The position numbers were made by a program, and so were the translations under genes. The notes below the pieces were generated by a model that searched no databases, had not been told where the DNA came from, and worked only from the letters and a program-made list of their open reading frames with translations. This document shows positions 1-64,000 of a stretch of 64,000 bases of DNA, piece after piece. The DNA is from Terasakiella sp. SH-1 (GTDB taxonomy: Bacteria > Pseudomonadota > Alphaproteobacteria > Rhodospirillales > Terasakiellaceae). Location of the stretch: positions 2,591,501 to 2,655,500 of the forward strand of contig NZ_CP038255.1 of assembly GCF_004564135.1 (NCBI RefSeq). The letters run 5' to 3'. Within the stretch, counting starts at the first letter, position 1. Every line of letters starts with the position of its first letter.

Positions 1-483
1 GCCCCACCCTGCTGGGCAAGACATAAAGGCTGACTTATCAGGGTCTTCCGGGTGCTTAAACAGCTTTACATTTGCCATCACGCCCTGAATTGTTGCCAAG
101 GAGGCGTCTTTTTTAACCATATAATCGGGAACCCAAAAACCTTCTTCGCCCCCATCAACCAAAGCATCGCCGACAACACGCAGGCGTTTTTCCTCAACAC
201 CTTTGGCAAGAGCTGCCTTGAAGTTACTGGTCCAAAATTCCGGTGCCACGTCCGGTTCGCCTTTTTCGACCATGGATGTGCCTGTCGGCATGGTATCACC
301 CGGCACCAGTTCAGCATCACAGCCATAGCCATGCTTCAGGATGAATTTGTCGATATGAGCAATGAGAGTTGCTGAATTCCAGTTCATATCAGCAATTGAA
401 ACCTTGCCACACGCTGCAGCATTGGCATTTGCTGTTGTTAAAAGTCCAAAGGTACATACTGCACCATACAGCCATTTTTTCAT
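1..483 (-). CDS. Glycine betaine/proline-type ABC transporter substrate-binding protein (3' end missing)
   Basis: Reading leftward from an ATG at 483 there is an open frame of 161 codons that leaves the window, so only the N-terminal part is present. The first ~22 residues form a Sec signal peptide (MKKW, hydrophobic stretch, ANANA). The mature part has the style of OpuAC/ProX periplasmic proteins: a start near CGKVSIADMNWNSA, then VPGDTMPTGTSMVEKGEPDVAPEFW and a GFWVPDYM segment, with two cysteines typical of this subgroup. The family delivers glycine betaine or related quaternary amines to an ABC importer. A GGAGAG Shine-Dalgarno sits just before the ATG. The ligand cannot be told from sequence; the permease and ATPase would lie outside the window. 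Confidence 0.85.
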   Translation of the reverse strand, partial: MKKWLYGAVCTFGLLTTANANAAACGKVSIADMNWNSATLIAHIDKFILKHGYGCDAELVPGDTMPTGTSMVEKGEPDVAPEFWTSNFKAALAKGVEEKRLRVVGDALVDGGEEGFWVPDYMVKKDASLATIQGVMANVKLFKHPEDPDKSAFMSCPAGWG

Positions 484-1009
484 TTCACTCTCCACTTTAA
501 TAAATCGACTTATCATCACGCATCAGATTGTTATAGGCATAAAAAAAGGACTTCATATCGAAGTCCTTGTGAGAAATAAAATTACATACGCCAGCGACAA
601 ATGTCAATATAATTATCAAAAAAACAAAAACAAGTACTCATAGAGTAAAATACGAGTAAGAAAAAAATTCGATACATATACTTTTAATTTTGCTTATCTT
701 TTACAGTTAAAGAATGGGATAAAAAATTTATATTTTAAAAATAGTACACTTTACTTATAGCACTACTACAATATACTTTCTTTTCTAGAATCATAACCTC
801 TTTATTTATGAACACCGCTTTGTCAAAATAAATACCTGCATGTTTATAAATTAAACAGTTGCCTATATATGCTGCAACGCACAATACCTTACCTTTCCCT
901 TGAGTTAAGCTTAAGCATTTCAATTCAAAGAGTATTTTAGAACCACTCAAAAATGGCACACTTCTTGATTGTTCCGTCTATAACGTAACCATCAACGAAG
1001 GAATGTGCG
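484..1009. other. AT-rich intergenic region
   Basis: A 526-base gap between divergent genes. It holds a terminator-like hairpin near the left gene (listed separately) and long A/T-rich stretches between about 600 and 850. Short open frames exist but none has a convincing Shine-Dalgarno or a recognisable product. The promoters of the binding-protein gene (leftward) and of the GGDEF-EAL gene (rightward, SD AAGGAA before 1010) must lie here. Confidence 0.5.
546..568 (-). terminator. Hairpin with T-tract in the leader of the binding-protein gene
   Basis: AAGGACTTC and GAAGTCCTT form a perfect 9-bp stem with a 5-base loop. On the minus strand the stem is followed by a run of T, as in an intrinsic terminator. 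It lies about 60 bases upstream of the ATG at 483, so it either ends a short upstream minus-strand transcript or acts as an attenuator in the leader. Confidence 0.55.
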
Positions 1010-3148
1010 ATGACCAATCAAACAGCAAAATTCCTCAATAATGAGATCAATGCCCAAAATATTTTCTCATTGTCCAAATTCAAAAAGCTTAAACTGGCCT
1101 GTCTTCTTCAAAATGACTTGCATCAGCGTCTGGCTCCCCCCTTACAGCAACAAAAAAATTGTGTTTTATCTTATGCAACCTCGTCCACAGCGCTGGAAAA
1201 TATTATCGAGAAACAGGAAATTGATGCGATCATTATTGATGTGTCCTGCTGTGCAGGCTGTGGCTTTGCCTGCCTGAAACGCATTGCGAGATCAGCACAG
1301 GGAACACCCATTATTGCCATTGGTGATGATTTTGATCCCACTTACGTCCAACGCGTATTTGAAGCTGGCATAGAAGACTTAATCCCCCTGGATGAACTCA
1401 CACCCAAACATCTGCTGCGTGTTGTAAGCTATGCCGTCGTGCGTCGTTCCAATCTTGAAAAAGTCCATGCTTTTGAACGTCGCCATATTGGCATTGTCGA
1501 AAATGCGACAGAAGGTATTTTCCAAACCACACCTGAGGGACGCTATATTCTCGCCAACCCGGCATTAGCCAGGCTTTATGGCTATCCAACCCCGGAAACA
1601 TTAATCAAGGACCTGACCAATATTGAGACCCAGCTGTATATTGATCCACAGCGACGTCAAAAATTCACTCGCCTTTTAAAAGAAAATGACGAAGTGATTA
1701 ATTTTGAAAGTCAAATCCGACGCAAGGACAAATCCAGTATCTGGATTTCAGAAAATGCACGCGCCATTCGCGATGATAAAGGGCAACTCCTCTATTTTGA
1801 AGGCTTTGTGCGTGACATCACCACACGCAAGGAAAATGAACGTCAATTACGCTATCTTGCCCAACGTGACCCCTTGACTGGTCTGCCCAACCGCGCACTT
1901 TATCAAGATCGGTTGACCGATGCGATTACATCTTGCCAATCCCCAAAAGAAAAAGTCGCGGTTCTTTTCATTGATCTTGATAATTTCAAAAAAATCAATG
2001 ACACCATGGGCCACCCAGCCGGTGATCGGGTCCTGCAAAAGGTGGCTGACCGCCTCATGTCCTGTACCCATGCCAAAGATACGGTTGCACGCCTGAGCGG
2101 GGATGAATTCACCGTGATCCTCAACCATGTTACCAATATGGATATTGTCGCCAAGGTTGCCTCGCGTATTTTGGACCAGCTGGCCCAACCGTTTCATGTT
2201 GAAAATAAACAGATTTATACATCCGGCAGTATCGGCGTGTCGATTTACCCTGATAATGGGGAAACAATTGCAGAGCTGATGCAAAATGTGGATACAGCAG
2301 CCTATCATGCCAAAAAGCAAGGTCGCAATACCTATCAATTTTATACGGAAAACCTGAGCGAGCAGGCCCTGCGCCGTCTTGAAATTGAAAATGGCCTGCG
2401 TCATGCGCTGGAAAACAATGAACTCAGCCTGCATTATCAGCCCAAAATTGAACTCAAAACCCAAAAAGTCATCGGGGCCGAAGCCCTCTTGCGCTGGGAA
2501 AACACAACACTGGGCCGCGTCAGCCCAGATGAATTTATCCCTGTGGCCGAAGAAACCGGATTAATCATCCCCATCGGTGAATGGGTCTTGCGCCAAGCCT
2601 GTATCCAGACCCGCCAATGGCTTGATCAGGGGCTCACCCCCGGTCGGATTGCCGTAAACCTGTCGGCCCGACAATTTCATGCCAAAGGTCTTTTCCAATC
2701 GATTGTTGATATTCTTAACGAAACCAAACTCCCCGCACGAAACTTGGAACTGGAATTAACCGAAAGCGCCTTTGTTGAACATGTCAACGAAGCCATCGCG
2801 ATTTTATCTGAAGTCGAAAAACTGGGGATCAGCTGTTCCATTGATGACTTTGGCACAGGCTATAGTTCCTTGAGCTATCTGAAAAAGTTCCCCATTTCTA
2901 CCCTGAAGATTGATCGTTCCTTTATCACAGGGCTTCCCCACGATTCAGATGACATTGCCATCACGCGTGCGATTATCAGTCTCGCACAAAGTCTGGACCT
3001 GAAAATTGTTGCCGAAGGGGTCGAAGATGCCACACAGTGCACCTTTCTAAGCGCATTGAATTGTGATTATGCACAAGGTTTTCATTTCAGCAAACCGCTG
3101 GACCATGAAAGTTTTGAAAGGAAGCTACAGACCCTAAGCCATCAATAA
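1010..3148 (+). CDS. Receiver-like/PAS/GGDEF-EAL cyclic-di-GMP enzyme
   Basis: 712 residues, no membrane segment, so cytoplasmic. An N-terminal CheY-like region (~28-145, with Asp77 in IIIDVS as the likely phospho-acceptor position) is followed by a PAS domain (~155-275), a diguanylate cyclase domain (LTGLPNR at ~289, SGDEF at 363-367) and an EAL phosphodiesterase domain (EALLRW from 491). Both output domains keep their motifs: IDLDNFKKIND in the cyclase, and NLSARQF, ELTES, DDFGTGYSSL, KIDRSFI and EGVED in the EAL domain. The RxxD inhibitory site before GGDEF reads HAKD, so product inhibition there is probably absent. The protein should make or break cyclic-di-GMP in response to a PAS/receiver input. 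Its 3' end overlaps the convergent next gene by 15 bases. Confidence 0.93.
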   Translation: MTNQTAKFLNNEINAQNIFSLSKFKKLKLACLLQNDLHQRLAPPLQQQKNCVLSYATSSTALENIIEKQEIDAIIIDVSCCAGCGFACLKRIARSAQGTPIIAIGDDFDPTYVQRVFEAGIEDLIPLDELTPKHLLRVVSYAVVRRSNLEKVHAFERRHIGIVENATEGIFQTTPEGRYILANPALARLYGYPTPETLIKDLTNIETQLYIDPQRRQKFTRLLKENDEVINFESQIRRKDKSSIWISENARAIRDDKGQLLYFEGFVRDITTRKENERQLRYLAQRDPLTGLPNRALYQDRLTDAITSCQSPKEKVAVLFIDLDNFKKINDTMGHPAGDRVLQKVADRLMSCTHAKDTVARLSGDEFTVILNHVTNMDIVAKVASRILDQLAQPFHVENKQIYTSGSIGVSIYPDNGETIAELMQNVDTAAYHAKKQGRNTYQFYTENLSEQALRRLEIENGLRHALENNELSLHYQPKIELKTQKVIGAEALLRWENTTLGRVSPDEFIPVAEETGLIIPIGEWVLRQACIQTRQWLDQGLTPGRIAVNLSARQFHAKGLFQSIVDILNETKLPARNLELELTESAFVEHVNEAIAILSEVEKLGISCSIDDFGTGYSSLSYLKKFPISTLKIDRSFITGLPHDSDDIAITRAIISLAQSLDLKIVAEGVEDATQCTFLSALNCDYAQGFHFSKPLDHESFERKLQTLSHQ

Positions 3149-5332
3149 ATGACGGCGCCGTTCATACGTTTCGATCAGTTTCCATTGAACGATGGGGATA
3201 TCTTTTAAAATGGAAGACGGGATCAGGCAGAATTCCAATGGTGTGTCAGCTTCGATATAATAACCAGACTTCTTGCCTGTCACGACACAGTCTTCTGCAA
3301 AGAAAGACCCTCGCCCAATCACTTCGACAAGCTTGTCCTTGCAATAGAGTTTGGCCTGCCCTTTTTTAATAATCACAAGGCCGTCTTTTTTCTTGGGCAC
3401 AAATTCTTCATGCACATCAATATGATGACAGACCATTTTATCCGCAATGCGGTTTTGCGTGCTATGGGTCAGGGAATCCCCAAACAGCTGGGTTGATTGC
3501 AAAAATTCACGCCCTTCCCACAACCATAAAATATCTTCAAACAGTTTGAACTTGTCCACAACCTGACGATAAAGTTTAGCCGGGATGCGCATCGCCTTTA
3601 CAAAGGTCATGGCCCGGTATGTTTCCATCACAGGTAAATGATGAAGGGCCGCAACCTCCCCAATCAAGGAACCGGCAGAAACCAGCGCATGCAGGTTACT
3701 GGATGTTTTGATCATCTCCACCGACCCTGTCAGCAATAGGAAGATATCTTCGGCCTTCTCTCCTTCCTTGATCAGAATCGTTTCCGGGTTAAAGGTTTCC
3801 ACGCCGGAATTGATCAATGTGCGCAAGGCATGGGTCGGCACATTGGGTAAATAGGTCTGTAAATATTCAAAGGCATATCTGCGCGTTGATTCCTGATGGG
3901 ACGGGATCAGCACATCTGTGGTGCCAAAGGGGGCACCGGACCCAATTTCACGCTGATCAGCCGTTAGGGGCAGCGATGTATGGGACAGGATAATCTTTTT
4001 GCTACGGTCTTTTTTGAAATCCTGTGCAGCCCCATGGATAAGGCCACCGCCGATATCAATTTTCTTCACATCCATCTCTTCGAGATAATGTTCCTGTACC
4101 GTATCGTAAAATTCCTGCGTCACCCCTGGTGCCTGCTCATCTTCGCTGATCATGCCTTTCAGCACATCCAGCGCAACAATATCGGCGTAATGACCATAGG
4201 TTTTATAGCCATCCGGCCCAAGAGCCCGAAACTGCAAGACAGCCGTTTCAACAGGGTGAGGGGACAAGCGTGGGCGCACTTCCAGTCCTTCCACATCGTT
4301 CCATTCATCCACTGTCAAATCATGAGGGGTGAAGAAGTCTTCAAAACGGCTTTCCTCAATGGATAACAAAGCCGCCAGTTTCTTCGCAACCGAAGCACGC
4401 ACATAAGGGGCAGCATAATAATTGATCTTGCGGTCCGAACGAATAAAGGCGGGCAAGCCCGCAAAATGGTCATCATGAGAATGGGTGTGGAAAATCCCGT
4501 CAATTTCGCTAATGCCAATCCCCAAAGCTTGCAGGGTAAAACGCACATTCGGCCCCGCATCCACCAAATAGGTTTTCCCCTGAAACAGAATCACACTGGA
4601 CATGGTCGGGCGGTTCACATCCCAGCCATCTCCATCACCGGAATGAATGACTGAAAAATTATCCCGAGCAACCTGATGATAGCCCAAAGGATAAGAAGCA
4701 ACGTAATGATCCTGTGGCCCCAAATTCAAATCTACATGGAGCGTTTCATCGCCATAAGACACTTCAAATTTATTCAAGGCAATGCGTTTAACGAAAACCC
4801 CATTTTTGATCTCAACCGGATCATCATGAAGAACGCGGCTATCAAGCAAGGCGCTGGGATGGTGAATGGCCCCAAAGGCAAAACGCAACTTCATCCGCAT
4901 CATTGTCTTGGCGTCTTCTGCGGAAGCCCCGCCTGCCATGAGTTCTTCTTCACTGACCAAACCGTAATTGCCCCGGTGGATATAATCCATCTGCGCATCA
5001 ATCTGATCTTGTGCCCCGATCAAAATCGGTTTTGTCCCATCGTTATTGGGATGATTGGGGATCAAGGTTCCTTGACGATAGAGCATCTGCAAAACGGGGA
5101 ATTCAGCCATATTGGTGAAACTTCCATTTTGCAAGATCACATCAGATAGCAAAATCGCATTCGGCCCGGTTTCAAAATTCCAGCCATCGCGTTCCGTGGG
5201 GACGATCAAGCCAAGTTTCATAAGATGCTTGACGCTATCAGGTGGACAGCCACACAGGATGTAAACACCTGCAGCCGGGGCTTCTACCCATTCAATCCCT
5301 GTTGAAACTTTTACTTTCCGAAGCTGAGCCAT
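3134..5332 (-). CDS. Metallo-beta-lactamase-fold protein with cNMP-binding domains
   Basis: 732 residues. An unusual N-terminal region (~1-215) precedes a metallo-beta-lactamase fold with the metal motif HTHSHDDH at ~290, then a cyclic-nucleotide-binding domain (~515-610, IKEGEKAEDIFLLLTGSVEM and GSLIGEVAAL) and a second, more divergent cNMP-like unit at the C-terminus (IIKKGQAKLY, GRGSFFAEDCV). No signal peptide is present, so it should be cytoplasmic. The arrangement suggests a hydrolase controlled by a cyclic nucleotide; the substrate cannot be named. It converges with and overlaps the GGDEF-EAL gene, which makes a shared second-messenger theme possible but unproven. Confidence 0.85.
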   Translation of the reverse strand: MAQLRKVKVSTGIEWVEAPAAGVYILCGCPPDSVKHLMKLGLIVPTERDGWNFETGPNAILLSDVILQNGSFTNMAEFPVLQMLYRQGTLIPNHPNNDGTKPILIGAQDQIDAQMDYIHRGNYGLVSEEELMAGGASAEDAKTMMRMKLRFAFGAIHHPSALLDSRVLHDDPVEIKNGVFVKRIALNKFEVSYGDETLHVDLNLGPQDHYVASYPLGYHQVARDNFSVIHSGDGDGWDVNRPTMSSVILFQGKTYLVDAGPNVRFTLQALGIGISEIDGIFHTHSHDDHFAGLPAFIRSDRKINYYAAPYVRASVAKKLAALLSIEESRFEDFFTPHDLTVDEWNDVEGLEVRPRLSPHPVETAVLQFRALGPDGYKTYGHYADIVALDVLKGMISEDEQAPGVTQEFYDTVQEHYLEEMDVKKIDIGGGLIHGAAQDFKKDRSKKIILSHTSLPLTADQREIGSGAPFGTTDVLIPSHQESTRRYAFEYLQTYLPNVPTHALRTLINSGVETFNPETILIKEGEKAEDIFLLLTGSVEMIKTSSNLHALVSAGSLIGEVAALHHLPVMETYRAMTFVKAMRIPAKLYRQVVDKFKLFEDILWLWEGREFLQSTQLFGDSLTHSTQNRIADKMVCHHIDVHEEFVPKKKDGLVIIKKGQAKLYCKDKLVEVIGRGSFFAEDCVVTGKKSGYYIEADTPLEFCLIPSSILKDIPIVQWKLIETYERRRHLLMA

Positions 5333-5557
5333 GCGCCCAATTACCCACCTGTTTATTTTTTGCCATCTCGGTAATTGTTTTATTTCAGACTAACTCTCTT
5401 TAGCCTATACGTCTATGACTGATCAAACAGAGAACCGATGTGTCTTCCCCCAGATTTCACATAAACACAGGCTGTGATATAGAGTCCGACCTAGCTTGTC
5501 CCATTGATTAAAACATCATAGTATTAACAAAAACTAAAAGCTTTGATGGAGACAAAG

Positions 5558-8227
5558 ATGTCTGCGCAGCATACCATCGCCTATCATACGGCCCGCACGG
5601 TCGTTCTGCTGACACTTTGTTTCGGCCTGATCATCGGAAGCCTTCAGGTCATTTGGGACTATCATCAACGCATTGACAATTTCGAAGAAGAAATTCAGCA
5701 TCTCATCGGTTCTGTTGAAAAAGCGGCGGTTAAGGCAGTTTATACATTTGACAGCAGTCTGGCCAAAGAAGTCGCCAACGGCCTGTTTGAATTCCCCCCT
5801 ATTTCCAAAGTCGTCATCCGTGATGAACAAGAAGCCATTATGGCTACCTTGCAGCGCTTTCGAGGGGAATTGCCCAATAGCTGGATCTCAGATCATTTAT
5901 TTGAACAACAATATGTCTATCACATCACCCTGCATCAGGAAAAAGACCCCGACACAGCGATTGGTCGCCTGCGCATTGATGCAACACCGCATTTTATGGC
6001 CGAAGCCTTTACCAAACGGGCATTGATCATTCTTTCTTCCACCCTGTTGCAAAGTTTCGGCATTGCGATTTTCCTTTTTTATGTTTTCCACAACAGGGTC
6101 ACTCGCCCCTTGCAACAACTGGCCGATGATTTTTCAAAAATCACCCCGGAAACGCCTGATAAAAACACCCTGACCCTCAGTGAAACCATGCGTTCACATG
6201 AGTTTGAAGAAGTGACCACAGCAGGCAACAATATGCTGAAAGTCATCGGCTCCTACCTAACTGCCAAAGATACAGCAGAAGCTGACCTCAAGCGCCAGAA
6301 GAATGAGACCGAACGCTTCCTGACCATTGCTGAAGCCATTATCCTGCGTCTGGATACAAATGGAAAAATCGCCATGATCAACCAGCGCGGGCTGGACGTG
6401 ATGGGCTATCAAGAAGATGAACTGATCGGCAAAGACTGGTTTGAACTTGCCATTCCCACACAAGTCCGCCAACAAGTTCGTCTTGTTTTTCAGGACCTGT
6501 TCAAACCCGGCTTGTCCTATCAACAAGGAACGGCTTCCTCTTATTTTGAAAATGATATTCTGACCAAAAACGGTCATTTGCGCCGTGTCTATTGGCATAA
6601 TGCACTGGAAATGGATAAAGACGGCAATATTATCGGCGTCCTCAGTTCCGGTCAGGATATTAGTGAACGTAAAAAAGCCGAAGATGCCCTAAAAGCAACA
6701 GAAGGTAGCTTGCGCGCCATTATCGAAGCCACCTCAGAAGGTTTTAGTATTATTGATATCAAACATATGGAATTGATTGATATCAACACCGCCCTTTATG
6801 AAATGCTGGATTACAAACGTGATGAAATGCTGTTTTTTCCGTTTGAAAAATTTATCCATCCCAATGATCAAGACTTGTTGAAAAGCTATTATCAATCAGA
6901 AAACCGCCCCCCTCATGTCTCCCTTGAGTTACGCTTGCTCAAGAAAGACGGGAGCCCTGTTCCTGTGGAAATTAATGCCTCCAACCTACCGATTAGCCAA
7001 AGCGAAAGTTCCCGTAGCGTTGCCTTTATCACAGACATTTCCAAACGTCGTGATCAGGAAAAAAGCCAAAAGCTTTTGGAAAAGCAATTGCGCCAAGCCC
7101 AGAAAATGGAAACCATCGGGACGCTGGCCGGTGGCATTGCCCATGATTTCAATAATATCCTGACCCCGATTTTAGGCTATTCCTCCCTGCTGAGTTCGCG
7201 CATTCCAGACAATGACCCCAATTATGAGCGCATTGTCCAGATCGCTAAATCTGCCAAACGCGGGGCGGACATGATCAAACAAATTTTGGCATTTTCGCGC
7301 AAAAGTGAAAGTGACATGGCAAGCATTTCCCTTACCCCTATTATTAATGAAGCCATGGATTTGATGAAGGCCACAACCCCGGCCAACATTAAAATCACCC
7401 TTAAATTGGAAGACGACTGCCCTGCCGTCATCGCAGCAGACAGCCAAATTCAACAAATGATCCTGAACCTGAGTACCAATGCCGTTCAGGCTATGGATAA
7501 GGCCGGGGGAACTTTAACCATTACCCTGAAAGAGATTGAGGTTGATGAATATCTGGCAAACTCTTCCCCCAACCTGGAAGAAGGGCCTTATGTCCGCCTA
7601 AAAGTGATTGATACCGGCCATGGTATGGATGAAGAAACCGCCAGCCGTATTTTTGATCCCTTTTATACCACAAAGGAAAGCGGTAAAGGCACCGGGCTTG
7701 GCCTTGCCATGGTCCATGCCATCGTGCAGGAACATCAAGGTGACATTTTCGTTGATAGTGTTCTGGGGTTGGGAACCGTCTTCACCATCTATTTCCCAAC
7801 CAGTAATGAACCCGTTGTTGGAGAAGAAACCGTCCCGGATATTGCCAGAGGCAATCACGAATGTGCGCTGGTCGTTGACGATGAAACGCTGAACACCCGC
7901 TTTTTAGAAGAGCTGTTGGAAGAAGTGGGCTATGAATATGAAAGTTTCAATCACAGCCCGGATGCCTTGAAAGCTTTCAAGTCCCAGCCCGATAAATATC
8001 AGATTATCTTAACTGACCAGACCATGCCAAAACTATCAGGTGATCAACTGGCAAAAGCCATCCGTGAAATCCGCCCCCGTATCCCAATCATTATGATGTC
8101 TGGGTATGATCAGCATGTGGGGGCAGAAAACGCTGCCGATTTCGGCGTAGATCGCTTTATTCCCAAGCCGGTCCCCATTGATGTACTTACAAAAACAATG
8201 CAGGATCTGTTGGGACGAAAAGCTTAA
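5558..8227 (+). CDS. Membrane hybrid sensor histidine kinase with two PAS domains
   Basis: The ATG at 5558 is chosen because GGAG lies six bases upstream; the in-frame TTG/ATG at 5543-5546 has no such site. Two membrane helices (~13-35 and ~150-172) bracket a ~115-residue periplasmic sensor region. HAMP-like and linker sequence, two PAS domains (~255-375 and ~385-500), a HisKA domain with phospho-acceptor His529 (GGIAHDFNN), an ATPase domain ([30 protein letters not shown]) and a C-terminal receiver (Asp820 in ILTDQTMP, Lys in IPKP) follow. It should autophosphorylate on a periplasmic cue and pass phosphate to its own receiver. No output regulator is adjacent. Its stop overlaps that of the convergent rhodanese gene by four bases. 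Confidence 0.93.
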
Positions 8228-8838
8228 AGGCCACCTTCGACAACAGTCAGCCCCAGTGCATGCCAAGCCTGCATGCCACCGCGATAATAATTCAGCTTCT
8301 GGGCAGGATAACCGGCATTGATCAATGAACGAATGGCAGCTTGGGACTGACCACACCACGGGCCATTGCAATAAAGGATAAGACTTTCCGCCTTGGTACA
8401 ATCCCATTTCCCCTTGCTTTTCTTACAGCCCATTTCATCCATACGGGTTGAAGCTTCCACATAAGGAATATTGACAGAGCCTGGAATTGTCCCTTTGAAA
8501 TGCCATTCTTCGGTACGTGCATCCACCAACAACCCTTTTTTATCACGCAGGAATTCAACGATTTCCAGTTCCCCCACAGTTTCCACACCGTCTGCGGCCT
8601 TCATCGGTTGCACACAAAACGGTGGACAGGGGCGAGAGGTCAAGGCGAAATCGGCCATGATCTCATTTGTTGTATCTTGAACACGTTCAATGGAGATCGG
8701 TCCATCGTCGGTTTCCACAATGATATTTTTCAGCCCCTTGGCAATATTCACTTCCTTGCCAGAAGCCGCTTCCTCTGCATGGGCAGAAAGCCCAAAGCCT
8801 GCAATCACAACCCACAAGGCAACAATAAACTTATTCAT
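8224..8838 (-). CDS. Periplasmic rhodanese-domain protein
   Basis: Start taken at the ATG 8838, with GGGAAGACC upstream; a TTG directly before it is unlikely. About 204 residues with a Sec signal peptide (KFIVALWVVIAGFGLSAHA). The rhodanese domain spans ~95-200 and has the active-site loop YCNGPWCGQSQAA followed by the YRGGMQAW signature near the C-terminus. Rhodaneses carry sulfane sulfur on the loop cysteine, which fits the sulfur-oxidation genes that begin about 1.7 kb further on. It sits 14 bases after the alpha/beta hydrolase gene and is probably cotranscribed with it. Confidence 0.88.
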   Translation of the reverse strand: MNKFIVALWVVIAGFGLSAHAEEAASGKEVNIAKGLKNIIVETDDGPISIERVQDTTNEIMADFALTSRPCPPFCVQPMKAADGVETVGELEIVEFLRDKKGLLVDARTEEWHFKGTIPGSVNIPYVEASTRMDEMGCKKSKGKWDCTKAESLILYCNGPWCGQSQAAIRSLINAGYPAQKLNYYRGGMQAWHALGLTVVEGGL

Positions 8839-8852
8839 CAAAAGGTCTTCCC

Positions 8853-9755
8853 TTATTCACTACCTAAAAATTCTGCAATCTGATCGGCCAGATCTTCACT
8901 GGCAAAATCAATAAACATATGATCGGCTTCTTCAACCGTGACAAAAGACACATTGTCCTGTTGATTTTTTTCCATTTTCCCCGGCAAATCTGCCACCACC
9001 GTATCATCACTGGCAGCAACAACAAGAACAGGCTTTTTAATCGAAGACAACAAAGTCGGCGTATCCAGCTTTGTATCAGCCGTATAATAATCGACAAAGG
9101 CATCGGCACTTACACTTGCACCTGCACAATAGATAAAGTCGATCGCTTTATTCAGATCAGCCCCTTTCCCCGCTTTCACCTTGGCCTGCATCTCCTGCAA
9201 GACAGGCCCATATCCTTTATTATAGCGTTTTTTGTAAGAGGCTTTTTCTTTTGCCTCACTCCATGTCTGCGGGGCAACCAACACCAGTTGCTTCACCAAG
9301 TCATGAGAACGTTCCGCTTCATGCCAGGCCACCTGATTGCCCCCACGAGAATGCCCAATCAAGGTCACAGAGCCTGCGCCCTTGTCTTTCAGCCAGTTCA
9401 GCCAACTGTCAATTTCATCAACAGAATCACGATGCTTATGGGTATGAGGCAGTGCACAATCATACATGCCAGACCGTTTATCCAGTCCCAGTGTTAAATT
9501 CACCGCCAAAACATTGAGTTCCCGTTCATTCAGCAACTCTCGTTGGGCGCTCACAATCGCCATATCCTTATGGGCCAAGGTGCCATGAACGAACAGAACA
9601 ACACCATCGTCTTTCAAGCTTTTCCCATCAGCCAGTTCCAAGCTCCCCAAAGCGGTCAGCCCGTTTGGAAGTTTCAGCTCAACCTCTTCGGCCTGAATTG
9701 GGGATGAAAAAACAGCACAGGAAAGCATCCCGAGCAGATATGCAATTTTTTTCAT
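8853..9755 (-). CDS. Exported alpha/beta hydrolase
   Basis: The ATG at 9755 follows a strong GGGAGGA site, so the longer frame from 9779 is rejected. 300 residues with a signal peptide (KKIAYLLGMLSCAVFSSPIQA). The fold is shown by VLFVHGTLAHKD (oxyanion region), the nucleophile elbow GHSRGGN, an acid at VAASDD and a histidine near the end in EADHMFID. The substrate is unknown; esterase or thioesterase activity is possible. It heads a two-gene unit with the rhodanese. The gene diverges from ccdA across a ~107-base AT-rich promoter region. Confidence 0.85.
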   Translation of the reverse strand: MKKIAYLLGMLSCAVFSSPIQAEEVELKLPNGLTALGSLELADGKSLKDDGVVLFVHGTLAHKDMAIVSAQRELLNERELNVLAVNLTLGLDKRSGMYDCALPHTHKHRDSVDEIDSWLNWLKDKGAGSVTLIGHSRGGNQVAWHEAERSHDLVKQLVLVAPQTWSEAKEKASYKKRYNKGYGPVLQEMQAKVKAGKGADLNKAIDFIYCAGASVSADAFVDYYTADTKLDTPTLLSSIKKPVLVVAASDDTVVADLPGKMEKNQQDNVSFVTVEEADHMFIDFASEDLADQIAEFLGSE

Positions 9756-9862
9756 AAATATCCTCCCTGATATCAGCATATGTGTTTTCTTTTATTTATT
9801 GCTAATTTATATTACTCTAATATCTTATGCGAGTCTTTCCTGTAATCAAAAAAGGATAAGCC

Positions 9863-10603
9863 ATGCCCTTGGACGTCTCATTTCTGGCAGCATTTAGTGC
9901 GGGTCTCTTAACATTTCTGTCTCCCTGCATTTTGCCGCTGGTCCCGGCCTATCTCTGTTTCATTAGTGGAAACTCCCTTGAACAGCTGACAGCAAAAGAA
10001 AACACAACCGATTTCAATCGCTCCAATGTTCTATGGGCGGGATTTGCCTTTGTCCTTGGGCTATCAAGCATTTTCATTGCCATGGGGGCTGCGGCAACCA
10101 CACTGGGCCAATTCATAGCCCAATATAAACAAACCCTGTCCATGGTTGGCGGCTCAATTATTGTGATTTTCGGCCTGCACTATATGGGGGCTTTCAAAAT
10201 TGCCTTTCTCAATTTTGAAAAACGCATCCATCCCGATCAAAAACCCGCAGGCATGATCGGGGCCTTTATTCTCGGTCTTGCGTTTGGTTTTGGCTGGACC
10301 CCTTGTGTTGGCCCGGTCCTCTCCACCATCTTGATGATTGCCGGGGGCATGGGGGAATTAAGTGACGGGGTGACATTGCTTGCTGTCTATGCAGCGGGGC
10401 TAGGCATTCCCTTTATGCTGGCAGCGGCATTAAGTGCTCATTTTATGGGATTTCTGGGCAAGTTTCGCCGCCACCTTCACAAGGTGGAAATCGCCATGGG
10501 ACTTTTGCTCGTCCTGACAGGTATCCTCATCCTGACCGGGAGCCTGACAGATTTGACAGGCTGGTTATTGAAAACCTTCCCGGTCTTAAATGGTCTAAAT
10601 TGA
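9863..10603 (+). CDS. soxV: CcdA/SoxV-type thiol-disulfide reductant transporter
   Basis: 246 residues with about six hydrophobic helices. The family signature is clear: FLSPCILPLVPAY in helix 1 and GFGWTPCVGPVL in helix 4 carry the two redox cysteines that pass electrons from cytoplasmic thioredoxin across the membrane. The gene faces the sox operon and meets soxW with only four bases between stop codons, so it most likely serves SoxW and SoxS, keeping SoxY or cytochrome thiols reduced. A role in cytochrome c maturation is the alternative. SD AAAGGA precedes the ATG. Confidence 0.87.
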   Translation: MPLDVSFLAAFSAGLLTFLSPCILPLVPAYLCFISGNSLEQLTAKENTTDFNRSNVLWAGFAFVLGLSSIFIAMGAAATTLGQFIAQYKQTLSMVGGSIIVIFGLHYMGAFKIAFLNFEKRIHPDQKPAGMIGAFILGLAFGFGWTPCVGPVLSTILMIAGGMGELSDGVTLLAVYAAGLGIPFMLAAALSAHFMGFLGKFRRHLHKVEIAMGLLLVLTGILILTGSLTDLTGWLLKTFPVLNGLN

Positions 10604-10607
10604 TGCC

Positions 10608-11177
10608 TTACGGTTTTTGCCCAGATTGTGCCAGTTCAACGATGTAGCGTTGAAACGGCTTACCTGTTTCATACATTTTGTCATTCACGTAATTCAACAT
10701 CGCCTTGAAATGAAACGGGCGAAAAAAGCCCGGCAGGCGGGCCGCATCACGGGCCATCCCTTCTTTGCCTGTGATGTCTTCATGTAAGAACTGAACCGTC
10801 GGGGTAAAGGCAATTGCGTTTTTAGCTGCAAACTCTTTTTCCGTCATTTCCGTGCCGTCAAAATCCGTCACGTCACGATCCCCCCAGATATTCATCTGAA
10901 CAACGATAAAGTTATCCTGCATATATTTTTTGATATGGTCCTGAGAGAGCGTTTTTGAGTGAAGGTCTTTGCAATAAGGGCAACCTTTTTGTTCCCAGAT
11001 GATGGCAAAGCGCTTACCTTCTTCTTTTGCCATTTCAAAATCCTCGCTCATATCGAGGAAGCTCTCATGGAACCAGTCTTTGTGATAGAGGCCAAACTCA
11101 TTGACTTCCGGTTCAGCTGCTTGTGCCAGTGTGCTGCTGATGACAAGCCCAAACAGCGCAAATAAAACCTTTTTCAT
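10608..11177 (-). CDS. soxW: SoxW-type periplasmic thioredoxin
   Basis: 189 residues with a signal peptide (KKVLFALFGLVISSTLAQAA) and a thioredoxin-like domain holding the redox motif GCPYCKDLH at ~65. SoxW proteins of sox clusters are reduced by SoxV and reduce periplasmic partners in turn. It is the last gene of the minus-strand run, 18 bases after the DsrE-family gene, and faces the CcdA/SoxV gene. A general thiol-disulfide role is possible, but position and family both favour Sox. Confidence 0.85.
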   Translation of the reverse strand: MKKVLFALFGLVISSTLAQAAEPEVNEFGLYHKDWFHESFLDMSEDFEMAKEEGKRFAIIWEQKGCPYCKDLHSKTLSQDHIKKYMQDNFIVVQMNIWGDRDVTDFDGTEMTEKEFAAKNAIAFTPTVQFLHEDITGKEGMARDAARLPGFFRPFHFKAMLNYVNDKMYETGKPFQRYIVELAQSGQKP

Positions 11178-11195
11178 TTTTCCAAGCTCCCAGTT

Positions 11196-11675
11196 TTAGG
11201 GGATGATGTAGTGCCATCCCTCAATTTTCTTCTCAATGATTTCCGCAATACCCGACGTCACCAAACGGACCCCGGGTAAAAGATCATCGGCCTTTTTCCC
11301 AATTGTTGTCATGGTATTATTACAGGCGATAAATTCGACTTCATAATCCTGCAAGGACTTCACCCGCGCCGCCGCAATGGCTGACTCTTTCAAAATTGGG
11401 CGAATACCTGGGCCATAAAACACAATGGCAATTTTCACATTATCCGTGCCATAAAACTTCTGCATGTTAATGGCATTATAATAGACATTGTTGATGTGAA
11501 ATTCGTCTTTGGTGGTAACTTGCAACACAATCTTGCGGGGGTTATCCCAATCCGGTTCAGGTTCCATCACCTTGGTGTCATGAGGAAGGTCGTGACGCTC
11601 CTGCGCCTCAGCCCCTTTCCCGGTTAAAGTCAGGGCAATGATTGCGAAAACAAACAGACGAAACAGGGAAAGCAT
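11196..11675 (-). CDS. Exported DsrE-family protein
   Basis: 159 residues with a signal peptide (FRLFVFAIIALTLTGKGAEA). The mature part is a DsrE/F-like alpha/beta fold of the COG1416 kind, with VLQVTTKDEFHINNVYYNAIN early, IAIVFYGPGI in the middle and a conserved cysteine in FIACNNTMTTIGK. Cytoplasmic DsrE relatives carry sulfur on cysteine; exported forms are frequent in sulfur-oxidation clusters, but their exact job is not settled. It lies between soxS and soxW with short gaps, so it is probably cotranscribed with them. Confidence 0.85.
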   Translation of the reverse strand: MLSLFRLFVFAIIALTLTGKGAEAQERHDLPHDTKVMEPEPDWDNPRKIVLQVTTKDEFHINNVYYNAINMQKFYGTDNVKIAIVFYGPGIRPILKESAIAAARVKSLQDYEVEFIACNNTMTTIGKKADDLLPGVRLVTSGIAEIIEKKIEGWHYIIP

Positions 11676-11696
11676 GAACGGCCACCTTATGAGTTC

Positions 11697-12071
11697 TTAG
11701 GATGTAATTTTCTTACGATCCAGTTTCTTGAGTTCCTGTTGAATAAATCCCCAGAAAAATTCTTCATTATACCCAAGGATACGCCCAACCTCGCGATTTT
11801 GGTCATCCATTACAATAAAGGTCGGGGTAAAACTCGGGTAGATGAGATGCTTCAAATCTTTCGGCATCCCACGATCCAGATTAACCTGTCGCAAGGGAAG
11901 GCGCTTGCCTTCTTCGGTTTTGTGATACATGGGCAAAACTTGTTCACGCCACATTTCACAATACATACATCCCGGTGAATGAACGAAAATCAAAGAGTCC
12001 GCTTTGGCTGGATTTGGAACAATCCAGGTAGCAAACAGAAGTGCACACAGCACAATCGCTTTTTTCATCAT
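11697..12071 (-). CDS. soxS: SoxS-type periplasmic thioredoxin
   Basis: Start taken at the paired ATG codons at 12071/12068, after a GAGG, giving ~125 residues; the frame from 12107 would add residues before the signal peptide (KKAIVLCALLFATWIVPNPAKA). The mature protein has the motif HSPGCMYCEMW and a cis-Pro loop YPSFTPTFIV. SoxS in model sox systems reduces and reactivates SoxY. A terminator-like hairpin lies just upstream (12093-12122), so expression may be partly independent of soxXYZABCD. Confidence 0.85.
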   Translation of the reverse strand: MMKKAIVLCALLFATWIVPNPAKADSLIFVHSPGCMYCEMWREQVLPMYHKTEEGKRLPLRQVNLDRGMPKDLKHLIYPSFTPTFIVMDDQNREVGRILGYNEEFFWGFIQQELKKLDRKKITS

Positions 12072-12092
12072 GGGCCTCACTATACAGAAAAA

Positions 12093-12122
12093 GGGCGAAA
12101 ACCGCAAATTTGGTTTTCGCCC
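12093..12122 (-). terminator. Hairpin between soxD and soxS
   Basis: GGGCGAAAACC and GGTTTTCGCCC form a perfect 11-bp stem with an 8-base loop; on the minus strand it runs into TTTTTC. It should stop, or partly stop, transcription after soxD before soxS. Confidence 0.7.
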
Positions 12123-12137
12123 CCTCGCTTAATCAGA

Positions 12138-12803
12138 TTAACGCAGTGCGTCTTCGCCTGTCGGTGTCACACCCAAGGTCGCCTTGGACGTAATATCGAC
12201 GGACTTATAACAATCCTTCATACAATGCGGGTTCTTCGTATCAGGACGCGGGTCCATGAAGAAGCCCCCTTCGTTCGGCATTTTGATCGCCGCCAGCGCT
12301 TTGGCATCCATCGGCTGATCTTCATCATGAAGGCCATTTTCCACCATCAAGAAGTTGGTGATGGCATAGACTTCATCGTCTGTCAGTGACTGTGCGTTAC
12401 CAAATGGCATGGCCCGTTTGATATAGTCAAAAACAGTGGAAGCATACGGCCAGTAAGACCCGATTGTCTTTTCCGGCTGCCCCGGTGAAGCTTCTTGTGA
12501 CAGATGTTCCGGATCGCCACCAACCAACGGTGGGTAACGCCCGCCGCCGCCATCAGCAAATTCACCATGACATACAGCGCACTGCTCTTGGAACAGTTCT
12601 TCACCTTCCTCGTAGCCGCCACTGCCTGGGGGCAAGCCCAGGCCGTCAGGGCGCGCATCAATATCCCAGCCCGCGATTTCCGCCTTGGTCGGCTTGACAC
12701 CGAAACCATATTTCAGCTCGTCACCTGCGCAAGCCGCTGTTGTTACCAACACACCGCCAAGCGCAAGGCCCATCAATGCTTTACTTACCGGAAACTTGAA
12801 CAT
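12138..12803 (-). CDS. soxD: SoxD, cytochrome c subunit of sulfane dehydrogenase (single-haem form)
   Basis: The ATG at 12803 has GGGGAGG upstream, inside the end of soxC, and gives a mature start with a lipoprotein-like signal (LALGGVLVTTAACAG). A longer frame from 12974 only overlaps soxC. About 221 residues with one haem site, QCAVCHG at ~65-70; the closing PDTKNPHCMKDC segment is typical of SoxD. The Paracoccus protein is longer and has two haems, so this is the short form. SoxD takes electrons from SoxC during oxidation of SoxY-bound sulfane sulfur. It overlaps soxC by 23 bases, suggesting translational coupling. Confidence 0.9.
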   Translation of the reverse strand: MFKFPVSKALMGLALGGVLVTTAACAGDELKYGFGVKPTKAEIAGWDIDARPDGLGLPPGSGGYEEGEELFQEQCAVCHGEFADGGGGRYPPLVGGDPEHLSQEASPGQPEKTIGSYWPYASTVFDYIKRAMPFGNAQSLTDDEVYAITNFLMVENGLHDEDQPMDAKALAAIKMPNEGGFFMDPRPDTKNPHCMKDCYKSVDITSKATLGVTPTGEDALR

Positions 12804-14112
12804 TAAGAACCTCCCCATTTTTCTGAACCAGCCATGTGTGGATGGAGTTGTTGTGATAGATCGACCATGTGCCACGGATTTCACGCAACTGATCAATTGT
12901 CGGCTGAACATTGCCTTTTTCGTCATAACAACGGCTTTGCAGCAGGGCTTCCTGACCGTTCCATTCCCAATCAAAGACGAAACGTGTCAATGCTTTATCC
13001 AAAACCTGACCTTCAAGACGAGCAGGCATCCAGTTTTTACCGCCATCAACGGAGATATCAACCCCCTTGATCTTGCCCATGCCAGACCATGCCAAACCAC
13101 GGATCTGGTGATAGCCTTTACCCAGCATCGGATATTCCGGACAAGGAGACGTAATCACAGATTTCGCATCCATAAACCATGTGAAGCGACGAGATGAACC
13201 ATCAGCCATCGTATCGGTATATTTGGATGTTTCTTCGCGGTGGTGCCACGGCTGATCACCAAATTCCAGACGACGGATCCATTTAACGTTCATGTTCCCT
13301 TCAAAACCCGGAACAATAAGACGCAACGGATAGCCTTGTTCAGGACGCAGCATTTCACCGTTTTGTGCGTAAGCAAGGATACAGTCATCGCCCAGTTTCT
13401 CAATCGGAATGGAACGTGACATGCCCGCAGCATCAGCACCTTCGGCCAGGACCCATTTGGCACCGGATTTCACACCCAGTTCTTCCATCAGAGTTTTAAC
13501 CAATACACCTGTCCATTCACAGCAGCTCACCATACCATGGGTGAATTGCAGTTTGTCCATCTGTGCACCACGCCATTCCGCACCGGAGTTCGCCGGACAT
13601 TCAACGAAGTGAATGCGCGATACCTGCGGTAGACGCATCAGGTCTTCCATGGTGTACATACGTTCGTTTTTCACCATACCATGAACGATCAGGCGGAAGT
13701 CTTCCTTCGGGATATGCGGGAAGCCACCATGGTGACGTTCAAAATGCAGGCCGTTCGGCGTAATGATGCCATGCAGGTCCTGAATCGGTGTGAAAGAAAT
13801 AGAGCTTTCCCCTGTCGGTGTCAGCCACGGCACCGTGCGACGGTGAACGTTTTTCTCATATTGTGACGGGATACCATATGGTTGCGCTGTTACGCTATCG
13901 CCCAGTTCCATAGACCATGGCGGCACGTTCGGCGGCAAATGTTTCGGGTTCCCCGCTGCCAAGGCAGCACCACCGGTTGCACCAACTGTTGCAGCAGCCC
14001 CAGCGGCGATTGCGCTGCCACGCAGGAACGAACGGCGTGTCGGCTGCAATACAGCGCTTTCACGTTCCGCTTGTGCCATAACGGCTTTGCTATTTGTTTT
14101 TACGTCTTTCAT
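12781..14112 (-). CDS. soxC: SoxC, molybdenum sulfane dehydrogenase subunit
   Basis: 443 residues. A twin-arginine signal (TRRSFLRGSAIAAGAAATVG) fits export of a folded molybdopterin protein. The sulfite-oxidase-type cofactor domain has the molybdenum cysteine in FVECPANSG, then GVKWVL-like and YPLRLIVPGFEG segments, and a C-terminal immunoglobulin-like dimerisation domain (ISVDGGKNW, FDWEWNGQEA). SoxCD oxidises the SoxY-cysteine-bound sulfane to the sulfone level, so its presence predicts complete oxidation of thiosulfate without sulfur globules. SD GGGGAAAAG; soxD starts within its 3' end. Confidence 0.96.
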   Translation of the reverse strand: MKDVKTNSKAVMAQAERESAVLQPTRRSFLRGSAIAAGAAATVGATGGAALAAGNPKHLPPNVPPWSMELGDSVTAQPYGIPSQYEKNVHRRTVPWLTPTGESSISFTPIQDLHGIITPNGLHFERHHGGFPHIPKEDFRLIVHGMVKNERMYTMEDLMRLPQVSRIHFVECPANSGAEWRGAQMDKLQFTHGMVSCCEWTGVLVKTLMEELGVKSGAKWVLAEGADAAGMSRSIPIEKLGDDCILAYAQNGEMLRPEQGYPLRLIVPGFEGNMNVKWIRRLEFGDQPWHHREETSKYTDTMADGSSRRFTWFMDAKSVITSPCPEYPMLGKGYHQIRGLAWSGMGKIKGVDISVDGGKNWMPARLEGQVLDKALTRFVFDWEWNGQEALLQSRCYDEKGNVQPTIDQLREIRGTWSIYHNNSIHTWLVQKNGEVLNVQVSGK

Positions 14113-14130
14113 GCTTTTACTTTTCCCCAG

Positions 14131-15819
14131 TTAAGCCCCAATAACTTTTACATTTTGGTTTTCAGGAATATTGACTGTTTTGTGATTTTTGACATAGCCA
14201 GAAACCACATCCCAGATTGCGGGCCCTTCAGTACCCTCATTCACGGAAGCCCAACCTGCGACGACATACTCTTTTGACGCCTCAATCGGTTTTCCGGTTT
14301 TCAAATGAACCATATTGGTAATGCGTTGCCCCATCGGCTTGTGAATGTCGATGGTGTAACCCATGCCGCCGATACGAACCATGTCCCCACCCTGTTGATA
14401 GAACGGGTCAGTGTTGAACAGGTTATCGGCAACATCTTCCAAGATGTCCTTGATCATTTTCCCCGTCATCTTCGAACGGTACGCGTTCGGATAGGTGATG
14501 GCGGTTTGGTTATAAATATCATCCATGGTGATCGCCCCACCCGGTGGCAGGCTTGAGCCCCAGCGGAAACCCGGCGACATGGAAATTTCTGCATCGCGGC
14601 CTTCCAGCAGCGCCTGACAGATCAAATCATCAAAGGTACCGTTGAAGTTACCGCGACGATAAAGCAGACCTTCAGAATGGCCGACCACGGTTTCGATATG
14701 TTCTTTATGCGGGCCACGGATACTATCGACCAGTGCCTGCATTTCTTCATCCGGCTTGATCACGTCAGAGAAAATCGGCATCAGCTTGAAGCTGTGATCG
14801 ACAACTTTCTTGTTTTCAACTTTCAAGTCCAAACGACCCAGGAACTTCCCGTGGGACCCTGTTGCAACCATCAAGGTCTCGCCAACCTTGATCACGTTAG
14901 GCACGGCATCATGGGTGTGACCTGTCAACAACACATCAATGCCGTCAACAGTTGCCGCCAACTTGCGATCCACATCAAAACCATCGTGAGAGGCCACAAC
15001 GATCAGTTCAGCGCCTTCTTTCTTGGCATCATTGATACGTTTTTGCAGTTTCTGCGGACGAATACCAAAAGACCATTCCGGCATCATGTAGCGCGGATTT
15101 GCCACAGGTGTATAAGGGAAAGCCTGACCGATCAGGGCCACTTTCACGCCACCACGTTCAAAGAAGGCGGTATGTTCAAAGACATCTTCTTCCCACTCGG
15201 TATCCTGAACGTTACCGCACAGGAACGGGAAGTTACATTTTTCCACCAGTTCCTGAACACGGTCCTGACCATAGGTGAATTCCCAGTGTGCCGTCATGGC
15301 GTCAACGCCAAGCTTGTTACACACATCCACCATATCTTCGCCTTGTGTCTGCAAAGATGTATAAGACCCCTGCCATGTATCACCGCAGTCAATCAACAAA
15401 GTGTTGTCCGGGCGTTCTTCACGGATGGACTTGATCAAGGTTGCCATTTGGGCAACACCACCAACACGGCCATATTCTTTAGACAATTGTGCAAAATCAA
15501 CGGAGGTAAAGGCATAGGCATTAGCTGTGCCCGCCATCAGACCATAATGATCCAGTAATTTCTTACCTGTGATATGTGGCACCAGACCGTTTACTTCCCC
15601 AACCCCCAGGTTTACAGACGGCTCACGAAAATACAGCGGAACCAGTTGGGCGTGGATATCAGTGAAGTTCAACAAGGTCACCTGACCCTTTGTGTCAAAC
15701 TTTAAAAGTTCTTCCTGTGTAACTTTCTGTGCACTCGCGGCATGCCCCAGCGAACCAACAGCAGGCACCATTGCTGCTGTGGCAGCAGCGACCTGTAAGA
15801 AATCACGTCTTGAAAGCAT
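14131..15819 (-). CDS. soxB: SoxB, sulfate thiol esterase
   Basis: 562 residues from the ATG at 15819 (GGAAGG upstream; an adjacent TTG is rejected). A twin-arginine signal (LSRRDFLQVAAATAA) is present. The metallophosphoesterase-like N-terminal half has NFTDIHAQL, DCGDTWQGS, GNVQDTEWEE and TGHTHDAVP, which supply the dimanganese ligands, and the 5'-nucleotidase-type C-terminal half follows (SPGFRWGSSLPPG). SoxB releases sulfate from the sulfonate carried on SoxY. It lies between soxA and soxC; a hairpin in the 137-base soxA-soxB gap is listed separately. Confidence 0.97.
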   Translation of the reverse strand: MLSRRDFLQVAAATAAMVPAVGSLGHAASAQKVTQEELLKFDTKGQVTLLNFTDIHAQLVPLYFREPSVNLGVGEVNGLVPHITGKKLLDHYGLMAGTANAYAFTSVDFAQLSKEYGRVGGVAQMATLIKSIREERPDNTLLIDCGDTWQGSYTSLQTQGEDMVDVCNKLGVDAMTAHWEFTYGQDRVQELVEKCNFPFLCGNVQDTEWEEDVFEHTAFFERGGVKVALIGQAFPYTPVANPRYMMPEWSFGIRPQKLQKRINDAKKEGAELIVVASHDGFDVDRKLAATVDGIDVLLTGHTHDAVPNVIKVGETLMVATGSHGKFLGRLDLKVENKKVVDHSFKLMPIFSDVIKPDEEMQALVDSIRGPHKEHIETVVGHSEGLLYRRGNFNGTFDDLICQALLEGRDAEISMSPGFRWGSSLPPGGAITMDDIYNQTAITYPNAYRSKMTGKMIKDILEDVADNLFNTDPFYQQGGDMVRIGGMGYTIDIHKPMGQRITNMVHLKTGKPIEASKEYVVAGWASVNEGTEGPAIWDVVSGYVKNHKTVNIPENQNVKVIGA

Positions 15820-15896
15820 CAATTATAGCCTTCCAAAAATTATTAACAATTCAACCTCAAATTGACATTTGAAGCATGAGCCCCACTTTTAAGGGA

Positions 15897-15927
15897 CGGT
15901 TTTTTAGGCCCCCCCCCTAAAAAACCG
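15897..15927. repeat. Inverted repeat with C-tract loop between soxA and soxB
   Basis: CGGTTTTTTAGG and CCTAAAAAACCG are perfect 12-base arms separated by seven C, giving a nine-C run on the plus strand (nine G in the transcript). There is no clear following T-tract in the coding direction, so it looks more like an mRNA-processing or stability hairpin than a terminator. Confidence 0.6.
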
Positions 15928-15955
15928 CCTTTAAAAAGAGGCTGTTAGTACAGCT

Positions 15956-16813
15956 TTACTTACGTACAGAGGGGGCTTCGACCGGCAGGCCGTTCCCACG
16001 CCATGTCACATAAAGTTCCAAAGCCATATATTCCGGGGAACCCGCCTTCAGCTTCGTTGCACGGATGTTGTTGTTACACCCACGAAAACGTCTGTGAAGA
16101 GAGCCCAGTTTCTGCCATTTCAAACGATAGGTCGGGAAACCATTCGCTTGTCCCTGACTCAGCAATTCAGCCCGCATATAATTACCGTTCTGGTCAACGT
16201 GACAGTGCTTACACGCCATATCCATCTGACCAACACGCGTGTTGTAATATTCCATACCCTTTTCAAAGTACTCTTTGGCCGGGCCTTCAATATCTACACG
16301 GACAGGCATACCACGGGACTGCATTTTCACCAGTGCGGTCATGCCGAGAAGCTCATCAGATTCCCATTTCCATGGTGTGGCCTGCATGCCTTCAGAACGA
16401 CACAGGTTAATGCGTTTTTCCAGGTTCAACAGATCACCCACTTCCGGATCATATTTGGGATAGACAGTACCGACGCCTTTCATATCCTCAACATCACCAT
16501 GGCAGGTTTGACAGGACTTGCCTGCATCCCCATCAACCTTGGACCATTCTTCCTGTGATTTCTCAACCCAGAGAAAAGCCGGGTTTTCAAAATCATCCAT
16601 CTGCAATACACGCGTCTCATCACTGGCGTAAGTGATCCCGCTGCGGGCATCCCCATGTGCATATTTTTCCATGCCTTTCTCAACCGGATCGGTTTGCGGC
16701 ATAATATGAACAATGTCCGACATATGGTCATCGGCAAATGCAGTGGAAACAGACAGTCCCATGATCGCACCGAACGCTAGGGCGATAGGTTTTTTATATT
16801 TTAACATCGTCAT
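15956..16813 (-). CDS. soxA: SoxA, c-type cytochrome subunit of SoxXA (two-haem form)
   Basis: 285 residues with a signal peptide ending in VSTAFA and SD GGGAGG before 16813. Two CxxCH sites are present, CQTCH at ~100 and CKHCH at ~205, so this is the diheme type. The active-site cysteine in RGCNNNIRATK carries the persulfide haem ligand. SoxXA joins thiosulfate to SoxY through a disulfide. It follows soxZ in the order X-Y-Z-A. Confidence 0.95.
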   Translation of the reverse strand: MTMLKYKKPIALAFGAIMGLSVSTAFADDHMSDIVHIMPQTDPVEKGMEKYAHGDARSGITYASDETRVLQMDDFENPAFLWVEKSQEEWSKVDGDAGKSCQTCHGDVEDMKGVGTVYPKYDPEVGDLLNLEKRINLCRSEGMQATPWKWESDELLGMTALVKMQSRGMPVRVDIEGPAKEYFEKGMEYYNTRVGQMDMACKHCHVDQNGNYMRAELLSQGQANGFPTYRLKWQKLGSLHRRFRGCNNNIRATKLKAGSPEYMALELYVTWRGNGLPVEAPSVRK

Positions 16814-16907
16814 GCGATGTACCTCCCGAAAATTTTTTATATTTCTTAAGGCTTATGCCCTTCAGCATGACACCAAAGGGCACCCCCATCTCCCCCCGAA
16901 GACGAAA

Positions 16908-17237
16908 TTAGCCCAGTTTCATTTTCGACTTTTTAGTATAGACGTCACCGTTGTCGTCATACCATTTGAACTCAAATTCACCAGCTTCTGTGACCAGCAT
17001 GTCGAAGTCGATATACGGGTTTGCAGAAATAGAAGTGAACAGGTTTGCGCTCATGATTTCTTTGCCATTAAACAGGGCTTCGAATTTATTGATGATACGC
17101 TTGGGGATCTTCTTGCCGTCTTTGCCTTTACGCTGGCCAGATTCCATACGGTGGGAAATTGTTGTTTTGATTGTAACAACGTCGCCTTTTTCTGCCTTTT
17201 TCGGCGCTTTCACGCGAGGCTTAGGTGCTTTTGCCAT
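16908..17237 (-). CDS. soxZ: SoxZ, sulfur-compound chelating protein
   Basis: 109 residues without a signal peptide, as expected because SoxZ is exported bound to SoxY through the Tat system. Recognised by VTIKTTISHRMESGQR, the central NKFEALFNG and the closing FEFKWYDDNGDVYTKKS. It forms the SoxYZ carrier on which sulfur is oxidised. It lies 42 bases after soxY. Confidence 0.96.
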   Translation of the reverse strand: MAKAPKPRVKAPKKAEKGDVVTIKTTISHRMESGQRKGKDGKKIPKRIINKFEALFNGKEIMSANLFTSISANPYIDFDMLVTEAGEFEFKWYDDNGDVYTKKSKMKLG

Positions 17238-17279
17238 AACTTTTTAATCCTTATAAATCTTTTAAACAGTGAAACGCGA

Positions 17280-17756
17280 TCAGCCGCCGCAGCCGCCGAT
17301 GGTTACTTTGATTTCTTTCTCACCTGTGAACGTGCGACCATCGTTCATCATAGCGACAGCGCGAACTTTTTGCGTTGTTGCCAAACGAACGCGGAATTTC
17401 ACACGTGCAGAACCAGAAGCAGGTGTCAGATTAAAAGTGATAACTTCCGGAGACGGGTTGCCGTCTGCGGCGACAAAGATAGTCTTCACATATTCTTTTT
17501 CAGTCTGCGGCGCATCTACAGAAATCTCAACCGGAACAGTGTTCCCGTTTTCTGCGATTTCCGGACCGTCAACAGTCACTTTAGATGCTTTTGCACCCGC
17601 AGCTTTTACTTTCTTAAAGTACGCATCCACGTCAGCCGGTGTCGCATTGGCGTTACCTGCTAATGTCGCAGCGCCCAGTGCTGCAACCGTGCCAACACCA
17701 GCGACTTTCAAAACGTCGCGGCGGCTCAGCTTGGACTTGTCAGTTACTTGAGTCAT
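17280..17756 (-). CDS. soxY: SoxY, sulfur carrier protein
   Basis: 158 residues. A twin-arginine-type signal (LSRRDVLKVAGVGTVAALG) and the C-terminal swinging arm GGCGG, whose cysteine holds the sulfur substrate, identify it. The core has VPVEISVDAP, FNLTPASGSARVKFRVRLA and MMNDGRTF. It works with SoxZ and passes intermediates between SoxXA, SoxB and SoxCD. It stands second in the soxXYZABCD run. Confidence 0.97.
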   Translation of the reverse strand: MTQVTDKSKLSRRDVLKVAGVGTVAALGAATLAGNANATPADVDAYFKKVKAAGAKASKVTVDGPEIAENGNTVPVEISVDAPQTEKEYVKTIFVAADGNPSPEVITFNLTPASGSARVKFRVRLATTQKVRAVAMMNDGRTFTGEKEIKVTIGGCGG

Positions 17757-17804
17757 TAAAGGCCTCTCTAATAAATTTGTGAAGGCTCCCCTTCACGATC
17801 ATGG

Positions 17805-18311
17805 TTATTTCAGAGTCATCAAATAGGCGATGACATCTTCGAGCTCTTGCTCATTCAACATCGGCTTACCAACAAAACTCTTCTTGACCTGGTTCAGACC
17901 ATGGGTTTTGTAATAAGCCATCATTGGTGTATCCGGGTTCATCAGTTTCGGATTAACAATACGCAGGCGAATTTCGCCTTCTGTCATCCGATCTGCCACA
18001 CCAGCAAGATCAGGAGCAACCTGACCATGAAACTGCTGTTCCGGAATTGGTGCTGTATGACATGTCAGGCAATTACCTTTTTTGCGATGTACAAACAGCT
18101 TTTTCCCATTTGCAGGATTACCCGGCTTCCCTGTGAAAGACTTCGGAATCGAAGTGCCATCCACAATGGTATAGGGCTTTAGATTAGGTTCGCTAACACG
18201 TTCAAGGCTGCTTTCGGCCAGGGCAGACGAAGAGCCAAAGGCAAGGCTACCTACAACAACACCGCAAGTGATGCTATAGGCTACCGTGCGCTTAAAATTA
18301 CGGTTACGCAT
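17805..18311 (-). CDS. soxX: SoxX, monohaem cytochrome c of SoxXA
   Basis: The ATG at 18311 follows GGGAGGATAT; the TTG at 18323 lies before the Shine-Dalgarno and is rejected. 168 residues with a signal peptide (VAYSITCGVVVGSLAFGSSSALA) and one CxxCH haem site in NCLTCHTAPI at ~75. GQVAPDLAGVADRMTEGEIRLRIVNP and YKTHGL, with a methionine ligand nearby, are typical of SoxX. It is the first gene of the core sox run and has a ~120-base gap upstream that probably contains a promoter. Confidence 0.94.
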   Translation of the reverse strand: MRNRNFKRTVAYSITCGVVVGSLAFGSSSALAESSLERVSEPNLKPYTIVDGTSIPKSFTGKPGNPANGKKLFVHRKKGNCLTCHTAPIPEQQFHGQVAPDLAGVADRMTEGEIRLRIVNPKLMNPDTPMMAYYKTHGLNQVKKSFVGKPMLNEQELEDVIAYLMTLK

Positions 18312-18430
18312 ATATCCTCCCAATTATATTTTGGTTCATTTTGAACCTTTCTTTTTCTATTCGAGTCCCCCCTGGCTTCCCCCAACGGCCTCGAATACTC
18401 CAACATTCTAATATTATAATACTCTAAAAC
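18312..18430 (-). promoter_or_regulatory. Probable promoter region of soxXYZABCD
   Basis: The gap between the YqeB-type gene and soxX is AT-rich. On the minus strand TTGAGT and TAGAAT are 18 bases apart (within 18403-18434), an acceptable promoter pair. The segment ATTATAATATTAGAAT is a near-palindrome one base away from an ATTC-N8-GAAT pattern reported for sulfide-responsive ArsR-type regulators. The element is a guess; the position is sensible. Confidence 0.35.
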
Positions 18431-19309
18431 TCAACAAATTTTTGCCACATCTCCAGAAACATCCAGACCTCCTTGATCTAAAAGCATTTTTAGATTTTGA
18501 GGTCTCGCCTCAATGGGCAAAGACCTGTGAAGTGCCGATAAAACACCCCATGCGATTCCTCTGGGGCGTTCAGCCAACCCTTCAAAATGGGCCAAGTCTT
18601 CACGCGGATCAATTTCAGCCAGTTTTTCACCGTTAATGACCTTAAGCCCCGGTGTTAACAAGCCGCGCAAATATCCGGTAATGGAGGCCAGAACAGGCTT
18701 GCCCCCCAACTGGCCCAACAAGTCGCCCTTTTCAACATATTGTCCAATATCCAGAGCGGTTTCAAAAACGCCTGTGCCCTCTGCCCGCACAAAACGTTCC
18801 CAGCCAATACCATTTAACTTGGGTGGTAGTGGTACCGGAGCCGAGGCACAGCCTTGGGAAATCACCTTGCCCAGGTCATCCCCCCAACAACTTTCAACCA
18901 CCAGATCGACATGTTTACCAGCTTCAAAGCTCGGGCCAACGCCAATCGTCAAAGGCGCCAAACCTTTCAGTGCTTCAACCTTGGTGAATTTCTGAATACG
19001 GCCATCAATGATAAGAGAAGGCTTGGTCGCCTTGAGGGCTGCCTCAAACGGCCCGCTATATACAGCGACCTGCTTGCGCTCCTGTGCAACAGGCAACAGC
19101 TGTTCAACCCGGTCAACCTTTTGGGCACACACCCCTTGCAAAACAGCCTCCCCTTTCCATAGCGCATCACAAAAGGCCATGCGGCGGCGAATGGTTCTGG
19201 GTTGTCTGTTTTCATGGCAAATAACAACAAAGCCTGCCTGAAAAAGCTTCCAGGCAATGGCAGAGCCCACATCCCCCACACCGCGTACAATCGCGATGGG
19301 AGCATCCAT
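18431..19309 (-). CDS. yqeB: YqeB-type molybdenum hydroxylase maturation protein
   Basis: From the ATG at 19309 (AGGGGACC upstream) the product has 292 residues and begins close to the family's Rossmann-like motif IVRGVGDVGSAIAWKLFQAG; in-frame starts at 19330 and 19354 are possible. The following PRTIRRRMAFCDALWKGEAVLQGV and the later IGVGPSFEAGKHVDLVVES match the EF2563/YqeB family, named for selenium-dependent molybdenum hydroxylase systems. No such hydroxylase is in the window. Here the gene sits between a multihaem cytochrome gene and soxX, all on one strand, so a role in maturing SoxC or another periplasmic molybdoenzyme is an inference. It follows the cytochrome gene with a short gap or overlap. 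Confidence 0.78.
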   Translation of the reverse strand: MDAPIAIVRGVGDVGSAIAWKLFQAGFVVICHENRQPRTIRRRMAFCDALWKGEAVLQGVCAQKVDRVEQLLPVAQERKQVAVYSGPFEAALKATKPSLIIDGRIQKFTKVEALKGLAPLTIGVGPSFEAGKHVDLVVESCWGDDLGKVISQGCASAPVPLPPKLNGIGWERFVRAEGTGVFETALDIGQYVEKGDLLGQLGGKPVLASITGYLRGLLTPGLKVINGEKLAEIDPREDLAHFEGLAERPRGIAWGVLSALHRSLPIEARPQNLKMLLDQGGLDVSGDVAKIC

Positions 19310-19360
19310 GGTCCCCTGCCCTGTTGTCATTGAATATGTGCCCGTTTTGATCATGCCCAA

Positions 19361-20695
19361 TTAAGATCTTTTGTTAATAGGTAAGGTTTGGATATAGCCC
19401 ATCAAGTCCTTAATCACTTCGCTATTCAAAGAACGCCACGCAGGCATCTCTTCGGCCGGATGACCGTTGAGAATTTTATGGAGTGATTTCCAAGGGTCTT
19501 CATTTGCCACACGGCCCAACGCCTTCATTGTACGAATGGCACGGCCCTTTTCACCATGACAGTTGCCACATAGCGTTGGATAGAACTTGGTATGGTCTTT
19601 AAAGTCACTTTTGACTTTGCGTGTTTTGTCATCAATCACAGTCCCCATGTCCATTTGCCCCTCACTGACAAAGTTTGCCAGATCCAGCAGGTCTTGGTTG
19701 GACAGGATCGCCCCATATTCATGGTTATCATCCTTCAGGGTTTTAATGATTTCTTTAACAGCAGCGCCTTTTTTACCATCAATCCCCTTGATGCCTGTAA
19801 AATGCTTGCCGCTTTTATACTGACCGTCTTTCCCCCGATAATCCCAACCATGACATTCTTTACAAAGCCAGGTCTGTTTCGGTTTGACTTCCAGTTTCAA
19901 GTTGCGTGGATAGGCCGGATGAACCCCCATCGGGACTTCACGCCCGGTTTCCATGAACCAGTTGTCATAAAGGCGACCGCCACGAACAATGGAAACCAAA
20001 GACGCTGTTTCCGGCAGGCTTTGCATATAAGCCAGCAATTCCACCAGCTTTTTATCATCAAAAGCCCGCAGGGACGGCATGACGGCACCGGGATGGCCGT
20101 TAAAGATGGAATGAAGTGTCAAATAAGGTTTCTGATTGGCAAACTGTCCCAGCGAAACACCAGGCAAACTTTGACCTTCGGCCCCATGACACATGGCGCA
20201 GACCGTTTCAAAAAACGGACGCTGCGCATTGCCATCAGCCTTGGCCTTGCCGGTTTTGCGATCAATCATGGCGTCCACATCCGTCAGGCCAACAGAAATA
20301 AAACGCGCCATATCCAGAAGCTCACCCTTCTGCATATAATATTGATAATTATGATTCGCGTCATTCAAGACACTGAGGATTGTCGCCGGGTTTTCCCCGG
20401 CCATCCCCATAATGCCCTTGGTCGCACCAATCCCTTTATAATCCCAACCGTGACAGGTGACACAACGCCAGCTGGCTGCAATTTCTTCAGGGCTTTGTTT
20501 CGCCCCCCTATATTTGGGGTTCGCCTTTTTGGGTGCGCTCTCATCCAGTTCGACCATCCAGTCGTTGTAAAGGCGCCCACCACTTGAAACAGACGCATCC
20601 AAATCCGTACTGTTTGCATGTACCTGCCCGTTTTCTCCGGTTGAGTATAAAGCAGCCAGTACAGTAAAAATCGTACCCAGGCGTTTCATCATCAT
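19361..20695 (-). CDS. Tetrahaem cytochrome c built from two diheme repeats
   Basis: About 444 residues with a signal peptide (GTIFTVLAALYSTGENGQVHA). Start placed at the second ATG (20695), which has better spacing from AGGA than the first (20701). The mature protein is a tandem duplication. Each half begins GGRLYNDW or GGRLYDNW and carries a haem in CHGWDYxG (CVTCH, CKECH) and a second in CHGxxG (CAMCH, CGNCH), four haems in all. The halves also repeat LxxILNGHPAxxMPxxR-like segments. It lies directly after a NapC-type gene, suggesting electron exchange with that membrane cytochrome. No closer function is recognised. Confidence 0.85.
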   Translation of the reverse strand: MMMKRLGTIFTVLAALYSTGENGQVHANSTDLDASVSSGGRLYNDWMVELDESAPKKANPKYRGAKQSPEEIAASWRCVTCHGWDYKGIGATKGIMGMAGENPATILSVLNDANHNYQYYMQKGELLDMARFISVGLTDVDAMIDRKTGKAKADGNAQRPFFETVCAMCHGAEGQSLPGVSLGQFANQKPYLTLHSIFNGHPGAVMPSLRAFDDKKLVELLAYMQSLPETASLVSIVRGGRLYDNWFMETGREVPMGVHPAYPRNLKLEVKPKQTWLCKECHGWDYRGKDGQYKSGKHFTGIKGIDGKKGAAVKEIIKTLKDDNHEYGAILSNQDLLDLANFVSEGQMDMGTVIDDKTRKVKSDFKDHTKFYPTLCGNCHGEKGRAIRTMKALGRVANEDPWKSLHKILNGHPAEEMPAWRSLNSEVIKDLMGYIQTLPINKRS

Positions 20696-20717
20696 CTTCA
20701 TTCCTACCTAGCCCTGC

Positions 20718-21260
20718 TTAACCTTCGTAGTCATGCGGCAGTTCGTGAACCACCCCTTTGTGACACTGGATACAGTGCTTGCCTTCTTTCATCGCCGTTG
20801 GGTGCTTGCGACGTGCACGGCGTCCCATATCTTCCAGCGACATGGCATCGAAAGAGTGACAGTTGCGGCATTCTTTTGACTGTGTGGATTCCATACGTTC
20901 CCACACCCGTTCCGCCATCTGCAAACGATGCTTTTCAAATTTCTCTTTGGTGTCAATCGTGCCAAGGATTTCATGTAAAACATCTTTGGCGGCAACCACC
21001 TTGGCAATCAATTTATCCGGATAATCTCTTGGTACGTGACAATCCGGACAGCCAACACGAACACCATATTCGTTTTTGTAGTGCAGGCTCTTTTTATATT
21101 CCTGATAAACGGTCTGTTCCATGGAATGGCAGGACACACAAAATTCCATAGAATTTGTTTTCTCAATGGCCACGCCAGCAACGATCACGACACCTAATGT
21201 CCCAAACACACCAATAGCCAAAGCCAGCTTTACGCCGCTTTTTTTCAACCAACTGAGCAC
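20718..21260 (-). CDS. NapC/NirT-type membrane tetrahaem cytochrome c
   Basis: 180 residues. One N-terminal membrane anchor (VKLALAIGVFGTLGVVIVAGVA) is followed by four haem sites: CVSCH, CPDCH, CRNCH and CIQCH. The spacing, and MEFCVSCHSM straight after the helix, match the NapC/NrfH/NirT family, which moves electrons between membrane quinol and periplasmic redox proteins. No nitrate or nitrite reductase gene is nearby. Here it lies between the sulfide dehydrogenase flavoprotein gene and the four-haem cytochrome gene, so it may connect periplasmic sulfur oxidation to the quinone pool. Confidence 0.88.
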   Translation of the reverse strand: MLSWLKKSGVKLALAIGVFGTLGVVIVAGVAIEKTNSMEFCVSCHSMEQTVYQEYKKSLHYKNEYGVRVGCPDCHVPRDYPDKLIAKVVAAKDVLHEILGTIDTKEKFEKHRLQMAERVWERMESTQSKECRNCHSFDAMSLEDMGRRARRKHPTAMKEGKHCIQCHKGVVHELPHDYEG

Positions 21261-21385
21261 AGTCGTTTTTCTCCCAAATCTGCGCTAGCCCCTCAGATTT
21301 GCGCTTTTCCCAATCTATTTCATTGAAAAGAGAGCAGTTTCCCTTCCCCCCAGAAGGGAAACCGCCTTCTTTTGCAATATCTGGA

Positions 21386-22690
21386 TTAACCCCAGATATC
21401 GTGGCAGATGTTATCGTACCAGCCGTGTGCGTAAGCAACTTCACGCTTACGGTCTTCGGCAGACGCATCCATCGGTGACAGACCGCCAGCGCCTTTAACG
21501 CCTGCGATAATGTCTTTTTCCTTGTCGTACTTGTAAACAGCTGCAACTGAGAATGCCCAGTCATCAGCAGCGATAGAATAACAAGTGTTGACATAAGACG
21601 GTACACCAACCGGCTTGCCATTAAGCGAAGCTGCAATTGCAGCGGCTGTCACTTTACCTTGAGAGTTGGCTGCATAACCGGATTTCGGCATCTTGGTTGC
21701 GATTGCCGCATCACCGATCACGTGGACACCCGGTACTTTCTTGGATTCAAAAGTCACCTTATCCACCGGACACCAACCGGAGTCATCTGTCAGGCCAGCT
21801 GCAAATGCGATCGGCCCCGCTTTTTGCGCCGGAATGAAGTTGATCACGTCTGCACTATACTCTTCAAAGTCAGTCATGACTTTCATGTTGTCCGCATCAA
21901 CACCTGTGATGTTGCCAACATCTGAGCCCTTCATCCATGTGATCATGGACTTGTCAGTGCCATAGCCATAGAATTTCTTCCAGGCTTGCTCAAACAGCCC
22001 CTTCTTGGAGAATTTATCCTTCGTATCGAGAATCACGATCTTACAGTTCGGCTTCTCTTTCTTGAAGTAGTTGGCGATCAGGCTGACACGCTCATACGGG
22101 CCAGGAGGGCAACGGAACGGGTTCGGCGGTGCCACCAGCATAAAGGTATCACCGTCTTTCATAGCTTCCAGTTGCTTGCGCAGCAGGGCCGTTTGCGGAC
22201 CAGCTTTCCATGCGTGAGGCATTTTAGTCTCAGCAACCTGTGCATCCAGACCTTCATATTTTTCAAATTTGAAGTCAACGCCTGGCGCCACAACACAACG
22301 GTCATAATCGAACGTCTGACCGCCTTTGGTCATGACTTTTTTCTTTGCACCGTCAATGCCTGTTACCATGTCATGGACAACTTTCACACCAGCTTTCGCC
22401 AATGCGTCATAGCCTTGCTTGATGCCGTCCATGGAACGTTTGCCGCCCAGAACTTCGTTGCTCATAAAGCAAGTGAAGTAATTTTTGTCAGCTTCAATCA
22501 ATGTCACGTCAATGGAACCATCCATCATACGCAGATAGTTGGCAACTGTTGCACCAGCAGGACCACCGCCCACGATGACAACTTTCTTGCCAGCCGCACG
22601 TGCGATGCTTGGTGCACCCATAACAGCAGCACCTGTTACAGCAGCTGCACCTGTTAATTGGAGGAAACTCCGGCGATTAAATTTCGTCAT
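21386..22690 (-). CDS. fccB: Flavocytochrome c sulfide dehydrogenase, flavoprotein subunit
   Basis: 434 residues with a twin-arginine signal (RRSFLQLTGAAAVTGAAV). The FAD-binding motif VVIVGGGPAGATVANYL is followed by the family's redox cysteines in FRCPPGPYERVSL and SGWCPVD, and GVHVIGDAA near the C-terminal FAD site. FccB (SoxF) oxidises sulfide to sulfane sulfur and passes electrons to the haem subunit. It follows the diheme cytochrome gene by 20 bases, giving the usual fccA-fccB pair. Confidence 0.95.
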   Translation of the reverse strand: MTKFNRRSFLQLTGAAAVTGAAVMGAPSIARAAGKKVVIVGGGPAGATVANYLRMMDGSIDVTLIEADKNYFTCFMSNEVLGGKRSMDGIKQGYDALAKAGVKVVHDMVTGIDGAKKKVMTKGGQTFDYDRCVVAPGVDFKFEKYEGLDAQVAETKMPHAWKAGPQTALLRKQLEAMKDGDTFMLVAPPNPFRCPPGPYERVSLIANYFKKEKPNCKIVILDTKDKFSKKGLFEQAWKKFYGYGTDKSMITWMKGSDVGNITGVDADNMKVMTDFEEYSADVINFIPAQKAGPIAFAAGLTDDSGWCPVDKVTFESKKVPGVHVIGDAAIATKMPKSGYAANSQGKVTAAAIAASLNGKPVGVPSYVNTCYSIAADDWAFSVAAVYKYDKEKDIIAGVKGAGGLSPMDASAEDRKREVAYAHGWYDNICHDIWG

Positions 22691-22710
22691 ATTATTAAGT
22701 CTCCCTTACC

Positions 22711-23310
22711 TTACATCTTTGAGCCCATGTAATGGATAACCGCTTCATAGCCTTCCTGGCCGTGGTCTTCCATCATGGCTTTCATTTTCTTCTTCTGCTT
22801 TTTGCTCCACTCGCGATCGCCAGAGAAGAAATCAGCAACCATGAAACGCAGGTAATCTGTTGTTTGACCGGCCATTACACCGATACCATCGGCAAGATAG
22901 CCATCGTCTTCATGACATTTTTCGCAGTAATTCTGGAAAAGCTTGGCACCTTTTTTGACCAACGCAGGATCAACGTCCTGTTTGTAACGCGTAATTTTCT
23001 GATTCGCGAAATAGTCCGCCATGACTTTGATTTCCTCAGCACTATAGCCCTTAGCGATTCGGCCCATGACAGTCGATTTACGTTCACCGCTGATATAGGA
23101 TTCCATAGAAGAAATGAAATAATCCTGTGTAATACCCGCGATTGTCGGTGTTGCCGGACCATGACTGGATCCTTTTGTCCCATGACAGCCAGCGCAAGGC
23201 GCAGCAAGGGTTTCAACGCTTGCCATTTCGGCAGACGCATCGTTTGAATAAGACGCCATCGCCAGCAGCCCAGCTGCCACCAATGTCGGCTTCAAAAAAG
23301 TGCGGCTCAT
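22711..23310 (-). CDS. fccA: Diheme cytochrome c subunit of sulfide dehydrogenase
   Basis: 199 residues with a signal peptide (LKPTLVAAGLLAMASYSNDASA) and two haem sites, PCAGCHGTKG at ~38 and YCEKCHEDDG at ~135, in a cytochrome c4-like two-domain layout. Next to the flavoprotein it should be the electron-accepting FccA/SoxE subunit. A G-rich Shine-Dalgarno lies before 23310. It is the first gene of the long minus-strand sulfur run. Confidence 0.9.
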   Translation of the reverse strand: MSRTFLKPTLVAAGLLAMASYSNDASAEMASVETLAAPCAGCHGTKGSSHGPATPTIAGITQDYFISSMESYISGERKSTVMGRIAKGYSAEEIKVMADYFANQKITRYKQDVDPALVKKGAKLFQNYCEKCHEDDGYLADGIGVMAGQTTDYLRFMVADFFSGDREWSKKQKKKMKAMMEDHGQEGYEAVIHYMGSKM

Positions 23311-23617
23311 ACATGCCCCCCTTCTTATTGGTTTATGTTTTACTCCTAAGCCATAACACAGTTTTTTCGTAATTAAGTATACTTTTTTATGATGTTTTTA
23401 TAATATAAATACCACACTATTTATGCAGTAGAATATCATATCTACATTTTTCTACTGTTGTTGCGCCGCGCAAAAAGTCTTTTATTTTCCGAAAGAAACC
23501 TCTTTCCTTAGATTTTTTTTAACTCCCACATCAAAAATCAAGTTGTGATTTTAGGGAAAGCACTTAAACTAAAAATAAATCAATCTGTTATCAGGCGAAC
23601 AGGCGGGGAAGATGTAA
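23311..23617. promoter_or_regulatory. Divergent promoter region between fccA and a hybrid kinase
   Basis: 307 bases, strongly AT-rich from 23340 to 23450, with no coding signal. An inverted repeat, CAGTAGAA at 23426-23433 and TTCTACTG at 23450-23457, is the best operator candidate. It should carry the promoter of the fcc operon (leftward) and of the kinase gene (rightward; GGGGAAG precedes 23618). Confidence 0.45.
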
Positions 23618-25927
23618 ATGCCCGAAACGAAAAGAACTTGGACATTACGCACCAAGCTGCTGGCGACCTACCTCTTGATCGTAGGCGTGAGTATGGTTGT
23701 TCTTTTCACCGCGTTTGAATATCGCAACTATCACAACGCCAATAAGCGCCTGCACGAACAAATCAAACAAATTGCCGAATTCCAAAGTTCCACCCTGTCT
23801 GTTCCTGTGTGGAATTTTGATGAACAATCCATTCGTCTGGCGATGAGCACACTGGCTAACAACCCCTATTTCGTCAGCGGCACATTACTGGATGACTACG
23901 GCCATGTGCTGGAACATGTGGGCGAAGAAGACATTGAACCCAACGTACCGGAATTAAAAGTCACCCGTGACATTATCTTCAGCGGCTCTGAACGCGACGA
24001 AGTGGTCGGTAAACTGATCCTTGTTTTTGATGATCAGCAAGTCCAGCAACAGGCACTGGAACGCCTTATTTTTGATAGCTTCATCCTTGTCCTTTTGGCG
24101 GCTTCCCTTGTTGGCGGAACTTTTGTCGCCTCCCAACGTCTGATCGGCAAACCCTTGGACTTGCTACTCAAGGGCATTCGTCATGCCAAGGTTTCTGATG
24201 ACTATGCCCCGGTCAAATGGGAATCTTCTGATGAAATCGGTCAGGTCATCACTGCCTTTAATGACATGATGTCCCATCAGATTGAAACCGATGCCGCCTT
24301 GCGGTCTGCACGCAATGCCGCCGTTGAAGCCGAAGCACGCCTGAAAGATGCAATTGAAAATATTTCCGAAGCCTTTGTGCTGTTTGACAGTCAACAAAAC
24401 CTCGTCTTGTGTAATACACGTTTCAAAGACTTCTATGAATATAGTGACGACGATATTCGCCAAGGCATTGATTATAATCGTCTGATCGAACTGGATATTG
24501 AACGCGGTGTCGTCCCCGCCGTCGATCATTTCGGCCGTTCCTACCACGATCTGCGCAGTGCCTATAACTGGGACACCAGCGGGTCCATCGAAGTCGCCCT
24601 GACCGATGGGCGCCACCTTTTGATCCGTGAACGTCCAACCCATGCCGGTGGCCGCGTAGGGATACAGACCGATATTACCGAGATCAAACGCGCAGAACGC
24701 GAACTGCGCCGCGCCCGTGACGAGCTGGAACACCGCGTAGAAGAGCGCACTCATGAATTACAGGCTGCGACAACCGATGCCAAAAAGGCCAACCGGGCCA
24801 AATCTGAATTCCTGTCACGTATGAGCCACGAGCTACGCACACCGCTAAACGGGATTTTAGGATTTGCCCAGCTCTTGCTCATGGATCAGCGCCACCCCCT
24901 GTCAGACAAACAATCTGAATATATTGAACATGTGCTTAAGGCCGGGAACCTGCTGCTGGAATTGATCAATGAAGTACTTGATCTGGCAAAAATCGAATCG
25001 GGCCGTATCAGTCTGTCCATTGAAAACATAGACCCATCTTCGGTTGTAAATGAATGTGTCGACATGATCGACGCCTATGCTGCAGAGCAAAATATCACCA
25101 TTACCAGAACGGGCACAGACCACCCGGACCAATATGTCACCAGGGACTTCACCCGTTTGAAACAAGTGGTCTCCAATCTGCTGTCTAATGCGATCAAATA
25201 TAATGTCGCCAATGGGCAGGTTACACTTGATAGTTCCCCAGGCCCTCATGGTTTCTGGCGCTTTACCGTAACTGATACGGGATACGGCATTGAAGAAGGC
25301 GATCAGGAAAAGCTGTTCCAGCCCTTTAACCGTCTCAATGCTGAAAATACCGATATCGAAGGCACAGGCATTGGCCTGACCATCACCAAGCACCTGATTG
25401 AAATCATGGGCGGCGACATCGGGGTAGACAGCAAACTGGGCGAAGGCTCCATTTTCTGGGTGGATATCCCGCTCTCAGACGAAGAAATTATCCGCGACCT
25501 GCCTGATATGGGAGAAGACCTTGATCATGCGCCCAAACGCCTTGATGGGCTGAGCACCATTCTGTATGTCGAAGATAATCCGGCCAATATGCGTTTGATG
25601 CGTGAACTCATCACCCAGTTGCCCCGCACTAATTTTGTTGAGGCTGGCACAGCCGAAGAAGGCTTGGAATTAATCAAGCAGGACAAACCTGACCTGGTCT
25701 TAATGGATATCAACTTACCCGGCATGGATGGCTTTGAAGCCTTTGAAGTCATGCGCGATGACCCAAAAATGTCTGATATTCCCGTCATTGCCCTGACCGC
25801 CAACGCCATGCCACGCGAAGTGGAAAAAGGCCGAGAACTGGGTTTCCGCTCCTATCTGACCAAACCAATTGATGTGGCCGCCACACTGGCAGAAATCACC
25901 CGCGTACTGGATGAAAACAGCAATTAG
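23618..25927 (+). CDS. Membrane hybrid sensor histidine kinase, divergent from fccA
   Basis: 769 residues. Two membrane helices (~14-36 and ~150-172) flank a periplasmic sensor of about 115 residues; HAMP (~175-225), a PAS domain (~240-360) and a short coiled coil follow. HisKA carries His404 in MSHELRTPLNG; the ATPase domain has NLLSNAIKYN, DTGYGIEEGDQ and GTGIGLT; the C-terminal receiver has Asp697 in LVLMDINLPG and Lys in LTKPID. No DNA-binding output is attached. Facing the sulfur operon across one intergenic region, it may sense reduced sulfur or redox state, but that rests on position only. Confidence 0.93.
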   Translation: MPETKRTWTLRTKLLATYLLIVGVSMVVLFTAFEYRNYHNANKRLHEQIKQIAEFQSSTLSVPVWNFDEQSIRLAMSTLANNPYFVSGTLLDDYGHVLEHVGEEDIEPNVPELKVTRDIIFSGSERDEVVGKLILVFDDQQVQQQALERLIFDSFILVLLAASLVGGTFVASQRLIGKPLDLLLKGIRHAKVSDDYAPVKWESSDEIGQVITAFNDMMSHQIETDAALRSARNAAVEAEARLKDAIENISEAFVLFDSQQNLVLCNTRFKDFYEYSDDDIRQGIDYNRLIELDIERGVVPAVDHFGRSYHDLRSAYNWDTSGSIEVALTDGRHLLIRERPTHAGGRVGIQTDITEIKRAERELRRARDELEHRVEERTHELQAATTDAKKANRAKSEFLSRMSHELRTPLNGILGFAQLLLMDQRHPLSDKQSEYIEHVLKAGNLLLELINEVLDLAKIESGRISLSIENIDPSSVVNECVDMIDAYAAEQNITITRTGTDHPDQYVTRDFTRLKQVVSNLLSNAIKYNVANGQVTLDSSPGPHGFWRFTVTDTGYGIEEGDQEKLFQPFNRLNAENTDIEGTGIGLTITKHLIEIMGGDIGVDSKLGEGSIFWVDIPLSDEEIIRDLPDMGEDLDHAPKRLDGLSTILYVEDNPANMRLMRELITQLPRTNFVEAGTAEEGLELIKQDKPDLVLMDINLPGMDGFEAFEVMRDDPKMSDIPVIALTANAMPREVEKGRELGFRSYLTKPIDVAATLAEITRVLDENSN

Positions 25928-25972
25928 AGCGCCTTCCACTTAGGGGCAGGACCTATTAATTGAGGGCGTTCT

Positions 25973-28735
25973 TTATTTCACATCCAAAAATTCATGCACA
26001 CCCTTAATCGTATCAGCCAATCCGGTACGGATAACCTCCACCCCTTCAGGAAAAGCCCCGAGCATTCGGGTCGGCGTTTGACGGTCCAGCATGACAAAGA
26101 CCCCCCGATCACTTTTACGCCGCACCAATCGCCCAAACGCCTGTTTCAGGCGCAGGCGTGCAATCATCTCGTCATAAGAGCGTCCGGGAAAAGAGCGTTT
26201 GCGGGCCTTATGTAAAATGGTTGGACGCGGCCAGGGCACCCGGTCAAACACGATTAAATGTAAGGAGTCCCCCGGCACATCCACCCCATCGCGCACCGCA
26301 TCAGTGCCCAGCAAACAACTGCTTTTTTCGCCACGGAAAATATCAATCAGAGTGCCAATATCCATACCATCCATATGCTGGGCCAGTAGCTGTATACCAA
26401 CCCGATCAAGCGGTTCAGCCACTTTTTGATAAACCGCCCGCAATCGGTTCACCGCTGTGAACAAGCCCAGCCCACCGCCACCTGCGGCCAAAAAAAGTTC
26501 ACGATAGGCCGAGGCAATTTGATCAAGGTTATCCTTGCGCACATCATCAACAATATAGACACGGGTCTGTTTGGGATAATCAAAGGGGGATTTAACCTCA
26601 TGCATAATCGCAGGTTTTGCCAAATGGGAAACCCCGGTACGTGCCGCAGCGACTTTCCAGTCTGCATCCCGATCCCCACTACCATCACACAAGGTGGCTG
26701 AGGTAATCCCCACCCCATGGGATTTTTCCACCACCTCTTCAACAAAAGGCAAGGTTGGGTCCACCCAATGGCGATGCATCCCCACATCCATATCCCGCCC
26801 GTCAATGCGGTCCACAGAATACCAATCGACAAATTCAGGTGGGGTTTCATTAAACAAACTATCCAGCATAGACATCCACGCCAGCACTTGTTGAACACCA
26901 CGACGATCTAGGCTGGCACAGGTCGCCTCAACGCGTTGACGGCTCGCGCTATCCAGTTCATCCGCCTCTTCATCCATCAAGGCCATCATGCCTTTGATCA
27001 AACGTTGTAAGGGGCTGCGGATTTTATCAAGCGCATTGCGCAAACGATCTGCGGCCTCTAACAATCCTTCGACTGGTTGTTCAATGCCACATTCCAGACT
27101 GAGGGGGGAATCGCTGTTATTATCGCGGGCATAGACCTGTTGGCGCATACGGCGCAAGAAATCTTCAAACGGCCCCATAGGCTCGCCACCCGATATACGC
27201 TGATGCCAACTGGGGCCGGGCAGAATACGGGCATGATGAAGAACGGCATCCAAAGCTTCTTCCATCTCGCGTCCCGTGACCAGATCATCAATGCGCGCCT
27301 TAAGGCCGCGCGCACGTGAGCGGCTGCTTTCTTCTGCACCTAACAGCCAACGGCGCAAGTCCGCCCCTTCCTGACCCGATAAATGGGCGGAAAATGCCTT
27401 ATCAGCGGCATCAAAGACATGATGACCCTCATCAAACACATAGCGCGTGGGCAATAAGGCTTCTTCCATCCCGCCCAAAGCCGCCTGTATCATCACCAAG
27501 GCATGGTTGGCGACCACCAATTCTGCACGGCGTGATCGACGTACCGTTTTCTCAATGAAACATTTAGAATAATGCGAACAGCTGGAATAGACACATTCCC
27601 CACGGGTATCGGTCATATCCACCGTCAGGCGTGCGCCCAGTAACTCTTTCAACCAAGATGGGAAATCCCCGCCGATCATATCGCCATCCCGGCTCGCCAA
27701 GGCCCAACGCGCCATCAAACCCAAAGCAGGCGCATCATCGCCACGCAGACGCAAGCGCGAGACAGCCTCTTCAAAATTCAACAGGCAGAAATAGTTTTCA
27801 CGCCCCTTGCGGATGACCACTTTGCGCTTTTTCTCTTTCGGGTCCTCAAACAGCTTGTCCAGTTCCCCATCAAGCTGGCGTTGCAGATTGCGTGTATAGG
27901 TGCTGATCCAAACCGCCCCCTGATTTTTCTTCGCCCAGACACTGGCAGGCGCAATATAGCCCAAGGTCTTGCCCACCCCGGTGCCCGCTTCCACCAAAGC
28001 CATGGCCGGTTCACCAGCTGCATTGGGGGCTTGAAAGGCTTCACAGATGGAAGCCGCATAATCTTTTTGTTCAATCCGTTCTTCAGCCCCTGCCCCCAAT
28101 AACTGGTCCAGCTTGGCCCGTGCCTCAACAGGTTCCACAGGCAAATGTCCCGGCGGCGGCGGTGGGGCAGATTCCACCCATTCCTTGAGCTTATGCCAAA
28201 TTTGCAAAGAACGTAACAACGCCCCACTGTGGGGCGCATCACCGCCCTCAGCCCCAAGAGCAGAAAGAACCAGTTGCCCCCAAGACCAGCCGCCCGCCTT
28301 CATCGCCCAGGCCATTGTCTGGAGTTCCTTGGTGGATTTCTGACGCAATTCTTTAAACAGCATCAAACAGGCTTCACGTAACGTTTCGACCTCATCTTCC
28401 AGGGATGTGGGTTCCGTAAGTCCCAAAACATCGGCCAGCCCCCGTGGGGTCGGCAAACAAAACTGTGCCGGGCGCACAAAGGCAAACAGCTCCAGAAGGT
28501 CCAAACGGGGAAAGGGGCCACACCGCAGGCGACGTGCCGTTGCAAGCGCATGGAGAACAAGAACAGGAACTTCACTGGTCGATAAACGCCGTGCTCCTTC
28601 TTTCAAGGACAAGGTTTCAATTTCCCCATCCGCTGACAACCACGCACAAGATCGCACATGGGTCACTAACACAGGGACCGCAGGCATACGAATCGGCTGT
28701 TCATCAGCTTGAGGAAATGCATTCTCGTCATACAT
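25973..28735 (-). CDS. DinG/XPD-type ATP-dependent DNA helicase
   Basis: About 920 residues; the start at 28735 is tentative because no strong Shine-Dalgarno is visible and a further ATG lies at 28777. The N-terminal ~230 residues are an alphaproteobacterial extension. The helicase core has Walker A EAGTGVGKTLGYI, a DEGH box in YVFDEGHHVFD, and four cysteines (one in ENYFC, three in GECVYSSCSHYSKC) fitting the iron-sulfur cluster of DinG/XPD enzymes. Motifs V/VI are in LGTDAVRDGVDVPG and QAFGRLVRRKSDRG. It should unwind DNA or R-loops 5' to 3' in the cytoplasm. Confidence 0.88.
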   Translation of the reverse strand: MYDENAFPQADEQPIRMPAVPVLVTHVRSCAWLSADGEIETLSLKEGARRLSTSEVPVLVLHALATARRLRCGPFPRLDLLELFAFVRPAQFCLPTPRGLADVLGLTEPTSLEDEVETLREACLMLFKELRQKSTKELQTMAWAMKAGGWSWGQLVLSALGAEGGDAPHSGALLRSLQIWHKLKEWVESAPPPPPGHLPVEPVEARAKLDQLLGAGAEERIEQKDYAASICEAFQAPNAAGEPAMALVEAGTGVGKTLGYIAPASVWAKKNQGAVWISTYTRNLQRQLDGELDKLFEDPKEKKRKVVIRKGRENYFCLLNFEEAVSRLRLRGDDAPALGLMARWALASRDGDMIGGDFPSWLKELLGARLTVDMTDTRGECVYSSCSHYSKCFIEKTVRRSRRAELVVANHALVMIQAALGGMEEALLPTRYVFDEGHHVFDAADKAFSAHLSGQEGADLRRWLLGAEESSRSRARGLKARIDDLVTGREMEEALDAVLHHARILPGPSWHQRISGGEPMGPFEDFLRRMRQQVYARDNNSDSPLSLECGIEQPVEGLLEAADRLRNALDKIRSPLQRLIKGMMALMDEEADELDSASRQRVEATCASLDRRGVQQVLAWMSMLDSLFNETPPEFVDWYSVDRIDGRDMDVGMHRHWVDPTLPFVEEVVEKSHGVGITSATLCDGSGDRDADWKVAAARTGVSHLAKPAIMHEVKSPFDYPKQTRVYIVDDVRKDNLDQIASAYRELFLAAGGGGLGLFTAVNRLRAVYQKVAEPLDRVGIQLLAQHMDGMDIGTLIDIFRGEKSSCLLGTDAVRDGVDVPGDSLHLIVFDRVPWPRPTILHKARKRSFPGRSYDEMIARLRLKQAFGRLVRRKSDRGVFVMLDRQTPTRMLGAFPEGVEVIRTGLADTIKGVHEFLDVK

Positions 28736-28793
28736 GGGCACACAATAGCTTGCACTTTCACGAAATACCAGCGGCAATCTGGCTTTTCCCCCT

Positions 28794-28871
28794 TGTCATC
28801 CCGCACTTGATGCGGGATCCAGAGAAGTTTGTAACAAGACTATGGATCCCCGATCGAGGTCGGGGATGACA
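28794..28871. repeat. Palindromic dispersed repeat typical of alphaproteobacteria
   Basis: Two arms, TGTCATCCCGCACTTGATGC... and its near-complement ending ...GAGGTCGGGGATGACA, face each other, and each holds its own small hairpin. Repeats of this style (TGTCATCCCC...GGGGATGACA) are widespread between genes in alphaproteobacteria. It lies in the divergent gap between the helicase gene and lysK. Confidence 0.75.
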
Positions 28872-28961
28872 TTGAGAGGTTTTAGCTCGAAACTATTGAC
28901 GCAGACCAAGCTTGGCCTTAGTTTTGCCGACCTCGAAATTACTATTTAAGGAAATTGCAAA

Positions 28962-30566
28962 ATGCCGTCTGATGCACCAGCACTCCATGCGCGTGAAGCC
29001 GCACATCATTCCAAAGCCTGGCCCTTTGTCGAAGCCCGCAATATCCTTAAACGCCTAAACGACAAGGTGCCGGAAAAAGGCTATGTTCTGTTTGAAACGG
29101 GCTATGGCCCCTCCGGCCTACCCCACATCGGGACATTTGGTGAAGTTGCGCGCACAACCATGGTCATGCGTGCCTTCCAAATCCTGTCTGATGGCATGCC
29201 GACAAAATTGATCGCTTTTTCTGATGATATGGATGGCCTGCGTAAAGTACCGGACAATATTCCGAATAAAGAATTGCTGGAGCCCCATCTGGGCAAGCCG
29301 CTAACAGCCGTGCCGGACCCATTTGGCACACACCCAAGCTTTGGGGAACATAACAACAATCGCCTGTGTCAGTTCCTTGACCAGTTCGGTTTTGACTATG
29401 AATTTCGCAGTGCCACACAATGTTATAAAGACGGCATGTTTGATGAAACGCTGCTGGCAATCCTGCGCAATCATGAAGAAGTCTGTAACGTCATCCGCCC
29501 GACATTGGGTGAAGAACGCCGTGCCACATACAGCCCGCTGCTGCCCGTTGATGCAGAAACAGGCAAGGTTCTGCTGGCGAAAGTCGTGGATACCAACCCG
29601 GATGCAGGTACCATGGTGTATCTGAATGAAGACGGCAAAGAAGTCGAAACCAAGGTCACAGGCGGTGCGGTGAAATGTCAATGGAAAGCGGATTGGGCCA
29701 TGCGCTGGACCGCACTGGGTGTGAATTACGAAATGGCGGGTAAAGACCTGATTGATTCACAAAACCTGTCTTCTAAAATCTGTCGCGCCATTGGCGGTAA
29801 GCCGCCGGTACAGTTCACCTACGAGCTGTTCCTGGATGACAAGGGTGAAAAGATTTCCAAATCCAAGGGCAACGGCCTGTCCATGGAAGAATGGCTGCGT
29901 TATGCCCCGCCAGAAACCCTGTCTTACTTCATGTTCCAAAAGCCAAAGACAGCCAAGCGTCTGCATTTTGATGTGATCCCCAAAGCAGTTGATGAATATG
30001 TCAGCCATGTGCAGAAATTCGACACACTGGAAGATAAGAAAAAACTGGATAGCCCGGCATGGCACATCCACAATGGTCATCCCCAAGCTGACAGCCACTC
30101 ACTCAGCTTCAACATGCTGTTGAACCTTGTGTCTGTTCTTCATACCGAAGACAAGAATGTCATCTGGGAATTCATCAAGACCTACAACCCGGATGCAAGT
30201 GCTGAAAACAGCCAAATGCTGGATAAACTGGTGGGTTACGCCATCAACTATTACGAAGATTTCGTCAAGCCCAACAAGAAGTTCCGCGCACCCACTGAGG
30301 CTGAACGTACGGCCCTTGAAGACCTCAAGGCGAAACTGGCGGCCCTTCCGGCTGATACAAGTGGTGAAGATGTTCAAACCGAAGTCTATACCGTGGGTAA
30401 AGAGCATAATTACGAGAACCTGCGCGAATGGTTCGGTGCCCTTTATGAAACACTTCTGGGTCAGGAAACAGGCCCACGTATGGGCTCCTTCTTCGCGCTC
30501 TACGGTCTGGATAAAAGCTGCGAGTTGATCGGTAAGGTACTAGCAGGCGAAAGTCTGGAAGGTTAA
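28962..30566 (+). CDS. lysK: Lysyl-tRNA synthetase, class I
   Basis: 534 residues. The class I signatures are present: the HIGH-like motif GLPHIGTFGE at ~49 and the KMSKS-like motif EKISKSKGNG at ~295. The protein attaches lysine to tRNA-Lys in the cytoplasm. The class I form is typical of archaea and alphaproteobacteria and replaces the class II enzyme. SD AAGGAAATTG precedes the ATG. It is monocistronic, with a strong terminator straight after. Confidence 0.96.
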   Translation: MPSDAPALHAREAAHHSKAWPFVEARNILKRLNDKVPEKGYVLFETGYGPSGLPHIGTFGEVARTTMVMRAFQILSDGMPTKLIAFSDDMDGLRKVPDNIPNKELLEPHLGKPLTAVPDPFGTHPSFGEHNNNRLCQFLDQFGFDYEFRSATQCYKDGMFDETLLAILRNHEEVCNVIRPTLGEERRATYSPLLPVDAETGKVLLAKVVDTNPDAGTMVYLNEDGKEVETKVTGGAVKCQWKADWAMRWTALGVNYEMAGKDLIDSQNLSSKICRAIGGKPPVQFTYELFLDDKGEKISKSKGNGLSMEEWLRYAPPETLSYFMFQKPKTAKRLHFDVIPKAVDEYVSHVQKFDTLEDKKKLDSPAWHIHNGHPQADSHSLSFNMLLNLVSVLHTEDKNVIWEFIKTYNPDASAENSQMLDKLVGYAINYYEDFVKPNKKFRAPTEAERTALEDLKAKLAALPADTSGEDVQTEVYTVGKEHNYENLREWFGALYETLLGQETGPRMGSFFALYGLDKSCELIGKVLAGESLEG

Positions 30567-30572
30567 GAGAAT

Positions 30573-30599
30573 AAAGCCCCTGTGCAAACGGGGGCTTTT
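30573..30599 (+). terminator. Terminator of lysK
   Basis: AAAGCCCC and GGGGCTTTT form a stem with a 10-base loop and end in four T, six bases after the lysK stop. Confidence 0.85.
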
Positions 30600-30607
30600 C
30601 TCACAAC

Positions 30608-30644
30608 AAAATATCACCCCCGACTTGATCGGGGGTGATATTTT
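30608..30644. repeat. Long perfect hairpin between lysK and folA
   Basis: A near-perfect inverted repeat reading ATATCACCCCCGA in one arm and TCGGGGGTGATAT in the other. The core CCCCGACTTGATCGGGG resembles the repeat at 28794-28871. It may also act as a two-way terminator between the convergent lysK and folA genes. Confidence 0.7.
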
Positions 30645-30686
30645 GCCTTTTAAAGGTCCCCGTATGCGCGAGGACGACGGACTTAC

Positions 30687-31166
30687 TTACCGACGTTCAT
30701 AAACCACAAAACTATAGTCAGGATCACCTGCGTGGTCTTCGCGAGAGATTTCCTGCCACAAGGATGTATCCAAGGGCGGGAAATGGGCATCGGCGTCATA
30801 GGCACGATGGATTTCAGTGAAATGAATACGCGTAGCCATCGGCATGGCTTGGGCGTAGATCGTCCCGCCACCGATAATGAAAATCTCTTCACCCTTATCC
30901 TGTTTGGCAAGTTCAATAGCCTCATCCAGACTATGAACGACAGAAACACCTTCGACCGACCATGTCTCATCACGGGTGATCACTATATTCAAGCGACCGG
31001 GTAGCGGGCGCCCGATAGATTCATAGGTTTTACGCCCCATGATGATCGGTTTACCCATGGTCGTGGTCTTGAAATATTTAAAATCCTCCGGGATATGCCA
31101 GAGCATTTTATTATCTTTGCCAATGGCCCCATTTTCCGCAACGGCCACAATCATCGAGATACGCAT
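30687..31166 (-). CDS. folA: Dihydrofolate reductase
   Basis: 159 residues. Typical features are MIVAVAENGAIGKDNKMLWHIPED at the N-terminus, MGRKTYESIGRPLPGR for NADPH binding and IFIIGGGTIYAQAM. It reduces dihydrofolate to tetrahydrofolate. The ATG overlaps the thyA stop by one base (TAATG), so the two are translationally coupled; thymidylate synthase makes the dihydrofolate that this enzyme recycles. Confidence 0.97.
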   Translation of the reverse strand: MRISMIVAVAENGAIGKDNKMLWHIPEDFKYFKTTTMGKPIIMGRKTYESIGRPLPGRLNIVITRDETWSVEGVSVVHSLDEAIELAKQDKGEEIFIIGGGTIYAQAMPMATRIHFTEIHRAYDADAHFPPLDTSLWQEISREDHAGDPDYSFVVYERR

Positions 31167-31960
31167 TACACAGCCACCGGGGCTGAGATATGAGCCTGCG
31201 GGTTATAATCCACCAGCTCAAAATCATCATAGGTGAAGTCAAAGATATCTTTGACATCCGGGTTAATTTTCATGGTTGGTAAGGAACCGGGGCTACGTGA
31301 GAGCTGTAAATCCGTTTGTTCCAGATGATTAGAATAAAGATGGGCATCACCAAACGTATGGATAAATTCACCCACTTCCAAATCACAGACTTGCGCCAAC
31401 ATCATGGTCAGCAAGGCATAAGAAGCAATATTAAACGGGACACCAAGGAAAATATCAGCACTGCGCTGATAAAGCTGACAGGACAATTTACCGTCAGCCA
31501 CATAGAACTGGAACAAACAGTGGCATGGTGGCAAGGCCATATCTTCAACATCAGACACATTCCAGGCCGATACAATCAAGCGCCGTGAGTTTGGATTATT
31601 TTTAATCTGATCAACAAGGTTGGCTATCTGGTCCACGGTGGCGCCATCCGGGGTTGGCCAACTGCGCCATTGATACCCATAAACCGGGCCAAGATCACCA
31701 TTTTCATCAGCCCATTCATCCCAAATCGACACTTTATTGTCCTTGAGATACTTGATGTTGGTGTCGCCTTTCAAAAACCAGAGCAATTCATGAATGATGG
31801 AACGCAGGTGCAGTTTTTTGGTGGTCAGGCACGGAAAGCCTTTTGAAAGATCAAATCTCATTTGATAACCAAAGACACTATAGGTCCCGGTTCCTGTGCG
31901 ATCACCCTTATATACGCCATTTTCACGCACATGGCGCATAAGCTCTAGATACTGCTGCAT
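31166..31960 (-). CDS. thyA: Thymidylate synthase
   Basis: 264 residues, the usual length. The catalytic cysteine is in [13 protein letters not shown], with [11 protein letters not shown] near the start, [29 protein letters not shown] and HLYSNHLEQ. It converts dUMP to dTMP with methylene-tetrahydrofolate. It lies directly before folA and 24 bases after the binding-protein gene, within an apparent queG-SBP-thyA-folA run. Confidence 0.98.
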
Positions 31961-31984
31961 TGCTGCTCTTTTAAGCCCCTGAAA

Positions 31985-32737
31985 TCAGAAATTCAGATTG
32001 TGTTTTTCAATCAGCTTCTCCAGCAGACCTTCCGCCTTCATTGCCTGAAGCTCACGATTGAAATCAGCCACGATCTTGTCATATCCCATCGTCTTTTTTG
32101 AGATGGTCATGTGCAATGTACGTTGTGAGAGCGGTTTGTCAAGGAAGTCAATTTTCCCACTATATTCCGGGTATTTACTGTTGAGCAAATGTTTGACAAC
32201 AAAGCGGTCTTCAGGAAACAAATCAATCAGATGATTGCTAAGACGCACCAGATTGGTACGCAAATCCAAGGCCGGTTTTTTCTTGAGCTGGGCAGAACCG
32301 TCAAATTCATCCCCATAGGCATAATCGCGCACAACCCCAATGGTGTAAGGTTGCAAATCCATAAGTTTCACATAAGGGATTTTATCAATGCTGCGCTTAA
32401 ACAGAACCAGATCATTGGTAAGATAGGGCCTGCCAAAGGCCATATGGCGTTCGCGTTCTTTGCTATACCATGCTGCAATAATCCCATGGTAATTGCCACT
32501 TTCCACCCCTTTCAAGGCGCGTGTCCAGGGCACAATTTGCAGGTTAACGTCATATCCGGCACGGCGAAGGGCAGTTGCAACAATATCACTTGCCAGCCCT
32601 TTATTCAGGATATTCGCCCCTGTATATGGTTCCCATTCATTAGCAACAAGACGTAAAACTTCTGGCGGCTGCGCCATCACAGCCCGAGGCAGACATAAAA
32701 ACAGGCCCAACACCAGTAACCTTATGAAGGGGGACAT
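31985..32737 (-). CDS. Periplasmic solute-binding protein, family 3-like
   Basis: About 250 residues from the ATG at 32737 (GGAGAATAAGGTG upstream). A signal peptide (FIRLLVLGLFLCLPRAVMA) is followed by a family 3 binding-protein fold: LRLVANEWEPYTG, GLASDIVATALRRAGYDVNLQIVPWTRALKGVESGNYHGI and a closing FNRELQAMKAEGLLEKLIEKH. No permease or ATPase is adjacent, so it may be an orphan sensor-like receptor or serve a transporter elsewhere. The ligand is unknown; the family usually binds amino acids. Confidence 0.82.
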   Translation of the reverse strand: MSPFIRLLVLGLFLCLPRAVMAQPPEVLRLVANEWEPYTGANILNKGLASDIVATALRRAGYDVNLQIVPWTRALKGVESGNYHGIIAAWYSKERERHMAFGRPYLTNDLVLFKRSIDKIPYVKLMDLQPYTIGVVRDYAYGDEFDGSAQLKKKPALDLRTNLVRLSNHLIDLFPEDRFVVKHLLNSKYPEYSGKIDFLDKPLSQRTLHMTISKKTMGYDKIVADFNRELQAMKAEGLLEKLIEKHNLNF

Positions 32738-32755
32738 CACCTTATTCTCCTTGGC

Positions 32756-33787
32756 TCAACCTTTCAAAACTTGCAGAGCCCATTTTGCAGTTTGCGCAAT
32801 CACAGGATGCTCATCATCCTGCAATTTTATTATCTTTTTAGATAAATCTACCCTTTTTTGATTTGCAATTGCAATAAGAACGTTTCTAATAAAGCGATGT
32901 CTCTTAATTCGTTTTACGGGAGAAGCTCGAAAAAATTCTCTAAACCCTTGTTCATCAAGGTCTATTAGCTTTTCCAGTTGTGGTGCGATAAATTCAGCTC
33001 GCGGCTTGTAATCTTTTTCTTGTGTAGCCTTCGTAAATTTTGTCCATGGGCAAACCGCCAAACAATCATCACAGCCGTAAATGCGATTCCCCATTTGTGC
33101 GGCCAGTTCTGGAGCAATCACGCCCTCATATTCAATGGTTAAATAAGAAATGCATTTACGAGCATCTATCTTTCCATCCTCTAAAAAAGCCCCTGTCGGA
33201 CACATATCCAGACAATTTGAACAGTTGCCGCAGTGGTCTTTATGGGGGGGATCAGCTTCCAGCTCCAACGTGGTGTAGATTTCGCCCAGAAATAACCAGG
33301 AACCAAAGTCACGCGACACAACGCAGGTGTGTTTTCCCTGCCACCCCAATCCGGTTTGTGCAGCCAGCGGTTTTTCCATCACCGGGGCGGTATCGACAAA
33401 GACCTTCAATTCCCCTTCCCAACGAGCCACCATTTCCCGAGCCAGTCGTTTCAGGCGCTTTTTCACCGTATCATGATAATCGCGATTTTGCGCATAACAA
33501 CTGATCACCCCATGATCCGGGTTCTCCAGTAAAGCCATGGGATCATAATCCGGGCCATAGTTCATGCCCAAGACGATCACGCTTTTGGCATCTCCCCACA
33601 AGACCTGAGGATCCGCACGACGCGCCTGTGTGGTTTGCATCCATTCCATCGTGCCATACAGGCCACGGGCGTTAAATTCGACCAAATCCTTTTTATGTTG
33701 GTCTGAGGTTTCAGCCTTGCAAAAACCAATGGCATCAAACCCCATATCCAGGGCAAGTTCCGTAATCGTCTGTTTGATATCTTCCAT
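32756..33787 (-). CDS. queG: Epoxyqueuosine reductase
   Basis: 343 residues from the ATG at 33787; a longer frame to 33889 overlaps the divergent msrA leader and is rejected. Two ferredoxin-like iron-sulfur sites are seen in CGNCSNCLDMCPTGAF and CDDCLAVCPW, plus the cobalamin-domain segments YGPDYDP and FVDTAPVMEKPLAAQTGLGW. QueG performs the last step of queuosine synthesis in tRNA. It is followed by the binding-protein gene after 18 bases. Confidence 0.94.
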   Translation of the reverse strand: MEDIKQTITELALDMGFDAIGFCKAETSDQHKKDLVEFNARGLYGTMEWMQTTQARRADPQVLWGDAKSVIVLGMNYGPDYDPMALLENPDHGVISCYAQNRDYHDTVKKRLKRLAREMVARWEGELKVFVDTAPVMEKPLAAQTGLGWQGKHTCVVSRDFGSWLFLGEIYTTLELEADPPHKDHCGNCSNCLDMCPTGAFLEDGKIDARKCISYLTIEYEGVIAPELAAQMGNRIYGCDDCLAVCPWTKFTKATQEKDYKPRAEFIAPQLEKLIDLDEQGFREFFRASPVKRIKRHRFIRNVLIAIANQKRVDLSKKIIKLQDDEHPVIAQTAKWALQVLKG

Positions 33788-33881
33788 ACCATCACCATAA
33801 AACAATGGCTTTCTTATACTGTGTGGTTTGAATTTGCGCAAACAGCGCTTATCTTTAGGGCGTAAACTCAAGGAGGTCCCG

Positions 33882-34352
33882 ATGCCCACAGACTATCTTC
33901 ATGCCACTTATGCCGCCGGATGTTTCTGGGGGGTCGAAGCCCGTTTTCGTGAACAAACCGGCGTTATAGATGCCGAAGTCGGCTATATCGGTGGTCACAA
34001 GCTCAATCCAACCTATCATGAGGTTTGCACAGATACCACAGGCCATGCCGAGGCCGTACATTTAACCTATGACCCTGCCCGCGTTTCTTTCGAAGACCTG
34101 ATTGAGCTGTTCTTCAACTTGCATGATCCAACAACCTTGAACCGCCAAGGCCCGGACATTGGCAGTCAATACCGCTCCGCCATTTTTTACCATGATGATG
34201 CACAAAAAGAAGCAGCTGAGAAAATCATCAGCCAGCTAAACCACGACCAAAGATTCGCAGACCCGATTATCACACAGGTTGTACCAACTTCAACTTTCTA
34301 TCGCGCAGAGGAATATCACCAACGTTATTTTGATAAAATGGGACGAAAATGA
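33882..34352 (+). CDS. msrA: Peptide methionine sulfoxide reductase A
   Basis: 156 residues from the ATG at 33882, after a strong AAGGAGG; the frame from 33828 is rejected. The catalytic cysteine is in AAGCFWGVEARF, with VGYIGGHKLNPTYHEVCT, HDPTTLNRQGPDIGSQYRS and EYHQRYF. It reduces the S-epimer of methionine sulfoxide. Only two cysteines are visible and the C-terminal resolving cysteine of many MsrA proteins is missing, so another cysteine or thioredoxin must complete the cycle. Confidence 0.94.
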   Translation: MPTDYLHATYAAGCFWGVEARFREQTGVIDAEVGYIGGHKLNPTYHEVCTDTTGHAEAVHLTYDPARVSFEDLIELFFNLHDPTTLNRQGPDIGSQYRSAIFYHDDAQKEAAEKIISQLNHDQRFADPIITQVVPTSTFYRAEEYHQRYFDKMGRK

Positions 34353-34532
34353 CCCTGTTATTTCAGGTAAAAATAGTCAAAAACGCCTATAGCGCAAATT
34401 AGACTTAATCAAATGATCGCATAACGGAAGAATAGTACAACTTATTGCACAATCCCTGCCGATTGAAGTTGCAGAAACGGCCATATAGTCATATTATTTC
34501 AAAATATTTCAGCCTTTGAGAGATTAAAGCGT

Positions 34533-35279
34533 ATGAACGACGTAAAGCACATACTGATTGTTGAAGACGACCCGGTTGTTGCAGATGTCGTGGCGGCGTG
34601 CCTGGAAGATGCTGAGTTTGCCACCACCATCACAGACTCCGGTCAAGCGGCCTTGAATATCATTTCAGACAGCACTGTAGACCTGTGTGTCGTGGACCTT
34701 GGCCTGCCCGATATGGATGGGTTGTCCCTGACACGAGAAATCAAAAGCAGAACCAATATCGGTATTGTCATTCTCAGTGGTCGTGGGGAAACAACCGAAC
34801 GGATCATTGGGCTGGAAGTCGGCGCTGATGATTATCTAGGCAAACCATTTGAACCGCGTGAGCTGCTGGCACGTGTGCGCAGTGTTATTCGACGTACCCA
34901 ACCCTGCATGCCAACCCCGATTGACACACACAGCTCCCCTGCCCCTGCCTCAGAGCCGGATCATTATTTTGTTTTTGACGGCTGGAAAGTGGATGTCACT
35001 TCATTGGAAATTGTTGGGCCGGATGGTTCTCACCCCCAGCTTTCCAGCAGTGAATTCAATCTTCTCCAAGCCTTTATTGAACATCCCAACCGGGTCCTGA
35101 GCCGTGATCAGCTTCTTGATATGGTCCATGGTGATAACACCCCCGCTTTTGATCGCAGCATTGATGTGCAAATCACCCGTTTGCGCAAAAAAATTGAAAG
35201 CGACCCAAAGGCCCCAAAATTTATCAAGACCATTCGCAATCGCGGATATATGTTTACAGCCAAGGTCAGCCGCCATTAA
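34533..35279 (+). CDS. OmpR/PhoB-family response regulator
   Basis: 248 residues. The receiver has EDDP acidic residues, Asp55 in VVDLGLPDMDG and Lys in YLGKPFEPRE. After a longer than usual linker (~125-150) the C-terminal winged helix has LSSSEFNLLQAFIEHPNRVLSRDQLLD and RSIDVQITRLRKKIE. It should be a phosphorylation-controlled DNA-binding regulator. No partner kinase is adjacent, so it is an orphan here. Its 3' end overlaps the convergent transporter ATPase gene by 14 bases. Confidence 0.93.
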   Translation: MNDVKHILIVEDDPVVADVVAACLEDAEFATTITDSGQAALNIISDSTVDLCVVDLGLPDMDGLSLTREIKSRTNIGIVILSGRGETTERIIGLEVGADDYLGKPFEPRELLARVRSVIRRTQPCMPTPIDTHSSPAPASEPDHYFVFDGWKVDVTSLEIVGPDGSHPQLSSSEFNLLQAFIEHPNRVLSRDQLLDMVHGDNTPAFDRSIDVQITRLRKKIESDPKAPKFIKTIRNRGYMFTAKVSRH

Positions 35280-36039
35280 GCGGTTCTATCCCGCCACCGG
35301 GATAAGGAGCCTTTTTCTTCCACCACAATAATTCCCCGCGCACAAAAGCTTGGGCAAGGTCGTTTTTCGGTTCCTGGAAAAATGCTTCTGCACTGGCCTG
35401 TTCCAACAAACGCCCACGATGAAGAAACATCACCTCACGCCCCAACCGTTTGGCCTGCCCCAAATCATGGGTCGTCATAATGATGGTTGTCCCGCTTTGG
35501 GCAATGGCTTCGATGGTTTCTTCAATAGAATGGGTTGCACTGGGGTCAAGGCTGGCGGTAGGTTCATCCAGAAATAACACATCCGGATTAATTGCCCAGG
35601 CCCGTGCCATGGCAAGACGTTGTTGCTCCCCAAAAGACAAGACCCGTGCAGGCTGGTCAGCCAATCTGGCCAATCCCACCCGCTTTAACACACCGTAGGC
35701 TTTTTCTTCGCGTTGGGCCGGGTCAACACCACGTAATTTTAACGCATATTCAATATTGGCCCGTGCTGTTCGGCGTAACATCACCGGGCGTTGAAACACC
35801 ATCGCCTGTTTTTCACGGGTTAACTTGGAAAAAGACACATCACCATTCCAGCTGACCACCCCAGAGCTGGGTTTGAGCAAACCGTGACAAATACGCAAAA
35901 GCAAACTTTTCCCCGCCCCATTTGCCCCAAGGATCATCAAGCGCGTGCCCGCCTGAACGCTAAAATTCATATCCTTGACCAAACGCTTGCCACGGGCCTC
36001 AAAATTAACGTCCTTAATTTCAAGAGGAAGAATACTCAT
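35266..36039 (-). CDS. tupC: Tungstate-type ABC transporter ATP-binding protein
   Basis: 257 residues. Walker A is GANGAGKSLL, the signature is LSFGEQQRLAMARA, Walker B is VLFLDEPTASLD and the switch histidine lies in TTHDLG. The start overlaps the permease gene by four bases (ATGA). The partner permease resembles TupB, so tungstate (or molybdate) uptake is the best guess. It is the last gene of a five-gene unit with MoaD-like and FAD oxidoreductase genes. Confidence 0.75.
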   Translation of the reverse strand: MSILPLEIKDVNFEARGKRLVKDMNFSVQAGTRLMILGANGAGKSLLLRICHGLLKPSSGVVSWNGDVSFSKLTREKQAMVFQRPVMLRRTARANIEYALKLRGVDPAQREEKAYGVLKRVGLARLADQPARVLSFGEQQRLAMARAWAINPDVLFLDEPTASLDPSATHSIEETIEAIAQSGTTIIMTTHDLGQAKRLGREVMFLHRGRLLEQASAEAFFQEPKNDLAQAFVRGELLWWKKKAPYPGGGIEPLNGG

Positions 36040-36743
36040 GCGCCAATCCTCTTTTTAGCAAATTCCCCTAACATAAAGGCTGCTGCATTCACGCTTAGAG
36101 AAAGAACCAGCAAAACAATGCCCAAGCCAAGGGCCAGCGCGAGGTCCCCCTTACTGACCTCAAGCGCAATGGCTGTCGTCATCACACGGGTGACATGATC
36201 AATATTGCCCCCTACAATCATCACAGCACCCACTTCGGCACTGGCACGACCAAAACCGGCTAAAATCGCTGTCAGCAAACTAAAACGTCCATCCCATAAC
36301 AAGGTCGCAATCGAGCCGACAGGTGAACAGCCAAGAGAGAGAAGCTGCTCACGATATTCCCCCCATAACTCTTGCACAACCTGACGGGTAAGGGCGGCAA
36401 TAATTGGGGTAATCAGCACAACCTGGGCAATGATCATGGCCGCAGGGGTAAAGAGAAGCCCCATCACACCAAAGGGACCAGAACGTGATAACAACAAATA
36501 GACCAACAAGCCGACAACAACGGGGGGCAATCCCATCAGGGCATTGAGAAGAATGGTCAATGGCCGTTTTCCACGAAACGGCAGCATGACAAGAGCAGCC
36601 CCCAATGGCAAACCGATCAGGGCAGAGATCACCACGGCCGTAAAACTGACCTGTAAGGAAAGGCCAACAATTTCCACAAGATCATTATCAAGCTGCGTGA
36701 TCAACGTAAACGCAGCCCCCATAGCCATCCAGATTTCGTCCAT
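36036..36743 (-). CDS. tupB: Tungstate-type ABC transporter permease
   Basis: 235 residues with about five or six membrane helices. The EAA-type coupling loop is in EQLLSLGCSPVGSIATLLWDGRFSLLTAILAGFGRASAEVGAVMIVGGN, and LPPVVVGLLVYLLLSRSGPFG resembles TupB/WtpB oxyanion permeases. No substrate-binding protein gene (TupA) is adjacent. It lies three bases after the 103-residue gene. Confidence 0.78.
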   Translation of the reverse strand: MDEIWMAMGAAFTLITQLDNDLVEIVGLSLQVSFTAVVISALIGLPLGAALVMLPFRGKRPLTILLNALMGLPPVVVGLLVYLLLSRSGPFGVMGLLFTPAAMIIAQVVLITPIIAALTRQVVQELWGEYREQLLSLGCSPVGSIATLLWDGRFSLLTAILAGFGRASAEVGAVMIVGGNIDHVTRVMTTAIALEVSKGDLALALGLGIVLLVLSLSVNAAAFMLGEFAKKRIGA

Positions 36744-36746
36744 GGC

Positions 36747-37058
36747 TTAGCCTCCGCCACGCTGAAAGGTTTTGGCCATACGGTTATATTCAGCCAAGGC
36801 AATATCTTCATCCACCCCGAAAAACCGAAAAGTAATATGTGTCACAGGCAAGGTTAACAAGGCAATACGGCGTTCGCTTTCTTCTGACAGCTCAACCTCA
36901 ATACGTCCGGTCGGCGCATTTTCAATCACCACTTGGGCACCGGATTGCGCATCCCCTTTAACCGTTAAACTGGCCTGAGGAACGGCCTTGGGCAACAGGC
37001 GCAAAAAGTCCTTATGATTGGTCCCCATTTCGCGGGTGATTTCAACAAAAGCGGACAC
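36747..37058 (-). CDS. Conserved-looking small protein of unknown function
   Basis: 103 residues, soluble, without signal peptide. It has an ITREMGTNHKDFLRLLP start, a beta-rich centre (QVVIENAPTGRIEVELSEESERRIALLTLPVTHITFRFFG) and a glycine-rich end. The family is not recognised. It sits between the MoaD-like and permease genes with gaps of six and three bases, so it is translated as part of the unit and may take part in tungsten or molybdenum cofactor work. Confidence 0.6.
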   Translation of the reverse strand: MSAFVEITREMGTNHKDFLRLLPKAVPQASLTVKGDAQSGAQVVIENAPTGRIEVELSEESERRIALLTLPVTHITFRFFGVDEDIALAEYNRMAKTFQRGGG

Positions 37059-37064
37059 GCGCCC

Positions 37065-37316
37065 TTATCCTCCTGCAACCGGGGGCCAAACAGCCAGATG
37101 ATCCCCATCTTCTAACATATGTGTGCCACGTGCACTGGGTTCCACATACACACCGTTGACCAGCACCAAATGGCACATTTCAGGCGGGACGTGATAATGT
37201 TCCAGTAGAACCGTCAAAGGCGTTTGTGGCTCAACAGAGACTTCTGCTTCATTTGCAGCTGTCCCAGCAGGCAGAAACTTGCCCAATTGCGCATAAAGTT
37301 TCAATGTGACTTTCAT
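37065..37316 (-). CDS. MoaD/ThiS-type sulfur carrier
   Basis: 83 residues with the beta-grasp pattern of MoaD (MKVTLKLYAQLGKFLP, LVNGVYVEPSA, DGDHLAVWPPVAGG) and the C-terminal Gly-Gly that is adenylated and converted to thiocarboxylate. A dedicated MoaD next to an FAD oxidoreductase and a tungstate transporter recalls aldehyde ferredoxin oxidoreductase operons. It starts right at the end of the oxidoreductase gene. Confidence 0.85.
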   Translation of the reverse strand: MKVTLKLYAQLGKFLPAGTAANEAEVSVEPQTPLTVLLEHYHVPPEMCHLVLVNGVYVEPSARGTHMLEDGDHLAVWPPVAGG

Positions 37317-38582
37317 CTAATTGCGCAGGCCCTGATTTTGTGTAGAGGCAAGATAGGCTTCCATAATCCGGGTGGGGTCTTTCATCAAGCGTTCTTTCCA
37401 ATCCCCCAAAGGTAGGCGACTTTGGATAAGCCCGCGCAAAACGCCAACATGATCTGTATGCCCCAGAGTCTGTGCCCCAACAAGAACATCCCCCTCAAAT
37501 TCCAATCGGATATATTTGAAATCCTTTTTATCCAGAGCAATGGCCTGATCTCCGCCCTCAATCCCATCCCATTGTCCAAAGGAGGCAGAGATCAATCCCA
37601 ACGTATCAAGAACGTTCATCACCAGCGAACCGTTATAGGCTGTGTCCACTCCGCCCATATTCAAAGCGGCAATCCGGCCATGTTCGGTTGCGGTGGGCTG
37701 AATGGCATGAACCGAGCGCCCCCCTGTAGAAAAATCCAGTCCTTGGGCGACATCACCTGCTGCATAAATATCATCAACCGTAGTGTGCATCTGGCGATCA
37801 ATGAGGATACCGTTTTCAGCCTCAATTACCGTCCCCTCAAGAAAATCAATATTAGGGGCGACCCCGGCAGCCACCACAACCAAATGGGCCGGGATTTGAT
37901 GGCCATTATCCAGATCAACCAACAAGCTATCTTCATCCGATGCCCCATTGGCTTCCAGCTTGGTAATTTTTGTGTTGGTATGAACCGATACCCCTTTTAA
38001 CTGGCACCATTCTTTCAACAAGGTTCCGGCATTTTCATCCAGCATTCGCGGGACCATGCGGTCCCCCATTTCCACAACCGTCAATTTGACTTTACGAAGG
38101 GCGAGGGCTTCAAGAATGATACAGCCAATAAAGCCTGCCCCCAGCAAGACCACATGCGCCCCTTCATGGGCAAGCTCGATGATTTTACGTGCATCGGCCA
38201 ACGTCCAGCAATGATGTACACCGCCCTGATCAAGCCCCTGAATGGGCGGCTTCACCGGACGTGACCCTGTTGCGACCAATAATTTATCGTAGGTTTCCAC
38301 ATCCCCATTGCACAGGCTGACCGTCTTGGCCCTGGCATCCACAGCCGTGGCCTGGTTTTGACGCAAGGTAATTTGCTTGTCCTTATAAAAGCTGTCAGCC
38401 CCCTTAATATGGGTGCCGCGTTCTTCAATATTGCCAACAAGGTAATAGGGAATAGCCATACGTGAATAAGGCAGTTCCGGCTCTTCACCGATCAAGATAA
38501 TCTCACAATCCGGGTCATTCTTTCGCAGGGTCTCTGCTGCTACAACACCGCATGGGCCTGCGCCTAAAATCACATACTTCAT
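37317..38582 (-). CDS. NAD(P)/FAD-dependent oxidoreductase
   Basis: 421 residues from the ATG at 38582 (AAGGAA upstream; the GTG at 38588 is less likely). It has two Rossmann folds: FAD motif YVILGAGPCGVVAAETL at the N-terminus, NAD(P) motif VVLLGAGFIGCIILEAL at ~150 and DDIYAAGDVAQG near ~280. Related proteins include ferredoxin/nitrite reductase-type and AOR-associated FAD subunits. As first gene of the tungstate/MoaD unit it is a candidate electron-transfer partner of an aldehyde oxidoreductase encoded elsewhere. Confidence 0.82.
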   Translation of the reverse strand: MKYVILGAGPCGVVAAETLRKNDPDCEIILIGEEPELPYSRMAIPYYLVGNIEERGTHIKGADSFYKDKQITLRQNQATAVDARAKTVSLCNGDVETYDKLLVATGSRPVKPPIQGLDQGGVHHCWTLADARKIIELAHEGAHVVLLGAGFIGCIILEALALRKVKLTVVEMGDRMVPRMLDENAGTLLKEWCQLKGVSVHTNTKITKLEANGASDEDSLLVDLDNGHQIPAHLVVVAAGVAPNIDFLEGTVIEAENGILIDRQMHTTVDDIYAAGDVAQGLDFSTGGRSVHAIQPTATEHGRIAALNMGGVDTAYNGSLVMNVLDTLGLISASFGQWDGIEGGDQAIALDKKDFKYIRLEFEGDVLVGAQTLGHTDHVGVLRGLIQSRLPLGDWKERLMKDPTRIMEAYLASTQNQGLRN

Positions 38583-38708
38583 GACCACTTCCTTTTTTGA
38601 TGCCTCACCTCTTTGTGGAAAAGAGTATGCCTTTCATAGCCATCAAACAAGGAAATCAATTACCGCAGTGCAGCATAGCATAATCCCAAATTGGGTACAA
38701 TATCAATT

Positions 38709-38727
38709 AAGAATGATAATCGTTATT
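38709..38727. promoter_or_regulatory. Fur-like box
   Basis: The 19 bases contain AATGATAATCGTTATT, which matches the core of the classical Fur consensus at 14 of 16 positions. It lies between the divergent FAD oxidoreductase operon and the chemoreceptor gene, about 70 bases before the chemoreceptor ATG. Iron-dependent control of either gene is plausible. Confidence 0.5.
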
Positions 38728-38794
38728 AATTAAGTTGCAATTTACAAACATACCAATATATTCAGCCCGCAAACAATTTGGTCATGAGGAACAG

Positions 38795-40876
38795 ATGTTA
38801 AACGGTTTAAATATAAGAAAACTCGCTATTTTTTACAGCGCCACCATTGTTTTATCAGGTCTGGTCATTTTTTCCGGTACCCATCTCCTCAAAGATAATC
38901 TGTCTTCGATACAAGGGGCCTGGGTTCAATTTGACATTGAACGTCTGGAAAAATTCCGCTTGCTGGCAGACCTTAACCGGGACCTTGGCTACAATGGCCT
39001 TATTCACGATTTCAAAAGCTACGTCTTGCGTAAAGACCGCCGCCATTTGGAAAAAGTAAACAATCGCCTGAGCAATGTCAGACAGGTTGTCAATCGTTAC
39101 GCTTTGGTCGTGCAAAAAAGCCCGGAAGAAACCAAAGCCATTACAACAGTGATCAAGACAATCAATGGCTACGCACAAGCTACACAAGCCGTACAAGAAC
39201 TTGCCAAGGAACGAAAAAAGGCCAAGGAAATTGATAAAGTTATCAAGATCAATGACAAGCCAGCCTTGGAGGCCATCGAATTTCTGTCCCAACGTGCACT
39301 AAGTGATGTGGGGCTGGATGCAAATCAAACCGACAGTAAGTCTGTCCTACTATCCCGCATTTACAGCGCAATGGGATATGGTGGCATGATCCACAATTTC
39401 CAGAACTTCATGCTGCGCTTTGATATAAAACACTACAATCAGATGAAAGCATCCTCCAAAATTGTCCATGACCTGTTGGCTAAATATGAGAAACTTGGCG
39501 TGAATGACGCAGAGATCAAAGCCATCAAGGACATCAAGGCCATTCTGGTTTATTACAAACGCGGCATGGCAAAGGCAAAGCGGCTCGCCAAACGGGGCTT
39601 TGCCTCACCGGAAGATATTTATCACGTTGTTAAAATCAGTGATAAAAGAGGAGTCAGAGGCTTAAATGGTCTCTCTTATGAAATCGGGCAAGCCATTGAA
39701 GCACGTGCCCAAAAACTGAAAAACAATATCAAACAGGCGGAACATCTGATCGGCATGATGATTATCGCAGTTCCCATCAGCCTGCTTGTCATCATTGCCC
39801 TGACCTATTGGGTGTTTGGTCGCCAGATTGTTAAACCCCTTTTACGCCTGTCCCAATCAACCAACACCCTTGCCCAGGGCAGTGTGGATTGTGACATTCC
39901 CGATAAAGAGCGCCGTGATGAAATTGGCGAAATTGCCAAAGCCCTTGAAATATTCAAAGGCAACATGATTGAGCGACTGAAAATGGAACAGGAAAAAGAG
40001 GAACACGAACAACAAGCTGAACGCCAGCGCAAAGCCTTTGTTGAAAAAATCCTTGCTGATTTCCAAAGTTCCGTTGGCTCGATCCTTGATAACATTACAC
40101 AGCATGTACAGTTTTTGGATTCAACAGCCAATGAGCTTGGCGAACGTGCCGTTGCAGGGGGCAACCAAAGCCTGACGGTTGCCGATTCAGCATCCAACGC
40201 GGCAAACCGTGTACAAGCTGTTTCTTCGGCAGGAACACAGCTTCATTCAACCATCAACGAGATTTCCCAACAGGTTGCAAAAACCACCGATGCAATGGGC
40301 AGTACCGTCCAACGCGTGACCCATGCCTCTCAAACAGTGGGACAACTTTCTTCCACCTCACAGGAAATCGGAAATGTAGTTGAAATTATTAACGGCATTG
40401 CGGCGCAAACCAACCTTCTGGCCCTCAACGCCACAATTGAGGCTGCACGCGCAGGTGAAGCAGGCAAGGGTTTTGCGGTTGTCGCCAGTGAAGTCAAAAC
40501 ACTGTCCACACAAACCACCAATGCAACAGAACAGATTGCCCTGCAAATCAATGGTATTCAGTCCCAAACGCAAGGGGCGGTTGAATCTATTGATATCATT
40601 CGCAAGGAAATTGATGTTTTACAGGATGCCATCACACAGATTGCCGCCGCCATTGAAGAACAATCGGCTTCTGTCAGTGAAATTTCCAGCAATATTGACG
40701 GTGCCTCCAGCGATACGCGGGATGTGTCAGACAAAATCGGTAATGTCTCCCAAGCCAGTGCGCAATCTTGTTCAGCTGCGATTCAAGTCCTTTGGTCCAT
40801 TGAAGATCTGGATAACGTCAGGGAAGAGCTGGACAAACAATCCAGCAAGTTCCTTCAACAACTCAGGGCGCATTAA
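38795..40876 (+). CDS. Methyl-accepting chemotaxis protein with duplicated periplasmic sensor
   Basis: 693 residues from the ATG at 38795 (GAGGAA upstream; the TTG at 38735 is rejected). Membrane helices at ~11-29 and ~320-341 enclose a long helical periplasmic region built from two related units: [15 protein letters not shown] at 65-79 and [15 protein letters not shown] at 194-208. Each is followed ~75 residues later by an IKINDK / VKISDK segment. HAMP and a signalling domain with [34 protein letters not shown] follow. It should relay a periplasmic signal to CheA/CheW. A Fur-like box lies upstream. Confidence 0.93.
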
Positions 40877-40905
40877 TCCCTAAAATCAATACCCACACCA
40901 ACCTT

Positions 40906-40937
40906 AAAGGAGGGACCAATGGCCCTCCTTATTTTTT
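40906..40937 (+). terminator. Terminator of the chemoreceptor gene
   Basis: AAGGAGGG and CCCTCCTT form a stem with inner CCAATGG and are followed by ATTTTTT, overlapping the convergent serC stop. Confidence 0.8.
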
Positions 40938-42102
40938 AAGAAAACTCTTTTGAAACTTCGCTCAGCGCCCAGTCAATCCATGGGGTGAGAAGTTTAAGGT
41001 CACTGGCCTCAATCGTGGCCCCACACCAGATACGCAACCCGACCGGTGCCTCTTTATAAGCTCCGATATCATAAGCAGCCTCTTCTGCATCCAAAACAGC
41101 AACCACTTTCTTGGCAGCCTTGGCCTGATCTCCTTCACTCAATGCCTTAAACCAGTCAGCTGTGATTTTCAGGCAAACCGATGTGTTGGAACGTGTATTT
41201 TCATCAGCTGCCAAAAACTCAACCTCAGCCGTCTGACCAACCCAGTCTTCCATCACCTGCAAATTATCCTGAGAGCGCTTGATCAAGGCTGATAAGCCAC
41301 CCAGACTTTCAGCCCATTTCAAGCCATCCAGCGCATCTTCAACACACAACATGGAAGGCGTATTGATGGTAGCACCTGTAAAAATCCCTTCGATTAATTT
41401 GCCACCTTTGGTCAGGCGGAAAATTTTCGGCAAAGGCCAGTTGGGCGTATAGCTTTCCAAACGTTCAACAGCACGCGGGGACAAAACCAACATACCATGT
41501 GCCCCTTCGCCCCCCATGACTTTTTGCCAGCTATAGGTCAGCACATCCACCTTCTGCCACGGAATATCCATGGCAAATACCGCAGACGTCGCATCGACAA
41601 TACTCAGCCCCTCACGATCATCTGCAATCCAGTCCCCATTGGGCACACGCACACCCGATGTAGTCCCATTCCAGGTAAAAACCACATCACGGGAAAAATC
41701 AACGGCTGATAAATCCGGTAACTCCCCATAAGGGGCATCCAGAACGCGCACATCTTCCAGCTTCAACTGGTTGGTGACATCATTCACCCAGCCTTTGCCA
41801 AAACTTTCCCACGCCAACATGTCCACACCACGTGCGCCCAACATAGACCAAAGCGACATTTCCACCGCCCCTGTATCAGAAGCCGGAACAATCCCGACAC
41901 GATAATCTGCGGGAATTCCCAACACAGCCTTGGTGCGTTCAATGACCTCTGCCAGTTTGTCTTTACCAATCTTGGCACGATGAGAGCGCCCTAAGGCCGA
42001 TTCCTTCAATGCCTCAAGGCTATAGCCCGGACGTTTGGAACAAGGACCGGAAGAAAAGTTCGGATTGGCAGGTTTCTGTGTTGGTTTTGGCAGGTTTGTC
42101 AT
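40936..42102 (-). CDS. serC: Phosphoserine aminotransferase
   Basis: 388 residues from the ATG at 42102. The alphaproteobacterial SerC start [15 protein letters not shown], the PLP lysine in [13 protein letters not shown], and [13 protein letters not shown] and [14 protein letters not shown] are seen. It makes phosphoserine from phosphohydroxypyruvate with glutamate, in serine (and pyridoxal phosphate) synthesis. No serA lies next to it in the window. Confidence 0.95.
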
Positions 42103-42222
42103 CAAGGAACGCCTTATTCAGCATAAAAGAACACTAAGTATTCAGCCTTATAGCGAAAAGTCGAAAAATAGACAATAAAATGACAAGAAAGACTGAATTA
42201 GAATAAATAAAGGCTAAAAGAG

Positions 42223-42966
42223 ATGTCGGGAACCCCCTGTAAGAATACATTCGACATGACTGTTAATATCGTCATTAGTGCCGCCAAAGAACGGGCCCAA
42301 GACGGCAAAGTCACTCTTGATGAACTGGAAGAGATCAGACAGGCCCTGACCATTGGCAATATACAGGTTGAAGCCTTTTGCCATTCCATTCACGAACGCT
42401 GTGAACATAATATTCAGCTTGATCTTTTGGTGCCGCCACGCACCAATGCCTATGGCCGGGTTATGGTTCAACCACTGGAAAAACTGTTTGACCAAAAACA
42501 ACGTCGCATTTCAAACAAACAGTTAGCAAGCTATTTTCATATGCTCGATCAAATTTTAGGTCGCGAACAATATGAACAATATCACGATACAGCCAATGAG
42601 CTGATGCGCCATGAAATTGGTAAAAACGGCCCGGATTTTCATTGGGATGATTTCTTTGCCTTAGAAGCAATCCGTAAAATTCGTATCGAAACACTGGTGC
42701 GTATTGCCCATGCCTTTCACAATTTTGAACCCCGCCTTGACTGGTTCATCACCATCTTCGAAAGCTCTTTCAAAAACGGTCAAATTCAACATGATGAAGG
42801 CACATTGCAATTCACCCGACGCCAGGCCAGAGACTTTCTTCTCGCCCTTTTCTCTGAATTTGTCTTTCCCGAACATGACAAAGACCTGGGGCCATCCATT
42901 TTCCTGTCCGTAGATGAACAGCGCGAAATTTCAAAACTGATCATCAATCTACAAAAGATTAGATAA
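42223..42966 (+). CDS. Unknown soluble protein, 247 residues
   Basis: No family recognised. The product has no signal peptide or membrane helix and is rich in charged residues and aromatic/histidine pairs (HYHDTANELMRHE-like, FHWDDFFALEAIRKIRIE). An early DGKVTLDELEEIRQAL looks like an EF-hand-style loop or a TerB-like helical segment, though this is weak. ATG 42223 has only a modest AAAAGAG; ATG 42256 is the alternative. It is a single gene between serC and the convergent purB. Confidence 0.6.
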   Translation: MSGTPCKNTFDMTVNIVISAAKERAQDGKVTLDELEEIRQALTIGNIQVEAFCHSIHERCEHNIQLDLLVPPRTNAYGRVMVQPLEKLFDQKQRRISNKQLASYFHMLDQILGREQYEQYHDTANELMRHEIGKNGPDFHWDDFFALEAIRKIRIETLVRIAHAFHNFEPRLDWFITIFESSFKNGQIQHDEGTLQFTRRQARDFLLALFSEFVFPEHDKDLGPSIFLSVDEQREISKLIINLQKIR

Positions 42967-42975
42967 ACCATAAAA

Positions 42976-43005
42976 AATGGGCCCCTGCTTAAACAGAGGC
43001 CCATT
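42976..43005 (-). terminator. Terminator of purB
   Basis: AATGGGCC and GGCCCATT form an 8-bp stem; on the minus strand it runs into TTTTTT. It may also stop transcription of the convergent upstream gene. Confidence 0.8.
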
Positions 43006-43032
43006 AAGGCGTTCATTCAGAAACCTGACAAC

Positions 43033-44421
43033 TTAGCCAAATACACGATCAAAAATCACGTCCACACGTTTGGTGTGATAGCTGATTGAATCTTCATCCA
43101 ACAGTGTTTTCAACTGATCAACCGTCAGATGCTCTGTCAGCCCCTCATCTTTAGACAAGAAGAAGAACAGGCGGTTGTCATGGTTTTGCGCTTCTTTTTC
43201 CGTCTCATCCATCACAACTTCACCATCCGGGTTATCCGGATCAATCCCGTAGGATTTCCACACACGCATGGCATTGCGCTGTACGATGCGATAGCTGTCT
43301 TCACGCGATACGTTATTTTGCGTCAGGAACAACAAAACACGCTGCGCATCATGGATGCCACCGAAGTTGTTCATGTGATCCAGCATGTTCTGCGGATAGA
43401 CAACCAGTTTCTCAATGGTACCTGCCAAACGGCCAAGTGCAAAATTCAATGTCACAGTTGCATCTGGGCCAATCATCCGTTCCACAGAAGAGTGGGAAAT
43501 ATCACGCTCGTGCCACAGGGCAACATTTTCCAATGCCGGTGTCACAGACATGCGAACGATACGCGCCAGACCTGTCAGGTTTTCTGTCAGGATCGGGTTA
43601 CGTTTGTGCGGCATGGCAGAAGAGCCTTTTTGCCCCGGTGCAAAATATTCCTGCGCTTCACGCACTTCGGTACGCTGCATGTGACGAATTTCAATAGCGA
43701 TATTTTCAATAGAAGAGGCGATCATGCCCAAAACACAGAAATAATGGGCATGGCGATCACGCGGGATCACCTGTGTGGAAATTGGCTCCGGTGTCAGGCC
43801 CATTTGTTCAGCCACATATTCTTCAACACGCGGGTCAACGTTGGCGAATGTACCAACCGCACCGGAAATCGCACAAGTCGCTATCTCTTCACGTGCGCGT
43901 TCCAGGCGTTCTTTGTTACGCTTCATTTCCGCATAAAAACGTGCAAATTTCAGCCCCATCGTGACAGGCTCTGCATGGATCCCGTGGGAGCGGCCAATAC
44001 AAACCATATATTTGGTTTCTTCTGCCCGCGTTTTCAAAGCTGCCAACATACGATCCATGTCTTTCAACAACAGATCAGCCGCCTGCATCATCTGTACACC
44101 GAGACATGTATCCAAAACGTCAGAAGACGTCATCCCCTGGTGCACAAAACGAGCTTCCGGACCAACATTTTCAGACAATTCCGTCAAAAAAGCGATCACG
44201 TCATGCTTGACTTCCAGCTCGATCTCATCAATGCGCGCGATCCGCTCTGGCGTATATTCCTTGTTACCTTTGTCCCAAACCACTTTGGCTGTGCCTTCAG
44301 GAACAACATTCAGCTCTTCCATTTTCGTCAAAGCATGCGCTTCAATTTCAAACCAGATGCGAAACTTATTGGCTGGTTCCCAAATATCGGTCATGGCTTT
44401 GTTGGAATAACGCGGGATCAT
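43033..44421 (-). CDS. purB: Adenylosuccinate lyase
   Basis: 462 residues. The fumarase-superfamily signature is in GSSAMPHKRNPILTENLTGLAR, with HQGMTSSDVLDT, GRSHGIHAEP and SHSSVERMIGPDATV. It acts twice in purine synthesis (SAICAR to AICAR, adenylosuccinate to AMP). SD GGAGAC precedes the ATG. It stands apart from the purC/S/Q/L group 13 kb away. Confidence 0.97.
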   Translation of the reverse strand: MIPRYSNKAMTDIWEPANKFRIWFEIEAHALTKMEELNVVPEGTAKVVWDKGNKEYTPERIARIDEIELEVKHDVIAFLTELSENVGPEARFVHQGMTSSDVLDTCLGVQMMQAADLLLKDMDRMLAALKTRAEETKYMVCIGRSHGIHAEPVTMGLKFARFYAEMKRNKERLERAREEIATCAISGAVGTFANVDPRVEEYVAEQMGLTPEPISTQVIPRDRHAHYFCVLGMIASSIENIAIEIRHMQRTEVREAQEYFAPGQKGSSAMPHKRNPILTENLTGLARIVRMSVTPALENVALWHERDISHSSVERMIGPDATVTLNFALGRLAGTIEKLVVYPQNMLDHMNNFGGIHDAQRVLLFLTQNNVSREDSYRIVQRNAMRVWKSYGIDPDNPDGEVVMDETEKEAQNHDNRLFFFLSKDEGLTEHLTVDQLKTLLDEDSISYHTKRVDVIFDRVFG

Positions 44422-44980
44422 ATTATTAGTCTCCTATGGACAGTGGCGGTTTCCGGCGGTTTTTCGCAAATCCTCGCTTAAAATCGCCATCGTCAAGGTG
44501 TGTAAATGCGCTCATGAAAGTGTGTGTTCATGCACCGTGTTGGTCGCGTATTGCTTGCGCCAATTTTTGGTGTGAAAAGCATCATGCGATTGCATGGCAA
44601 AGTGTCATGCAAAAAACACGTTTCTATCATACGAAAGCGATCTACGAGACTGGTTTTTAATGATTTTCTCGGCTTGGTCAATGTTTGATAGGGGTAGATG
44701 TATAAAAACATTAAAAATCAGATGGATACTGCAACATGGCCCCACCATTAAATAAAATGAAACTCACAAACGCAAACATCTCACCGCTCGAATCCTCATT
44801 GGACCTGTACTGAAAAAGTGGCCTCACTGGAGAGCTCTCTAAACGACTAAAAGTGGCGCGATACTTGCTTGTATTCCGCGAGAACCTCCTCGTTCGGAGA
44901 TATAAACTAAGATCTTCCGGGATATTGGCAATTTAAGATAGGTAAATCTTACCTATTCATTAACACGCAAGGTAGGAAAA
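44422..44980. other. Intergenic region with a possible solitary IS end
   Basis: About 560 bases with no convincing gene. It holds the purB promoter on the left. At 44797-44840 a segment beginning CATTGGACCTGTACTGAAAA and ending ACTGGAGAGC resembles the terminal repeat of the IS3-family element at 58935, as if an old insertion-sequence end remained. The rest shows nothing recognisable. Confidence 0.4.
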
Positions 44981-45079
44981 ATGTACACTGACGGGATTTA
45001 CAAAAAATATTATCGACACGATTTTCTTCATCTCAGAACTTCCTTGCCCAAGGCTACAGATAAAATGGAGAGAATATAA
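44981..45079 (+). CDS. Possible 32-residue leader peptide
   Basis: A short frame starts at ATG 44981 after a good AGGTAGGAAAA site and ends in TAATG, so its stop overlaps the next gene's ATG by one base. The product is basic and aromatic-rich (MYTDGIYKKYYRHDF). No family is known. Translational coupling to the downstream gene is the main argument that it is real. Confidence 0.4.
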   Translation: MYTDGIYKKYYRHDFLHLRTSLPKATDKMERI

Positions 45080-46062
45080 TGTCTATAGATCCCCTTCAGG
45101 CGTCCATAACTGCTGTCCAATATCGACAAAGCCAACCTCAGGGTCAGCTTCCCTCTTTTGACATAAAAGAACTCTTGGCCTCAGGAGCTATGACAAAAAA
45201 GCTCGACGATCCAACACTTGTCGAAACCTTCAGAGCCCATGCTGCACAGTTCAAAAACTTAACTCCAGCTCAAGAAGCTGAGAACCTTGAACGTACCCTG
45301 AAAACGGCACAACAACACCTATATCACGATAAAGCTAGTCATGAAGTTCACAAAGCGAGCAAGGCAATGAGGGAAGCCATGGGGCTCCTTGGCGTTTATG
45401 ACACATTTGCCATAACGCGCTTGCATAATGGCGAATATCGAATTTCAGGCACGGGCCAAGATCCCGATACAGGCATGGGATTAAGTTTTGATCCGCGTGT
45501 TGCCTTGCCCAATCAGGATCTCATTGAAAAGATCATGAATGGTAAAGCCCCGAAATATGCAGAATTAAGCAAAAAAGTAATGGCGAAACTGGATGAAGTG
45601 AATGCACATTATGCCAAGGCTAATGAATTCCTTGATAAGGCAAGAGCTATTGAAACACCTTTTCCTCCCCCTTTTCCCGATGATCTTTCCTTTGGTTTTG
45701 AGGCACATACAAGCCATGTATACCTCGGAACAATGGGCGGACATCATGAGGCAGGAAAGGCACGTGCTTTGTCAAACCCCAAAGCGTTTCAGGACTGGAA
45801 AGATTCCAAGGACCCAAGCACGTTAGAAATTTGGACATACGAGCAGGTTTATGCCCTGTATTTTCGCGACACTACCTCTGTTGAGGTTCTCAATTCCATT
45901 GCGCAACACACCCAACTGAAAGAGCTTGCCATAACTGACAAAGGCTTGGAAGACGAACGCAAGGCAATTGACAAGCTCCAAGAGGATATCATTTTCTACC
46001 AAAGCAGGTTGAATGAGTTAAAGATGGCTGCAAACCAACAGAGCGATACAAGCCCCGGATAA
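45079..46062 (+). CDS. Unknown soluble protein, 327 residues
   Basis: No family recognised. No signal peptide or membrane segment. The first ~130 residues are mostly helical (LTPAQEAENLERTLKTAQQHLYHDKASHEVHK), a short beta part follows (YRISGTGQDPDTGMGLSFDPR), and the C-terminus is a coiled-coil-like helix (DERKAIDKLQEDIIFYQSRLNELKMA). The region has somewhat different composition from its neighbours, and an IS-end remnant lies upstream, so acquisition by transfer is possible. Starts after GGAGAG. Confidence 0.6.
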   Translation: MSIDPLQASITAVQYRQSQPQGQLPSFDIKELLASGAMTKKLDDPTLVETFRAHAAQFKNLTPAQEAENLERTLKTAQQHLYHDKASHEVHKASKAMREAMGLLGVYDTFAITRLHNGEYRISGTGQDPDTGMGLSFDPRVALPNQDLIEKIMNGKAPKYAELSKKVMAKLDEVNAHYAKANEFLDKARAIETPFPPPFPDDLSFGFEAHTSHVYLGTMGGHHEAGKARALSNPKAFQDWKDSKDPSTLEIWTYEQVYALYFRDTTSVEVLNSIAQHTQLKELAITDKGLEDERKAIDKLQEDIIFYQSRLNELKMAANQQSDTSPG

Positions 46063-46159
46063 ATATGGCGGGAAGCCCTTCCTCATAGATAAAAAAACTT
46101 GTTCCGCACTGCAATATCGCTTAAGGCTAGGGTGTAAAACTCTAGGGGAAGGGCGTTCA

Positions 46160-46699
46160 ATGAATATTATTCTCATCGGCATGCGCGGGGCTGGAAAGTC
46201 CAAAATTTCACGCCGTTTAAGCGTGTTAACCAAACGTGATGTTTTATCCTCTGACTTGCTGATTCAATATGATCATGGGGGCAAATCCATCCCTGAGATT
46301 TTATCAGACCACAATGGGGATTGGGCGGCTTTTCGTGATATGGAATATGCCACCTTGCAAAAGATATGCGCTCTGGATGGCAATATCATTGATTGCGGGG
46401 GCGGCATCATTGTTGATGTGGATAAAGACGGCAACGAAATTTATTCTGAACGAAAAATCAACCTGTTGCGTGAAAATGGCAAGATTGTCTGGCTCAAGGG
46501 TGATATCGCCCGTCTGGCTGCCAAAGTCAAAGGCGATGCACGCCGTCCTTCCCTGTCAGAAACAAAATCCGCCGAAGACGTCATGCACCGCCGCCTGCCG
46601 TTTTATGAACAAGCTGCTGATATCGTGATTGATATTGAAAACCATTCAAAAAAACAGCTCACTGAAACGGTATATGAAAAAATTCAGCCTTATCTCTGA
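46160..46699 (+). CDS. aroK: Shikimate kinase-like protein
   Basis: 179 residues with Walker A GMRGAGKSK, shikimate-site DCGGGI at ~78 and the lid arginines in GDARRPSLSE. Shikimate kinase phosphorylates the shikimate 3-hydroxyl in aromatic amino acid synthesis. The expected aroB partner is not adjacent and the sequence is somewhat divergent, so a related small-molecule kinase is possible. Confidence 0.8.
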   Translation: MNIILIGMRGAGKSKISRRLSVLTKRDVLSSDLLIQYDHGGKSIPEILSDHNGDWAAFRDMEYATLQKICALDGNIIDCGGGIIVDVDKDGNEIYSERKINLLRENGKIVWLKGDIARLAAKVKGDARRPSLSETKSAEDVMHRRLPFYEQAADIVIDIENHSKKQLTETVYEKIQPYL

Positions 46700-46772
46700 T
46701 CAGGGTCATTTTCCCCACCCATGATTTCTCTTATAGTATATCCATCGAGGGAAGGCTGAAAGACAGGCACAC

Positions 46773-47276
46773 ATGAAAAAAGTCCTTACAATTCTCACCA
46801 TTTGCAGTGCAACCGTGTTAACGGCCTGTGGTGAACCTGCGCCTGCCGCCTGGAATGCCAATCTGGATATCAGCTGTAAACCCCATGACCCCTATGACAA
46901 GCTTTATGCCAGCCTGTCCCCGGAAAAATTCTGGCGTGAACAGGAATATGACATGGGGACCATGGACAAGGCCGGACGCAAAAACATTGAAATGAGCAAA
47001 ATGGTGCTGGATGACAGTCGGGCACAAAAAGGCGACTATTTCCAACGCGCCCAACAGGCTGCACGTGATCTGGGCCTAACCGGTTCGGCAAAACGCAATC
47101 ATGTAAAAGAAAACATGGACCGCTATAATCAAGAGGTCAAAGACATTGAAATGCGGTTAAAACAACAAGAAACCGCCTTGAACTGGGTGCGCAAATGCAA
47201 AAATGCTGTCGATACAGAATTGCGCAAACTGGGCCTTCAGCCTGTAAAATATGATCCCGAAAAACGCCCGATGTAA
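46773..47276 (+). CDS. Putative lipoprotein
   Basis: 167 residues. The lipobox VLTAC follows a short hydrophobic signal (KKVLTILTICSATVLTAC), so the mature protein should be lipid-anchored at Cys19. The rest is helical and charged, with a coiled-coil-like stretch (NQEVKDIEMRLKQQETALNWVRKCKN) and two further cysteines that could pair. Function unknown. The next gene starts two bases after its stop, suggesting cotranscription. Confidence 0.65.
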   Translation: MKKVLTILTICSATVLTACGEPAPAAWNANLDISCKPHDPYDKLYASLSPEKFWREQEYDMGTMDKAGRKNIEMSKMVLDDSRAQKGDYFQRAQQAARDLGLTGSAKRNHVKENMDRYNQEVKDIEMRLKQQETALNWVRKCKNAVDTELRKLGLQPVKYDPEKRPM

Positions 47277-47277
47277 A

Positions 47278-48147
47278 ATGATATTACCGACTGAACGCCT
47301 TCTTGAACTTTCTTATTGGCAGGAACTCAATCCCCACCTGTCTGTAAACGATCACCCAACCTTCAGCCCGCCCATTGCCTTTCCAACCCACCAGCTGGAT
47401 GAAATTTCAGACACCATCCATCATGATGGCTATCTTCATCAAGGTCCGGTCTTTGCATCTAAATCCATTCAGGCTTTGCGTTTAGGCATTGAAAACCTTG
47501 TTCAGCACGGCTGGCCTGCAGCCTTCATTTATGTCTATGACGAGGTTTGGGACCTGTTTCATCAGCTGGATGAGTTTCTGTCTCATTTTCTGGGGGATAA
47601 TTTTGGCCTGCTGCCCCATTTCTGGGCCTGGCATATTGATACGGACAGTCAAGGAGCCACATCGGGTTGGCCCCCCCATGTGGACTATCCCGGCGAATGC
47701 GCCTTTTTTGATGATTTCCTTGTCAGCCTATCTCTATGGATTCCACTGACACATGCCACACCGGAAAACGGCTGTATGAATATCCTGCCTCTATCGCGTC
47801 AAAAAGACTATGACCAGCCAGTGACGGAGCCAAGCGATATCCTGCTGCAAGATGTACGCTGCCTGCCAGCCAAGGCCGGGTCCCTTCTGGGCTGGCGTCA
47901 GGATTTATGGCACTGGTCCGGGCGTTCATCCAAATATGCCAAAGAACCGCGCATTTCCCTGTCACTGGAGTTTCAGAACAGGGCCTTTGACCCATTATGT
48001 CCGCCCCTGTTTGACCTGACCGAACCGCCCTGTGTGGAAAAGCGCATTCGCATGATTTGTGGACAGTTCGCAAAATATGACCATATGGAACGGGTTTCGC
48101 CAGAACTGGAAGAAGCCGGGCGAAAAATCGGCATTACACAGCCTTGA
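47278..48147 (+). CDS. Phytanoyl-CoA dioxygenase-family protein
   Basis: 289 residues from ATG 47278. A PhyH-type iron/2-oxoglutarate oxygenase is suggested by the H-x-D motif in PPHVDYPGE, SLWIPLTHATPENGCMNILPLSR after it, and a distal histidine with arginine in WHWSGRSSKYAKEPRISLSLEF. The substrate cannot be predicted. It directly follows the lipoprotein gene. Confidence 0.78.
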   Translation: MILPTERLLELSYWQELNPHLSVNDHPTFSPPIAFPTHQLDEISDTIHHDGYLHQGPVFASKSIQALRLGIENLVQHGWPAAFIYVYDEVWDLFHQLDEFLSHFLGDNFGLLPHFWAWHIDTDSQGATSGWPPHVDYPGECAFFDDFLVSLSLWIPLTHATPENGCMNILPLSRQKDYDQPVTEPSDILLQDVRCLPAKAGSLLGWRQDLWHWSGRSSKYAKEPRISLSLEFQNRAFDPLCPPLFDLTEPPCVEKRIRMICGQFAKYDHMERVSPELEEAGRKIGITQP

Positions 48148-48216
48148 CTCTTGAGCTATTCCTGACAAGATTAGAGACGGTGATGCGGTGCCTATAAAGG
48201 GCTGTATCCTTACGTC

Positions 48217-48332
48217 TTATATCCAAATTGATTGATTTGGATATAACTCTTTGATTTTACGCAAATACGTCTGCCGTAATTTTTAATCAAAATTACTCGG
48301 GATTTGCGATATATCTCGCTTTTTAAAAGGAG
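48217..48332 (+). promoter_or_regulatory. ROSE-like RNA thermometer candidate in the hsp20 leader
   Basis: The leader folds into successive hairpins. One has 12-bp perfect arms (48217-48228 with 48235-48246). A second has 8-bp arms (48276-48283 with 48289-48296). A last one, 48315-48332, has CTC-G-CTTT pairing with AAAG-GAG, which buries the AGGAG Shine-Dalgarno six bases before the ATG. The 5' strand contains TCGCT, matching the U-Y-G-C-U motif, and leaves a single G bulged, which is the hallmark of ROSE elements. Heating should melt the last stem. Confidence 0.55.
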
Positions 48333-48338
48333 ACACTC

Positions 48339-48803
48339 ATGCCCCGACTGTCGGTTTTTAACAGTCCTTTACTCCTTGGCTTTGACCACTTTGAACAGGT
48401 TCTTGATCGCGTGTCCAAATCTTCTGCGGAAGGCTATCCGCCCTATAATATCGAACAACTGGCACAAAACCGCCTGCGTATTTCGCTGGCTGTCGCTGGC
48501 TTTTCCATGGATGACCTGGCGGTAACAATTGAAGATAATCAATTGATGGTCCGTGGTAAAAATACGCAAGATGACAGTGATCGCATCTTCATCCATCGCG
48601 GCATTGCTGCACGCCAGTTCCAGCGCAGCTTTGTTCTGGCCGAAGGGGTGGAAGTCACCGGGGCGCGCCTTGAAAAAGGCTTGTTGCATGTGGATCTGGA
48701 ACTACCGATCCCGGAAACCCAAGTGCGCCAAATCCCCATTGAAGATATGGAACGCCCACATGTCCCGACCAATGCCAAGACCATAGACGTCAAACCCGAA
48801 TAA
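48339..48803 (+). CDS. Small heat-shock protein, Hsp20/IbpA family
   Basis: 154 residues with an alpha-crystallin domain (~35-130): YNIEQLAQNRLRISLAVAGF, VRGKNTQDD, FIHRGIAARQFQRSFVLAEGVEVTGARLEKGLLHVDLEL. The start PRLSVFNSPLLLGFDHFEQ is typical of IbpA-like proteins of this class. It holds unfolded proteins during stress. The leader suggests temperature control, and a DUF1150 gene follows, as in many alphaproteobacteria. Confidence 0.93.
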   Translation: MPRLSVFNSPLLLGFDHFEQVLDRVSKSSAEGYPPYNIEQLAQNRLRISLAVAGFSMDDLAVTIEDNQLMVRGKNTQDDSDRIFIHRGIAARQFQRSFVLAEGVEVTGARLEKGLLHVDLELPIPETQVRQIPIEDMERPHVPTNAKTIDVKPE

Positions 48804-48969
48804 GTATATTTCACTGTTCTTATCACCAAGTCGTGATCAAAATTATAGCAAAAACAAGCTGTTTTTTGCTATAATCCGCTGTGTGAACGGGCCTGAACAA
48901 CGACAGAAGGTCACGTTGGGCAGGCTCAAGGAAAACGACGACATGGTGTCGAACAGAATGGAGGCCGCC

Positions 48970-49203
48970 ATGACCAACTATATCTTTAGCGAAGAGCACG
49001 CTCTGATCTCTTATACGCGCGAAGAAGCTTGCAAAGCTTTTGACAACGAACGTCTGGCCTATGTGGTTGAGGAAATTGTTGAAGGCACCCCTGGCTATTC
49101 AATCTACAGCGGCAGTGGTGAACATCTCGGTCATACAGATACCCGTGACATCGCCTTTGCAACCGCTTTCCAATATGACATGCATGCACTCAGCGTTCAC
49201 TAA
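48970..49203 (+). CDS. DUF1150-family small protein
   Basis: 77 residues from the ATG at 48970, five bases after GGAGG; the longer frame from 48883 has no such site. The end RDIAFATAFQYDMHALSVH and the mid segment YSIYSGSGEHLG match the DUF1150 family, which is usually encoded next to hsp20 in alphaproteobacteria. Function unknown; probably co-regulated with the heat-shock gene. Confidence 0.8.
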   Translation: MTNYIFSEEHALISYTREEACKAFDNERLAYVVEEIVEGTPGYSIYSGSGEHLGHTDTRDIAFATAFQYDMHALSVH

Positions 49204-49225
49204 CATCGCACGATATAGACGCTGT

Positions 49226-49262
49226 AAAGGTCCCCCGCTTCATTTAAAGCGGGGACTTTTTT
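49226..49262 (+). terminator. Terminator of the hsp20-DUF1150 unit
   Basis: GTCCCCCGCTT and AAGCGGGGAC form a stem with one bulged C, followed by TTTTTT. Confidence 0.8.
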
Positions 49263-49277
49263 GCTCTTGGGTCAGTA

Positions 49278-50711
49278 CTAAAACAGTTCGAGGTCGTCCT
49301 CTTCTTCCTCATTCTCCCCATACAGATCCACTTCCATGAAGTTATGAGCTGTGGCACCGGGGTTATTTTTAAGTTTTTGTACCGTATCAAAGAAATGCTC
49401 AATCTCAATCGTCAAACCTTTTGAGACTTCTTCCATCGTGCTGGACGTCCCTTTCAGGTTTTCTGCATTGGCTTCGGTTTGTGCAGCCGCCCCTTCCACT
49501 TTGGTAATGGTTTCAGACATGGCGCGTGCCTCACCGGAAGCTTGTTGCGCGTTATGACTGATTTCCTTAATCGCATTGCTTTGCTGTTCAACAGCAGTTG
49601 CAATCATTTCTGCGATTTCACTGCCTTGAGCAATGATCCGACCAATGGACTTCATGGCCTCGGTCGCCTGTTGTGTGGCACTCTGGATATTATTGACCTG
49701 ACTGGCAATCTGACTGGTGGCCTGCCCTGTCTGATTGGCGAGATTTTTCACTTCACTGGCAACAACGGCAAACCCCTTGCCAGCCTCCCCCGCACGTGCG
49801 GCTTCAATGGTGGCGTTTAACGCCAGCATATTGGTTTGTCCGGCGATATCATTAATCAAATTAATCACCTGACCAATTTCATTTGAAGCCTCGCTTAACC
49901 CTGAAACAAGATGGTTGGTTTGTTCAACTTGCGAGACAGCCTGATTTGTCACATCGCGTGATTGCACCACCTTATTGGCAATCTCATCAATGGAAACATC
50001 CAGTTCTTCTGCATTTTGAGCCACCGTTTCTACATTTTGGCTGGCTTCATTTACCGCTGCGGCCACCGTATCAGCATATTCGGTAGTCTGCTGGGCATTC
50101 ACAAACATGGTATTGGCCATGGACATCATATCAATCCCGACCTCTTTCATCGACGCGAGCAAAGGTATTGTGGCACAGTCAAATAAATCAATCGCATCAT
50201 TTCGACGGGCTTGGCGCTCTTTGGATGCTTCTTGATGCATCTCATGATAAATAGACAGCGCAAGGTCCATATCGAGAAAAGCCGCCTTATTGACCGCATC
50301 AACAAGGGGGGCCGCTTTTGCCGGATTACGTTTACAGCCCTTCAAAATCACACGGCTTAGGCTGCTCAGAACCTTGCAATAGCCACCTAAATACCAGGTT
50401 TGTTCCAGTCCGATACGATAATGTGCAGCTGCAACCATGCGGGCACGCTCTTCATACGCCGTATCAAACTCGCCACGAAAAAGGGCTTCCCAATGGGCGA
50501 ACTGTGTTTTTTTCAGGACCGGAACCCGCTCTGCTCCCCCAACCTTTTCCGCCAGAAAAGGAAAAGCAACCACATGTGCATAAAACTCTTCCAGCACACT
50601 GTCTAAATGAGGTTCCAGTAAATGCCATGCTTCACGCATGGCCGTACAGGCATGCTGGTCGATCCCTAAAAACGCCAAGCGTTCTTGAAGGGAAACCGTG
50701 GCTTGAGCCAT
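49278..50711 (-). CDS. Globin-coupled methyl-accepting chemoreceptor (copy 1)
   Basis: 477 residues from the ATG at 50711. The N-terminal ~170 residues are a globin-coupled sensor domain: the haem-ligand histidine lies in [18 protein letters not shown] and [16 protein letters not shown] forms the early helix. A signalling domain follows ([37 protein letters not shown]). No membrane helix, so it is a cytoplasmic oxygen or gas receptor of the HemAT type. The C-terminus ends in an acidic run closing with DDLELF. A paralogue lies 120 bases upstream. Confidence 0.92.
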
Positions 50712-50831
50712 CTGTCTGTTCCTTTGATATCTATCCCAATTGATAAATAGCAAAAATTACAGATTGTACAAAGCGTTAATGCTGAACAAGGATATTAAAC
50801 TAAAGGTTAAAAGCCTTTCAATAATACTCTT

Positions 50832-52268
50832 TTAAAACAACTCAAGATCATCTTCACTGCCCTGTGCAGCTTCTTCTTCCAAATCTATTTTCATAAAATT
50901 GGGTTGCGTGGCATTGGGGTTATTTTTCAACTGTTGGACGGTATCAAAGAAATGTTCAATTTCAATCGTCAGACCTTTGGAAGCCCCTTCCATGCTGCTG
51001 GATGTCCCCTTTAGGTTTTCGGCATTGGCCTTGGTTTGCAAGGCGGCATTGCCGACTTTCACAATTGTCTTGGCCATCGCCGTTGTGCCTTGCGCGGCTT
51101 CATGGGCGTTATGGGAAATTTCCTGAATGGCACTGCTTTGCTGTTCCACCGCACTGGCAATGGTCTCAGCAATATCGCTGCTTTGATTAATGATCGCATT
51201 AATGCTTTCCATAGCCCCGGTTGCCTGATGGGTTGCGGTTTGAATGTTCCCCACCTGGGCTGCGATCTGGCTGGTGGCCTGTGCAGTTTGCTTGGCAAGG
51301 TTCTTAACCTCACTTGCCACAACTGCAAAGCCCTTACCCGCCTGACCGGCGCGTGCAGCCTCAATCGTTGCATTCAGGGCCAGCATATTGGTTTGTCCAG
51401 CAATATCATTGATCAGATTAACCACCTGACCAATTTCATTTGAGGCATCGCTCAAGCCAGAGACCAATTGGTTTGTGGTTTCAACCTGCGTCACAGCCTC
51501 TCCTGTGATTTGTTTGGATTGTACGACCTTATTGGCAATTTCATGAATGGCAACGGTTAACTCTTCTGCATTTTGGGCCACGGTATCCACATTTTGGCTG
51601 GCTTCATTGGCCGCTGTTGCCACCGTGTCGGCATAATCGCTGGTCTGGTTTGCGTTCATAAACATGGTGTTTGCCATGGACATCAAATCAATTCCAGCCT
51701 CTTTCATCGAACCCAAAATCGGTGTTGTGGCACAATTAAACAGTTCAATGGCTTCGTTGCGCCGCATCTGGCGATCACGTGATGCCTGAGCATGCATGTC
51801 ATGGTAAATGGACAAGGCCAAATCCATATCCAGAAAGACTGCTTTATTCACCACATTAATCAATTCCGCAGCCTTGAGCGCATTGCGTTTATGGGTCTTG
51901 GCAATGATTTCGCACAAACGATTAAGAACAAGACAATAGCCCCCCATATACCAGTTTTGATCCAGCCCAATCCGGTAATGAGTTTCCCCAACGGTTCGCA
52001 CACGCGCCATATAGCTCTCGTCAAATTCACCGGAAAACAAAGCCTGCCAATGGCCGCCTTGCGCTTTTTTCAATCCGGTAATGCGATCTGGAGAACCGAT
52101 TTTTTCCTGTAAAATCGGTTGCGTTGTCACATGGGCATAAAATTCTTCAAGCACATAATCCAGCTGCGGTTCAATCACCCGCCATGCATCACATAAACGG
52201 GCCCGTGAAATATCATCAAGGCGCAGGAATTCCATTCTTTCCTGAATTGAGACCGGGTTTTGTGCCAT
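50832..52268 (-). CDS. Globin-coupled methyl-accepting chemoreceptor (copy 2)
   Basis: 478 residues from the ATG at 52268. It is closely related to the neighbouring copy throughout: globin domain with [18 protein letters not shown] for the proximal histidine, then the methyl-accepting domain with the same conserved hairpin tip, and the same ending EDDLELF. The pair appears to be a tandem duplication followed by divergence, mostly in the globin domain and inter-helix regions. Each may sense oxygen or another haem ligand with different affinity. Confidence 0.92.
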
Positions 52269-52536
52269 CTCAGCTGTCCTTATTACTTCTAATTGCTTCG
52301 CTGGAGCGCACTCAACTTGCAATTAATAACCATTCTTAATTTCTTATAGATATCAAAAATGAAGAAGCAATTAAAGGGGAAAATCAATACAATTGTATGT
52401 CATCAAAGCATTACATGCCTACACTACGATATACCCTTCTATCAAAAAATCGCATTAGAAAGCTATTTTCTACTTTTATTTGTCTCTTCTTTACCTATAA
52501 TTCATTCAAATTTTACATAAATTACGAGAATGGCAA

Positions 52537-54645
52537 ATGACGTTACCCAGTGCCTGGACTACAGAACCCACAATCACAGCCCTTTCAGACGCCCCTATCA
52601 AAGAACAGCTGGCTGATAACGATAAGTTCCGCCTGACCCGTACCATGGGTCCGGTGCTGGATATTTTGCGCCATAAAAACACCCAAACCCCTCTTTCCGT
52701 TGCGGTATACGGCACTTGGGGCAGCGGTAAGTCCACCGCCATGCATTGGCTGGCCGAAGGGCTGGAAGAATGGAATTCCCGCATTGTTCCGTTAAATGAT
52801 GATATTCCCGATACAGATCACCATTGGCCCCATGTTCTCCCGGTGAATTTCTATCCATGGAAATATTCCACCAAGGAAGATGTCTGGCGTGGCTTGATTG
52901 TCGAAATTATTCTGGCCTGCATCAAACACCGTGATAGCAACAGCAAAACCATTGGCGAAGTCATCAGCAAGTTTTCCGGTTTTCTGGGCAGTAAACTCAC
53001 CACCGCACTCAGTGCCCTGAAATTAAAAGGGGAGTTAATGGGGGTCAAAGGGGAAATTGATGTCAAACAGCTGATCAAGGTTTTTGAAAATGAAGATATC
53101 AGCCCGGAAACCGCCTATCTCAATGCATTTGAGCATACTTTTGAAAAATGGGTGGGGGAATTCATAAAGCCCACAGATAATGAATGGGAAGGTCCCAAAC
53201 AATATCGTCTGGTTGTGTTTATTGATGATCTGGACCGCTGCCTGCCCGATGTCGCTTTGCAGGTTCTCGAAGCCCTTAAACTCTACCTCAATATCCCCGG
53301 ACTGGTCTTTGTACTGGGACTGGATGAAAGTGTCGTCAAGCAACAGATTAAAAAATACTATAAAGACCTTGGCGTTGGGGAAGAGAAATCCAAATATTAT
53401 CTCGCCAAAATGTTTCAGGTCGAAGTGACCATGGACCCACATGAGGGCCTTGTCAGTAAATATGTCAAGCAACTGATCAGCGAAGAGGAATGGCGCAGCC
53501 TTGGCATTGACCCTAACGGCTTGGAAAAAGATATTTTCATTAATGTCATTCGCCATCTGGGCGAACATTCCCCCCGTGAAACCAAGCGTCTGGTTAATTC
53601 TACACTGATGCAGGCCCGTGGTGCACAGATGATCCTGAAAGATTTCCCCGACCCCAGTGTTGAACTCAGCGTAACACAAGCCATTCAAATTCATCTGATC
53701 GAAGAGGTCTTGCGCCGCAATTACCCAGACCAAAACAAGTGGTTGAGACGACGTGACACCCAAACCTTCTTTATCAACTGGGCGGCTGAAATCAGTGAGG
53801 AAGACAGCGAACCCTACGAATATAAAGAAACAGACATCGAAGCCAAGCTGCGTAAAGACTCACTCTTGCAACAGCTGATGGGGATTACTCCTTTCCCCGA
53901 AGCAAAACAGCTTGAATCTCTGCAATCAAGTGCAAAAATTGATACGGACCTGAAAGCGCGTATTGAAGAACAAATTGACATGTCCTGGGAAGACGCTGAA
54001 GAAAACGACTTTAAGGATATTACCACACTCAACTTTAGAAATGCGTCTTTTGAAAATTGGGCTGCTTTATTCAAACTTAAATACTTAGAAGAACTGACTT
54101 TATGGGGCAGTAATTTCGCAGCCTTTGAAAAGCTTAGGAATTTCCCATACCTAACAGTACTCGACTTGGATGAATGCCTGATTTCAGATGGTCGTATACT
54201 GACAGAACTCCCCAAGCTCAAACGTCTCTATATTCGCAGAAGTCATATTCAGAATTTAGATTTCCTGCAACAAATGCCGTACTTGCGAACTCTTGGCTTT
54301 TCTGAGCATGTCACAATAAAAGCCGATACATTCAGTGCGTCAAAAAATCTGGTCTCTCTGAATCTATCAAACATCGTTACAAAAGATCTAAACTTTTTAG
54401 AGCAACTCCCACATGTCACACGAATATTCTTAAGCCGTTCCAAGGTTCAAGATTATTCACAGATCAAATATCTAAAGAACCTACGTCTTTTAAGACTTGG
54501 TTCCAGTTCAATATCAGACATTACTCCCCTTCAGGATTTACATAATCTACAGAAATGTACATTACCTAAAAAGTTTGAAGATGATCCAATTTGTGAAATC
54601 ATTCGAGACAACAATCCCGATATTGAACTAGAGTTTAGGGGCTAA
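52537..54645 (+). CDS. KAP-family P-loop NTPase fused to leucine-rich repeats
   Basis: 702 residues. The KAP NTPase domain occupies roughly 25-400, with Walker A YGTWGSGKST (58-67), the KAP-type NFYPWKYSTKEDVWRGL (104-120) and Walker B VVFIDDLDRC (226-235); HSPRETKRLVN is a typical C-terminal sensor. No membrane insert is obvious. From ~490 the protein is a leucine-rich repeat region (LEELTLWGSNF, LTVLDLDECLI, LKRLYIRRSHI, LVSLNLSN, LRLLRLGSSSI). Codon use becomes more AT-rich at that point. KAP NTPases with sensor-like repeats are found among bacterial defence proteins, but function is unknown here. It stands alone between other genes. Confidence 0.85.
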   Translation: MTLPSAWTTEPTITALSDAPIKEQLADNDKFRLTRTMGPVLDILRHKNTQTPLSVAVYGTWGSGKSTAMHWLAEGLEEWNSRIVPLNDDIPDTDHHWPHVLPVNFYPWKYSTKEDVWRGLIVEIILACIKHRDSNSKTIGEVISKFSGFLGSKLTTALSALKLKGELMGVKGEIDVKQLIKVFENEDISPETAYLNAFEHTFEKWVGEFIKPTDNEWEGPKQYRLVVFIDDLDRCLPDVALQVLEALKLYLNIPGLVFVLGLDESVVKQQIKKYYKDLGVGEEKSKYYLAKMFQVEVTMDPHEGLVSKYVKQLISEEEWRSLGIDPNGLEKDIFINVIRHLGEHSPRETKRLVNSTLMQARGAQMILKDFPDPSVELSVTQAIQIHLIEEVLRRNYPDQNKWLRRRDTQTFFINWAAEISEEDSEPYEYKETDIEAKLRKDSLLQQLMGITPFPEAKQLESLQSSAKIDTDLKARIEEQIDMSWEDAEENDFKDITTLNFRNASFENWAALFKLKYLEELTLWGSNFAAFEKLRNFPYLTVLDLDECLISDGRILTELPKLKRLYIRRSHIQNLDFLQQMPYLRTLGFSEHVTIKADTFSASKNLVSLNLSNIVTKDLNFLEQLPHVTRIFLSRSKVQDYSQIKYLKNLRLLRLGSSSISDITPLQDLHNLQKCTLPKKFEDDPICEIIRDNNPDIELEFRG

Positions 54646-54650
54646 ACAGA

Positions 54651-54686
54651 AAAAGCCCTTCCGCAATATCATGCGGAAGGGCTTTT
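54651..54686. terminator. Strong terminator between the KAP-LRR gene and purL
   Basis: AAAAGCCCTTCCGCA and TGCGGAAGGGCTTTT form a perfect 15-bp stem, with T runs on both strands, so it can serve both convergent genes. Confidence 0.88.
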
Positions 54687-54711
54687 CTTTTGGTTCGGAT
54701 AGGCTGTTGAC

Positions 54712-56904
54712 TTATTCGCCAGCCGCCATGTAATCCGGCATCCAGTTTTCGTGCAGGTCTTTAAGTTCTGCAACACCAACAGATTCACCGCCAAGGATCA
54801 CATCTGTGCCCCCGGTTCTACCGATGATGTTGGCTGTGACGCCCGCTTTACCTGCTTTGATCACAAAAGCATCAGCCTGATCAGCAGGAACCGTCACAAT
54901 ATAGCGGCCCTGGTCTTCACCAAACAGCCATGCATAGGCATGTTCCACATTGGTTGGAATTTCAATATCACAACCAATGTTACCTGCCATCGCCATTTCA
55001 GTGACAGCCACGGCAATACCGCCATCAGAAATATCGTGACAGGTATTCACCCCGCCCAAAATTTCATCGCGCACGAAATTACCGTTTTTCAGCTCAACAT
55101 CCAGATTTACCGGCGGTGGTGCACCTTCTTCACGGCCACACAGGATTTCAAGGTAGCGTGACGCCCCGAGCCAACCTGTTGTTTCACCGATCACAACAAT
55201 CGCCTGATTATCTTCTTTAAACGCCACAGTTGCCGCATCATCCACATTCTGGATCAAGCCAACCGCACCCAATGTCGGTGTCGGCAAAATGCCTGTCCCG
55301 TTGGTTTCGTTATACAAAGACACGTTACCGGAAACGATTGGATATGTGAGTGCACGACATGCCTCGCCAATCCCTTCGATACAGCCCACAATCTGACCCA
55401 TGATTTCCGGGCGTTCCGGATTGCCAAAGTTCAGGTTATCGGTCACAGCCATCGGTTTTGCACCCACGGCTGTGATGTTACGATAAGTTTCCGCAACGAT
55501 TTGCTTACCGCCTTCATGCGGGTCCTGGTAGCAATAACGCGGTGTACAGTCAGATGTTACAGCCACACCTTTGGTGGAACCATGCACACGAACGATGGCA
55601 GAATCACCACCCGGACGGGCAACCGTATCGCCCATAACCATATGGTCATACTGTTCCCAAATCCAGCGCTTGGAGGCAAAGTTCGGATGACCAATCAGTG
55701 TTTTAAGCGCATCAATACGGCCCACACCACTTTCCACATCACCCGCTTTCACAACAGCCGGCTTTTCGGTTTTCACCCACGGGCGGTCATATTCAGGGGA
55801 GGCCAGTGCCAGCGGATCAATCGGCAGATCGCCAACCACTTCACCATGCCATTTCAGAACCATATTGCCCGTATCGGTCAGCTTACCGATCACGGCAAAA
55901 TCAAGGTCCCATTTGTCCATCACAGCCTTGGCAACATCTTCCATACCCGGCTTCAAGATCACCAGCATACGCTCTTGTGATTCTGACAGCATCAGTTCGT
56001 AAGGTGTCATGCCTTCTTCGCGCATGGGGACTTGGTCAAGCTCCAGCTCAACACCCACGCCGCCTTTAGAGGCCATTTCGAAAGAAGAAGACGTCAGACC
56101 CGCAGCACCCATATCCTGAATGGCAACGATAGAGCCTGTTTTCATCAGCTCAAGAGTGGCTTCGATCAACAGTTTTTCCGTGAACGGGTCACCCACCTGT
56201 ACAGTTGGACGCTTCTCTTCTGAATCCTCAGTAAATTCGGCAGAGGCCATAGTCGCCCCGTGGATACCGTCACGGCCTGTTTTGGAACCGAAATACACAA
56301 CCGGGTTACCCACACCAGCCGCAGCAGAATAGAAGATGTTATTCTTATCCGCCAAGCCAACAGCCATGGCGTTTACCAGGTTGTTGCCGTTGTAAGACTT
56401 GTGGAATTCACATTCCCCGGCCACTGTTGGGACACCTACACAGTTACCGTAACCGGAAATCCCTTCAACAACACCGCTGACAAGGTGACGTGTTTTTTCA
56501 TGGTCCGTGTCACCGAAACGCAGGGCGTTTAGGTTACAGATCGGGCGCGCGCCCATAGTGAATACATCACGCAAGATACCGCCAACACCTGTTGCCGCGC
56601 CTTGATAAGGCTCGATATAAGACGGGTGGTTGTGAGATTCCATTTTAAAGATGATGGCATCGTCATCGCCGATATCAATGATACCTGCATTTTCACCCGG
56701 ACCACAGATGACCCATGGGGCTTCTGTCGGCAGGGTTTTCAGCCATTTTTTGGACGATTTGTAAGAACAGTGTTCTGACCACATGACAGAGAAAATGCCA
56801 AGCTCGTTCAGGTTCGGCTCACGGCCCATAATCTCAAGGCAGAGCTTCCATTCGTCTTCGGAAAGACCGTGTTCAGCGACGATTTCAGGTGTGATCTGGC
56901 TCAT
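54712..56904 (-). CDS. purL: Phosphoribosylformylglycinamidine synthase, large subunit
   Basis: 730 residues, the short PurL that works with separate PurS and PurQ. Recognised by [36 protein letters not shown] and NLNALRFG at the N-terminus and later [21 protein letters not shown]. It makes FGAM from FGAR. The start overlaps the purQ stop by four bases. Confidence 0.97.
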
Positions 56905-57590
56905 GACAGCGCCTCCACAAGTGCATCAAACATCGGCTTACCATCTGTCCCACCCAGCTGTGCATCCACCAGACGCTCAGGGTGCGGCATCATGCCGAGT
57001 ACGTTTTTATTTTCGTTGAAGATACCCGCAATGTTGTTGCGTGAACCATTGATGTTCGCTTCATCGGTGACATTACCCGCTTCATCGCAATAACGGAAAG
57101 CCACCTGGCCATTACCTTCAATGGCTGCCAATGTTTCATCATCGGCAAAGAAGTTACCGTCATGGTGGGCCACCGGAATGCGGATGGTCTGACCAGCACT
57201 ATATTTATTAGTAAAGGCTGTATCTGCGTTTTCCACCTTCAGGTTTACATCTTTACAGATGAAACGCAGTTTGGCGTTGCGCATCAACACACCCGGCAAA
57301 AGACCAGCTTCTGTCAGGATTTGGAAACCGTTACAAACACCGAGAACGCGCACGCCTTGTTCTGCTTTTTTCACCACTTCACGCATGATCGGTGAATGGG
57401 CAGACATGGCGCCACAACGCAGGTAGTCCCCGTAAGAGAACCCGCCCGGTACGGCGATAAAATCAACGTCCGGCAATTCCGTTTCTTTGTGCCAGACCAT
57501 CTCAGGGGCAGTCCCTAAGGAATGTTCAATCCCGACCAGCATATCGCGGTCACAGTTTGAACCCGGAAAAACAATTACAGCGGCTTTCAT
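56901..57590 (-). CDS. purQ: Phosphoribosylformylglycinamidine synthase, glutaminase subunit
   Basis: 229 residues from the ATG at 57590. The class I glutaminase nucleophile is in [20 protein letters not shown], with the acid/histidine near the end in [10 protein letters not shown]. The start [15 protein letters not shown] is typical. It supplies ammonia to PurL. An alphaproteobacterial palindromic repeat separates it from purS. Confidence 0.97.
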
Positions 57591-57610
57591 GGAAAGACCT
57601 TTTCCCTCTT

Positions 57611-57662
57611 GTGTCCCCCTGCGAAGGCAGGGGCCTAGGTTCCTGCTTTCACAGGAACACAA
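57611..57662. repeat. Double-hairpin dispersed repeat between purS and purQ
   Basis: CCCCTGCGAAGGCAGGGG (57616-57633) and GTTCCTGCTTTCACAGGAAC (57639-57658) are two adjacent stem-loops. Units of this sequence style occur widely between genes in alphaproteobacteria. Confidence 0.75.
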
Positions 57663-57669
57663 TTCTTAA

Positions 57670-57909
57670 TTACTCAACGATTTCAACGTCGAAGTTTTCG
57701 ATCACTGTGTTGGCCAGCAGTTGCTTACACATGTTTTCGATATTCTCTTTGGTCTTTTCCGCTTCGTCGTTCAGTTCCAGCTCGATATATTTACCGATAC
57801 GAACTTCGCCAACACCTGCGAAACCAAGGGTACCGAGGGCATGTTCAACCGCCTTGCCTTGTGGGTCAAGAACGCCGTTTTTAAGGGTCACGTGGACTTT
57901 AGCTTTCAC
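57670..57909 (-). CDS. purS: Phosphoribosylformylglycinamidine synthase subunit PurS
   Basis: 79 residues; KAKVHVTLKNGVLDPQGKAVEHALGTLGF and VRIGKYIELELNDE are characteristic. PurS bridges PurL and PurQ in the complex. It lies between purC and purQ in the same direction; a terminator-like hairpin stands between it and purC. Confidence 0.96.
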   Translation of the reverse strand: MKAKVHVTLKNGVLDPQGKAVEHALGTLGFAGVGEVRIGKYIELELNDEAEKTKENIENMCKQLLANTVIENFDVEIVE

Positions 57910-57940
57910 TGTGCTTTTCCTTCACTAGATTTAAAGCAAG

Positions 57941-57966
57941 AAAAAGGCCCAGAAATCGGGCCTTTT
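57941..57966 (-). terminator. Hairpin between purC and purS
   Basis: AAAAGGCCC and GGGCCTTTT form a 9-bp stem followed by T on the minus strand, just after purC. It should reduce read-through from purC into purS. Confidence 0.75.
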
Positions 57967-57977
57967 GAGAGTCAAAA

Positions 57978-58745
57978 TTATTGTACGGTATCCGGGCCTT
58001 TGTGGTCACCGGGGCCATCACCTTCGGGCTCAATGCCAAGACGACGGGCTACTTCCTGATAGGCTTCACCGACACCGCCAAGGTCTTGACGGAAACGGTC
58101 TTTATCCATTTTCTCACCGGTTTCTGCATCCCACAGGCGGCAGTTGTCCGGGCTGAATTCATCGGCTAAAACCAGACGCATCTGATCACCTTCATAAACG
58201 CGACCAAATTCCAGTTTGAAATCCACCAGTTGGATACCAATGGCGGCAAACATACCAGACAGGAAATCATTGATGCGCAGCGCCATGCCGGTCATCTCTT
58301 CCAGTTCCATCGGGTTTGCCCAGCCAAATGCGGTGATATGCTCTTCAGACACGATCGGGTCACCCAGTGCATCGTCTTTATAATAATATTCAACGATAGA
58401 GCGCGGCAGGCGTGTGCCGTCTTCGATCCCGAGTCGCTTGGTCAACGAGCCTGTTGCGATGTTACGCACGACCACTTCCAACGGCACAATCTCACACTGG
58501 CGCACCAGCTGTTCGCGCATATTAAGGCGGCGAATAAAATGTGTTGGAATGCCAAGATCGGCAAGTTTGGTAAATACATATTCGGTAATGCGGTTATTCA
58601 ACACGCCTTTACCTGTGATGGTGCCTTTCTTTTCTGCGTTAAACGCAGTCGCATCATCTTTAAAATACTGAACGACGGTCCCCGGTTCCGGCCCTTCAAA
58701 AAGAACCTTTGCCTTGCCTTCATAAATCTGGCGGCGACGTGCCAT
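57978..58745 (-). CDS. purC: SAICAR synthetase
   Basis: 255 residues from the ATG at 58745; [22 protein letters not shown] is the usual start, so the longer frames are rejected. [23 protein letters not shown] and [11 protein letters not shown] support the call. It joins aspartate to CAIR. The leader holds a hairpin over the Shine-Dalgarno, and an IS3-family element begins 190 bases upstream. Confidence 0.97.
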
Positions 58746-58753
58746 GGCAATCA

Positions 58754-58794
58754 TCCTGCTATAAGAGATAAAGTCGGGCCATCCTATAGCAGGA
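58754..58794 (-). promoter_or_regulatory. Leader hairpin covering the purC Shine-Dalgarno
   Basis: TCCTGCTATA and TATAGCAGGA form a perfect 10-bp stem with a 21-base loop on the minus strand. The 3' arm includes the AGGA Shine-Dalgarno eight bases before the purC ATG. When folded it should block ribosome binding. No known riboswitch class is recognised. Confidence 0.5.
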
Positions 58795-58996
58795 CTCACT
58801 CTTCGGGGCAATGGGTAGAAGACAATTTTCCCCCAGCCCCTAATCATCTGAGCCAAAAATAAGGATCATGTATCTCCATTTTGCCTTATCCTTCTTGAAT
58901 TGGACTTATGCGAAAAAAGTGGAGTGCGTCTCATTGGAGCCGTTCCCTAAAACTGGAGAGCACCTTCTGTTAAACTGAGATTTACAGGAGGAATAA

Positions 58997-59272
58997 ATGA
59001 GTCTCAAAAAATCAGATGAATTTAAACGTGAAGCTATCCAACTTGCTTTGACAAGCGGTCTGTCTCGCAAACAAGTTGCTGCCGACCTTGGCATTGGCAT
59101 GTCCACATTGAATAAATGGGTCGCCCAGCATAAACATGACGACCTGATGTCTGGTCCGCACGACGACCTGCATAAAGAACTTGTCCGTCTTCGAAAAGAG
59201 AACCGTATTTTGCGAGAAGAGAGGGAAAATCTAAAAAAGGCGACGGAATTCTTTGCGAGGCAAAAACGATGA
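58997..59272 (+). CDS. IS3-family OrfA (helix-turn-helix subunit)
   Basis: 91 residues: an N-terminal helix-turn-helix (LSRKQVAADLGIGMSTLNKW) and a leucine-zipper-like C-terminus (LHKELVRLRKENRILREERENLKKATEFF). In IS3 elements it recognises the ends and is joined to OrfB by frameshifting. This frame is intact, but its partner is broken. The stop overlaps the orfB start (ATGA). Confidence 0.9.
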   Translation: MSLKKSDEFKREAIQLALTSGLSRKQVAADLGIGMSTLNKWVAQHKHDDLMSGPHDDLHKELVRLRKENRILREERENLKKATEFFARQKR

Positions 59273-60025
59273 GGTTTTGGTTTATTGAAAAAATAGAGGT
59301 GAGCACCCGCTTCATCTTCTATGCAACGCATTTAATGTCAGTATCAGTGGCTATTATGATTGGTGGAACCGCCCTATGTCACAGCAGCAACATGATGATT
59401 GGGTTTTGCTGACTAACATTCGTACGACCCATAAAGAAACTTATCAATCTTATGGACGTTAACGCATGACGGATGAACTTCGAGGTCTTGGCTTTACAGT
59501 CAGTGAAAAACGTGTCGCCCACTTGATGAAAGATAATGATATCAAAGTAATACGTACACATGCCTTCAAGAAGACGACAGACAATGACCATAATTTTAAT
59601 GTGGCACCGAACCTGTTGGACGGAGATTTTACAACGACAGGGCCAAATCAAAAATGGGCGGGTGTTTGCGAAGCTGGCGGAACGCCACATCAGTTATATC
59701 AAGACGGCAGAAGGTTGGTCTATTTAGCTATGGTGATTGATCTCTATTCTCGCCGTGTCGTTGGTTGGGCAACCAGCAAACGGCTGAAACGCAAATTGAT
59801 GATAGATGCACTGCAACGGCTATTGCTTTGCGTCAGCTACCAGAAGGCGTGATTTGCCATTCAGATCGCGGCAGTCAATATTCCAAGAACGGCTGAGGAA
59901 ACATAGCTTCAAGGCTTCTATATCAGGCAAAGGCAATTGTTATGACAATGCCGCTGTCGAAACCTTTTTCAAATCATTGAAAGCTGAATTAATCTGAAGA
60001 ATGAAATTGCAGACACGGGAACAAG

Positions 60026-60034
60026 CGGAAAAAG
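60026..60034 (+). repeat. Target duplication, left copy
   Basis: CGGAAAAAG in orfB, directly left of the IS256-family element; identical to 62507-62515. The symmetric inverted repeats favour an 8-base duplication, GGAAAAAG. Confidence 0.85.
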
Positions 60035-60286
60035 GGTGGTGTCCGATCTTCCGTGTAAATGACCGCTTAAGTTCACTTTTCCATCCTCAATATATTGAGG
60101 ATGGAAAACGGTCTTCGAACAGGACGGCAAACTGGTTGAGAGCCTGTTTCCATGTTCGAGTGGGTATGGTCCACTTTTTTGAGGCATTTTTCAAGGCCAG
60201 ATACAACAACTTGGTCGCCGCCTCGTCATTGGGAAAGTGGCCCCTGTTTTTTATGATTTTTCTCAAGGACATATTCAGCAACTGTA

Positions 60287-61228
60287 TTAATCAGTTTGCC
60301 ACTCTGATTTCTGAAGCACCATGGCATTTGCAATTGTTGCCAGCTTTCGAGCTGCTGCAATAACGCAAACTTTATGCGGTTTTCCAGCAGACTTAAGGCG
60401 TGCAAAGAAGGTTTTTATCTTCGGGTTATGCCATGAAGCGACTAATGCAGCTTGATAAAGAACGTCACGAACCTGTTTTCGCCCGCCAGACATAAAACGC
60501 TTTCCTTTATATTTCCCGCTATCTCGTGCGATAGGAGCGATACCACATAAACAGGCAATTTGTTTATCTGAGGCCGTTCCAAGTTCGGGAAGGAAGGCCA
60601 GAAAACTTGCACTGAGGACAGGGCCAACGCCGGGGATCGATTGCAAAATACGATCCTTTTCTTCAAGGTCATGATTCTCATGAATGAGCGTTGTGATCAT
60701 AGCGTTTAAATTGGAAATCTGGTTATTTAGAAACTGGATATGAGCCTTGTCCAATTCTTCAAGGTCTTCTTCCTGCTGTTGTCGAGATTGGCATTTTAAT
60801 GCAGCCCTTACTTTAATGAGTTGATGACGTTTTGCCATTAACCTATTGAGCCTCAATACATTATCAGATGGAAGGGAACGGCCTGAATTTGGGTTTTCCT
60901 GTATAAAACGGCAAATGATTTTGGCATCAATGCGATCTGTTTTTGCAATTTGAGCTTTGGAACGGGCAAAAGATCTTACTTGAGCGGGAGGGACTTGACG
61001 AACATGAAAACCCGCTTTGTGAAGAACTTTCCAGAAGGCCACTTCATAGCCTCCCGTGGCTTCCATGGCAATGAGCGTATTGGATTTGATTTCCTCAAGG
61101 CCATCAATAAGCTCTTGCAATCCGATTGCTGTGTTGGGGATGGATAAAATTTTGGAGGAATGACTAAAAGCAACGAGGCATTCATATTTCCCAACATCAA
61201 TGCCGACAAAATAATTGAAATGTGCCAT
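60287..61228 (-). CDS. IS110-family DEDD recombinase
   Basis: 313 residues and intact. The N-terminal RuvC-like domain has GIDVGKYECLVAF, AMEATGGYE and TDRIDAKIICRF, which supply the DEDD acidic residues. The C-terminal Tnp20 domain has SIPGVGPVLSASFLAFLPELG and RDSGKYKGKRFMSGGRKQVRDVLYQ with the catalytic serine. In IS110 elements this enzyme acts with a bridge RNA encoded in the same element. Its start lies right after the non-coding region described next. Confidence 0.95.
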   Translation of the reverse strand: MAHFNYFVGIDVGKYECLVAFSHSSKILSIPNTAIGLQELIDGLEEIKSNTLIAMEATGGYEVAFWKVLHKAGFHVRQVPPAQVRSFARSKAQIAKTDRIDAKIICRFIQENPNSGRSLPSDNVLRLNRLMAKRHQLIKVRAALKCQSRQQQEEDLEELDKAHIQFLNNQISNLNAMITTLIHENHDLEEKDRILQSIPGVGPVLSASFLAFLPELGTASDKQIACLCGIAPIARDSGKYKGKRFMSGGRKQVRDVLYQAALVASWHNPKIKTFFARLKSAGKPHKVCVIAAARKLATIANAMVLQKSEWQTD

Positions 61229-61413
61229 ACTTCTTTCTCCTTCTTGTGCTCCGGGATCAAGGTCCCAATCAACTGTTCGAGATATGAAGAAGGTGGAGTT
61301 ACCTTGCTGACTAACGAGGTCTAAGCCTCAAGGCTCTAACGGCAAACTCCACCCATAGTAGCCCTTGGCCAAGGGCTACTATGGGCATAAGTCTAACAAA
61401 TTTTAAATACACA
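61229..61413 (-). ncRNA. Candidate bridge RNA of the IS110 element
   Basis: This 5' non-coding end has, in transcript order: a long palindromic stem-loop (61385-61352), a target loop and a donor loop. In the target loop, AGAGCCT (61337-61331) equals the target left side with its CT core, a hairpin GAGG/CCTC follows, and AGTCAG (61312-61307) complements CTGAAT of the target right side at five of six bases. In the donor loop, ACAGTTG (61276-61270) equals the element's right end, GGGA/TCCC forms a hairpin, and CACAAG (61248-61243) complements CT-TGTG of its left end. The layout is that described for IS621 bridge RNAs. Confidence 0.65.
61352..61385. repeat. 34-base perfect palindrome in the IS110 non-coding end
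   Basis: Each half reads CCCATAGTAGCCCTTGG and its exact complement. It forms the 5'-most stem-loop of the candidate bridge RNA. Confidence 0.85.
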
Positions 61414-62506
61414 AGGCTCTCAATCGCGTTGGTCGTATAGATGATTTTGCGGATTTCTTCAGGATAGGCAAAAAACGGAATGACATGCTCCCAGTTATTT
61501 CGCCATGATTTGGCGATAGAGGGGAACTTTCCGCCCCATTTCTCCTCAAATTCATCCAGCCTGAGAGCGGCGTCTTCAGCCGTATTGGCCCGATAGACCC
61601 CTTTCAAATCGGTGGCGACCGCTTTTTTCTCTTTCCAGCCGACAAAGTTCAGGGAATTGCGGATCATATGGACGACGCAAGTCTGGACCTGTGTGTCAGG
61701 GAAGGCGGCGTTGATGGCCTCTGGAAAGCCTTTTAGACCATCCACGACAGCAATAAAGACGTCGTTCACACCTAGGTTCTTGATGTCATTCATCACCCTA
61801 AGCCAGAACTTAGCCCCTTCGGTTTGTTCAATCCACAGGCCGAGAACCTCTTTCTGGCCTTCCATCGTAAAGCCCAGAGCCAAATAAACCGCCTTGTTGC
61901 GAACCGTACCTTCATCACGGATTTTGACCCGTAGGGCATCAAAGATGATAACAGGATAAACCGCATCAAGAGGGCGGCTTTGCCAGTCTCGAACCTCTTC
62001 CATGACCGCATCCGTCACTGTGGAAATCAAATCCTTGGAGACCTCTACGCCATAGATTTCCTCAAGGTGCCCACGGATTTCGTTAACGCTCATGCCACGG
62101 GCATACATAGAAATAATCTTGTCATCGAAGCCGTCAAAACGACGTTGACCTTTCTTGATGATTTGTGGCTCGAACGTGGCATCGCGGTCTCTGGGCGTGG
62201 TAATTTCCATCTCGCCGTCTTCGCCGACAATGGTCTTGCGACCATGACCGTTGCGGGAATTGCCGCCATTACGCCCTGTTGGATCGCCTTTGGCATAGCC
62301 AAGGTGATCGTCCAACTCCGCATTCATCGCCCTCTCAATCAGGGCTTTCTTCAATTGTTTAAGAAGTCCATCTTCGCCCATCAAGTCTTGTGGGTTCTCA
62401 ACGGATGCTAAAAGCTCATCGAGCAGTTCTTTCTTGATAACCATCTTCTGGCACCTCCAAACAGGAGTTTACACGATGGCCATTTACACAGTTAATCGGA
62501 TAGGCT

Positions 62507-62515
62507 CGGAAAAAG
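62507..62515 (+). repeat. Target duplication, right copy
   Basis: CGGAAAAAG, identical to 60026-60034, on the right of the IS256-family element. Confidence 0.85.
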
Positions 62516-62746
62516 CCTTGTTCGGATATATTAATCGATTTTACAATCCAAAACGTCGTCATTCATACTTGGGAAATATCAACCCCATGCAATTTGAATT
62601 GAAGGCGGCCTAAGCAGAGAAGGTACTCTCCAGTTTTAGGGAACGGGTCCAATATCATACTGATCCGGGTTTCTCGAAACAGGTCACTACCTTTCCGTAC
62701 AAGCCAAATTCCTTTTTGGCATGTTCTCGTGTTTGAAATTCACAAA

Positions 62747-64000
62747 TCAGCTTTCGACGGCTTTACCCGCGAGCAGTTTTTTTGGGTTCATCAGAACCTT
62801 ACGGCGGACTTCGCCTGCTTCGCCAATAGACGGGGCTTTCGTGCCATCCACAAAGATTTCCAGCCCCCCTGCATTGCCTGTGCGCAAAATCAGGCCCTGA
62901 GTTGCCGGGACTTGATATTCATCACCTTCATTCAACACTTGAGTATGAAGCACTGTACCTTGATCATTTGTCACCTGAATCCAAGCATAATCAATGGCCT
63001 TAAGCAGGACTTTTTCAGTCATGGGCTGTGGCTTGGCAGGTTGTTCTTCTTCGACATCAACAGTTGTTTCTGCTAGCGTTTCAACTTTAGGCTTAACTTC
63101 ATCAACGGGCTTTTTCTCCGCCACGGCGATTTTTTCTTCAACCTTCTTTTCGACCTTTTTTACAGTCTCAGCAGGTTTCTTTTCCGCCTTTTTTGTAACT
63201 TCTTCTTTTTTCTTTTCTACAACGGCTTTTGTCTTTTCAACTGTTTCCTGCTTCTTTTTCTCAACAGGCTTTTTGACAGTCTCTTCGACTTTCTTTTCAA
63301 TCTTTTTCTCTGGCTTTTCCTCAACCTTTACGGTCTCAACAGGCTTGACCTCAACAGGGGCCGCAGCTTTTTCTTTTTCTTCAGCCTTTTTCACCGCTTC
63401 CATGGCTTTTTTCGCCATATCCTGAGTATCAGCTTGGCTCACGGGCTCTACGGGTTTTTCTTCAGGTTTATTTTCAGCAACCGCTTCTTCTTTCGGTTCT
63501 TCATCCACTGCCTTTTTGGTGTCTTTGACCTTATCGACCATTTCGGCAAATTTCGCTGGCAGATCCGGGACCAGCTCGGCCATGGAACGATCCTGAGAAG
63601 ACAGGAAATACCAACCGCCATATGCCACCAGCAAAATCACCAAACCGATCATAATGATCGCACCGCTCGGCACACTTTGTTCGGTCACAGGAGAAGGGAA
63701 CATCAGTTCAGAACGCCCTTCAAGGCCGTCAATTTCCGCCTTAAAACGGTTCACCACTTCTCCGGCATCTAGACCAAGATATTCGGCATAAGCCCGCACA
63801 AAACCCACCACATAGGTCTTGCCCGGCAGGTCTTCATAACGTCCTGCCTCAATCGCTTCAAGATAGACATAACGGATACGCAAAACATCAGAAACCGTTT
63901 GCAGTTCCTGCCCGGCGCGCTCACGCGATGTTTTCAACAGCTCACTTACACCCGGTCCGGTGTATGCGGGCTCTTGCGGTGCGTTACGACCTTTTTTAAT
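62747..64000 (-). CDS. rodZ: RodZ-type cytoskeletal membrane protein (5' end missing)
   Basis: The frame is open to the window edge, so the start lies beyond 64000; an internal TTG at 63937 is only a leucine. The N-terminal helix-turn-helix (QELQTVSDVLRIRYVYLEAIEAGRYEDLPGKTYVVGFVRAYAEYLGLD) is that of RodZ. A single membrane helix (~GAIIMIGLVILLVAYGGWYF), a long Lys/Glu/Val-rich linker (~120 residues or more) and a C-terminal beta domain (WIQVTNDQGTVLHTQVLNEGDEY) follow. RodZ links MreB to the membrane for cell shape. The linker is unusually long and low in complexity. Confidence 0.88.
   Translation of the reverse strand: MKKGRNAPQEPAYTGPGVSELLKTSRERAGQELQTVSDVLRIRYVYLEAIEAGRYEDLPGKTYVVGFVRAYAEYLGLDAGEVVNRFKAEIDGLEGRSELMFPSPVTEQSVPSGAIIMIGLVILLVAYGGWYFLSSQDRSMAELVPDLPAKFAEMVDKVKDTKKAVDEEPKEEAVAENKPEEKPVEPVSQADTQDMAKKAMEAVKKAEEKEKAAAPVEVKPVETVKVEEKPEKKIEKKVEETVKKPVEKKKQETVEKTKAVVEKKKEEVTKKAEKKPAETVKKVEKKVEEKIAVAEKKPVDEVKPKVETLAETTVDVEEEQPAKPQPMTEKVLLKAIDYAWIQVTNDQGTVLHTQVLNEGDEYQVPATQGLILRTGNAGGLEIFVDGTKAPSIGEAGEVRRKVLMNPKKLLAGKAVES

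What the first reader, a model, noticed from the sequence alone, without database searches (positions are those of the whole stretch)
61229..61415. IS110 bridge RNA whose guides match its actual insertion site
The non-coding end of the IS110 element carries, in IS621-like order, a palindromic stem-loop, a target loop and a donor loop. The target loop holds AGAGCCT and AGTCAG, matching the two sides of the IS256 site AGAGC-CT-GAAT (the second with one mismatch). The donor loop holds ACAGTTG and CACAAG, matching the element's own right and left ends around the CT core. Because the split host gene fixes the target to the base, this is an unusually direct guide-target record.
Basis: partly seen in the sequence, partly recalled or inferred. 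Interest (0 to 1): 0.85.

Follow-up and report, generated by a model that had tools for sequence, protein, structure and literature searches.

The report
IS110 bridge RNA with matching insertion sites
A small jumping DNA element carries an RNA whose two loops spell out both the element's own ends and the sites where its copies sit; this is a known kind of RNA-guided transposon, here unusually easy to read, with relatives whose guides aim at the ends of other transposons.

Summary
Confirmed. Window 61413-60279 (minus strand) is a complete IS110 element. Its left non-coding end (about 61386-61229) encodes a three-hairpin RNA of the IS621 bridge-RNA type. The donor loop matches the element's two ends (7/7, 6/6). 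The target loop matches the insertion site in an IS256 gene (7/7 left; right side one mismatch) and two further sites of almost identical copies in the same genome. The structure covaries: 21 of 50 pairs have changes on both sides among 4 sequences. Across 19 families, true guide-target pairings beat all 100,000 permutations on both sides. A promoter-like sequence forms only when the ends join. It is a new member of a known kind.

The less expected part came from relatives. Of 15 examined, 14 sit at TCCTG[A/C][C/G]C|CT|AR. In the 4 where an annotated IS5-family neighbour was read in full, this is the IS5 tip plus its TA target duplication; one such IS5 carries an IS110 at both tips. Two of the window element's three independent sites resemble such tips, cut 6 bp further inside. 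Transcription and activity were not testable.

The parts
60279..61413 (-). IS110 element without core (1135 bp; left end at 61413, right end at 60279)
   Evidence: full copies at other genome places agree up to these limits and sites B and C diverge beyond
61414..61415 (-). core dinucleotide CT at left junction; left target AGAGC at 61420-61416
   Evidence: sequence
60277..60278 (-). core dinucleotide CT at right junction; right target GAATATG from 60276 downwards
   Evidence: sequence; with one CT counted, the IS256 reading frame runs ...TTNAIES-LNMSLRKIIKNRG (ORFs), as in intact homologues NAIESLNRVIRK and NAVEALNRSLRK
60287..61228 (-). IS110 recombinase, 313 aa, DEDD + C-terminal Transposase_20 domains
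   Evidence: Pfam PF01548 7.8e-26 and PF02371 1.6e-20; IS621 transposase 8wt6 E 2e-28 with the GID, EATG, KTDxxDA and SG stretches aligned
61390..61395 (-). -10-like TAGACT, 17 nt from the TTGCTT that only the joined ends (60281-60279 TTG + CT + 61413 T) create
   Evidence: integrated copy reads AGCCTT at that place (0/6 to consensus)
61229..61386 (-). predicted bridge RNA body (ends inferred)
   Evidence: fold, covariation, guide matches
61352..61386 (-). 5' stem-loop
   Evidence: helix 1: 9 of 15 pairs with changes on both sides among 4 sequences
61292..61353 (-). target-binding hairpin
   Evidence: helix 2: 8 of 11 pairs with changes on both sides, 100% of cells paired
61331..61339 (-). left target guide TTAGAGCCT
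   Evidence: 7/7, 7/7, 6/7 at sites A, B, C with core
61307..61314 (-). right target guide TTAGTCAG (reads CTGACTAA)
   Evidence: CTGA, one mismatch, then TA at site A; CTGAC only at B and C
61230..61292 (-). donor-binding hairpin
   Evidence: helices 5-8; apical helix covaries in 16 sequences
61270..61276 (-). left donor guide ACAGTTG, identical to the right end of the element before the core
   Evidence: in copy C (L004) that end reads ACTTTTG
61243..61248 (-). right donor guide CACAAG, complementary to core + left end CTTGTG
60279..60286 (-). right non-coding end, only 8 nt (TACAGTTG) after the stop codon
61416..62444 (-). 5' part of the IS256-family transposase gene that the element splits
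   Evidence: Pfam PF00872 2.7e-119

Best explanation
A complete IS110-group element whose left end encodes a bridge RNA. Excision joins right end, core CT and left end into a circle, which creates a promoter reading into the left end. The RNA binds the DEDD recombinase. Its donor loop pairs with the joined ends and its target loop with AGAGC-CT-GAC-like DNA, and strand exchange at the CT core inserts the element. Shown here: ends, cores, structure conservation, guide-donor and guide-target matches at three independent sites, promoter-like sequence only in the joined form, recombinase domains. Inferred from IS621: circle, transcription, RNA binding, recombination.
For: IS110 recombinase domains and IS621 homology. 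Stable three-hairpin fold, z -3.37. 21 of 50 pairs with change on both sides among 4 sequences, 95.9% of cells paired against at most 53.7% when slid; 13 of 19 consensus pairs in a 16-sequence alignment. Sites A, B, C match the guides at 9, 8 and 7 of 10 non-core positions; 0, 2 and 35 of 6337 window CT sites do as well. Across 19 families (31 loci read; one representative each in the permutation) the true left and right sums, 120 and 123, were reached by 0 of 100,000 permutations each. Joined-end TTGCTT-17-TAGACT in the own element; the mean -10 match over 19 families peaks at spacer 17 (2.79 against 1.26-1.95 at the six other spacers).
Against: No transcript or activity data. The right guide mismatches site A at the third base after the core; sites B and C match it only through CTGAC. 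Copy C has two substitutions in the donor end. 42 uninterrupted AGAGCCTGA sites remain in the genome, so a guide match alone does not predict insertion. The -35 match is only 3 of 6, and several families lack a -10 at spacer 17. In one search the best left and right matches lay in the wrong order in 7 of 31 loci; for L027 and L034 the automatic right match fell on the left guide and L012 scored only 4 of 7, so those scores are loose. Related families are not fully independent in the permutation.
Confidence: 0.93

Rival explanations
1. The stretch is only the structured 5' leader of the transposase mRNA (a translation-control hairpin), and the guide matches are coincidence.
For: It lies directly upstream of the start codon; hairpins in 5' leaders of transposases are common (general knowledge).
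Against: Guides match targets at three own sites and in 19 families against 0 of 100,000 permutations; loop bases change with the target while stems covary.
Confidence: 0.03
2. Sites are chosen by the protein or by the tips of resident IS5-like elements and MITEs, the RNA loop merely having drifted alongside.
For: Sites B and C both continue as GACCCTA(A/G)G beyond the guide match, like transposon tips; in sister loci the right guide agrees exactly with the fourth base of CTAR in only 5 of 11.
Against: Site A, in an IS256 gene, has no such tip; sister left guides follow a C/G difference of the tip in 12 of 14 loci.
Confidence: 0.04

Closest known systems
IS621 bridge RNA and recombinase (IS110 group; PMC11208160, sections 5, 6, 7 and 12 read, passages elsewhere; solved structure 8wt6 found by sequence)
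   Same: recombinase domains; RNA in a long left end; 5' stem-loop, then target loop, then donor loop; guide logic; CT core; promoter across joined ends
   Different: target AGAGC-CT-GAC instead of the IS621 target (ATCGGGCCTAC); right end only 8 nt; recombinase distantly related (E 2e-28)
[quoted passage not shown] seen only as a title in the reference lists of PMC11208160 and PMC11187229)
   Same: an IS110/IS1111 element docking on another transposon's inverted repeat, as the sister clade here does
   Different: other group (bridge RNA in the right end for IS1111 members, PMC11208160 section 12); Tn21-type repeat, not an IS5-family tip with its TA duplication
ISPye46 arrays IS110-IS5/IS256-IS110 in Paracoccus yeei (PMC11578231, passages read)
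   Same: IS110 copies flanking IS5 or IS256 elements
   Different: ISPye46 is 1361 bp with TG repeats; the authors left open whether this is preferential insertion; the passages mention no guide RNA; not compared by sequence here

Membership tests
IS110 family, IS110 group (IS621-like) | DEDD RuvC-like N-terminal domain and Transposase_20 C-terminal domain | tested here: met
   motifs aligned to 8wt6
IS110 family, IS110 group (IS621-like) | long left end, short right end, bridge RNA in the left end | tested here: met
   185 nt before the start codon, 8 nt after the stop
IS110 family, IS110 group (IS621-like) | 5' stem-loop, target internal loop, donor internal loop, with covariation | tested here: met
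IS110 family, IS110 group (IS621-like) | guides match target and donor on both sides of a dinucleotide core | tested here: met
   right target guide with one mismatch at site A
IS110 family, IS110 group (IS621-like) | promoter formed across joined ends | tested here: inconclusive
   sequence match only: TTGCTT (3 of 6) - 17 nt - TAGACT (4 of 6); activity not testable
IS110 family, IS110 group (IS621-like) | RNA is made, binds recombinase, directs recombination | not testable with these tools
   needs RNA-seq and assays
IS1111 group | bridge RNA in right end; subterminal inverted repeats of 7-17 bp | tested here: not met
   right end 8 nt; only AATAC/GTATT, 5 bp by eye, flanks the donor
Rfam sX15 (RF02234) | gathering score 55 bits | tested here: not met
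   24.2 bits, plus strand, E 0.8

The most novel reading that the evidence does not exclude
A clade of alphaproteobacterial IS110 elements has bridge RNAs specialised to read the boundary between a resident IS5-family (IS427-like) transposon, or its MITEs, and the host. The left guide reads the transposon's inverted-repeat tip. The right guide reads the last tip base plus the TA duplication. The recombination core CT straddles the boundary. The IS110 thus rides on an abundant mobile repeat of its hosts without breaking a gene. The window element has moved its guides 6 bp inward within such tips and thereby became able to hit other DNA, including IS256.
Probability: 0.5. Interest if true: 0.6.

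Novelty: new member of a known kind. Interest (0 to 1): 0.45.

Why it matters
It gives a naturally replicated guide-target record: one RNA with three different sites, and a clade in which a left-guide base follows a base of a transposon tip. It offers a guide-based answer to a question left open in print for another element (PMC11578231, passages): whether IS110-IS5-IS110 arrays arise by preferential insertion. It also supplies a compact recombinase-RNA pair (313 aa, 8-nt right end) distant from IS621.

Tried and rejected
Protein pattern scans of genome contigs and viral contigs gave one 27% relative and none; DNA search of plasmids gave none. A class-level search of 385 genomes at E 1e-60 returned only the own genome. 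Empty site for site B: of 5 other genomes of the genus, 4 match only from the uvrA side (query positions 313-316 onward) and 1 not at all, so no empty site was found. Empty IS256 copies in the own genome: besides the two interrupted copies only four fragments. An extra pairing of the target-loop apex (CUUAG) with CTAAG of site B was considered by eye and dropped: I saw no parallel in L012, L027, L034. Rfam: one sub-threshold hit, rejected.

Rows dropped: of 42 candidate loci, 31 entered; L015, L016, L030, L031, L033, L035, L046, L047 lacked a recognisable end or donor guide, L052, L054, L058 repeated a sibling. The core of L012, L027, L034 was moved by one base after inspection. Of 37 plasmid records matched I fetched 12, chosen from the closest; L152 had no recognisable donor guide and was left out. 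L151 and L152 are not in the tree.

An error of mine: the right flank was started one base late, so the printed joined IS256 translation is wrong; the frame statement rests on the ORFs and the homologues.

Full report
WHAT IS THERE. On the minus strand, window 61413-60279 is a 1135-bp IS110 element with one CT core at each junction (61415-61414 and 60278-60277). The recombinase ORF (61228-60287, 313 aa) has both IS110 Pfam domains and aligns to the IS621 transposase 8wt6 at E 2e-28, with the stretches GID, EATG, KTDxxDA and SG in register. Only 8 nt follow the stop codon before the core, while 185 nt precede the start. The element splits an IS256-family transposase gene. With one CT counted, the frame runs ...TTNAIES-LNMSLRKIIKNRG (ORFs), the order found in intact homologues (NAIESLNRVIRK, NAVEALNRSLRK). 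The IS256 lies in turn inside ORFs that look IS3-like (the family name is from recall), with CTTTTTCCG at both outer borders.

THE RNA. The minus-strand leader folds into three hairpins, z -3.37. In an alignment with L012, L027 and L034, 21 of 50 consensus pairs show a change on both sides and 95.9% of cells pair; sliding the partner by 1 to 3 columns gives at most 5 such pairs and 53.7%. In a 16-sequence alignment 13 of 19 consensus pairs have changes on both sides. No Rfam family reaches its threshold. In the joined form TTG + CT + T gives TTGCTT, 17 nt before TAGACT; the integrated copy reads AGCCTT instead. Over 19 families the mean match to TATAAT is highest at spacer 17: 2.79 of 6, against 1.26-1.95 at spacers 14-16 and 18-20; several families have no good -10 there. 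This is the promoter arrangement described for IS621 (PMC11208160, section 5 read).

GUIDES AGAINST SITES IN ONE GENOME. The genome holds four full copies, the window's included, and one partial copy. The other three full copies differ from the window copy by 1, 2 and 3 bases, none in the RNA. Two full copies and the partial one lie in the same IS256 site. L066 shares 2491 bp of IS256 plus IS110 with the window at 99.7%, and the three IS256 copies have different outer flanks where read. Either IS256 carried the IS110 along or the IS110 hit the same site more than once; I count it as one event. Independent sites are therefore three. A: TTGAGAGC|CT|GAATATG. B: TTAAGAGC|CT|GACCCTAAGG. C: TTTAGAAC|CT|GACCCTAGG. 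Guide-predicted: GTTAGAGC|CT|GACTAACG. Over the five bases either side of the core they score 9, 8 and 7 of 10; among 6337 CT sites in the window 0, 2 and 35 score as high. The left difference at C is a G-to-A change that an rG:dT pair could tolerate; such a pair is reported for another position of the IS621 target (PMC11208160, passage). Copy C has two substitutions in the donor end (ACAGTTG to ACTTTTG), so it should be a poorer donor (inference). 42 uninterrupted AGAGCCTGA sites remain in the genome, so the guide match is not sufficient.

GUIDES AGAINST SITES ACROSS FAMILIES. In 31 loci of 19 families I read ends, flanks and loop region, and asked how well each flank 7-mer is found in its own RNA against the RNAs of other families. 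Mean left match is 6.32 of 7 for the own pairing against 5.06 for others; right 6.47 against 5.00. None of 100,000 permutations reached either sum. Weak points: in 7 of 31 loci the best left and right matches lie in the wrong order; for L027 and L034 the automatic right match fell on the left guide, and L012 scored 4 of 7 on the right; some families are related.

WHAT ITS RELATIVES AIM AT. In a tree the window element, L027 and twelve others form a clade with support 0.999; the position of the window element next to L027 is unsupported (0.034). Fifteen relatives were examined: L012, L027, L034 and 12 of the 37 plasmid records found. In 14 (all but L152, whose RNA I could not read) the flank before the core is TCCTG[A/C][C/G]C and the two bases after it are AG or, in L141, AA. 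In 9 of 11 plasmid loci the left flank continues as CTGG[T/C]TATGAR or GAAATCAATG. In four of the 12 fetched regions the neighbour on that side is annotated as an IS5-family transposase. Read in full, all four neighbours have matching inverted tips GG[G/C]TCAGGA...TCCTGA[C/G]CC and are 807-843 bp long. In L153, L154 and L156, where both outer sides can be read, TA flanks them; in L155 the left side is occupied by another IS110. Length and 2-bp repeat are close to the IS427 group (832-865 bp, mostly 2-bp repeats, table passages of PMC3281130); the L156 neighbour, 807 bp, is shorter. Thus the core CT consists of the last tip base and the T of the TA duplication. The left guide reads the tip. The right guide has cognate CTAG or CTAA in 11 of 11 plasmid loci, which covers tip end, TA and a purine; the purine itself agrees with the site in only 5 of 11 (five of the other six would be G-U pairs). 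At the tip position that is C or G, left guide and tip agree in 12 of 14 loci; L012 and L147 disagree. In L155 one IS5 carries an IS110 at both tips in opposite orientation.

BACK TO THE WINDOW ELEMENT. In its genome the tip sequence GGTCCTGACCCTA occurs 28 times (backward control 0). It occurs 97 times in G463, the host of L027, 20 and 7 times in two of the five other genomes of the genus, and 0 times in the other three; 0 too in G984. G004 (one of those three) and G984 are the hosts of L012 and L034, so abundance of the exact 13-mer in the host is not general. Some copies are paired ends of 182-269 bp MITE-like units (six listed), many are single tips without a partner nearby. Sites B and C continue as GACCC-TA-RG, like such tips, but the element sits 6 bp inside, at the first CT. 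No uninterrupted copy of AGARCCTGACCCTARG without mismatch exists in the genome. So two of three sites look like tips, and the third, in IS256, does not. B and C lie between genes, and I found no IS5 body beside them. I infer that the clade's ancestral target was the tip and that the window element's guides shifted; three sites cannot prove it.

WHAT IS KNOWN. Bridge RNAs of IS110 and the parallel seekRNA work are published (PMC11208160: sections 5, 6, 7, 12 and passages; PMC11187229: passages; PMC11208158: listing only). Docking of IS110/IS1111 elements on Tn21 inverted repeats (a title), attC and REP (passages) is known. For Paracoccus yeei, IS110-IS5/IS256-IS110 arrays were described and left open as possible preferential insertion (PMC11578231, passages). 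My searches for IS110 with MITE, IS5 family or IS427 listed no paper whose title or abstract start reads a bridge-RNA guide against an IS5-family tip; of the listed papers I looked inside two (PMC3281130, PMC11578231). The library lacks most subscription journals, so this is not proof of absence.

VERDICT. The element is a new member of a known kind; interest comes from the replicated guide-target record and from the transposon-tip habit of its relatives.

Noticed in passing
L141-L151, L012, L027, L034; arrays L153-L156: Sister IS110s sit at TCCTG[A/C][C/G]C|CT|AR; in L153-L156 this is the tip of an IS5-family element next to its TA; L155 is an IS110-IS5-IS110 array.
   Followed up: yes
L080, L083-L087, L091-L093, L096, L097, L099, L100, L104-L106: Exact GGTCCTGACCCTA tips that stand alone, with no partner tip within 420 bp upstream; the few read by eye lie just after stop codons; origin unexplained.
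   Followed up: partly
L027, recombinase stop codon: The stop codon TAG is made of the core T plus AG of the target, so guide-specified target DNA ends the gene.
   Followed up: partly
L004 (copy C), right end: Donor end ACAGTTG reads ACTTTTG while the RNA is unchanged; possibly a disabled donor.
   Followed up: no
L040, L041, L042, L045, L048, L049, L055, L060: More distant relatives share the right target TTGTTA with varied left flanks, resembling integron attC sites (recalled, not tested).
   Followed up: no
window 58997-62620: Three-level nest: IS110 in IS256 in an IS3-like element, with CGGAAAAAG (plus strand) at both outer IS256 borders as a likely target duplication.
   Followed up: partly
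window 61292-61353 (+): Antisense of the target hairpin gives a sub-threshold Rfam sX15 hit (24.2 of 55 bits, E 0.8); probably chance.
   Followed up: no
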